Part shown: one piece after another, positions 1-37,690 of the stretch | Numbering within the stretch: the first letter of the stretch is position 1 | How the letters are laid out: every line of letters starts with the position of its first letter | Assembly (NCBI GenBank): GCA_963170185.1 | Contig: CAUJGS010000063.1 | Coordinates: forward strand, 1 to 37,690 | Direction of reading: 5' to 3' | DNA: 37,690 bases | From: Bdellovibrionota bacterium | GTDB lineage: Bacteria > Bdellovibrionota > Bdellovibrionia > Bdellovibrionales > JAMPXM01 | Translations under genes and position numbers: made by a program | Notes under the pieces: generated by a model | What the model was told of the DNA's origin: nothing | The model's database searches: none | What the model saw: only the letters and a program-made list of their open reading frames with translations

Positions 1-1
1 C

Positions 2-910
2 CCCGAGATCGTAAAGTCGCTCGCTCGTCACGCCAAGCTCATGGCCGCTGGCCGTGGCATTCGCCTGCACTTTGATATCGTCACCAACGGCACTTTGGTG
101 AATGCAGAAGCCGCGGAACTCCTGGCAAGCCTTAACGCCAATGTCACGATCTCGATCGACGGAGCCCCCGAAGACAATGACCGCGCACGCGTCACGAAGT
201 CTGGTCGCGGCTCAAGTGCCATGATCCTTAAGGGCCTTGCCGAACTCGTAAAAGTTCGCGAGCGCTTGGGCTCGCTGACGGCCGGAGCGGTCTTCGGCAA
301 ACATAATTTGAATGTCGTAAAAGCTTGGGAGTTTTTGTCGGCCTACCCATTTGATTCGATCAAATTCGACTTCGCAGCGGAAACGGACGATGACGAGGCT
401 TCACGCGAATTCGCCCGCCAGGTCTCGGAAGTCGCCGATCTCGCCGTCGCCAAAGGTGGCGAGCGCGAACTTCGCAGGCTTCACACGTTTGATCACCTCT
501 TTCGCGCACTCGACGACAAGGCTCGCATCCAGAACCACTGCTTGGCTGGCAAGAACCATATGCAGCTTGATACCAACGGCAAGCTGACAGCGTGCCAGTG
601 GTTTGTCGGTCAAAAAGACGAAGAGTTCGGGAGCGCTAAAGAACTTGATCTCAGCCTTGAGAACCCCATGCTCAAGGGCTTCTCGCAGCCACTCATTGAA
701 AAGAATGGCTGTGGTTCGTGCTGGGCTCGCCACATTTGCGGTGGCGGCTGCATGCACGTGAACAAAGTAAAAAACGGAAATAAACACAAGGTGGACCAAG
801 CCTTTTGTGAGAGAACCAGAACCATCATCGCCAAAGGAATTGAACGATATGCTGAATCAAGGTATGACAACCCACGACGAAACATCGGAGACGCCAGTGA
901 AGTTCATTAA
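2..910 (+). CDS. Radical SAM/SPASM peptide maturase (5' truncated)
   Basis: The frame is open from base 2, before the first ATG at 41, so the N-terminus with the CxxxCxxC radical SAM cluster motif lies outside the window. What remains is the back half of the barrel (SIDGAPEDND...R, typical of anSME/PqqE/QhpD-like enzymes) and a SPASM domain. The SPASM cysteines are clear: CLAGKNH...GKLTAC (a GX4C element), then CGSCWARHICGGGC (CX2CX5CX3C), then a last Cys 18 residues on (FCERT). SPASM enzymes use S-adenosylmethionine and extra 4Fe-4S clusters to modify peptides or proteins, often making thioether or other crosslinks. The 3' end overlaps the next small ORF by 62 nt, which suggests translational coupling with a possible substrate. 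The subfamily cannot be assigned without the N-terminus; a protein substrate (QhpD or anSME type) remains possible. Confidence 0.9.
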   Translation, partial: PEIVKSLARHAKLMAAGRGIRLHFDIVTNGTLVNAEAAELLASLNANVTISIDGAPEDNDRARVTKSGRGSSAMILKGLAELVKVRERLGSLTAGAVFGKHNLNVVKAWEFLSAYPFDSIKFDFAAETDDDEASREFARQVSEVADLAVAKGGERELRRLHTFDHLFRALDDKARIQNHCLAGKNHMQLDTNGKLTACQWFVGQKDEEFGSAKELDLSLENPMLKGFSQPLIEKNGCGSCWARHICGGGCMHVNKVKNGNKHKVDQAFCERTRTIIAKGIERYAESRYDNPRRNIGDASEVH

Positions 911-1127
911 AAAACTCAATTCGAACACGACAGCTGGTGTCGGCTCTTCTGCTGAAACTTCTAACGACCATGGTCTCCATGTCGTGGAAGGCTCGAACTC
1001 GCAAGCGGGAGCTTCGAGCACTGAGGCAACGGCGGGCCGTGTTTCTGTCACGGCGGCTAACCCTCATCAACCATCGATGGAGAGACCGGGCGGCGGCTGC
1101 ATTCCGGTAAAAGGTCTCGATCGATAA
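849..1127 (+). CDS. Small ORF, candidate RiPP precursor peptide
   Basis: This 92-aa ORF begins inside the end of the radical SAM gene. ATG 849 is preceded by AAAGGAA (833-839) at good spacing; ATG 864 is an alternative start. The peptide has a charged, leader-like start (ETPVKFIKKLNSN), a long Ser/Thr/Ala/Gly/Asn-rich middle, and a C-terminus ending RPGGGCIPVKGLDR with one Cys. It has no signal peptide, transmembrane segment or recognised domain. A small low-complexity peptide with a Gly-Gly-Gly-Cys C-terminal core next to a SPASM maturase is the usual layout of a ribosomally made, radical-SAM-modified peptide. I do not recognise the family. That it is translated, and that it is the maturase substrate, are both inferences. 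It could also be a small accessory protein. Confidence 0.6.
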   Translation: MLNQGMTTHDETSETPVKFIKKLNSNTTAGVGSSAETSNDHGLHVVEGSNSQAGASSTEATAGRVSVTAANPHQPSMERPGGGCIPVKGLDR

Positions 1128-1148
1128 TTTCCCCGTTTGGATTTTCAA

Positions 1149-3050
1149 ATGGCCAAAAAGTGGAAACCAGCGCTCGTTCATTTATCGCGAGCGCTCTTTG
1201 CGGCCGCAATCACGGCGATTCTCGCGCAGTTCCCATTCGACTACATCGAATCATTCACTTACGACCTGCGTGTTCGCGTAACTCCTCCGCCTACTCCCTC
1301 TGGCCATATCGAAACCATTGTCGTGGATTTCGCGACAATGAAGGAACTGGGCCGGGCACCTTCGGCCAATGACTTCCGACTGGTCCTAGAAAAGCTCTCG
1401 CATGCCGGGGCCGACACAATCATATCGCTTATCAATCTGTCTGAAACCGTCGGCTCCAACGACGAAAGCCGAATGTTAGCAAGCACGGCGATCGGGATTC
1501 CGCGTTTCATGGTCGCACTTGACGATGTCCCGCTTGAGGGCGAACAAGATGCGCTTAAGCTCCCGACGCCGTTTGAGAAAGTCCCAGCTGTCAGCGCACC
1601 GGTACCGATTGATCGCAATATCTTCGCTCGCGACGACGTCACTCGCCGCATGATGCTGGCTTATCAGGGGCTACCCACAATGTACCCGCTCATCGCGGCT
1701 CGGTTTCGCGACGATCTTAAATCGAAGGCCATAAGCACGAATGCCGCTCACGAGACTACCGGTCACGAAAGTGCCGACGGCAAATCCGGATATAATTCGA
1801 ATGATTTTCGCGGCGTGTTTGACTACCTGAAGAGCGACCAGGCCTTCGTGAAATTCGCGCCCACCGGCACTTACCAAGCCACGAGCTTTCTTTCGATTTT
1901 GAATGGCACCATCGACACGTCTCGCTTCAAAAACAAGATCGTGATCATCGGCCGCGATATTCAAACCACCTCACGCGACTACGTCCGCACACCCTTCTCA
2001 CGCGATATCGTGGCCATGACGATCGTGGAACTTGCGGCAAACTCGCTGGAAACCCTCATCCAAAATACAGCCCCTAAGCGCGCGCCAGATTGGATCAACT
2101 CCGTCATCACCGGAATCATCTCCTACTTCACGGTTATCGTTGTCCTGACGGCGACGCCAACGACGGGACTCCTGCTTCTGGGTTCGACTTTGGGAATGTA
2201 CTTTTTGATATCGGTTCTAACACTCTGGCTTGGAGGGTACTGGATCGGCGTCGCTCACCCCTTCATCGCGATCTTCATCTGCTACTACTTTTTCATCCCC
2301 TATCGCCTCATCATCGAAAATCGCCGCAGCTGGGAGTACTACCAAAAGAACAAGCTACTTACTCAAGTTGAAGAGCTGAAAACAAACTTCCTGTCGATGA
2401 TGTCACACGACCTGAAGACTCCTATCGCGCGCATTCAAGGCATGGCCGATGTCGTTCGTGGCGACTCCAACCCTCTTTCACCAAGGCAAAAAGAAGCCAT
2501 CGACACACTCAAGCGCTCGAGCGACGAACTTTTGGAGTTCGTCTCAGGCATCCTGAGCCTCGGCCGAATCGAGTCCAAAGCGATCCAGCTTCACATGCAC
2601 TCCAAAGACGTGAATGCCCTAGTACGCGAGGTGAGCGCCAAGCTCGAGTACCTCGCACGCTCTAAAAACATCGAAGTTCGAACCGAACTTGAGCCCTTGT
2701 TTAGCATTCGCATGGACGTCGATCTCATCCGCCAGGTGCTACAAAACCTCATTGAAAATGCGATCAAATACAGCCCAGAGGGCTCTTCGATCCTGGTGAC
2801 TTCTGAAGAGCGAGATGGGCATATCGTCGTACAGGTCGCCGACCAGGGTCCCGGTATCCCCGAGGATGAACTTCCTCACATCTTTATGAAATTTTATCGC
2901 AGTCGGAACGCCAAGGGCTCATCCATTAAGGGCTCAGGCTTAGGTCTCTATCTTGCTAAATATTTTGTGGAATTGCACAAAGGACGGGTCTCAGTGGACT
3001 CGACCCTGGGGCAAGGGTCTACATTCACGGTCGAATTGCCGACCGAATGA
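1149..3050 (+). CDS. CHASE2-domain sensor histidine kinase
   Basis: This membrane histidine kinase is about 633 aa. ATG 1149 (MAKKWKP) is preferred over a TTG in frame at 1137, although neither has a strong ribosome site. TM1 is near residues 10-27. An extracytoplasmic region of roughly 270 residues follows that fits CHASE2 (start FDYIESFTYDLRVR, end KIVIIGRD...SRDYVRTPFSRD). Three closely spaced TM segments around residues 315-400 are typical for CHASE2 kinases. The HisKA box is SMMSHDLKTPIARIQG with phospho-acceptor His420. The ATPase domain has an N box (NLIENAIKYSPEG), G1 (ADQGPGIPEDE) and G2 (KGSGLGLYLAKYF). It lies 21 nt after the small peptide ORF and is followed by a sigma-54 response regulator, its likely partner. 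CHASE2 ligands are generally unknown; sensing of the neighbouring peptide is only a hypothesis. Confidence 0.9.
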   Translation: MAKKWKPALVHLSRALFAAAITAILAQFPFDYIESFTYDLRVRVTPPPTPSGHIETIVVDFATMKELGRAPSANDFRLVLEKLSHAGADTIISLINLSETVGSNDESRMLASTAIGIPRFMVALDDVPLEGEQDALKLPTPFEKVPAVSAPVPIDRNIFARDDVTRRMMLAYQGLPTMYPLIAARFRDDLKSKAISTNAAHETTGHESADGKSGYNSNDFRGVFDYLKSDQAFVKFAPTGTYQATSFLSILNGTIDTSRFKNKIVIIGRDIQTTSRDYVRTPFSRDIVAMTIVELAANSLETLIQNTAPKRAPDWINSVITGIISYFTVIVVLTATPTTGLLLLGSTLGMYFLISVLTLWLGGYWIGVAHPFIAIFICYYFFIPYRLIIENRRSWEYYQKNKLLTQVEELKTNFLSMMSHDLKTPIARIQGMADVVRGDSNPLSPRQKEAIDTLKRSSDELLEFVSGILSLGRIESKAIQLHMHSKDVNALVREVSAKLEYLARSKNIEVRTELEPLFSIRMDVDLIRQVLQNLIENAIKYSPEGSSILVTSEERDGHIVVQVADQGPGIPEDELPHIFMKFYRSRNAKGSSIKGSGLGLYLAKYFVELHKGRVSVDSTLGQGSTFTVELPTE

Positions 3051-3116
3051 TGGTACAAGACCCCGAGCTATTTGGTGGTCTTTTCAACTGGTATCAACTT
3101 AGTTAGTGAGGGGCTG

Positions 3117-4724
3117 ATGCTTCGTATTCTTGTCGTGGATGATGATGCGGGACTCCGATTCTCGGTTCGCGAAGCGCTTGCAACCAAACAAGCGCCCTCG
3201 GCGGCTAATCGCTACGAAATCGTCGAAGCACAAGATGGCCTAGAGGCCGTCGAAAAAGTGCGAGCTTCGCGCTTTGATCTCGTCATGCTCGACGTCGATA
3301 TGCCCAATCTTTCGGGTCTCGAAGCCCTGAAGCTGATCAAGGAACATGACCCTTCGATTCAAGTCATCATCATGACCGCTTACGCGAACATCGACGACGC
3401 TGTCACAGCCGTCAAAGAAGGCGCTTACAACTACCTCTCAAAGCCCATCAGCTCGGAAGACCTGCTGGCGATGACCGAGCGAGCACTTAAGGCACAGAGC
3501 CTGATCTCCAGCATCGCGGCAAGTGCGCCCGTTCTTACCGAAGCCGGCCGCAAGATTATCGGATCTTCTAACGAGATGCAGAAGGTTTTTAACATCATCA
3601 ATCGTCTCTCGAAGGTCGACACACCGGTTCTCATTCGCGGTGCCTCGGGAACGGGTAAAGAACTCGTCGCACGAGCCGTTCACTACAATAGCTCGCGCAA
3701 AGACGGAAAGTTCGTTGCGATCAACTGCTCGGCAATCCCAGAGAACCTTTTTGAAAGTGAGCTTTTTGGCCACGAAAAGGGATCATTCACGGGCGCGCAT
3801 GAACGCAAAATCGGAAAGTTCCAATATGCCGAGGGCGGAACACTCTTCCTGGACGAGCTTGGTGAAATGCCGGTCACGATGCAGGTAAAACTGCTTCGTG
3901 TTCTTCAAGAGAAGGTGTTCACACCGGTTGGATCGAATCGTGAGATCGAGTCCAACGTTCGCGTGATCGCGGCGACCAATCGCCCACTTGAAGAGATGAT
4001 CCAAAGCGGAAAGTTCCGCGAAGATCTCTATTACCGCCTCAACGTTGTTCCGATCTACTTGCCTGCACTTGCGGAACGCAAAAACGATCTCGAAAATCTG
4101 GTCAATGGCTTCATCAAGAAGTTCAATCTGGCTCACGGCAAGCGCATCACAAACATCGCAGCCGATGCTTTGGCAGTTTTCAAACGCTACACATGGCCAG
4201 GCAACATCCGGGAACTTGAAAACGTGATCGAGCACTGCTTCATCTTGGAGTCGAGCAACACGCTGACTTTGAGCTCGATTCCGGAGAACGTTCTCTCGGC
4301 GGTTGGTGTTCAGCTAAACGGCACGGGGCTAGAAGCCTTGATGAACAGTGAAGCCACCGCAAAAGCGGTTCTCGCACAAGCGGCGCTTACCCAATCTGGC
4401 ACTGTCGTTCTGAGCACGGCAAGCGGCGACGATGGTGATGACGACCTCCAGGCCGAGAGTGTTTCGGATGACTCTTTGGATCTTGGAGATAGCGACGCCG
4501 AACTTGGCGAAGACGGTGAACTCACTGTTTCGATTGGCGGCGACACGTTGGACTTCAACAAACACAAAGAAGCCTTCGAGCGCGAGTTTATTGTAAAGGC
4601 GCTTAAGACATTCAAGGGCCGGATCAATCAAACGGCCCTTCACGCCAATATCCCGAAGAAGACACTTCTTCGAAAGATTGAAAAATACGGTATCGTCGCT
4701 CGCGACTATGCAGATCCGAAGTGA
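3117..4724 (+). CDS. Sigma-54-dependent response regulator (NtrC family)
   Basis: ATG 3117 is chosen because GAGGGG sits just upstream; an in-frame TTG at 3072 would add 15 unlikely residues. The protein is about 535 aa. It has a receiver domain (VVDDDAG acidic pair, phospho-acceptor Asp59 in LDVDMP, Thr in MTAYAN, Lys in LSKPIS) and a sigma-54 AAA+ domain (Walker A GASGTGKE at 175-182, sigma-54 contact loop GSFTGA at 222-227, Walker B TLFLDELGE, R finger region FREDLYYRLNV). A C-terminal Fis-type helix-turn-helix (NQTALHANIPKKTLLRKIEKYG) completes it. The contact loop has Ser in place of the usual second Ala (GAFTGA). A very acidic, Asp/Glu/Ser-rich linker of about 90 residues separates the AAA+ and DNA-binding domains. 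It probably takes phosphate from the kinase just upstream and activates sigma-54 promoters. No clear -24/-12 target promoter was recognised in the window. Confidence 0.93.
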   Translation: MLRILVVDDDAGLRFSVREALATKQAPSAANRYEIVEAQDGLEAVEKVRASRFDLVMLDVDMPNLSGLEALKLIKEHDPSIQVIIMTAYANIDDAVTAVKEGAYNYLSKPISSEDLLAMTERALKAQSLISSIAASAPVLTEAGRKIIGSSNEMQKVFNIINRLSKVDTPVLIRGASGTGKELVARAVHYNSSRKDGKFVAINCSAIPENLFESELFGHEKGSFTGAHERKIGKFQYAEGGTLFLDELGEMPVTMQVKLLRVLQEKVFTPVGSNREIESNVRVIAATNRPLEEMIQSGKFREDLYYRLNVVPIYLPALAERKNDLENLVNGFIKKFNLAHGKRITNIAADALAVFKRYTWPGNIRELENVIEHCFILESSNTLTLSSIPENVLSAVGVQLNGTGLEALMNSEATAKAVLAQAALTQSGTVVLSTASGDDGDDDLQAESVSDDSLDLGDSDAELGEDGELTVSIGGDTLDFNKHKEAFEREFIVKALKTFKGRINQTALHANIPKKTLLRKIEKYGIVARDYADPK

Positions 4725-4768
4725 GGGCCGACCCGAAATAAGGGCCGACCGAAGTTAGGACATAGGTC

Positions 4769-6682
4769 TCAAGGGACCGCGTCACCAGCGCCACCGATAT
4801 CGGTGGCGTTGTCGTTTTCGGAGTCTAGCTCCCCTGGCTTACCCGAGGCGTTTCTAGCGTTGCGCCGAAGCGCTTCTTCGTAGACGGATCCGCCGCTTTC
4901 TTTGGCGAGACTTTGTGCAATTCCGTCGACGATTTTGGCGACTTTCGCATCTTTAAAGACAAGAACCTGCTCGTTGTTTGTCTCGGCACCCTCGCTAAAA
5001 TTAAAGGACGTTCCCACAACGGCAAAGTCGCCAACCGACATCAGCTTGTGATGAATCTTGGCCGAAACATCGTACTTCTTGCCCTTCCAGCTCACGACGG
5101 AGTTCCCGTAGATCTTCGGCGCAATCCGCACCTGCCTACGAAGACGGCGAAGCTGAGTCGGCGTGAGTTGCTTTTTCCAAGGGTTTTCCGAGTCTTCCAA
5201 GAAACGTGAAATCTTGCGCTGGATATTGCCTCCGCGCGGACCCACCAAGTGCAGTGTCTCGTTTTCACGTTTTAACCCAGACATTTTAAGAAACTGACTC
5301 CAACCCTGCATCGCAAATGGTGTGTCACCGACACTTAAGAAATCAAACTTTCCAGTCGCTTGGTAATCGCGAATTGCGCGCGCCAAGAGAGCGTCGGATA
5401 CGGCTTGCGCCGAGTAAGCGAACTGCACCAAACGCACGGGACCTTCGGACTTTTCGATGATGTGCGCCAAGAGATTGCGATTCACACCGCGGTAACTTCC
5501 GCCCGGAGTAAACGAAATGAGAAAGCTTCCTTCTGGGTAGGCTTCCAGCGTGTAAGGGTCCGTATCGGGCCCCGTGATTTGATAAGATCCGGAGGTTGGA
5601 TAACTCGAGCCTCGAAGGGCGAGTTCCGGCGAGAAGGTTTTAGAAAGCTCGTGATAGATGAGATTGGCGGCAAGCCAGCTCTTCATCGTTAAAACATGGT
5701 TCGCGTTTGGTACCGATTCACGAGGGCGAGGCGAAAGATCCTTTAAGTCCCCTTCCGGACCAAGGCAGCTCTGCGTGAGATTTCCGCTAGAGAAAAGTGC
5801 TCGTGCTTTTTCCGGATTCGTCCAGTCGATCGCCGCCATCTTTTGATGATTGATCCCGACCGAGTCGACAGCAACGACACGCACTCCACCCGAAACCAGT
5901 TTGTCATGAATCGCCTGAATATTTGCTTTGGCGACGATCACATCTTGATCGATTCCAACCGTTACTTCGACGCCGCGACCGACGGCCGAGATGAGATCGT
6001 GCGCCACGTCCTCGAGGTCAAATTCGTAGACGTTGAGGATCAGCTCCTTTTCGGCTGAGCGTAGGAATTCGCGCCAAACCTGAACAAGATTCGACGAGCG
6101 CACACGACGTGTTCCGAGACGGTAATCATGGGAGACGAAAAATTGAAGGTCCGAATAGCCGGGCCGCCCAGTCGGCGGAATTAGTCGAACGTGTTTGGTC
6201 GGATCTGAAGAAGGTGGCTGCGCCGAAAGCTCTCCGTATAGGGCTTCGAGCGATTCACTTAAAGACTTTGGCTTTGCCTGCATGAAGTCGACGGCTTCAC
6301 TTTCGACGATTCCGCGAACAACAGGAATCTTTGCCGGCTTCTCGGCGTTTTTCCGTGCCTCGCGCTTTTCCTGAGTGAGCCGAATCAATTCGCGAGACTT
6401 CGCAAACGCGCGCGCAAGGTCTGGTTCGGCTGCTTGCACCGCTGTTTCGTTTCGGGTTTCGTTTCCAGTTCCGTTACCAGATTCGCTACTAGATGGATGG
6501 CGCGGCAAGACCGCGCCCGATGTTTTACCAAAAACACTTACAGAACCACTTCCCCCGCCGCCGTGAGCACAACCCGTGATGAGCACCGCAAAGAGCGCCA
6601 TCGCAAAGCACCAAAAAGCGAAATCTTGAGATTTAAGCGACTTTGTTCGCTGCATCGTTGGGCCCATATGTGTTTTGTCCAT
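4769..6682 (-). CDS. Phospholipase D-fold lipoprotein
   Basis: This is an exported lipoprotein: a hydrophobic segment ends in the lipobox LITGC, then a Gly/Ser-rich linker. Three in-frame ATGs lie before the signal (6682, 6667, 6655) and none has an ideal ribosome site, so the exact start is uncertain; the lipoprotein signal is intact from any of them. Two HKD-type motifs mark the PLD superfamily. The first is canonical (HQKMAAID, with SSGNLT downstream). The second reads HHKLMSVGD followed by GTSFNFSEG, with Gly at the usual Asp position and Asp one residue later. Such enzymes cleave or transfer phosphodiester bonds of phospholipids or nucleic acids; the substrate here is unknown. A weak minus-strand promoter (TTTGAT, 16 nt, TAATTT; + strand 6700-6727) lies upstream. 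The last codons contain a perfect 20-bp palindrome. Confidence 0.82.
   Translation of the reverse strand: MDKTHMGPTMQRTKSLKSQDFAFWCFAMALFAVLITGCAHGGGGSGSVSVFGKTSGAVLPRHPSSSESGNGTGNETRNETAVQAAEPDLARAFAKSRELIRLTQEKREARKNAEKPAKIPVVRGIVESEAVDFMQAKPKSLSESLEALYGELSAQPPSSDPTKHVRLIPPTGRPGYSDLQFFVSHDYRLGTRRVRSSNLVQVWREFLRSAEKELILNVYEFDLEDVAHDLISAVGRGVEVTVGIDQDVIVAKANIQAIHDKLVSGGVRVVAVDSVGINHQKMAAIDWTNPEKARALFSSGNLTQSCLGPEGDLKDLSPRPRESVPNANHVLTMKSWLAANLIYHELSKTFSPELALRGSSYPTSGSYQITGPDTDPYTLEAYPEGSFLISFTPGGSYRGVNRNLLAHIIEKSEGPVRLVQFAYSAQAVSDALLARAIRDYQATGKFDFLSVGDTPFAMQGWSQFLKMSGLKRENETLHLVGPRGGNIQRKISRFLEDSENPWKKQLTPTQLRRLRRQVRIAPKIYGNSVVSWKGKKYDVSAKIHHKLMSVGDFAVVGTSFNFSEGAETNNEQVLVFKDAKVAKIVDGIAQSLAKESGGSVYEEALRRNARNASGKPGELDSENDNATDIGGAGDAVP
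4789..4808. repeat. Perfect 20-bp palindrome
   Basis: The ten bases CGCCACCGAT are followed directly by their reverse complement. With one wobble the symmetry extends three more base pairs on each side. It lies inside the last codons of the PLD lipoprotein gene and 64 nt after the convergent response-regulator gene ends. On the + strand a moderately T-rich stretch (TTGTCGTTTTCG) follows, so it may serve as a weak terminator for the + strand operon. A dyad protein-binding site is another reading. Confidence 0.5.
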
Positions 6683-6779
6683 CCCTTTAGAGTACAGCGA
6701 AATTATGCTGCACAAAACTTGATCAAAGTCTGAAATTTCCTTGAAACGAAAGGCGGACGCCCGCTACCGTCGCCCCCCT

Positions 6780-7397
6780 ATGTCATCCTTCGGTCTCCCA
6801 CCTGGTTCAACTCCCCACGCTACGCAGTACAGCCGTGTGGATCTACAGGCTGCGTTCAACTGGCTAGTCAATCAGCCAGACCATGTGCGCAAGCAGGCCT
6901 CGGACCCGGATCGTTTGATGACCCTGTACTACCGCTCAAGTGGTCGACCAAACGCGGAAACACATTCGGTTCGCACAGACTCTGTCAGGCTCGATACCTT
7001 AAGGATGGAGTCCTCGAGTTCGCGAATGGAAAGCGAAGCGCCCGTCAGCAGCCAGAACTTCTTGTCGGATCTTCGTCAGATAAATGAGGCCCTGCGTCAG
7101 TTCGAAAGCCCACAACCCGCTCCTGGAGCGGCTCCGGTGGCGCCACACGTTTCACACCATATCCCGCACCAAGCTCCGCATGGCTCTCAGCCGGGCCCCA
7201 TTCCGACGGCCGCCCACCCAGTTCCTGGTCCAGCCCCGGCGGCGACGCAGGCTCCATTGGCGCCCATCGCTCTCAACGCGCGCACACTCGAAGCCCTGCA
7301 AGAGGTTCGGGAGAAACTCAATCTCTCGTCAGATCTCGAGGCTTTGCAGATGCTCGTCTCGCTTGGCTACAAGCAGCTTAAACCGCTGATCGGTTGA
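6780..7397 (+). CDS. Hypothetical Pro/Ala-rich protein
   Basis: I do not recognise this protein of about 205 aa. ATG 6780 is chosen by position; an in-frame TTG at 6741 is possible and neither has a clear ribosome site. There is no signal peptide or membrane segment. The N-terminal ~60 residues look globular (VDLQAAFNWLVNQPDHVRKQ). A Ser/Arg-rich stretch and a long linker rich in Pro, Ala and His follow (about residues 110-165). The last ~40 residues form a compact amphipathic helical segment (LEALQEVREKLNLSSDLEALQMLVSLGYKQL) that resembles small oligomerisation or ribbon-helix-helix-like tails. It lies between the divergent PLD lipoprotein and ileS, with an 79-nt gap to ileS. A cytoplasmic adaptor or DNA-associated role is possible but unsupported. 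Confidence 0.65.
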   Translation: MSSFGLPPGSTPHATQYSRVDLQAAFNWLVNQPDHVRKQASDPDRLMTLYYRSSGRPNAETHSVRTDSVRLDTLRMESSSSRMESEAPVSSQNFLSDLRQINEALRQFESPQPAPGAAPVAPHVSHHIPHQAPHGSQPGPIPTAAHPVPGPAPAATQAPLAPIALNARTLEALQEVREKLNLSSDLEALQMLVSLGYKQLKPLIG

Positions 7398-7476
7398 ACG
7401 AAATTAACCACTCTATCCTCGCTGATCTACTAGGCCGAGCGTTGTTCGTCCCCAGCCTTCGTGCTAGATCATATCT

Positions 7477-10260
7477 ATGAAAGACACCATCCAGCTGCCT
7501 TCGACCGAATTCCCAATGAAGGGCAATTTGCCCGAACGTGAACCTCAGATCATCGCCGATTGGGATAAGAAGCAGCTCTACCAAAAGATCATGGCAAAAA
7601 ACGAAGGTCGCCCGGTGTTCACCATGCCCGACGGACCACCGTACGCCAACGGCAACATTCACATCGGTCACGTACTGAACAAGTGTTTGAAGGACTTCAC
7701 GGTCAAATTCAAAAACATGTCGGGCTACAGTGCGACTTTTATTCCTGGATGGGACTGCCACGGTCTTCCGATTGAAATCAACGTCACTAAGGCGCTTGGA
7801 CCAAAGCGAAAAGAGAAATCGGATAGCGATATCCGAACACTTTGCCGCGAAGAAGCTTCGAAGTGGGTGAAAACTCAAGGTGAGCAGTTTAAGCGCCTCG
7901 GAGTTTTAGCCGACTGGGCCGAGCCGTACTTGACGATGGACCCCGCCTACGAAGCAGAAGAAGTTCGCGAACTCGCGCGCGCCTTGAGAAAAGGTACGCT
8001 CTATCGTGGCGAAAAACCTGTGTACTGGTGCCCGACTCTGCAAACCGCTTTGGCGGAAGCGGAAGTCGAATACCACGAACATAAATCGCCTTCGATTTAC
8101 TTCGTGATGGATTTCACGAAACAAGCTTCGCAGTTTGGTTCGTTTAAAAAGCCAGTTGGTTTCGCGGTATGGACGACGACTCCTTGGACCTTGCCGGCTA
8201 ACTTAGGTCTCGCGCTGAATTCCGACTTTGACTACGGTTTCTTTGATACGGGCGATCGCATCTTGATCTGCGCGGTTGGCCTTAAAGAAGCCGTGGAAAA
8301 AGAAACGGGTCTCACACTTTCGCCGACAGGAACCGTGGTGAAAGGTGCGAAGTTTGAAAAGCTTCACACCAAACATCCGTTTTACGATCGCGAATCGCTG
8401 ATCGTGCTTGGTTCGCACGTCACCATGGACGCCGGTACCGGTGCGGTTCACACAGCACCTGGTCACGGACAAGACGATTACCGCGTGGGTCTTCAGTATG
8501 GTCTCAAAGTTCTTTCGCCTGTCGATGGAGCCGGTTGTTACACCGACGAAGTACCTGAGTACAAAGGCATGAAGATTTGGGACGCAAACCCTGTGATCGT
8601 GCAACGCCTTCGCGACAACGGTGGGCTTTTGTCGTTCAAAGAATTTGTGCACCAATACCCGCACAACTGGCGCTCGAAAACTCCGCTTATCTTCCGCGCG
8701 ACACCGCAGTGGTTCTTAGGCATGGATCTCGAAGAGTCAGCGACGGTTTCAGCAGGTGCAGCACAAATGCGTAAGCGCGCGCTGAAAGAAATCGAGAACA
8801 TCAAATTCGTTCCGGCTTGGGGCGAAGCGCGCTTACGTGCGATGATCGAAAATCGCCCGGACTGGTGTCTTTCCCGTCAGCGCATCTGGGGTGTGCCGAT
8901 TCCTGTGTTCAATTGCAAAAAGTGCGACGCCGTTCTTGCCAACGCGGATGTCATGGACCGCGTTGCTGACGCCATCGAAAAAGAAGGCGGCATCGAAGCC
9001 TATCACGCCCATGCCGAATCCGACTTCACGCGCGACGAAAATGGCACAGCCTTAAAGTGCAAGTGTGGTTCGACAGAATTCAAACGCGGCAATGACATCT
9101 TGGACGTGTGGTTTGATTCCGGCGTTTGCTGGTCAGCCGTACAAAAGCGCCGTAAAGGAATGTCGTATCCGGCAGATATTTATCTTGAAGGTAGCGACCA
9201 ACATCGCGGCTGGTTCCAAACGTCACTTCTCGCTTCGATGGCGACAGAAGGCAAAGCACCGTTTAAAGCGCTTGTCACGCATGGCTTTGTCACCGATGTG
9301 CAAGGGCGAAAAATGTCGAAGTCGTTAGGAAACGTCGTCGACCCTGCCGACACGACCAAGAAGTCGGGTGCCGAGATCTTGCGTCTTTGGTGTTCTTATG
9401 TCGACTTCGGACAAGACGTCGGCTGCGGTAAGGAAAGTTTCGACCGTGTGACAGAAACGTACCGTCGTTTCCGAAACACGATGCGCTTTTTCTTAGGAAA
9501 CATTCATGACTTCGATCCGACCGCTAATACGGTCTCGTTCGAGAAAATGACTGTTTTGGATCAATGGGCGCTTGGCCGCTTAAACGAACTCATCAAGGAC
9601 ACTCGCACGGCTTACGAGTCGTATGAGTTCTACAAGGTCTATCACCTCCTAAATCAGTACTTCACCGTGACTCTTTCGGCAGGCTACCTGGATATGCTGA
9701 AAGATCGCCTCTACACGGCGAAAAAAGATGGCGTCGAGCGCCGATCGGCTCAGACAGCTTTGTACACAATCGCCGAGAGCCTGACACGTATCATGGCGCC
9801 GATCACTTCGTTCCTTTCGGAAGAAGTATATGGCTACTTGCCTGGCAAGAAAGCCGAGAGCGTCTTCTTGATGGATTTCCCTGCTCCCAACGCAAAGTGG
9901 GACAATGCGGAACTCCAAAAAGATGTCGAAGGGCTTTTCGAGGTACGGTCCGAGGTTACAAAAAAACTCGAAGAGCTTCGCCAGGCAAAAACAATCGGCT
10001 CAGGTCTTGATGCGAAAGTGGTTCTGAAAGCGGATGCGGAGCGACTTTCTTTACTGAAACGGCATGAAACGCTCTTGAGCGAGTTTTTTATTGTTTCCCA
10101 AGTCGCTCTTGGCATGGGACCATTTGTCGTCGAAGCTCAGCACGCCGACGGACAGAAGTGCGAACGCTGCTGGTACTGGAGCACCGAAATCGGGCCGGAG
10201 AACAAAGGCGACGCCAAGTTCCCGACCGTTTGCCCAAAGTGCTCGCGAGCTTTGAACTAA
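7477..10260 (+). CDS. ileS: Isoleucyl-tRNA synthetase
   Basis: This class I synthetase charges tRNA-Ile and edits Val-tRNA-Ile. At 927 aa it has the usual bacterial length. HIGH is at residues 62-65 (GNIHIGHVLN) and KMSKS at 612-616 (GRKMSKSLGN). The editing (CP1) domain includes WTTTPWTLPANL and GTGAVHTAPGHG. The C-terminal zinc site keeps C895, C898, C919 and C922. A second cysteine set (CKKC...CKCG) lies in the insertion after SRQRIWGVPIP. ATG 7477 has no recognisable ribosome site; a weak -35/-10 pair (7442-7447, 7465-7470) would put the transcript start at or near the ATG, so a leaderless message is conceivable. No T-box leader is present. lspA and lgt follow, and ileS-lspA adjacency is common in proteobacteria. 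Confidence 0.98.
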   Translation: MKDTIQLPSTEFPMKGNLPEREPQIIADWDKKQLYQKIMAKNEGRPVFTMPDGPPYANGNIHIGHVLNKCLKDFTVKFKNMSGYSATFIPGWDCHGLPIEINVTKALGPKRKEKSDSDIRTLCREEASKWVKTQGEQFKRLGVLADWAEPYLTMDPAYEAEEVRELARALRKGTLYRGEKPVYWCPTLQTALAEAEVEYHEHKSPSIYFVMDFTKQASQFGSFKKPVGFAVWTTTPWTLPANLGLALNSDFDYGFFDTGDRILICAVGLKEAVEKETGLTLSPTGTVVKGAKFEKLHTKHPFYDRESLIVLGSHVTMDAGTGAVHTAPGHGQDDYRVGLQYGLKVLSPVDGAGCYTDEVPEYKGMKIWDANPVIVQRLRDNGGLLSFKEFVHQYPHNWRSKTPLIFRATPQWFLGMDLEESATVSAGAAQMRKRALKEIENIKFVPAWGEARLRAMIENRPDWCLSRQRIWGVPIPVFNCKKCDAVLANADVMDRVADAIEKEGGIEAYHAHAESDFTRDENGTALKCKCGSTEFKRGNDILDVWFDSGVCWSAVQKRRKGMSYPADIYLEGSDQHRGWFQTSLLASMATEGKAPFKALVTHGFVTDVQGRKMSKSLGNVVDPADTTKKSGAEILRLWCSYVDFGQDVGCGKESFDRVTETYRRFRNTMRFFLGNIHDFDPTANTVSFEKMTVLDQWALGRLNELIKDTRTAYESYEFYKVYHLLNQYFTVTLSAGYLDMLKDRLYTAKKDGVERRSAQTALYTIAESLTRIMAPITSFLSEEVYGYLPGKKAESVFLMDFPAPNAKWDNAELQKDVEGLFEVRSEVTKKLEELRQAKTIGSGLDAKVVLKADAERLSLLKRHETLLSEFFIVSQVALGMGPFVVEAQHADGQKCERCWYWSTEIGPENKGDAKFPTVCPKCSRALN

Positions 10261-10261
10261 T

Positions 10262-10285
10262 TCGACCGCGCAATGGCGCGGTCGA
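10262..10285 (+). other. Intercistronic GC-rich hairpin between ileS and lspA
   Basis: A perfect 10-bp stem (TCGACCGCGC paired with GCGCGGTCGA) closes an AATG tetraloop two bases after the ileS stop. No T-run follows, so it is not a standard intrinsic terminator. A second, weaker stem (GGCCGCC, loop, GGTGGTC) follows at once, before the lspA ribosome site. A role in mRNA processing or stability, or in lowering expression downstream of ileS, is plausible. Confidence 0.65.
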
Positions 10286-10330
10286 TAGGGCCGCCTCCGG
10301 TGGTCTGATACGATTAGAGGAACTGACACC

Positions 10331-10888
10331 GTGAAACTGAAGTACTTGATTCTAGCAGCAATCGCCGGCGCCGTGATCACGATCGATCAGGCGACGAAGA
10401 TGTATGTTCACACGCATTTTGGCCTTCACGAGTCTATCGAAGTCATTCAAGGTTTCTTCAACCTGACCTATGTTCGCAACTACGGCGCCGCATTTGGCTT
10501 CCTCGCCGACAGCCACCAAACATTCCGCGAGATCTTCTTCCTTTCGATGCCGCCGGTCGCGCTTCTTGTCATCCTCGCGATTCTTCGTGGTGTACTTGAA
10601 ACCGATCGCTGGCAAATCGTCTCGCTCTCGCTGGTGTTTGGGGGCGCGATCGGAAACTACATCGACCGCATTCGCTTTCGCTACGTGATCGACTTCCTCG
10701 ATTTCCATATCCAGAAAAAGTACACGTGGCCGGCCTTCAACATCGCAGATAGTGCGATCGTCGTCGGCGTCTCGGTTTTGCTCTTTTTGGAACTCACAAG
10801 AACTCGCTCAAGCTCGACAGCAACCACGACGCCCCCGAGTTCGGATTCTTCGAATCAAAAAGGTTCGGACGAACCCTCTACGACATAA
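10331..10888 (+). CDS. lspA: Lipoprotein signal peptidase (signal peptidase II)
   Basis: This inner-membrane aspartyl protease removes signal peptides from diacylglyceryl-modified prolipoproteins. The GTG start at 10331 has AGAGGAA nine bases upstream. The 185-aa protein shows four TM segments and the family motifs: DQATK near residue 19, NYGAAFGF, GNYIDRIRFRYVIDF with the first catalytic Asp, and FNIADS with the second. The C-terminus carries an extra Ser/Thr-rich tail of about 25 residues (SSSTATTTPPSS). It is followed 12 nt later by lgt, the enzyme acting one step earlier in the same pathway. A second, fused LspA paralogue is encoded at 28034-29155. Confidence 0.97.
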   Translation: MKLKYLILAAIAGAVITIDQATKMYVHTHFGLHESIEVIQGFFNLTYVRNYGAAFGFLADSHQTFREIFFLSMPPVALLVILAILRGVLETDRWQIVSLSLVFGGAIGNYIDRIRFRYVIDFLDFHIQKKYTWPAFNIADSAIVVGVSVLLFLELTRTRSSSTATTTPPSSDSSNQKGSDEPSTT

Positions 10889-10900
10889 AAGAGGTCACTC

Positions 10901-11710
10901 GTGCCCGAGTTGTCGTTTCAAACATCGGGTTTTCTTCCCTGGATCGATCTCGGCTTCGTCCGTATTCAAACGTACTTCGTCATAACCAGCTTGATATTGA
11001 GCGCCTTGGCGTTCTTGATCGTTCGTCGCGCCAGAGACTTGGACTTCTCAACCCGTAAAGCTCTCGATCTTTACATCGGCGCCATGATCGGCGGTTTTCT
11101 AGGTGCTCGCCTGTTTCATATCTTGTGGGAAGAACCGAAGTATTACCTCGAAGACCCCACCAGAGTTTTCGATATCCTTCAGGGCGGTTTTGTCTGGTAC
11201 GGCGGGCTGATTGGCGGACTCGCGACGATCTACGGCCTGCTTGAGCTACGAAGAAAAAAAGGCGAACCGCTTAGCCTCTTGGCATGGCTCGATCTTTTCA
11301 CGCCGATCGCCGCCATCGGCTATGGCCTTGGGCGACTAGCTTGTGTACTCACCGGCTGCTGCTACGGCGGAATCTGCCACTTGCACGACTATGTCTTTCG
11401 CTTCCCCACACAAGGCTTCGCCGTCGTTTACGAACTTGCCATAGCCAGTCTTCTCGTTCGTGCGGAGAACCGACGCTGGCATGGCGGCCGAAAGTCGGGA
11501 CATATCTTTTTCCTCTGGCTCACCCTGCACGGATTTGGCCGACTCATCATGGAGTTTTTGCGAGATGACCCCCGCGGCCCCGAGCTCTTTGGACTATCTA
11601 TCGCTAGCTTCGTGAGTCTCATTTTGATACTCGTCGGACTTTCTCGCTTAAGATCTGTCAAATGGTCCGGGTTTCTTCCAAAGTTTGGTAACTCCTCGCA
11701 CAAGTCCTAA
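10901..11710 (+). CDS. lgt: Prolipoprotein diacylglyceryl transferase
   Basis: Lgt transfers diacylglycerol from phosphatidylglycerol to the lipobox cysteine of prolipoproteins. The GTG start at 10901 has AAGAGG just upstream. The 269-aa polytopic membrane protein keeps the family signatures: GARLFHIL, GGFVWYGGLIGG, and GRLACVLTGCCYGG containing the conserved Arg/Gly core of the Lgt signature; HGFGRLIMEFLR lies near the C-terminus. It lies in a tight run with lspA (12-nt gap) and is followed after 25 nt by a transglycosylase and a lipoprotein, so lipoprotein maturation and cell-wall genes are probably co-transcribed. Confidence 0.97.
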   Translation: MPELSFQTSGFLPWIDLGFVRIQTYFVITSLILSALAFLIVRRARDLDFSTRKALDLYIGAMIGGFLGARLFHILWEEPKYYLEDPTRVFDILQGGFVWYGGLIGGLATIYGLLELRRKKGEPLSLLAWLDLFTPIAAIGYGLGRLACVLTGCCYGGICHLHDYVFRFPTQGFAVVYELAIASLLVRAENRRWHGGRKSGHIFFLWLTLHGFGRLIMEFLRDDPRGPELFGLSIASFVSLILILVGLSRLRSVKWSGFLPKFGNSSHKS

Positions 11711-11735
11711 GAGGTTTCCTCCGATAGAGGAAAGT

Positions 11736-13208
11736 ATGCGACGCCTCTTTGCGACTGCCGTCTTGGCTATCTTTTTGCCTTCAATGTTTTCATTTCTTTT
11801 GGTGCTTTTGCCATCAAACGCAAATGCCCTCGAACTCTTCGATAAGGCAAAGTCGTGGGTGAAGGCGCTTGATGTTTTAAACTCCGCACCTGAAAAATGT
11901 GACGAGCCGCCGCCCGGCGCCGCCAACAACGCCGCCCGCGTTCCGGCAAGAGCGATCTCAGCACCCGGAACCGGCAAATCTACAGTTTCCGAAAAATCGC
12001 CGACAGCGGTGCCTGTCGCCAACGGCGAAGTCGCGCGGCCCGCCGCAGCCGCGAAAAGCTCACTCCCTAACGGTCTCTATAAAACAGAGGCCGAAATGCG
12101 TGAGTACTTTAAATGCTATATCGACAATCCCGCGCACATCAAAGCGGCCTTGGATAAGTACATTCCGATGATCAACGCCGCGGCCAAAGCTTACGACATT
12201 CCGCCGACTCTTCTTGGCTGTCTGCTGTTTCGCGAGAGCATGTTTAACCAAAACGCACGCTCCGGCTCTGGAGCGCTTGGTCTCTCTCAGCAACTTCCCA
12301 AAAACCTTTCCTATCTGACCAATGTTCTGAAAAGTCGGACAGCCGAAGAAGCTCGCGAAATCGAAGAAACCGCGGCACGAACGCCAGAGGAACAGGTCAC
12401 ATTTCGTAACAACCAAATTCGACTCAGCATCGCGGAAGGCGAAATTGCACAGGCTAAATCTCGCCGCAAAAGTTTAAGACTCATGCGCCGCTGGGAGGCT
12501 TACTTTCAAGATATCACACGTCAGAAGCTGAGAGCCGGGCAAATCCCTCGCCTGCTTAACTCGACAAATGTTCGAAATGATCCCGCCATCGCTATCGGAG
12601 CCGGAGCGATGTACCTCCGTGACATCCTCATTGCCTTTCGCTCTACGCTAGATCCCAGCGTGCAAGTGGATCAGGCCGGTGTCGCAAGCGATCCCGATCT
12701 CTTGCTGGCGGCGGCAGGCGCTTACAACATGGGCCCTGGTGGCGAAAGCAAAGATAAAAACGGACGCGTTGTGACGTCTGGCGCTCGTCAGTTTATCAAG
12801 CCCGTCGTCAGCCAAGGCTATGGCGCTTGGGTAAAAGCACTGACAGAAAGTAACGAAGAAACCTCGGCTCACATCATCTCGATTCAAAACTGTATGCGAC
12901 CCACATCGCAAGAAGACCCGTGGGCGCCGCCAATCGGGACCGCGCCGCGAGACTGTAAAAACCCCGTGGACGGCAAATATCCAACCCTTTCAAGCAAGCC
13001 AGCCGCACTTCCGGCGGATGTTCAGCGTGTGCTGTCTCGAAAACAAGCCGAGGCTCGTGCCGCTGCCGCCGCAGCCAGAGCCAACCGCGCGCCGAAAAAA
13101 CCGTCGGCCCCCGCGGCGAAACCTGCTGGCAAGCCGAGCACGAAGCCAACGACTAGCAAAAAACCAGCTCCTGCTCCGACAAAGACACCATCGGGAGGAA
13201 AGAAATGA
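11736..13208 (+). CDS. Exported SLT-domain lytic transglycosylase
   Basis: ATG 11736 follows GAGGAAAGT, a good ribosome site; a longer frame from 11685 would overlap lgt and is rejected. The 490-aa product has a signal peptide ending near SNANA, a Pro/Ala-rich linker (residues ~50-110), then an SLT (lysozyme-like) domain. The catalytic Glu is in LLFRESMFN, followed by GALGLSQ (family form GAxGLMQ) and AAAGAYNMGPGG (family form AYNAG). These enzymes cut the MurNAc-GlcNAc bond of peptidoglycan, forming 1,6-anhydroMurNAc. The domain is interrupted by a charged helical insert (TAEEAREIEETAARTPEEQ). The last ~70 residues are Ala/Lys/Pro-rich low complexity and probably contact the wall. It overlaps the next gene by the ATGA quartet. 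Confidence 0.87.
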   Translation: MRRLFATAVLAIFLPSMFSFLLVLLPSNANALELFDKAKSWVKALDVLNSAPEKCDEPPPGAANNAARVPARAISAPGTGKSTVSEKSPTAVPVANGEVARPAAAAKSSLPNGLYKTEAEMREYFKCYIDNPAHIKAALDKYIPMINAAAKAYDIPPTLLGCLLFRESMFNQNARSGSGALGLSQQLPKNLSYLTNVLKSRTAEEAREIEETAARTPEEQVTFRNNQIRLSIAEGEIAQAKSRRKSLRLMRRWEAYFQDITRQKLRAGQIPRLLNSTNVRNDPAIAIGAGAMYLRDILIAFRSTLDPSVQVDQAGVASDPDLLLAAAGAYNMGPGGESKDKNGRVVTSGARQFIKPVVSQGYGAWVKALTESNEETSAHIISIQNCMRPTSQEDPWAPPIGTAPRDCKNPVDGKYPTLSSKPAALPADVQRVLSRKQAEARAAAAAARANRAPKKPSAPAAKPAGKPSTKPTTSKKPAPAPTKTPSGGKK

Positions 13209-13750
13209 GACTCTCCCTCTTAATCACGTCGCCAATCATGTCATTGATCGTCTTAGTGGCTCTCGCGGGCTGTTCGACAAAGTCGTTCGAGCCGACTTCC
13301 GAAAGTGAGTCTCAAGACGTGCTGCTCGATACAAGTTCCGAATCGAAAACGACGCCGTCTGGATTGAAGTCTGATCTGACCCCTTTTCCGAAACTGAACT
13401 GCGCGGCTCCCGACAAGTCACTGAGAGCGCTTGCCGACTGGCAAGAAACAAATCTCTCGGCACTTAAACAATTAAAAGACGCCAATCTCATTGAAAACGA
13501 TGTGCGCCTGACATCGGCGGGCCTTCTCTCAGACGAGCTGCCCTTCGTAGCTCTGGATCGCGACTGCTGGTCCGAATTCTTCACGGCATTTTCAAACTCT
13601 CTAGACAAATCCCGAGCGCCATCAAAACAAGCCGCCAATGCTAAGCGCGATGAAACCCAACAAGCCGCCAGTGCGTGGCTCACATGCATCGAGGCGCGCC
13701 ATCCGGCGCTGCTAGAGGAAGCCAAGAAAATTCGCAGCTGTTTCCCATAG
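13205..13750 (+). CDS. Small lipoprotein, unknown function
   Basis: This 181-aa lipoprotein has a signal sequence ending in the lipobox LAGCSTK. Its start overlaps the stop of the transglycosylase gene (ATGA), so the two are probably translationally coupled and may work together. The mature part is hydrophilic, with four cysteines beyond the lipidated one (LNCAAPD, DRDCWSEF, LTCIEARHP, IRSCFP) that could form disulfides in the periplasm. No domain is recognised. It is the last gene of the ileS-lspA-lgt run; no clear terminator follows. Confidence 0.8.
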   Translation: MRLSLLITSPIMSLIVLVALAGCSTKSFEPTSESESQDVLLDTSSESKTTPSGLKSDLTPFPKLNCAAPDKSLRALADWQETNLSALKQLKDANLIENDVRLTSAGLLSDELPFVALDRDCWSEFFTAFSNSLDKSRAPSKQAANAKRDETQQAASAWLTCIEARHPALLEEAKKIRSCFP

Positions 13751-14036
13751 GCTTTTACCTTCGTATCCTGTTTCATCCGCTCATGATCGTTTCATTTCGC
13801 ATTGAAGGGTGTTGCCTTTTCAATCGGCGGCCCTCGGCTTGATTATCTCCCTCATTATTGCGAAGCGTCGGTGCAGCAAGCGCGGCGGGTGGCTTGACCT
13901 CACTTTAGGGAATGAACCGGAAGTGACGGAATGACCCCGCTCATCGTGGTACGGGCGTTGCTCTAATTGGGCATGTTCCAGAAACGGTGGTCGTTTTGAG
14001 GCCAAAAGGAACCAACTAACCATATTAGGGGGCTAC
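13751..14036. other. Intergenic leader region
   Basis: These 286 bases separate the small lipoprotein gene from the Gly-rich lipoprotein gene. I see no convincing ORF, terminator or full promoter. A TTGACC near 13893 lacks a good -10 at standard spacing. The 3' end contains the strong ribosome site AGGGGG for the following gene. A long untranslated leader is possible. Confidence 0.4.
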
Positions 14037-14786
14037 ATGTTCAATAGATCTATCGGCGTTGCTTTGTCGGCGCTTGCAGCAGCAGTTCTTGTTTCCGCGT
14101 GCGGTGGCGGCGGAGGCGGTGGCGGAGGTGGCGGCGGCTACTATCCAGATCCAGGTTACCAAGCATGGTACGATGTTTACGGCTACAAGTGTGGTTCTGG
14201 TTCGCCAAGCCCAGGCTGTAACTTCTATGCTAACGGACTTAAGATCATCGACATCGAAGATCCGTACTTCACAAGCTTCTACGCTCTTGAGTACGACACT
14301 TGGTACTACATCGACAGCTACGGTCGTTCGTCACTCTACACTGGCTGGGCATGGCAAGCGCCAAACGGCATCATCTATGACGACTGGGGCGACGCTTTGA
14401 ACGACGAGTCGGGCGCTGGCCGTGACTTCGCTGCTGACGTTGCAAACCAAGAGCAAAACATCGTTAAAACAGCTGGTGAGCACTTCGCTGCGAAATACCA
14501 ACTCGACGCCGCTACTGGTTTGAAAGTTGCGAAAGTCCTCAACGACTGGGCAACTCTCGGAAAAGACCGTGCACGTACAGAAGCTGACATCGCGGACTTC
14601 ACAACTCGCCTCTACGGCGTAGACTTCAACAAAGTAAAAGGTGCTTTGGCTGAAGCTATGGCTGGCGACAAAGGCGCGATGAACGCGGTTGTCGACGAAG
14701 CTGCTGCTAACTGGATGACTTCGCCAGAAACAGTAAAAGACGTTCTCCGTCAGTGGTACGGAAAACAAGCTGACCAGATCCTCTAA
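14037..14786 (+). CDS. Gly-rich lipoprotein, probably abundant
   Basis: This 249-aa lipoprotein has a signal peptide ending LVSAC (lipidated Cys22), followed at once by a run of twelve glycines. The next ~90 residues are very rich in Tyr, Asp, Gly and Trp (YQAWYDVYGYKCGSG, EYDTWYYIDSYGR, GWAWQAPNG) and contain a Cys pair. The C-terminal ~120 residues look helical (ADVANQEQNIVKTAGEHFAAKY). No family is recognised. ATG 14037 has AGGGGG at ideal spacing, and the gene ends at a strong terminator. Codon choice is strongly biased (CGT for Arg, AAC, TAC, TTC, GCT, GAA), unlike its neighbours, as in highly expressed genes. A structural outer-membrane or surface lipoprotein is inferred. Confidence 0.85.
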   Translation: MFNRSIGVALSALAAAVLVSACGGGGGGGGGGGGYYPDPGYQAWYDVYGYKCGSGSPSPGCNFYANGLKIIDIEDPYFTSFYALEYDTWYYIDSYGRSSLYTGWAWQAPNGIIYDDWGDALNDESGAGRDFAADVANQEQNIVKTAGEHFAAKYQLDAATGLKVAKVLNDWATLGKDRARTEADIADFTTRLYGVDFNKVKGALAEAMAGDKGAMNAVVDEAAANWMTSPETVKDVLRQWYGKQADQIL

Positions 14787-14826
14787 TCGATCGGTCATCT
14801 GAATGAGTCGTCACTCGGTGGCGACC

Positions 14827-14862
14827 AAAAAGCCCGCCTGGGAAACCGGTGCGGGCTTTTTT
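14827..14862 (+). terminator. Intrinsic terminator
   Basis: AAAAAGCCCGC pairs with GCGGGCTTTTTT around a 13-base loop, 40 nt after the lipoprotein stop. The G/C stem with a following T-run is a textbook rho-independent terminator. The A-run on the other arm would allow function on both strands. Confidence 0.92.
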
Positions 14863-14982
14863 GTATTTCTTACAATCTGCTGTCTACACCTCATCACATC
14901 CCGGTCAGATGAGCGGCGGGAAAATAGCGACCTGTTTCGTTCGCAATCTCCTCACTCCCCGTCCTTTCAATACCTTGCTCGA

Positions 14983-15012
14983 TTGACATTTTGCGTCACC
15001 GTCCCGTAGTAT
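14983..15012 (+). promoter_or_regulatory. Sigma-70-type promoter for the subtilase operon
   Basis: A perfect -35 TTGACA (14983-14988) is followed after 18 bases by TAGTAT (15007-15012; four of six -10 consensus bases). The predicted transcript start is near 15019, about 54 nt before the ATG at 15073. It lies just after the terminator of the previous gene and before the two-gene operon. Confidence 0.68.
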
Positions 15013-15072
15013 CCGGCGATTCTGCGATGCGTAAAATACGTCGTCGCGCTTCGTTTGAGGAGGGTACGACCC

Positions 15073-18000
15073 ATGACGCCATCACGCCTTGGCCAACAGC
15101 TCTTGGTTACTATCGGTGTTCTCGGTTTTCTCAGTGGAACGATCGGCCTCACGGGTGAAGCGAAAGCAGAATCAAAGGCCCTGCCGACAACGGCAATCGA
15201 GCTGAAGAACAACGAATCACCGGCGTCGGATCTCCTTCTCAATGGTCAGCCACTTGATGCCGACCGCGCGGCCGACCTTCGCAAACAAGGTCAAGATCTC
15301 AGCCGCCTCAATCCGGTTAGCAACGACATCTGGTCGAACACAAAACTCTCTGCTGTCGACCACGGCAATCGTCAATACCCCGCAGAAAACAGTGTTCCAC
15401 TGATCGAGTTCAAGTCGATCATGCCCTTGAACCCAGAGGGCTGGTATCGCACCCAAGTACAAGGCACTGCGGAAGACGGACAAGTTCGTCTGTATCGCAT
15501 GCTCTTAAGTCTCAACACACACCAAGCCCTGATGCGCGCGGCCTTGCTTCGCAAACTGGGCTACCCCGTTCAGTCTCCCCGTTGGTTCCGCCAGGTCCGA
15601 GTGAAGTTCGCAAACGCCGATGAACGCAAAAAGTTTATCGCCGAGATTCCAGTTCAAGCGGGTCTCGTCGACAACAAACGTTGGGTTGTAAATGACGGTG
15701 AAAAAGACGGTGTCGTTTTGCTTCAAGACGTGATGCTCGAACCGTCGACGATCACGGTTCCCACGGCGTTCTACATGGGCAATATGCTAGCGACCCACCT
15801 GAAGGGCCGTCGCACGATGCGATCGCTTTTGATTCCATTCACTTTGGTGGACGTTCCCGAGAGCGTGAATATGTATGCGTGGGAAGCCGCGCAGCTGATC
15901 AACGAAAGCGTGATCTTCACACATAAGTACGCAGATGCCTTCCAGGAGACGACTCTCGACGACGTTCAGTGGATCATCGAGCGCATGGCGCAGCTCTCGC
16001 GCGATGATTGGCGTGAGATCGTGCACGCAGGGAAATACCCTTCGGACATCGAAGCTATCATTTATGAAAAAACAATTGCTCGTCGCAACAACCTGATCGC
16101 TTACGCGAAAGTCCAAAATCGCCTAGCTCCCGAACTCAGAAAGTATGAATTCAATAAAAACGTCAGTGTCGGCTCCGTTCAGCAAGGGAAAGTCACGCAG
16201 GAGCACTATGACGGATACGCTCTGCGTTTCACGCATGGCGATCCAGAGTCTCCGTTAAAAACCGACGACATCGTTCGCTTCTTAAAAATCGAGGCGAAAT
16301 CCGCTGGTATCAGGCAGCTCACTTCCATGATCAACGAGAAGCTTGAACTCTTCCCGATGGACAAACTCCTGCAAGAACGCTCGGAAGGATTGCGCCAACA
16401 GTTTTTCGATCACATTCGCACAAACCCGACTAAACCATTTGTTCAGCCGGTTTCCACGTGGGGCGGCCCCACCGGCGGAATCATGTTCAATGCCTCTCGC
16501 TCGATCGTCACTGGTTCGTACTTCGGCGATCAATCAAGCGACTTCAAAGTGAGTCTTGTCGACCAAGTTTCAGCAGGCGCACGTATTGGATACTTCTTGG
16601 GGGTCGATGGCTATCCAAAAGTCTTCCCTGGTATTGGAGCCAACCTCTCGGTCATTCGTAGCTACGTCCACGTACGTCCGATTCCTAGTATGGAAGCGGC
16701 GGACAAAAAGTCCTGGGGAGATCTCTTTGTTCCGAAGTTCATGAAGAACCTCGGCAACATGCTTTCGACATCGTCGGCCGAGAAACCGGAAGACCGCCAA
16801 AAGGAGATGAACGACAACATCACCAAATTCCTTGAAGAGTTAAAGGAAGGCGAAAGCTTCACCGTCACCGACACTTTGGCGATGGGAGAGAATGCTTCAC
16901 TCACGATTCCGATCACGACTCTGCTTGGTCTCGATCCTGTGTCTTATGCCAGCACCATCGTTCTTGGTGTCTCAGCCAACCAGGTCGTGCTTCGCCGTAC
17001 GACATTCAACCGTGAAAACGGATTTATCAAAATCTATCTACAAAACATCCAATCGCAAATGGCCGGCGTATCGTTAGATGTGAACCTTTGGATGAACATC
17101 ATGCGCCTAAGCTTCGAGAAAAAATGGGGCCAAGCGCGCACCCGCGCCTTTCATTTGGATGAAAAACCAACGGACGAGACAAAGCTCCGCAATACGATCT
17201 TGGCAATGAGAGGGATTCTAGCGAGCAACAACTCGGAGATCCTAGAAGCGAACTTCTATCCTTATATCTTGAATCACAAAACTCAGGCCGATATCTCTCA
17301 AGGAAAGTTCCTTTTCTGGAGATGGACGAATATCGAAGAGTGGCATCGCGTAAAAGTGCGACCGCCGAAAGATCCGACGAAGGACTTTGATCCTAAGAAA
17401 TTCGAACGCACGCTGTTTAGTCATCGAATCTTGCAGCGTTCGGGGAAGAACTACTACTCGTTCCTATCCGACGTTTTAGATGGGCTCGTTCAAAACTCGA
17501 GCTTCTGGAAGCCAGGAATCCTCGCCGGTGGTGGCGGGTCGAACCCGAAAGATAGTTTCTTCGGAAGCGCGCGCTGGACAGTGACGACAACGGAAGCCGA
17601 AGTCACAAAAGGCAAAGAAGGCAATCCCGTTACCACCGTCGAAAACTTCTGGGCCGGCTGGGACCTCTCGAAAAAGGATCTCTTCGGAGCGCTGGACGAC
17701 ATTGATCGCCGCGTGCAAGGGCTTGGTCTTGGCTTACCACTGGTGAATCGCGACAACTTCCATGACATGCGCCGCCTGCAGCTCTACGAGATCCGCACGA
17801 CGCTGATCATTTACAAGGCCGGAATGGAAAAACTTCGCAAGCGCCTTTTGGTTCGGAACGGCGATCGCGGCAATGCGTTTAAGCGCATTCTTGGCTGGGA
17901 CAAGTTCAGCGGCACGGACAAAGAGATCGTCGAAAAGATCCTGATCCCGATGTATGGGAAACAACGCTTCGACGACTGGTGCTATATGCAACGTCAAGGT

Positions 18001-18393
18001 GGCGAAGCCGAGCGTTCAACGGAAACCGGATTCAAGGGTGAAAGCTACTCATGCTTGATGCCTTGGATGTGGGAGGTTTTGGAGCTTCGCCGGGCGTATC
18101 CGTCTAATCGCGAAGAGCGTGTGAAGTGGGCGACTCGCATGGTCACTCACCTCGAGCGCCATCTCGAACTTGCCAAAGTCATCAACTTCATCGGCAAAGA
18201 AAATCTCTTCTTCCAGGTAAAGATCTCTGGATTCCGCACCCGCGATGAAAATGGCGATACCGCCGACTACCGTTCTTCGACCATCGGGACGTTCAGCACG
18301 AAGGATCGCGCGGGTATCTTTAAAGACTTCTCGACCGACTACAACATCACGTCGTCCGAGATGAACGCCAGCTACTTGAGTGAGGGGTTCTAA
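15073..18393 (+). CDS. Large exported protein, unknown function
   Basis: This 1106-aa protein starts at ATG 15073, behind GAGGAGGG at good spacing; an in-frame TTG at 15055 is rejected. A signal peptide (LLVTIGVLGFLSGTIG, likely cut after GEAKA) directs export. I recognise no domain. The N-terminal ~400 residues look mixed alpha/beta and charged. A stretch around 470-560 is rich in alternating polar/hydrophobic residues (GGIMFNASRSIVTGSYFGD, GARIGYFLGVDGYP), as in beta-rich or outer-membrane proteins, followed by helical charged regions. Cysteines are almost absent except for a few near the C-terminus (WCYMQRQ, YSCLMPW). Its TAA stop shares a base with the ATG of the subtilase gene (TAATG), so the two products are probably made in fixed ratio. 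It may be a substrate, chaperone, inhibitor or surface partner of the protease. Confidence 0.85.
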   Translation: MTPSRLGQQLLVTIGVLGFLSGTIGLTGEAKAESKALPTTAIELKNNESPASDLLLNGQPLDADRAADLRKQGQDLSRLNPVSNDIWSNTKLSAVDHGNRQYPAENSVPLIEFKSIMPLNPEGWYRTQVQGTAEDGQVRLYRMLLSLNTHQALMRAALLRKLGYPVQSPRWFRQVRVKFANADERKKFIAEIPVQAGLVDNKRWVVNDGEKDGVVLLQDVMLEPSTITVPTAFYMGNMLATHLKGRRTMRSLLIPFTLVDVPESVNMYAWEAAQLINESVIFTHKYADAFQETTLDDVQWIIERMAQLSRDDWREIVHAGKYPSDIEAIIYEKTIARRNNLIAYAKVQNRLAPELRKYEFNKNVSVGSVQQGKVTQEHYDGYALRFTHGDPESPLKTDDIVRFLKIEAKSAGIRQLTSMINEKLELFPMDKLLQERSEGLRQQFFDHIRTNPTKPFVQPVSTWGGPTGGIMFNASRSIVTGSYFGDQSSDFKVSLVDQVSAGARIGYFLGVDGYPKVFPGIGANLSVIRSYVHVRPIPSMEAADKKSWGDLFVPKFMKNLGNMLSTSSAEKPEDRQKEMNDNITKFLEELKEGESFTVTDTLAMGENASLTIPITTLLGLDPVSYASTIVLGVSANQVVLRRTTFNRENGFIKIYLQNIQSQMAGVSLDVNLWMNIMRLSFEKKWGQARTRAFHLDEKPTDETKLRNTILAMRGILASNNSEILEANFYPYILNHKTQADISQGKFLFWRWTNIEEWHRVKVRPPKDPTKDFDPKKFERTLFSHRILQRSGKNYYSFLSDVLDGLVQNSSFWKPGILAGGGGSNPKDSFFGSARWTVTTTEAEVTKGKEGNPVTTVENFWAGWDLSKKDLFGALDDIDRRVQGLGLGLPLVNRDNFHDMRRLQLYEIRTTLIIYKAGMEKLRKRLLVRNGDRGNAFKRILGWDKFSGTDKEIVEKILIPMYGKQRFDDWCYMQRQGGEAERSTETGFKGESYSCLMPWMWEVLELRRAYPSNREERVKWATRMVTHLERHLELAKVINFIGKENLFFQVKISGFRTRDENGDTADYRSSTIGTFSTKDRAGIFKDFSTDYNITSSEMNASYLSEGF

Positions 18394-21300
18394 TGAAACG
18401 GTTCATGCTCAACACACTCAGTTCAACACTCATCTTAGCTGTCGCTCAAACTCTTGGAGCGTTCACATCTCCGCTTTTCGCGATGACACCAACGACACTC
18501 AAGAGCGGATACGAAGTCATCGTCAGCGCGACCCCAGGCGGCTCCACTCAGGAGATCGAATCTGTTTTGAAGTCTCCGATGGTTTCAAACGTTCGATTTG
18601 TGTTTTCTCCTGATGAACAGCGCATGCTGAGGTCGATCGGACGAATTGCCCTTGCCGAAGCAAGGAAGTTCACTCTGAAAGACGAGACGGATTATGCCCG
18701 CCTCAATGAGCAAGTGGTTCGCGCCAAGTGGCGCGTTAAGCTTGAGCCCGCAGAAATTCGCTTTCTCGTTTCTCAACCTCTTCCACAGACCACTCCACAA
18801 ACGGGCATGGGCGATACAAAGCCTGTGGGGCTTTCCGCCAAATTCGACAACCTGTTATGGGGCATGAAAAACATCGGGCAGCAGATCGCGATCGCCCTAG
18901 ACGATCTCACGAGCGATATCGTTCAGGGCATCAAAGGCGAAGATATCGGGCTAGACCGCGCCCCCAAAGAAAACTCGGACCCTTCCAAGCGTATCACCAT
19001 TGCTGTTCTTGATTCAGGTGTCGACTTCGGACACCCCGAAATGGCAGATCAGCTGTATGAAAACGTCGCCGAGTGCAAAGCACTGGCGCAACACACGAAA
19101 TGTCTGAAAGACGCCGGCGCCCTGCAAGGCGCTAGTGCCTCGGCTATCGCGGAAGCCAAGAAACAGTGCGATCAGCAGTATCTCGGCAAAGACTTCGACG
19201 GTAACGGCTACCCGCTCGATTGTTCGGGTTGGAATCTCACCGTAAAAGGTGCTGCTGGTTCCAATGTCTGGGGCGACAACGACGCGCGCGACACCATTGG
19301 GCACGGAACACACATCGCCGGAATTCTGTCGGCCACCAACAAAGACGGCGACGGAGTTTTTGGTGTCATTCAAAACTCCAGAATTCTTCCGGTAAAGGTC
19401 ATCACGGCATCGCCAACAGAACCCGTAAGACCAGCGGAAGTCGGCGTCATCAGCAACCCGGCTACTGTCGGCATCCCATCGGTTTCAACGACTCTCCCCG
19501 CCCCGGACGAAGGAAGCCTCAAGGCGGAGCGCGGTCTCGGTGATCTCGTTGCTCGCGGTATTCTGTACTCACTTCGCTCGGGTGCTCAAATTATCAATAT
19601 GTCCCTGGGGTGGCCGGCTGACGTCGATTCCAATTTGATGTCGCAGATGATTGATCTCGCGCGATCGCGAGGAGTTTTGGTCGTAGCCGCGGCAGGGAAC
19701 GACGGCACCGATGCGTTAATTCGTCCGTGCATCTTTGAAGGCGTAATCTGCGTCGCCTCCCATGATCCAGACGGTGCGATTTCTCACTTCTCCAATCACG
19801 GTGCGGGCGTCGACATCGCGGCACCTGGCCTTGGAATCTTAAGCATCTTCCCAACATCGCTCACCTCACGCATCTTTACGGACCGTGTCGGCTACGAGCA
19901 GAAAAACGGAACAAGTATGGCGGCCCCTTATGTCGCCGGGATTCTAGCTCGTCTTCTGAATGCCGGATATTCGGCGTCGGAAGCTCAGGCTCGTCTACTC
20001 GCCGGAGTTCGTCCGGTTAAGACCAACCCCCGAGTGTCTCGATCCAAGCAGATGTTGGTGCAAACAGGAAACGCCGATCTCGGCCTGGCGTTCAAAGCGG
20101 CACCCCGCCCTTTGATTCTACCGACGACAAAAAAACCTCTCTTAGCGAAATGGAACCGACTGGATCGTACGATCTCCGTTTCACTGGAGTTACAAAACCA
20201 GTGGGCCAAAGCACGCTCTGTGACTATTCGCCCGGATGTTGTCGAGCAATCCGGTTTGCCTCGTGAGGCCGTGGTGAACCAGCGCGAAATCCGCGTCAGC
20301 GGCTGGCCACAAGGCGAAAAACGAACACTTCCCCTGGAAATCACAATCCAATCGACCCGTCTGGATAGCGAACTCTTGATCGCTCTTGAGATCGAAAGTC
20401 AGGATGAAAAGTCCGGTAAAACCACGACGGATACTCGGCACATAGCTGTCGAGATCGTGGCCCTTCCTTCGGCTGGCGATCGCGAAATTGAAAACAAACC
20501 GTTTAGCGGCGACATCCAGCTTATCTCGCTTGTTCCGAAGTCATCGCTGCGCACGATTCAGAATCTCGACGGAGCGATTAACCAAGACTACATGGCTATC
20601 AACACGGCGGGATCAAAAACCAAACTGATCCTCATGCGCGAAACTTCGGGGGCGTTTAATCTTGAAAACTCCCACGAGATGGCGACACCACAAGGGAGCC
20701 TGCTCGTGCTTCAGCGCTTGGATCTCAATGGTGATGGAGTTTCAGATTACGCTTTGGTTTGGAAACAAGCACCGTCGGCGGCGGCTCGCTATCCGATCTT
20801 CACATTCCGCTTCTTCGACTCCAATCTTAAGCCTCTTGCGCTTGAGTTCGATGGCAAGACGGCGACCGAAGCAAGCTATGGGAACACGATCTCCGTTATC
20901 ACCGACAAGTTTCAGTGGATTTCCGTTGGCAAACGCCGATTCCCGGCTTGGATTTCGCGCGGCACGACGCCGGAATCCGAAAAGCCAGCTTACGATCCTT
21001 GGAATCCGACCCCAATTGACCTGCCAAGTTTCCGCTTCTACGTGTGGGGCGACCAAGGACTTAAAACGATCAAACTCGAGGACAAAACCCCGATCGCGTT
21101 TTTCCCACCGTCGCGCGAAGATCTGAAGTCAGGACGCCTAAAGGCATTGTGGGTTACCGGAACGGGAACCGATCAGGTTTACGAAGTTTCGGAAGTCTAT
21201 GACATGACTGTTCGCTCAATCCGTGAAGCCGACTTTGGCGGCGTACGAAGCATTCGGCCGACAATGATCGCACCCGTCTATGATCTCTCGCAGTCGCAGG

Positions 21301-21893
21301 CTAACGGTAGCGGCGAAGTCGTCGGAGCTGCCTTTTCAAGCGAGAGCTATCGCGCCGCTCAGCGTGTGACGGGCTTTAGCCTTAAACATGGAGTTTTGTA
21401 CGATTCGATTTTGAATCCGATCTCTAAGACAGACGCCGTTGTTGCGGTTTTAGCTGGTTTCGCGGACCCGGCGAAAAAGACCTCGACGACGACGATCACA
21501 CAAACCATCTATGAGATGCAAGTCCACGAGACTCGTGTCGACGGTTCCAAGGGTGTGGTTACAAGCACATCGCTTAAGAAGTTTAGCTTCATGCCGGGAT
21601 TCTTCTTTCAAAAGCTCTTCTTCCCGATCGTGGGAGGCGACTCTGTCTCCGGCGGAAGACTTCCGATGGTCTATCTCGCTCAGGGCTTTGGAACCGGAAT
21701 CGCAATGGAAGTGACGGCCGTTCGCCAAGAGCGCGGGAAGGTGCTTGGTCTCACTCGCCCTGCTCGCTTGCGCCTGATTACTCCAAACGGGTGCGAGTCG
21801 ATGGGCGATCCGCTTGAGGCTCATGCAACGGGGCCAGCACGCGTCGCATATATCTGTGCGGATCGCGTGATGTTTGTTCCTATGACCTACTAA
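18393..21893 (+). CDS. Large secreted subtilisin-like (S8) serine protease
   Basis: This 1166-aa exported protease has a signal peptide (LILAVAQTLGAF...LFA) and a pro-region of about 100 residues. The S8 catalytic domain runs from about 200 to 560 with an intact triad: Asp207 (AVLDSGVDFGHPE), His304 (GHGTHIAGI) and Ser508 (NGTSMAAPYVAG); oxyanion Asn436 is in AAAGNDG. Inserts after the Asp motif contain several cysteines (AECKALAQHTKCLKD, KKQCDQQ), probably disulfides, and an Asp-rich loop (DFDGNGYPLD) that may bind calcium. The ~600-residue C-terminal half is beta-rich and includes a calcium-type FG-GAP/VCBS-like motif (LDLNGDGVSDYALVW). It is coupled to the preceding gene by a TAATG overlap. 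Secreted subtilases are common in predatory bacteria; the substrate here is unknown. Confidence 0.94.
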   Translation: MKRFMLNTLSSTLILAVAQTLGAFTSPLFAMTPTTLKSGYEVIVSATPGGSTQEIESVLKSPMVSNVRFVFSPDEQRMLRSIGRIALAEARKFTLKDETDYARLNEQVVRAKWRVKLEPAEIRFLVSQPLPQTTPQTGMGDTKPVGLSAKFDNLLWGMKNIGQQIAIALDDLTSDIVQGIKGEDIGLDRAPKENSDPSKRITIAVLDSGVDFGHPEMADQLYENVAECKALAQHTKCLKDAGALQGASASAIAEAKKQCDQQYLGKDFDGNGYPLDCSGWNLTVKGAAGSNVWGDNDARDTIGHGTHIAGILSATNKDGDGVFGVIQNSRILPVKVITASPTEPVRPAEVGVISNPATVGIPSVSTTLPAPDEGSLKAERGLGDLVARGILYSLRSGAQIINMSLGWPADVDSNLMSQMIDLARSRGVLVVAAAGNDGTDALIRPCIFEGVICVASHDPDGAISHFSNHGAGVDIAAPGLGILSIFPTSLTSRIFTDRVGYEQKNGTSMAAPYVAGILARLLNAGYSASEAQARLLAGVRPVKTNPRVSRSKQMLVQTGNADLGLAFKAAPRPLILPTTKKPLLAKWNRLDRTISVSLELQNQWAKARSVTIRPDVVEQSGLPREAVVNQREIRVSGWPQGEKRTLPLEITIQSTRLDSELLIALEIESQDEKSGKTTTDTRHIAVEIVALPSAGDREIENKPFSGDIQLISLVPKSSLRTIQNLDGAINQDYMAINTAGSKTKLILMRETSGAFNLENSHEMATPQGSLLVLQRLDLNGDGVSDYALVWKQAPSAAARYPIFTFRFFDSNLKPLALEFDGKTATEASYGNTISVITDKFQWISVGKRRFPAWISRGTTPESEKPAYDPWNPTPIDLPSFRFYVWGDQGLKTIKLEDKTPIAFFPPSREDLKSGRLKALWVTGTGTDQVYEVSEVYDMTVRSIREADFGGVRSIRPTMIAPVYDLSQSQANGSGEVVGAAFSSESYRAAQRVTGFSLKHGVLYDSILNPISKTDAVVAVLAGFADPAKKTSTTTITQTIYEMQVHETRVDGSKGVVTSTSLKKFSFMPGFFFQKLFFPIVGGDSVSGGRLPMVYLAQGFGTGIAMEVTAVRQERGKVLGLTRPARLRLITPNGCESMGDPLEAHATGPARVAYICADRVMFVPMTY

Positions 21894-21904
21894 CAAAGAG
21901 CCTT

Positions 21905-23080
21905 TTAGGATTCTTTGATCTGGGCTTTAAGCTGTTTGGCGGCGAGGGCGTAACCTCCGCCGCCACCGTCAACGAAGTGAATATGATTGTCGAGTTGAAA
22001 AACCAGACACGTCATCAGGGCTTCGTTTGAAAAGTGAGCGCCGTAGTAAAGTCGCCCGTTAGCTCGTTGTTCTTCTAGATAATTTAGAACCAGATTCTTT
22101 TGTTCTCGTGAACAATCACGCACCATTCGAATCATATCGTCGAACTTTTGAAAATCCGTGTTGGCACTTAGATCTTGCAGATATCTATCGGCCGTGAACC
22201 AGCCTTTGATGGTAGCACCCGTCCAAACCAGAATACGCATCACCAACGCCTCGACGAGTATGGACTTTAGCTTGCCTAGCTGAGCGAAAAACGAAAATCC
22301 GAAAGCTTGAATACGCATTTCTGTCAAAAGTGACCGATAGTTCAAGCCGCGGTCCATCTTCTCGGGGGAGACGGGACGCGAATCTTTGGAGTCCAAAACG
22401 GAGTCCAAGTACCTTAGAGTTTCGCGATAAACCGTCGACGATGTCTTGGACTCCTTGGCCAAAATCAAGAGACTCATCATTTCACCCTTTTTTGCCTTGA
22501 TCGGGTTCCAGCGACAAGAAAGCCCTTCGAAGTCCGCCTCCGATGCAGACAGATCGCCGGCGATGCGAAACTTCTGGCCATCTGTCGATGGGTCCTTCAC
22601 CAGCTTTTCCGCAACCTGGAGGCCGCCTCCGCGAATAGCGGCGATCGTCGACTTTCCCGAGATCGCAAACTTTGCGACCTCAACACTCGCTCCTAGGCCA
22701 TTGATAACCGACACCGGAACGGCGCCGGTTCGGAGTTCCATAGCAAATACATCTCGAGCTAGGCGCTGCGCTCCGATGAGCGACGGACGAATTGTTTCCA
22801 TATCGTCGGCATGCACGAGGATTGTTGCTCCATCACCTCCAAAAACGAACGGAACCTCTTTGCCTTTGAGGCGGTTTAAGACGGCGACAATCGAGCTTGC
22901 GCCTAGCAGGTTTACGTCTTTGTATCTGTTCTCTTCAATCGCCTTGGTGGAACCGGCAATATCGGTCACCACGACCCACCAATCGGAGGGCAGCTCTCGG
23001 TAGTGTTCCGGATTTGCCACTTCACTGAATAGTGAGAATGGAACGAGCTTTTCGTAGAACGATTTAGACTCGATCGACAT
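21905..23080 (-). CDS. DUF3095 family protein (nucleotidyl-cyclase-fold-like)
   Basis: The 391-aa cytoplasmic protein matches the DUF3095 pattern as I know it: FYEKLVPFSLFSEV, HYRELPSDWWVVVTDIAGSTKAI, YKDVNLLGASSIVAVLN and PFVFGGDGATILV. VTDIAGST and FGGDG resemble the metal-binding Asp and the Gly-Asp turn of class III nucleotidyl cyclases (DIxGFT, GDxFL), so a related fold is likely. Catalytic activity is not established. ATG 23080 has AAGGA five bases upstream. It is the last gene of a dacB-transglycosylase-DUF3095 run, with a 26-nt gap to the transglycosylase. It ends 11 nt from the convergent subtilase gene with no terminator between. Confidence 0.85.
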   Translation of the reverse strand: MSIESKSFYEKLVPFSLFSEVANPEHYRELPSDWWVVVTDIAGSTKAIEENRYKDVNLLGASSIVAVLNRLKGKEVPFVFGGDGATILVHADDMETIRPSLIGAQRLARDVFAMELRTGAVPVSVINGLGASVEVAKFAISGKSTIAAIRGGGLQVAEKLVKDPSTDGQKFRIAGDLSASEADFEGLSCRWNPIKAKKGEMMSLLILAKESKTSSTVYRETLRYLDSVLDSKDSRPVSPEKMDRGLNYRSLLTEMRIQAFGFSFFAQLGKLKSILVEALVMRILVWTGATIKGWFTADRYLQDLSANTDFQKFDDMIRMVRDCSREQKNLVLNYLEEQRANGRLYYGAHFSNEALMTCLVFQLDNHIHFVDGGGGGYALAAKQLKAQIKES

Positions 23081-23106
23081 ACTGTCCTTCTTTCGTAGCG
23101 AATCAA

Positions 23107-24777
23107 CTAACGACTATCAGGAACGGGAGACGGAATCGGTGTCGGGGTCGGGGTCGGACTCGGCATCAAGAACGGCAGTAACGAACGGGCTGCTTCACTT
23201 AACACTCCCAGTTTCGCACTCGCGGAATCACCCGGCTGCATGCGTGGAATCGGCAAAACGGCGATTCTCCTACGCATCTCAGCCTCGTCTATTTCTCCAT
23301 CGAAGAATCGCTTCACGGTCTCCGCGCGAGTGGCCGGCACACGAACAAACGTACCGCGCGGGATATCTTTCTTCCCGCTTCTCACAGGCGCATTGATGTG
23401 TGTGTTCTGCAATTCGGCCAGAGCCGCTTCGCCATCATAAATGTCGACCAATGTGCGCCAAGCCATCGGCTTTCGAATGTCGAGTTCCTGACCGTCGAAC
23501 TCGATGCTCCACTTCACGTCGCCCAGCAACTCGCGGGCTCGTTTTTCCACCTCAATGGCGGCAAGAAAGCACGCGTAAAAATTGCTCGACGCAAAACCAA
23601 ACCGCCGGCTTTCGTATTTCTCTACAATCACGCCGAGGTCGCGTGATTTGGTTTTGCGAACCGCCCGAACGAGCCCCGAAGCGCCGTGATTGTAGGCCGT
23701 CAGTGCAAGCGGCCATGATTCTAGCCGCGAGTAGTTCGCCTTCATCAAGCGCGCCGCCGAGCGTGTTGCGGTCAATGGGTCGTTGCGCTCGTCGATTTCA
23801 CGATTGACCATCATCCACGTCTTCGCGGTTCTTGGCATGAACTGCCAAATACCGCTGGCGCCAACGCGTGACCGAGCTTTGATATTAAAACTGCTTTCGA
23901 CAAACGGAAGCCGCGTCAGCTCGATCGGTAAACCCTCCTCACGAAAAACGCGCTCCATCTCCTTGAGATAACGACCCGAGTAATACACGCCCAAAATGAA
24001 CTTGTCTCTTTGGCCTAGCTGAAAGCGAACGCGACGTTTGTTGGAGGCCTTCTGCAAATCCGTCTTAAGGCTCTTTAGCTGCTTTCGGCTCTCCTTTTTA
24101 AAAAGCTCAACCGGAGCGAGCTTGGTAAAGAAGCGCAAGTAGTCGCGATCCTGATCGCCCTTGATGTCGGACTCTTTTGTGATTTTGGATAGACGCAGAA
24201 GCCGACTCTGAACATCGGCGCGCGTGCGATTGAGAAGCTTTGTACGGGCACGGGCTTTTGCTTTCGGCGAGAGCGACGGGTCACGCGCGATTTTCGTGAA
24301 ATCCAAGGTCGTATAAACCCTGGTCACATCATCGACATCGTGAAGGACGCCTTGATCCGACGTATAGCGCGAATAGATTTCTTTCCAGAAATCGACGCGT
24401 GTGCGCAGGTTGTCCGGCACGGCAAATACTTTAGGATTCCAGCCAAGCGCTCCATCTTGGTTTCCATAAGAGGGCTGACGCCACGGAACCGAACGAATCA
24501 GATAACGCTCGGGAAGAATCTCCGCGGCTTCGTCGAGATCGCTCGGGTCCGTCGCGGGATCGTCTTCACGAAGGACAGACGATTGCCCGGCGCCTTCTTC
24601 AGCCTCAGGAAGCTCAAGCTCCGAATCGCCGAAAATTCCTTCTGGTCCACCGTCGGCTCCCAGTTCCGGAACTTCGCCGCCTTCACCAAATCCCGCTAAA
24701 GAAAAGATCACAAGACCGGTCAGCGCGATCACTCCAAGAGAGCGAAAATGCAATGAGGCCTTACTTCGTGACGTCAT
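23107..24777 (-). CDS. MltD-like lytic transglycosylase
   Basis: This exported 556-aa protein has a signal anchor or signal peptide (SLGVIALTGLVIFSLAGF) and an acidic Glu/Gly linker. A charged helical region precedes the SLT domain. The SLT motifs are clear: catalytic Glu in LPFVESSFN, GASGIWQFMP (family GAxGlWQF, typical of MltD), LTATRSAARLM and ALTAYNHGASG. After the domain, a stretch ending KDIPRGTFVRVP resembles the region following the catalytic domain in MltD, but no LysM repeats are seen. It ends in a Pro-Thr tail (PTPTPTPIPSPVP), encoded by a hexamer repeat. It cleaves glycan strands of peptidoglycan in the periplasm. Only 12 nt separate it from dacB, so the two wall enzymes are likely co-expressed. 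Confidence 0.92.
   Translation of the reverse strand: MTSRSKASLHFRSLGVIALTGLVIFSLAGFGEGGEVPELGADGGPEGIFGDSELELPEAEEGAGQSSVLREDDPATDPSDLDEAAEILPERYLIRSVPWRQPSYGNQDGALGWNPKVFAVPDNLRTRVDFWKEIYSRYTSDQGVLHDVDDVTRVYTTLDFTKIARDPSLSPKAKARARTKLLNRTRADVQSRLLRLSKITKESDIKGDQDRDYLRFFTKLAPVELFKKESRKQLKSLKTDLQKASNKRRVRFQLGQRDKFILGVYYSGRYLKEMERVFREEGLPIELTRLPFVESSFNIKARSRVGASGIWQFMPRTAKTWMMVNREIDERNDPLTATRSAARLMKANYSRLESWPLALTAYNHGASGLVRAVRKTKSRDLGVIVEKYESRRFGFASSNFYACFLAAIEVEKRARELLGDVKWSIEFDGQELDIRKPMAWRTLVDIYDGEAALAELQNTHINAPVRSGKKDIPRGTFVRVPATRAETVKRFFDGEIDEAEMRRRIAVLPIPRMQPGDSASAKLGVLSEAARSLLPFLMPSPTPTPTPIPSPVPDSR
23141..23158. repeat. Tandem hexamer repeat (GTCGGG-type, 3 copies)
   Basis: Three hexamers (GTCGGG, GTCGGG, GTCGGA) lie in the 3' end of the transglycosylase gene and encode its Pro-Thr tail on the minus strand. 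Copy changes would stay in frame and only alter tail length. Confidence 0.6.
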
Positions 24778-24789
24778 CTTGCTTTCGTC

Positions 24790-26304
24790 TCACAAAGTTT
24801 TTACGAGTGTCGTCGCCAGGCGATCAAAGAGATTTCGAGCGGCATCTTCTCTGCCCGCCGAGCCATTGAACATGAGAACAAATGTGTAGATACGGCCCTT
24901 GTCATCTCCCGAGTAACCAGCAAGTCCGATGGTTCCATTTAACAGACCCGACTTTGCGCGCACCCAACCCGCACCGTCTAAGCCGCGGAAACGGCTGCGA
25001 AGCGTGCCGTCGACACCAGCTATTGGAAGCGACGCCAAAAACTCGGGGAAAATGCGGAAGTCATTGCGTACCGCCGTGAGAATCGCGCCTATCTGAGCCG
25101 GACTCAAACTATTGTCACGCGTGAAACCGGCTCCATTTATGAACTCATACGATCCAGGCTTCAGCCCGGCGTTACGCTCTAGATATTCACGCACACGCTT
25201 GATTCCGTCCGACGTATTGCCATTCGACCCAGCCACTTCGGCAGAAAGATTTTTTACCAACATATCGGCGACGTAATTATTCGACCACTTCATCATATCG
25301 GCGACGATCATCGGCAATGGTTTACTCTCGGCCGTTGCGAGAATCGCGAGCTCCGCTACGGGTTTAGGTGCTCGACCTTGTTTCACCGTGCCTTTGACGA
25401 CAATCCCGCGTGACTCCAAGAACATGCGAAGCGATTGAGCCGAGAACATAGCTGGCTCGCGAATACTCTTGTAAACGGCTTTCTCCGGTTGATCGAGACC
25501 GATGGTTCCCGTTGCCAAAAAAGTCTCGCCCTCTTCCGGTTTGTCCGACTTAAGACGTTCAATCGAAACATTGAACCCTTTGCCGGCCTGAACGGTTTTG
25601 GTTTTGTTCTGCAAACGAATGAACGGACTTAGTACGTCCAAAACGACTTCCGCCTGAGCGCCCGTTTCTACACCGGGACGAACATAGGCCGTGATCGCGT
25701 TCCAGTTGAGCGACATCGCGCCGAGTGGCGCATCGTAGGCACGATCGACACGCTGGCTCTGACGATCTTCTCCGAAGCGAATCGCATCAAAGCGTGAGTC
25801 GTCGACAATCAAATCGCCCTCGACGGTCTTTACACCGGTGCGAACCAACTCGTTGACCAAAAACCAAGCGGTTTCGGAAACAAAGCCGGGGTCTCCGCCG
25901 CCGATAAGGTAGAGTGGCCCCTTTAGTGTTCCGCTAGCCACACGAAGATTGCGCCCGACACTGCTGTTATCTTTTGCGGTCGCAAAATAGGTTTTGAACT
26001 TATGCCCTTGCGGCAGCAGCGCCAAAGTAGCGGCCGCCGTCGGAATTTTCGAAAGCGACGCCGGAATAAATCGTTTGTCGACTTGGTGACCATAGATCAC
26101 GTTCGCGCCATCCGAAATCCAAATACCGATCTCGTCTTTTTTGAAACCCGCTTGTTTGACTTGAGCCTCAAGCCGCGCCGCGAGATTCGAACTCACATTC
26201 GATGTCGAGCTCTGTGCTTGTGCGTTCGATGTTAATGAGACGTTGATCGGTATCAGAGACACCGATACTGCGGCGATCAAAATAGATGAAACCGATTTGC
26301 GCAC
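24790..26304 (-). CDS. dacB: D-Ala-D-Ala carboxypeptidase/endopeptidase (PBP4, S13 family)
   Basis: GTG 26304 is chosen as start: AAGGAG lies nine bases upstream and the product (504 aa) begins with a proper signal peptide (VRKSVSSILIAAVSVSLIP, cut near AQA). A longer frame to 26439 has no such features. The S13 active-site motifs are present: S83xxK86 (PASLSKIPT), SNN (KWSNNYVADML) and KSG (VRAKSGLLNG). The enzyme trims or cuts peptide crosslinks of peptidoglycan in the periplasm. In Bdellovibrio, DacB-type enzymes act on prey wall during invasion (established for that genus); whether this one does is inference. It leads the operon with the MltD-like transglycosylase and is divergent from a solute-binding lipoprotein. 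Confidence 0.95.
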   Translation of the reverse strand: MRKSVSSILIAAVSVSLIPINVSLTSNAQAQSSTSNVSSNLAARLEAQVKQAGFKKDEIGIWISDGANVIYGHQVDKRFIPASLSKIPTAAATLALLPQGHKFKTYFATAKDNSSVGRNLRVASGTLKGPLYLIGGGDPGFVSETAWFLVNELVRTGVKTVEGDLIVDDSRFDAIRFGEDRQSQRVDRAYDAPLGAMSLNWNAITAYVRPGVETGAQAEVVLDVLSPFIRLQNKTKTVQAGKGFNVSIERLKSDKPEEGETFLATGTIGLDQPEKAVYKSIREPAMFSAQSLRMFLESRGIVVKGTVKQGRAPKPVAELAILATAESKPLPMIVADMMKWSNNYVADMLVKNLSAEVAGSNGNTSDGIKRVREYLERNAGLKPGSYEFINGAGFTRDNSLSPAQIGAILTAVRNDFRIFPEFLASLPIAGVDGTLRSRFRGLDGAGWVRAKSGLLNGTIGLAGYSGDDKGRIYTFVLMFNGSAGREDAARNLFDRLATTLVKTL

Positions 26305-26427
26305 GTGAGCCAACTCCTTACACGTTCCCTGAGATTCCGTTTCCAGGTAAAGTGTACCCTCGGAACACTGCTTGCGTCGAACAGAACTGAGTGGGAAATT
26401 GGAAAGCAAGATAGGATGAAACTCTGC

Positions 26428-27984
26428 ATGATGAAACACCGTACGCCGCCCTCAATGTCGTTTGCTCTCACCGCTCTACTTCCTCTGGCACTTCTGGCCT
26501 CGATGCTGTCATCGATTTCGTGCACCAAAAAGGCTTCCGAGGATCCTAAGACACTGTACGTCGGCCTCTCCTCGGCTCCTGCGACACTTGATCCCCGCAA
26601 CGCAATGGATGCGGGCGGCATGCGACTAACCGGACTCTTGTTTTCGTCGATCGTTCGTCTAGGTCCGGATCTCGAGATCATCGGAGAGGCGGCTAGCCAA
26701 TGGTCCTACAAAAATCTGACTTACACTTTCACTCTCCGACCAGGGCTTCAGTTTGTCGGTGCTGACGGAAAACCGTTTCCGGTCACCAAAGAGGATTTCG
26801 ACTTTTCGATGGAAACCTTTCGAGCATCGGGACGTTTCGCAAATTCTCTCGAACCGATCGCTTCGGTAGAAACAACCTACGACGTTGCAAAGGGTGGTAC
26901 GCTACTCATTAAGCTAAAGAGCTATTCGGCGACCCTCCTAACAGACCTCACTCCTGTCAAAATTCTTCCAAAAAAAATCGTGACCGAAAAAGGCGATGCC
27001 TTTCGCGACCACCCAGTCGGTTCAGGGCCTTTCCGTTTTGTCTCGGCCGACGCAAACGAAATTCGGCTGAAGTCCAATCCGGATTGCCCATACGTCCAAC
27101 CGAAAATCGAGAACGTCGCGTTCAAAATCGTCCGCGAAGACAACACACGGTTCTTAAAAGTCATGAAGGGCGAGCTGGACCTTGTTCAACAAGAACTGCC
27201 TCCCTCGAAAGTCGTAGAGCTTGAAAAAAAGGGCGGCTTTCAAATTCACAAGTATCCGGGGCTTTCGATGACTTATCTCTTGGTGAATCTGAAAGACCAG
27301 ACCTTCCAATCCAAGGAATCCCGCCAGGCCCTGTCACTTGCTTTTAACCGTGACGAAATCATTCGGTTCAAACTTGAAGGTCTTGCGCAACCGGCGACAA
27401 GCATACTTTCACCGATCAACCCCTATCACGATGGCTCGTTGGTGGCGCCGAAGTTCGATCTTGATCAAGCAAAAAAGCTGATCAAATCGGCCGGACTTGA
27501 AGGCAAAGAAATCACCTTGAAAACTTCAAACTCCACACAGGCCGTGGAGAACGGAAAAGTTTTGGCGAACCAGTTGGAAGCGGCCGGCCTCAAGGTAAAA
27601 CTTCAAAGCTTTGAATGGGCCACGTTCTACAAGGACATGGACCAGGGGAACTTCCAGCTGGCGACAATGAAGTGGGTTGGCACCACCGATCCGGACATCT
27701 ACAAGACAGCTTTTCACTCTCAAGAAGTACCGCCGAAAGGTCGCAATCGTGGCTCTTACAACAACCCCCAGGTCGATCGTCTAGTCGACCAAGGTCGAGG
27801 TATTGAAGACGTGAGAAAGCGTATCGACCACTATAAGCGCGTACAAAAAATCGTGTACGACGAACTTCCGATGATTCCACTTTGGTACGAGTACGAAGTC
27901 GCTGTCGCCAGCCCTCGCGTTAAGAACTATTCGCCGTCGAAAAATGGCGACTATTCTTCACTGACGAAAATCGAGAAAGAGTAA
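26428..27984 (+). CDS. ABC-transporter solute-binding lipoprotein, family 5
   Basis: A long frame opens at 26305, but the likely start is one of the ATGs at 26416, 26428 or 26431; AGGA at 26413-26416 best suits 26428. The N-terminus is a signal sequence (LTALLPLALLASMLSS) ending ISCTKK, a loose lipobox. The mature protein is a family-5 (oligopeptide/nickel/dipeptide) binding protein: LYVGLSSAPATLDPRNAMD, LLFSSIVRLGPDLEIIGEAA, TYTFTLRPGLQF, QALSLAFNRDEI and NRGSYNNPQVDRL are typical. It would capture peptides or similar solutes for an ABC importer, but no permease or ATPase gene is nearby. The next gene (fused LspA) starts 49 nt downstream on the same strand and may be co-transcribed. Confidence 0.92.
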   Translation: MMKHRTPPSMSFALTALLPLALLASMLSSISCTKKASEDPKTLYVGLSSAPATLDPRNAMDAGGMRLTGLLFSSIVRLGPDLEIIGEAASQWSYKNLTYTFTLRPGLQFVGADGKPFPVTKEDFDFSMETFRASGRFANSLEPIASVETTYDVAKGGTLLIKLKSYSATLLTDLTPVKILPKKIVTEKGDAFRDHPVGSGPFRFVSADANEIRLKSNPDCPYVQPKIENVAFKIVREDNTRFLKVMKGELDLVQQELPPSKVVELEKKGGFQIHKYPGLSMTYLLVNLKDQTFQSKESRQALSLAFNRDEIIRFKLEGLAQPATSILSPINPYHDGSLVAPKFDLDQAKKLIKSAGLEGKEITLKTSNSTQAVENGKVLANQLEAAGLKVKLQSFEWATFYKDMDQGNFQLATMKWVGTTDPDIYKTAFHSQEVPPKGRNRGSYNNPQVDRLVDQGRGIEDVRKRIDHYKRVQKIVYDELPMIPLWYEYEVAVASPRVKNYSPSKNGDYSSLTKIEKE

Positions 27985-28033
27985 ATTAATCAGCCTCTTC
28001 TACCGATACTTCACTAGAGCGAGTGGGGTGTCG

Positions 28034-29155
28034 ATGCAACTGAGGCGTTTGGATTGGTTTCTGGTGATTGTTCCCCTGTTTCTGACATGGGGAATCGATC
28101 AGGCCACCAAAGCCTGGGCGGAAGGCATTCGCGGTCTTCAATTCTACGGACCGTTTGGCTTTGTTCTTCATCACAATCACGGCGCGATGCTCGGATTGTT
28201 TAGCGATCTTCCTGCCGTTCTTCGCATTGTGACACTTTCCACAGGCGGCGCATTTCTCATTTTCTCGTTCGCCATCATTCAGTACCTGCTACCGATAAAA
28301 TCGCTGCTTTTGCGTTCGGGCATGAGCGTTTTGCTTGGTGGGATTCTCGGAAACGTCACGGACCGGATCGTGAACGGTTATGTTGTCGACTTCCTTTTAC
28401 TCGGATCACCAGCCCGCGCGACGCCGGCCTTTAACCTCGCCGATGCCTTGCAATGGGTTGGTTACGCGATGATCGCAACTGCCCTTATTCGTGAGTCCGA
28501 AATCTTATGGCCAGCCGATAACACGCGTAAACGTCTTTGGGTCAATCTCAAGTTCCAGCTACGCTACTGCTTTATCCTGACGGGCGTCGGTCTTGGCTTT
28601 GCGATGATCGCCGGAGTCTTCTCGTACACGTTTTTACGCGTCACAATCATCGATCTCGTTGGAAACAACGAGAAGCTTCTCGATCACTATCTTTCGCCGT
28701 TCATCTTTACCTTCATGATCGTGAGTTTTACTTTTGCCGTTGTACTTTTCCTCGTGGGACGAGTGCTCTCGAGTCGAATCGCGGGGCCTCTTTATGCATT
28801 TGAGAAGTTCATTGAGGATCTCACCAACGGCCGACCACGTCGTCTACGCCTGAGAGTCGGCGATGAGTTCAAGCATCTCGAAAACATCGCGGCTCGTCTT
28901 AGCCAGCAAGTGATCGATAAGCAGCTTCTTGGAAACCTGAAGGAAGATTACGTTCAGAAATTTAAAGAAGAACAGGCCAAGCATGGCGCCGCACCGACTA
29001 CGACAACGAGTTCCGCGGAAACCAAGTCGCCAAACCCTCAGGAAAAGGAATCAGAGTCCGTACTTCCTGTTGCGGAAGCATCGACAGGAACAGACGATTC
29101 GTCGCCTCAAAGCGCCATACCGAACAACGTGACGCCTCTCAAACGATCGACGTAA
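28034..29155 (+). CDS. LspA-like signal peptidase II fused to a TM-HAMP module
   Basis: ATG 28034 has GAGTGGGG just upstream (a GTG at 28028 is in frame). The 373-aa protein is twice the usual LspA length. Residues ~1-165 are an LspA domain with the catalytic features: DQATK, HNHGAMLGLF, GNVTDRIVNGYVVDF and FNLADALQWVG, so both catalytic Asp residues are present. Residues ~180-270 hold two more TM segments (FILTGVGLGFAMIAGVFSY; FTFMIVSFTFAVVLFLVG) separated by a short extracytoplasmic loop. A HAMP-like helix pair follows directly (RIAGPLYAFEKFIEDL...GDEFKHLENIAARLSQQ). The tail is Ser/Thr/Glu/Pro low complexity; no kinase, cyclase or methyl-accepting domain is seen. A canonical lspA exists at 10331, so this is a specialised paralogue. 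Its function, and whether the HAMP part regulates cleavage, are unknown. Confidence 0.88.
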   Translation: MQLRRLDWFLVIVPLFLTWGIDQATKAWAEGIRGLQFYGPFGFVLHHNHGAMLGLFSDLPAVLRIVTLSTGGAFLIFSFAIIQYLLPIKSLLLRSGMSVLLGGILGNVTDRIVNGYVVDFLLLGSPARATPAFNLADALQWVGYAMIATALIRESEILWPADNTRKRLWVNLKFQLRYCFILTGVGLGFAMIAGVFSYTFLRVTIIDLVGNNEKLLDHYLSPFIFTFMIVSFTFAVVLFLVGRVLSSRIAGPLYAFEKFIEDLTNGRPRRLRLRVGDEFKHLENIAARLSQQVIDKQLLGNLKEDYVQKFKEEQAKHGAAPTTTTSSAETKSPNPQEKESESVLPVAEASTGTDDSSPQSAIPNNVTPLKRST

Positions 29156-30035
29156 CGTCCTTTACCCAGTACCGCTTAACCTGCTTGAGATCATCGATTT
29201 CCGAGGCGACAAGCGCGTCGCCATCCAACTGACGAATAACACCGATAGGCACGACGTTTCGAGGCTGACCAGGGCGACTGCCCCCCTTGTAGACCATCTC
29301 TACGATCTGTCGCTTGGGAATCGAGTCAACGAAGGCTCTCATGCTTTGATTCCCCGCAACGAGTTCGTTGATCGAAAACCTCGAAAAGCGCAAACAACCG
29401 ATGTCAGCCGTCGACCTGCGAAGCATGCGTTTGGCTATGTCTTCTACCGAAATGGTGTCCGGAAATTTCTCGAATATTTTCAAGGCAACCAAGAGACAAG
29501 ATCTCGCGTCATCCAAAGCACGGTGTGCTTGGCCAGGTTTGATTCCGTAATGCGCCACCAAGGTTTGCAACCGATGATTCGGAGTCTCGGGAACATTTCC
29601 TTGCGCCAGCAAAGATGTGCACACCGTGAGCTCAGGCGGCAAAGCGATGCCGTTTTGATCCATCTGAGCAGCCACAAAACCCAGATCAAACTGCGCATGA
29701 TGCGCAAGCAGCACTCCGCCCTCAATGAATTCGGCAAAACTCCTTAAGGTCGGCTCCACCGCAGGCGCATCCTTTACCATGTCGTTTGTGATTCCATGAA
29801 TGCGGATGACTTCCTGACTCATGGGACGCGATGGTTTTATCAGACTCTGGAATGTCCCGATCTCTTTGCCACCTCTCCACTTTACAGCGGCGATTTCGCA
29901 GATCTCGGACTCGATCGGGTATTTGCCGGTTGTTTCCGTATCAAACGCGATCCACGTCACATCTTTCCAAGATCTGCTCTTCATGGACTCCGCATTTGAA
30001 ACTCGTTCCGACGAATACGAAAGATCAGGCGCCAT
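29139..30035 (-). CDS. DEDDh 3'-5' exonuclease with C-terminal WYL-like region
   Basis: This DnaQ/RNase T-type exonuclease is 298 aa from ATG 30035, which overlaps the end of ychJ by 11 nt. ATG 29984, with GGAG five bases upstream, is an alternative start. Exo I is FDTETTG (Asp32, Glu34), Exo [13 protein letters not shown], and Exo III HRALDDA, so all four acidic residues and the His are present. The last ~90 residues are not exonuclease. [23 protein letters not shown] and YWVKDVTSI resemble a WYL-type beta fold (R-x-V-x-P pattern), usually a ligand- or nucleic-acid-sensing module. The substrate (DNA or RNA) cannot be read from the sequence. The gene converges on and overlaps the fused lspA gene by 17 bp. 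Confidence 0.88.
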
Positions 30036-30561
30036 GGCACTTCTTAAACTTCTTGCCGCTTCCACAATGGCAAGGATCGTTGCGACCAATCTTCGGCTCG
30101 GCCCGTACGACCGGCTCCGTAGAATGGTGATGATGGTGACCATCGCCATCGTGATGCTCATGGGATTCGCCATCAACGAAGTACCAACGACCATCTAGCT
30201 TTTCTTTACGAAACTGACTCACTTCGTGATGGCCGACGACCTTGCCCTTCATCTTGTAGCGTGCGTTGAATTCGACAACACCCTTGGTGTCGCCCTCTTT
30301 GCCAGCTTCCGTGCGCAGAATCTCAAGCCCCAGCCATTCTGATTTTTGCGACCATTGCTTGACGGCATCCTCATCGAAATCGCCGCGCGATTCCGGAGCC
30401 AGGGTCGATTTGATGTAGCCGATCTCCGCTTTCACGAAAGCCGAATAGCGCGAACGCATCAATGCTTCCGCTGTCGGCGCGATCTTCTCGCCGCCAAGAT
30501 AAGGACCACAACATTCCGAATAAGGTTTTCCCGTGCCGCACGGGCATAGCTCAGAACTCAT
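30025..30561 (-). CDS. ychJ: YchJ-family SEC-C motif protein
   Basis: This 178-aa protein has the YchJ architecture: an N-terminal SEC-C zinc motif ([17 protein letters not shown]), a central domain ([42 protein letters not shown]) and a C-terminal SEC-C motif ([18 protein letters not shown]). SEC-C motifs bind zinc and resemble the SecA C-terminal tail; the role of YchJ is not established. A His-rich loop ([13 protein letters not shown]) precedes the last motif and could bind or buffer metal. ATG 30561 has AGGTGA at good spacing. The exonuclease gene begins inside its last codons, so the two are coupled. Confidence 0.93.
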
Positions 30562-30823
30562 ATATCACCTCGATTTGCTCCTCTTCATGTAAATCACGCG
30601 AACCCAGCTTTGAGTACCGTTTTGTACAACTTAAAGACCGGCCAACCGGCGGCGCGAAAACGACAGTTTTGGGCACTTCGCCAAACCCGGTCCAAACCTA
30701 GGTTCTCCCAAAATACAGGATTGTCGACGGCTTAGGCAGAACGGCGCCCGGCTCACTTTCTGGTCAAGTTCCTGCATCGCCCTCTTCATTCCCAAGGAAT
30801 CGCCGCAAGCGAAGGAGAACTTT
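30562..30823. other. Divergent intergenic region
   Basis: These 262 bases lie between ychJ (minus) and the secreted PLD-fold gene (plus). It holds the ribosome site for each gene at its ends (AGGTGA on the minus strand, AAGGAG on the plus strand). Promoters for both genes should lie here, but I see no full -35/-10 pair that I would commit to, and no ORF. Confidence 0.4.
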
Positions 30824-33229
30824 ATGCGTCTCAAATCTCACCCTAAGAAGGTTTGGCAACTCACGTCACGCGTGGCCGTTTCGGCTGGCCTGTTGGCGCA
30901 ATCAGTTGTCGGCTTTAGCCATATGCCCCGCGCAAATGCCGACTGGGGAATCTTCGAAAACGGTGAACTGACGCAAAAAGAAATTCTCGCGGATTCTTCG
31001 GCTGGACCCCTGAAGGTTAAATCGGCGCGCTTGCTGACGGACAACGATGCGGCCTTTCAGACCAAATTGGATCTCATTCGAAACGCCAAAAGCTCTCTGC
31101 GTTTAGCCTATTACATCATGTCCAATGATCATTCGTCGTCGGTTCTGATGGAAGAGCTTATCGAGGCCGCTCGGCGCGGAGTTAAGGTTCGTCTACTGCT
31201 GGATTATCACACGAACTATAAACATCTAGATTTGCTTTCCGCATTTGAGCGCGAAGGCGCAAAATCCAACAAAGGCGGCTCGATCAGTGTTGCACTCTTC
31301 AACCGTCCGACTCGCGAAGTGATGAAAGATGCGTTCTTTCTTACGTCCGATTGCGGCGATTCCGCTAAAGCCGGCGACATGACGGCTTGCTCGGCCGATA
31401 AACTTAAAAAGATGGAAGCGTTCTTTGCTACCGAATCCGGCTCCAAGACACTAAACGGTAAAATCTCGAATCTTTCTTCGCCATTTATGTCGCTCTTCCT
31501 TTCGGGTTTGTACTCAAAAAACCCAGGCGCCATCAAAGCCGCTTTCTTTGAAGGAAGCGGATTTGACCCGAAGACACTAAAAGGCGGCGATGCACCTCCG
31601 AGCCCGGCGGAACTCGAACAGCTTAAGGACTTCGGCCGTCTTCTGTTTGATGCAAAGTTCAAAGGAAGTCTCGAAGCGAAGATTAAACTCGCATTGGCCT
31701 TTTCGATGTACGGCGAGGAGCTCGACCCTGTTTATCGAGCGCTTTCGACGATTCTTCCCGTCGAGCGTGAACGCAATGAATCGGCAAAAGCCGACTGGAA
31801 ACACTTAACAGACTTCTTGCATCACAAACTTCTCGTCGCGGATGACGAACGCATTCAACTTGGTGGTCGCAACGTCGAAGACTCGTATCACACGCAGCCG
31901 AGCAACCTTTCCGCCAAATACACGTTCATGGATACAGACGTCCTCATGGAGCTTCAAAAGACCGATAGTTCTGTTGGGAAGTCATTTGATCGCCTCTTTA
32001 ACTTCCGTGAAATGGTCGCGACTCTGGCGGAGGTTCGCCAGCACGCGCCCAACGACATGACCCAGAACTTGAACATCACAGCGCAAGCAATCGCGACCTG
32101 CCAACCCGTTAAAAAGGCGAGCTTCGCACAATACCCGACGTGTGTTCAAACCACGTTCGCAGGCCTTCCTTATCGCAACCTTGAATCACGCATGAATGAC
32201 GCTCTTCAAAACATGAAAGAAAAAGCTGCGATCTACCGTTCGCAGTATCAACCAGCCAAACTGGCGGCAAGCGACGCGTTTGACGCAAGCGACATTCGCT
32301 CGATGCAGGTGACATATATCGAAAACGTTCCGTTTAACCGATCGACGAAAGTCGGCTCCGAAGTTCGCAAGTACGGAGCGGAAGATGAGCGCGATACACG
32401 AGATGGAAAATCGATTCATAGCCTCTGGACGCAAGGGCTTCGCAATACATGCAAAACGTCCTACGATTCCAAGACCCGCAAACGTGTTGTTTTGCACCAA
32501 GGTTATGTGCTTTTCCCGGCAAACCTCTTGAGTGCTCTTGGTAAAATGACGAGCGGCGAGTGGGACTGTCGATATGTCGATGTCGTCATTCTCACGAACT
32601 CACCCGAGACGACGGATTTGAACATCATTAACTTCTTTGCTCGTCAGCAATTGAAGGCGACACTCGAACAAGCACGCGGCAGCTCGGCTAAAGGCAAAGC
32701 ATCGATTCGCGTTTTCGAATACAAAAAGCAAGCGAACGCGGTCTTGTCGCTACATAGCAAGGTCAATGTTCTGGGTGACGATGCCATCATCGGCTCGGCA
32801 AATGCTGACGTTCGTAGCTACTTCATGGACACAAATAACGGAATCTTTGTTCGTGGCGCAAAGAAGTTCACCGAAAACTACCTCTTGAAAATCGGTGGCC
32901 TTATCAACGACACGAATCAAACGATGGAAGTGACCAAGTCGCTGCTCGACAAGCCTTCGGCAACGATGATCGCCGAAGATATCGCAGTGCTTCGCGGCAT
33001 GATCGCACAGCGTGGAAAATCGGAACTTCTCACGCCTGAGCGCGACAAGATGTTGGCTGACCTCGTGACGAAACTGCAAACTCATATCTATAAGACATCG
33101 CGTGAGCTACTTGACGTGCGTTACATCGAAATGCCGTTTACCGAGGACTTCTCGCGTGAACGTATTGAACGCGAGAATATGCGTCGTAAAATCGGCGACG
33201 AGTTCAATTCGCTTCTGATGTTGCTCTAA
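30824..33229 (+). CDS. Exported phospholipase D-fold protein
   Basis: ATG 30824 follows AAGGAG at seven bases. The 801-aa protein has a signal peptide (VAVSAGLLAQSVVGF, likely cut after RANA) and no lipobox. The N-terminal PLD-like section includes SSLRLAYYIMSNDHSS and VKVRLLLDYH. Two HKD motifs are spread widely: HHKLLVADD with IQLGGRN (canonical), and HSKVNVLGDD with IIGSAN, where Gly takes the usual Asp position and Asp is next. A large, partly charged insert of about 180 residues lies between the start of the fold and the first HKD motif. It probably acts on phospholipids (cardiolipin-synthase-like or phospholipase), but a nuclease is not excluded. A second PLD-fold protein, a lipoprotein, lies at 4769-6682 with the same shift in its second motif. 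Confidence 0.88.
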   Translation: MRLKSHPKKVWQLTSRVAVSAGLLAQSVVGFSHMPRANADWGIFENGELTQKEILADSSAGPLKVKSARLLTDNDAAFQTKLDLIRNAKSSLRLAYYIMSNDHSSSVLMEELIEAARRGVKVRLLLDYHTNYKHLDLLSAFEREGAKSNKGGSISVALFNRPTREVMKDAFFLTSDCGDSAKAGDMTACSADKLKKMEAFFATESGSKTLNGKISNLSSPFMSLFLSGLYSKNPGAIKAAFFEGSGFDPKTLKGGDAPPSPAELEQLKDFGRLLFDAKFKGSLEAKIKLALAFSMYGEELDPVYRALSTILPVERERNESAKADWKHLTDFLHHKLLVADDERIQLGGRNVEDSYHTQPSNLSAKYTFMDTDVLMELQKTDSSVGKSFDRLFNFREMVATLAEVRQHAPNDMTQNLNITAQAIATCQPVKKASFAQYPTCVQTTFAGLPYRNLESRMNDALQNMKEKAAIYRSQYQPAKLAASDAFDASDIRSMQVTYIENVPFNRSTKVGSEVRKYGAEDERDTRDGKSIHSLWTQGLRNTCKTSYDSKTRKRVVLHQGYVLFPANLLSALGKMTSGEWDCRYVDVVILTNSPETTDLNIINFFARQQLKATLEQARGSSAKGKASIRVFEYKKQANAVLSLHSKVNVLGDDAIIGSANADVRSYFMDTNNGIFVRGAKKFTENYLLKIGGLINDTNQTMEVTKSLLDKPSATMIAEDIAVLRGMIAQRGKSELLTPERDKMLADLVTKLQTHIYKTSRELLDVRYIEMPFTEDFSRERIERENMRRKIGDEFNSLLMLL

Positions 33230-33333
33230 TCAAGACTTGCTGAGGATGGATCACGTGATGACGAAAACAAAATCCACGTTCATGATAACGGTGACCATTC
33301 TCGGCACTCTTCGACAAAATTCGCCGTTTTCTC

Positions 33334-33363
33334 CTAAGAAAACTGCGCAAAGCTCTTTCTTAG
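33334..33363. other. 8-bp inverted repeat upstream of the YkuD lipoprotein gene
   Basis: CTAAGAAA and its complement TTTCTTAG flank a 14-base loop, about 65 bases before the ATG at 33430. The AT-rich stem has no T-run. It could be an operator, or a weak hairpin ending transcription from the PLD gene. Confidence 0.35.
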
Positions 33364-33429
33364 CCTCCTGAATTCACGACGGATTTTGCCCCTATCTTGC
33401 ATATCTCTTTTTTACAAGTAGAGGGCCCC

Positions 33430-34851
33430 ATGAAGAATTTGAATTCGAAAACTAAAAAAACCGTCTTGCTGGCTGCTCAGTTCGCCTTTGCCATGAGTTT
33501 CATAGCCGCTTGCCAAAAGGCAGAGTGGCGCGAAATTCAAGCACCGAACACCGGCGATGTCGCGACGGAGGCTCAGACTGGGAACCTTGGACAAGCCGCT
33601 CTACAGCCAGGTCAGTCAGCCTATGTGGCGCCCGACCGCCTGCGTGGACGCCAAACACCCGATCAGAACCCGGAACAAGCAACCACGCTTCTCGAACAGG
33701 GCGATCAAGTAGAAATCGTCGATCCAACTCCGCGTGGTGACGATCGCCTCGTTGGGGTAAGAATTCTCGAACCTACTGGAGTTGAACAAGAGCCAGACGT
33801 TCCGGCGACGCCAACTCCGGCGCCTGCCCCTGCCGTCACCTATGTTCCCCAACAGTACTTGAATTCAACTCCTGTCGAAGCTGCACCTGCGAAACGTGAT
33901 GCGGATCGCTTTATCGTGATTCAGAACATCGCCACAGAGAAGCTTCGTGTTTACGAACTCTCCAACGCGCCTGGAGCGCCCAATAAATTGATACTTGAAA
34001 CCGACATGATCGCCGGCGAAAACAATCCGACGAAGACACGTCGCACGGCTTTAGGTAGCTACAAAATTTTGTCTTGGCACAAGTTCTACCAAGACAGCCA
34101 GAACTTGTTCCCGTCGTGGTATGATCCTTCGTCCCCCGCCCTCCCTCTTCCTGGTGCTTCACTCGAGGACTGGACACAAAAGCACTTCCTCCCGCAAAAC
34201 AAGCAGGGAAGCGGTCTCGTTCGCGGCGCCTTCGGTTGGTACACGGCGAAGATCGGCCCGAATGCTTTCGCACAATGGACCCATGGGACACTCGGCTGGG
34301 GAGCCGATGGCGATCGCTTCATTCAAATTCCCAAGACTCAGCTCGCGCAGTTTTATTCAGATCCACGCAGCTTTGGATGCACACGCGTAGAGAACCAAGC
34401 AATCGCGTTTCTTCAAGAGCTCTTGCCCGTCGGCACACGTGTCGTAAAAATCTACGCGCGAGAATCGGAATCAAAAGCTAAAGCTCCGAAATCCGACATG
34501 ACTTCATGGGAATGGGTCTTGACCAAAGAGGGCGTTCGCTCGCCCCGACCAGACTCGATAGGTCGAGCAGCCGTCGCACTTCGTGACGTGCCAGCCGAGG
34601 AAGTTCTTGAAACCGGGGTCTACCACCTCAACACGAACGCGAAAGCTGTGACCTTTAAAAAAACCGTGAAGGGCGAAAAGCTCTCAGCCACGATCATTCG
34701 TGCGGAAGCGAATCTTTACGACCTCAAAGAGTCTTCATTTCGCGGTGAGTTCTTGGTCAACGAGGGACGACTTTCGAATTACGCTCACCCCAAAGAATTG
34801 CGCAAAGGCGGCTACACAGACGAGCTCTTGCCTCGCGCGATCGTGAAATAG
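33430..34851 (+). CDS. L,D-transpeptidase-like (YkuD) lipoprotein
   Basis: ATG 33430 has AGAGGG just upstream; an in-frame ATG at 33397 lacks this and would put extra residues before the signal. The signal ends in FIAACQK, a lipobox, so the 473-aa product is lipidated. A Pro/Ala-rich linker (residues ~40-155) leads to a YkuD domain: VIQNIATEKLRVYEL, ALGSYKI, His285 in THGTLGW and the catalytic Cys317 in SFGCTRVEN. YkuD enzymes make 3-3 peptidoglycan crosslinks or attach or cut proteins at the wall. The domain has an insert (NLFPSWYDPSSPALPLPG...) before the His motif. The C-terminal ~110 residues are outside the catalytic fold and unrecognised. Bdellovibrio relatives carry many such enzymes. 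Confidence 0.88.
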   Translation: MKNLNSKTKKTVLLAAQFAFAMSFIAACQKAEWREIQAPNTGDVATEAQTGNLGQAALQPGQSAYVAPDRLRGRQTPDQNPEQATTLLEQGDQVEIVDPTPRGDDRLVGVRILEPTGVEQEPDVPATPTPAPAPAVTYVPQQYLNSTPVEAAPAKRDADRFIVIQNIATEKLRVYELSNAPGAPNKLILETDMIAGENNPTKTRRTALGSYKILSWHKFYQDSQNLFPSWYDPSSPALPLPGASLEDWTQKHFLPQNKQGSGLVRGAFGWYTAKIGPNAFAQWTHGTLGWGADGDRFIQIPKTQLAQFYSDPRSFGCTRVENQAIAFLQELLPVGTRVVKIYARESESKAKAPKSDMTSWEWVLTKEGVRSPRPDSIGRAAVALRDVPAEEVLETGVYHLNTNAKAVTFKKTVKGEKLSATIIRAEANLYDLKESSFRGEFLVNEGRLSNYAHPKELRKGGYTDELLPRAIVK

Positions 34852-34872
34852 TCGAAAGATGATTTTGAAAAT

Positions 34873-34894
34873 GGCTCGTTATTCGCGACGAGCC
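34873..34894 (-). terminator. Candidate hairpin terminator at the end of motB
   Basis: GGCTCGT and its complement ACGAGCC form a 7-bp stem with an 8-base loop that spans the motB stop. On the minus strand it is followed by ATTTTCAAAATC, only moderately T-rich. The + strand lipoprotein gene converges here, and no better terminator is seen for either. Confidence 0.35.
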
Positions 34895-35808
34895 GGCCGG
34901 CGATTCGAAGCTCGATTCGCTTTACGCTCGGACTTTCGCTCGGAAAGCCTCGAGACATAGTCATCGTAAGATTTTTGCTCGGGCGAAGTGCCGCCGAATA
35001 CTCCGTCTTGAAGAGCTCTTGGCGGTTTTCCGGTTTTCGTTTCGGGACGCTGTCGGATTTCGATCTTGAAATATCCTCCGCCAGCTTGATTTTCACCACG
35101 GCCACGAGTGTCGCGTGAGTTCACCGCTGTTCCGGAAACCCCGACCGACTCATGCTCAAGCGAACCTTTGATCTGAAGCTCGACAATCGCAAGTCGCTCT
35201 TCGGCGACATTGCGCGCGACCTTCGGGTCACGACCGTAAACGCTGTCGTCATAGACCAGCGAAGTGATCTGCACATCGGCATCTTGAAGACCAGTGGTGA
35301 TCCCCTTGACCTTATCCATAACCGCGACAAACTGCGCGGCCGGCATCGTCGTACCGGCTTTGAAAAGATAGAGATCGGGAATTTCAAACACAATCGTGTC
35401 GGGCGTAACATTCACGTTTGTCGCGATTTCGCCAAGCTGCGTGGCCAAATGGGCTTGCACGACTTTCTTCATCCCCATCGCCATAACGTTTGGCGTACGG
35501 TCCATAGGGTTAACGAACGCTTGGAATACTTTTAGCGGCTCGTTGATCAGATCCAGGAAAAGCTTTTCCAGCGTGAGTTCCACACCGTAGTTATTGAACT
35601 CATATTCGATCACCGAAGGTGTGGAAAAATAGTCCGAAACCGCTTTCTTAGTTTGTTCGGACTGGGTTGCAAGCAGCCACATGACAAGAAAGAATGCCAT
35701 CATCGCCGTCATGAAGTCAGCGAATGCGACTTTCCATGCACCACCGTGAGCTCCGCCCCCGGCTACGGTGATTTTTTTGATGACGATCGTTGCCTTCTTG
35801 TCAGCCAT
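34879..35808 (-). CDS. motB: Flagellar motor stator protein MotB
   Basis: The 309-aa protein has the MotB plug-in segment: a short cytoplasmic tail, then [22 protein letters not shown] with proton-carrying Asp31. The C-terminal periplasmic part is OmpA/MotB-like ([23 protein letters not shown], then [17 protein letters not shown]) and should anchor the stator to peptidoglycan. This part is divergent: the usual GHTD motif is not present and the region reads [14 protein letters not shown]. The C-terminus ends in a basic Arg/Ser-rich tail ([16 protein letters not shown]). ATG 35808 has AAGG seven bases upstream, and motA lies 15 nt before it. Bacteria of this group often have several motAB pairs; no other flagellar gene is in the window. 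Confidence 0.92.
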
Positions 35809-35823
35809 ACTTAGCCTTCAACC

Positions 35824-36684
35824 TTATGCCGCTTTCTTTGCGCCCTTAGCGGCCGCATCGACTTCCGAGAACGTCGGACGTTCGTTAGGAAGAATCGTTC
35901 GACGAGCAAATTCGACGCAAACAAGTGGAGGCGAACCACGCTGCAAAGCGATCAATGCCGCTTTGATGACTTCGAGGTATCGACCTTCTTGTTCGATGTC
36001 ATTGTTCATCTTGGACGTAATCGGGTTGACGAAACCGTAACACGCCAAGACCCCAAGAAAGGTACCAACAAGTGCGGATGCAACCGCACCACCGATAGCC
36101 TCCGTACCTTGATCAAGAATTCCCATGGTGATAACGACACCCAAAACGGCCGCAACGATCCCGAGACCCGGAAGCGCTTCCCCGATTTGCCCGAGGGCGT
36201 GGGATGCCATGTGCTCTTCTGTATGAGCGGCTTTGATATCGCCGGTCAGAAGATCATCCACATCATACTGCGAAAGGTCCGCCGAAAGCGTGATCTTCAT
36301 CGTGTCACAGAGAAAATCGACCGCATGATGGTTCTTCAAGAATGATGGGTACTGTTTGAAAATCTCCGACTTCTCTGGTTCTTCGATGTGACGCTCGACT
36401 GCTTGCGGACCGTCCTTACGGAAGATCTGAAACAGCTGGAAGAGCAATTGGAGAAGCTCGAGATATTCGGCTTTCGAAGGCCCTTTGCCAATCAGAGCAT
36501 GAATTGCCTTCTGTACAGTCAGCTTCATGATCGGAATCGGATTGGCCGTGATGAATCCACCGATTGCCGCGCCACCAATGATCAAGAATTCGGTCGGCTG
36601 ATTAATGACACGCATATTACCGCCGTGGAGAACGAATCCCCCGAAAACACAAACTAGAACGACGATTCCGCCTACAAAACCCAT
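35824..36684 (-). CDS. motA: Flagellar motor stator protein MotA
   Basis: This 286-aa four-TM protein makes, with MotB, the proton channel that turns the flagellum. Family features are present: two N-terminal TM segments (MGFVGGIVVLVCVFGGFVL; EFLIIGGAAIGGFI), a large cytoplasmic loop, then PGLGIVAAVLGVVITMG and GTFLGVLACYGFVNPI with the conserved prolines that shape the channel. The cytoplasmic loop has charged residues that contact FliG (for example REGRY/RR regions cannot be assigned exactly by eye). ATG 36684 follows GAGGTGA. The Ala/Lys-rich C-terminus (DAAAKGAKKAA) is typical. The pair motA-motB is a two-gene operon reading left from a divergent region shared with an alpha/beta hydrolase gene. 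Confidence 0.96.
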   Translation of the reverse strand: MGFVGGIVVLVCVFGGFVLHGGNMRVINQPTEFLIIGGAAIGGFITANPIPIMKLTVQKAIHALIGKGPSKAEYLELLQLLFQLFQIFRKDGPQAVERHIEEPEKSEIFKQYPSFLKNHHAVDFLCDTMKITLSADLSQYDVDDLLTGDIKAAHTEEHMASHALGQIGEALPGLGIVAAVLGVVITMGILDQGTEAIGGAVASALVGTFLGVLACYGFVNPITSKMNNDIEQEGRYLEVIKAALIALQRGSPPLVCVEFARRTILPNERPTFSEVDAAAKGAKKAA

Positions 36685-36756
36685 GAATTCACCTCAGTCT
36701 CTTTTTCGGACTAAAAGCGCCCCGGATTGACTACGACGTCTGTTTTTAAGACTGAA

Positions 36757-36796
36757 GTCGAGAGGCCCCGGACACGCTCTTGACTTGCCTCTCGAC
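36757..36796. promoter_or_regulatory. 10-bp inverted repeat between motA and the hydrolase gene
   Basis: GTCGAGAGGC (36757-36766) and its exact complement GCCTCTCGAC (36787-36796) flank a 20-base spacer. The site lies 73 nt upstream of motA and 71 nt upstream of the hydrolase ATG, near the middle of the divergent region. Its position and spacing suit an operator for one or both genes; a hairpin in the leader is another reading. Confidence 0.5.
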
Positions 36797-36866
36797 GAAA
36801 ATCCGAGCAGAACAGTCTGGTGACCAAACAGTTACGAAATCGTCCTCGTCCAAAAGTCCAGGCTCA

Positions 36867-37690
36867 ATGGAACTTACGAAACAGCATGTAGCGCGCCAAA
36901 CCGAACCGCAAGTTCTCTTCCTCCATGGTCTGAACACCTTCGGTGACGATCTTCTTCATGTCGGGTCTCGCGGATACGGCAGAATGGATCGCGAGCTCAA
37001 ATTAGAGATATCCCGCTACGAAATCCAAATTTTTTCCGTCGATGGAGTCGGCAGCGGTTCACCAGAGGATCAAGCAGATATCGTGTTTTCTTGGCTTCGC
37101 AAGAAGTTGGCCTCCGGCGAACTGACTCGTAAGCGTCCTCTCGTAATCCTTGGCAATAGCCTCGGCGGCCTTGTGGCCCGAGTCGTCGCTCATCGCATGC
37201 TAGCCTCCGAGTTTGCGCCTTGGCCAATCCCACTTATCGTCACCTGGGGAACACCTCATCGCGGAACCGTCGCCGCAGGACTTTCGCGCGAATTTGCCAA
37301 TCGCCATCCGAAAATTTTTCGTGCTGTTCGACGCCTCGCAGCCGCAGCCCGGTACGATCTCGATGAGAAAGACCAAACATTTCGACATTACACGCCGCAA
37401 GCGATGGATGAGTTCAACCTCAAATACCCGCGCTTCACGAATGGCATTCGCGAGGTGAGTCTCCTGTGCCGAGTGCCGGTGCAAGATGTTGCACCCTGCT
37501 TCTGGCCACTTTACCCTCACCTACATGATCGCGGCTATATTAGTATGTTGAAGGGATTCGTGTCGCAAAACGAGACACACGCACCAAGTGATGGGTTCAT
37601 CTCTGTCGGCAGCCAGACATGGGGAGAAGTTTTGGGCGATTTTCGCCTTGATCACTTTGTTCAGATGGGATTCGTCGAATTATTGCCACA
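36867..37690 (+). CDS. Alpha/beta hydrolase (3' truncated by window end)
   Basis: The reading frame is open from ATG 36867 to the window end (274 codons) and the stop lies outside. An in-frame TTG at 36780 is a weak alternative start; CAGG lies a few bases before ATG 36867. The product is an alpha/beta hydrolase: VLFLHGLNTFGDDL carries the HG oxyanion loop, and VILGNSLGGLVARVVAH is the nucleophile elbow with Ser in GNSLGG. TWGTPHRGT resembles lipase or acyltransferase members that handle fatty-acyl esters. The acid and His are probably in PSDGFISV and DHFVQMGF near the end. No signal peptide is visible, so a cytoplasmic lipase/esterase is likely. The substrate is unknown. Confidence 0.85.
   Translation, partial: MELTKQHVARQTEPQVLFLHGLNTFGDDLLHVGSRGYGRMDRELKLEISRYEIQIFSVDGVGSGSPEDQADIVFSWLRKKLASGELTRKRPLVILGNSLGGLVARVVAHRMLASEFAPWPIPLIVTWGTPHRGTVAAGLSREFANRHPKIFRAVRRLAAAARYDLDEKDQTFRHYTPQAMDEFNLKYPRFTNGIREVSLLCRVPVQDVAPCFWPLYPHLHDRGYISMLKGFVSQNETHAPSDGFISVGSQTWGEVLGDFRLDHFVQMGFVELLP

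Follow-up and report, generated by a model that had tools for sequence, protein, structure and literature searches.

A conserved peptide gene beside a radical SAM/SPASM maturase in the Bdellovibrionales, likely the precursor of an undescribed RiPP-like family

We demonstrate that a small ORF at positions 849-1127 (forward strand) of the window, the whole stretch of 37,690 nucleotides analysed here, is a real gene, which lies between the genes for a radical SAM/SPASM maturase and a sensor histidine kinase. The peptide that it encodes is likely the precursor for a RiPP-like family that has not been described, its gene lying in a conserved and probably self-activating regulatory operon, and it is very likely the substrate of the adjoining maturase. 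No modification has been observed, and the chemistry discussed below is inferred.

The peptide gene and its conservation

The ORF starts with ATG, encodes 92 amino acids (MLNQGMTTHDETSETPVKFIKKLN...MERPGGGCIPVKGLDR) with a Cys count of 1, and overlaps the maturase frame, which stops at position 910, by 62 nt. In these respects the first-pass annotation, made from the sequence alone, held. It had also given the ORF its own ribosome site, which held in part. The sequence AAAGGAA (833-839), 9 nt 5' of the ATG, lies within the maturase reading frame and is thus weak evidence by itself. Support comes from relatives, since the ATG start (MLN/MLK/MPK...) is retained within the same family and a Shine-Dalgarno-like site precedes 44 of the 51 homologues that do not overlap the maturase.

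Wherever the 3' flank of a maturase locus could be read, a small ORF occupied the same position (79/79 loci), giving 80 peptides, 78 of them distinct. This count rests partly on inspection, as a regular-expression pass missed some peptides that were then recovered from the ORF listing. A single-sequence search of 60 relatives with the peptide gave clear matches in the genus alone (E 1e-12 to 4e-4). When 144 class genomes were searched with a profile, 56 matches were obtained in 55 genomes, every one at a maturase locus, and no orphan precursors appeared away from the maturase; the window peptide matched the profile with an E value of 3.7e-13. One locus (L231, genome G093) carries two tandem peptide genes 3' of the maturase, whose tails differ (TTGLSCIPIG and TTGLACIPSGLPNSSSN). 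Moreover, in each of the 19 pairs whose synonymous change could be measured, pN/pS outside the overlap fell in the range 0.10-0.70, and close pairs show purifying selection on the peptide.

The first-pass annotation had named two outcomes that would refute it, absence of the ORF from relatives carrying the maturase and a pattern of substitution typical of non-coding DNA. Neither is the case: conservation of the ORF follows that of the maturase throughout, and the substitutions fall in the pattern of coding sequence. One might still propose a chance frame between maturase and kinase, because the ORF shares sequence with a conserved coding region, and long alternative frames are common in such regions. 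However, the motifs at both ends in 79 loci, the tandem copy and the purifying selection outside the overlap all but exclude this explanation.

The two ends of the peptide carry its conserved motifs. Alignment and a motif tally identified a basic N-terminal motif, FIKK in the window (903-914, forward strand) and HIKK in most relatives; a motif of this kind occurs in nearly all peptides (exact HIKK in 47), though a few members on long branches (L267, L269) have only a degenerate form of it. At the C-terminus lies the core GGGCIPV (1089-1109, forward strand), the Cys of which (codon 1098-1100) is invariant in 78/78 distinct peptides and the sole Cys in 75 of them. Pro stands at +2 from the Cys in 71/78, six peptides having C-P-E instead, and Gly stands at -3 in 48 and at -1 in 46 of the distinct peptides. 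The conserved core is therefore Cys-x-Pro. The C-terminal GGGC-IPVKG whose conservation the first-pass annotation proposed to check held only in part: beyond the window's genus, GGGC occurs in only a few others. Nor is any polar acceptor residue near the Cys conserved: D, N or T falls within four residues in only 54/78 peptides, and within that distance the window peptide lacks D, N, T, S and E altogether.

Scans of 28 peptides against Pfam and NCBIfam gave no convincing family match, and the earlier statement that the precursor family was unrecognised held, as no model in either collection covers the peptide. The peptide is kept by almost every genome searched in two families of this predatory group, including complete Bdellovibrio genomes. 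One genome (G039) is probably that of B. bacteriovorus HD100, and the locus is thus very probably present in the model predator, although a B. bacteriovorus proteome paper contains nothing on it in its main text. The Bdellovibrionales operon was also seen in a record titled Streptomyces griseus (CALQIT020000002.1; L094/L246), the name of which is probably wrong.

The maturase, its predicted fold and its cysteines

The window contains only the 3' part of the maturase gene, 302 codons (2-910, forward strand) in an ORF that is open at the window start and was assigned by SPASM family matches. The window is one contig (C63) of a 136-contig genome and starts inside the gene; the 5' part, encoding the N-terminal part of the enzyme, lies at the end of another contig of the same genome (G000:C70, L071). 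C63 (window 1-370) and C70 overlap by about 369 nt with 95% protein identity, and the C70 copy contains a stop. The overlap marks a break in the assembly within the maturase gene, with probable variation between strains.

Searches recovered the maturase from 32/60 relatives, 81/144 class genomes and 72/340 phylum genomes, and the phylum search of 340 genomes gave no match outside one order of Bdellovibrionota. In an identity scan over one genome per species (84,980 species), the matches obtained had at least 35% identity in Bdellovibrionota-type records, falling to about 25-32% in generic SPASM enzymes. The enzyme lies far below the cut-off of every named NCBIfam family. The best model was PapB (NF047865; 135-188 bits against a cut-off of 340), but the Bdellovibrionales peptide lacks the Cys-x3-Asp repeats of that family. 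The SCIFF model TIGR03974 scored 137 bits for the member L065 and 123 for L114 against 425, and SCIFF requires six Cys in about 45 residues; the quinohemoprotein amine dehydrogenase maturase model TIGR03906 scored 103-116 bits in individual members against 453.

An AlphaFold2 model of the Bdellovibrio sp. qaytius enzyme (L114, G091) was obtained with a pLDDT of 90.4 and a pTM of 0.90. CteB was both the top PDB match by profile (E 6.7e-48) and the top fold match (5WGG; Z 32.6, rmsd 3.4, 403 residues, model 10-441), the alignment running from residue 10 and including the N-terminal RRE leader-binding domain. The next-best fold was anSME (Z 27.8), which aligned from residue 90 only and left out the RRE. 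Ten Cys are invariant among the maturases, namely the CX3CX2C of the radical SAM cluster and seven SPASM Cys. Whereas the predicted fold and the cysteine set are shown, the state of Aux I is inferred from sequence: with only seven SPASM Cys, Aux I would lack one ligand, as it does in CteB. The Aux I site of CteB is open, and the auxiliary clusters of anSME are fully ligated (PMC6231123). An open site in the Bdellovibrionales enzyme is consistent by cysteine count only, and a non-Cys ligand is not excluded.

The closest known system is the SCIFF/ranthipeptide pair CteA-CteB, in which an enzyme with an RRE, a radical SAM domain and a seven-Cys SPASM domain likewise stands beside a short precursor that is broadly conserved within its host group, CteB being the best match over the full length. 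In contrast to the single Cys in a C-x-P core of the Bdellovibrionales peptide, SCIFF has six Cys, and its hosts are Clostridia. NxxcA/NxxcB (PMC8326336) offers a precedent for a short peptide whose only Cys forms one thioether. However, NxxcA has an Asn acceptor at -3, where the Bdellovibrionales peptides mostly have Gly and no acceptor is conserved; known ranthipeptides also differ from them in having a conserved polar acceptor near the Cys.

The pairing of precursor and maturase is supported by the co-location in 79/79 loci, which is shown, together with the tandem duplicate precursor, the RRE in the model and the invariant Cys. The proposal of the first-pass annotation that the peptide is the precursor of the adjoining SPASM enzyme is thereby supported. 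Its guess of a Cys thioether fits a CteB-like enzyme with seven SPASM Cys, with no chemistry shown.

A different reaction would be the oxidation of the Cys to formylglycine in the manner of anSME, leaving a short aldehyde-bearing peptide as the product. In its favour, C-x-P (71/78) and C-x-P-x-[RK] (26/78; C-x-P-x-R in 19 peptides) resemble the sulfatase motif C-x-P-x-R, the lack of a conserved acceptor points to a reaction on the Cys itself, and anSME is the next-best fold after CteB, with a similar radical SAM/SPASM arrangement. Against it, the Bdellovibrionales maturase has only seven SPASM Cys, so that Aux I is without the fourth ligand present in anSME, and anSME, with its fully ligated clusters, gives no alignment to the RRE. 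The residue after Cys355, which corresponds to the catalytic Asp277 of anSME, is P, Q, N or V in 76/76 maturase sequences. Furthermore, the anaerobic sulfatase maturase model TIGR03942 scored 93 bits (L065) and 76 bits (L114) against a cut-off of 349, and six peptides have C-P-E rather than C-x-P. Formylglycine formation is thus disfavoured by the cysteine count and by the residue after Cys355, and we consider it very unlikely. A CteB-like reaction at the Cys remains the preferred reading.

The regulatory genes and their promoter

Downstream of the peptide gene, the window encodes a sensor histidine kinase (CHASE2, HisKA, HATPase_c; 1149-3050, forward strand), starting 21 nt after the peptide stop, and then a sigma-54-activating response regulator (Response_reg, Sigma54_activat, HTH_8; 3117-4724, forward strand), both identified by Pfam and as conserved neighbours. 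The first-pass annotation had missed both genes, as well as the sigma-54 promoter found in most relatives. The gene order is shown: the kinase is present in 79/80 loci and the activator in 71/80, some contigs ending early. The activator, with a mean column identity of 68% across 19 homologues, is the last gene of the conserved unit.

The kinase, found in 54/60 relatives, is older or more widespread than the peptide. Because many relatives have it without the maturase and the peptide, it is not a dedicated peptide receptor. Inspection of 12 loci without the maturase revealed no hidden peptide in kinase-only genomes, and in four of the 12 a sigma-54-like site lies 5' of the kinase itself. On the kinase tree, maturase presence changes 4 times versus 10.6 in shuffles; the tree does not settle whether the maturase was gained or lost.

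In 49/75 loci, the 300 nt or so that precede the maturase contain a sigma-54 -24/-12 site (score of at least 13.4 of 15.9). The control regions gave 0/78 upstream of the kinase, 14/584 inside the kinase or regulator and 8/239 inside the maturase; far-upstream sequence gave 5/312 and the reverse strand 0/75. The promoter sequence is therefore shown for most relatives. In the window's own genome, 700 nt of sequence preceding the maturase revealed no such site, and the site is weak in its genus, so that the promoter step rests on the relatives. Upstream of the maturase in one locus (L052) are three near-identical CGGAACGCCTGTTGC[C/T] blocks 23 bp apart, which look like weak tandem sigma-54 sites.

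Beyond the regulator, the window holds a PLD-like protein with a lipoprotein-type start (4769-6715, reverse strand), situated between the regulator and a conserved downstream gene. That gene (6741-7397) encodes a conserved protein of 190-230 amino acids (NQPDHVRKQASDPDRLM ... KLNLSSDLEALQMLV) without a Pfam match, which lies downstream of the regulator in 54 loci. Positions 7477-11710 hold a class I tRNA synthetase (ileS-like), a 185-aa ORF and then lgt. A synthetase start also follows in one relative (L053), and the locus thus looks syntenic and vertically inherited.

No transporter, peptidase, immunity or later cofactor-enzyme genes were found in the conserved neighbourhood of the maturase loci. 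The conserved unit therefore leaves the release of the peptide unexplained, and genes for leader removal or export could possibly sit elsewhere. This gene content also bears on two other accounts of the product. In the first, the peptide would be a substrate that is cut to a small redox cofactor in the PQQ or mycofactocin manner, the regulators only controlling its production. A short peptide with a single conserved site near the C-terminus, present in one copy per genome in nearly all cases and in a unit without immunity or export genes, would suit this account. However, no peptidase or later cofactor enzymes are conserved nearby, and the Tyr or Glu typical of such systems is not conserved in the peptides; we regard this account, too, as very unlikely.

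In the second, the product would be secreted, as an antimicrobial or an effector of predation, rather than serving as a signal. The system occurs in predatory lineages, and Cys-thioether RiPPs (sactipeptides) are often antimicrobial. Against this, the unit has no transporter or immunity gene, the peptide is a near-universal single copy with a conserved core, unlike the fast-changing bacteriocins, and the locus always adjoins the regulatory pair. An effector is therefore unlikely, although less so than a cofactor.

Proposed mechanism and implications

Our preferred reading remains that of a modified peptide within a regulatory circuit. The RRE would most likely bind the basic (H/F)IKK segment near the peptide N-terminus, probably as a beta strand, by analogy with CteA, which binds the RRE of CteB as a beta strand. 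This leader role is inferred, and we hold it to be likely. The maturase would then act on the lone Cys in the C-x-P core, the most likely product being a thioether; this residue may bind Aux I and subsequently join a nearby carbon. Both site and type of modification are inferred, and for the thioether as such the case is as readily doubted as accepted. With no conserved acceptor residue, either the acceptor is a backbone alpha-carbon or the Cys undergoes a different reaction.

The activator would probably switch on its own operon via the sigma-54 promoter that lies 5' of the maturase in most relatives, and the finished peptide would probably join the kinase/activator circuit as a signal or modulator. 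The self-activating circuit is inferred from gene content and promoter, without expression data. A regulatory or signalling role of the peptide is likewise inferred, and we see no more reason to accept than to reject it. SCIFF ranthipeptides have been reported in quorum sensing (cited in PMC8326336). The literature searched, with most subscription papers outside its scope, contained no description of such a system (CHASE2 with radical SAM; Bdellovibrio with radical SAM, RiPP or CHASE2).

A bolder reading, against which we lean slightly, is that of a new Bdellovibrionales RiPP family in which the C-x-P Cys is modified without a fixed acceptor residue, and whose product is a signal in a CHASE2/sigma-54 circuit that governs its own production and forms part of core predator regulation. 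One Cys in a C-x-P core without a fixed acceptor departs from the patterns known for thioethers, and the chemistry may be new. If this reading is true, a modified peptide would belong to the core regulation of bacterial predators. The locus offers a compact and testable entry point to peptide modification, and possibly to peptide signalling, in predatory bacteria.
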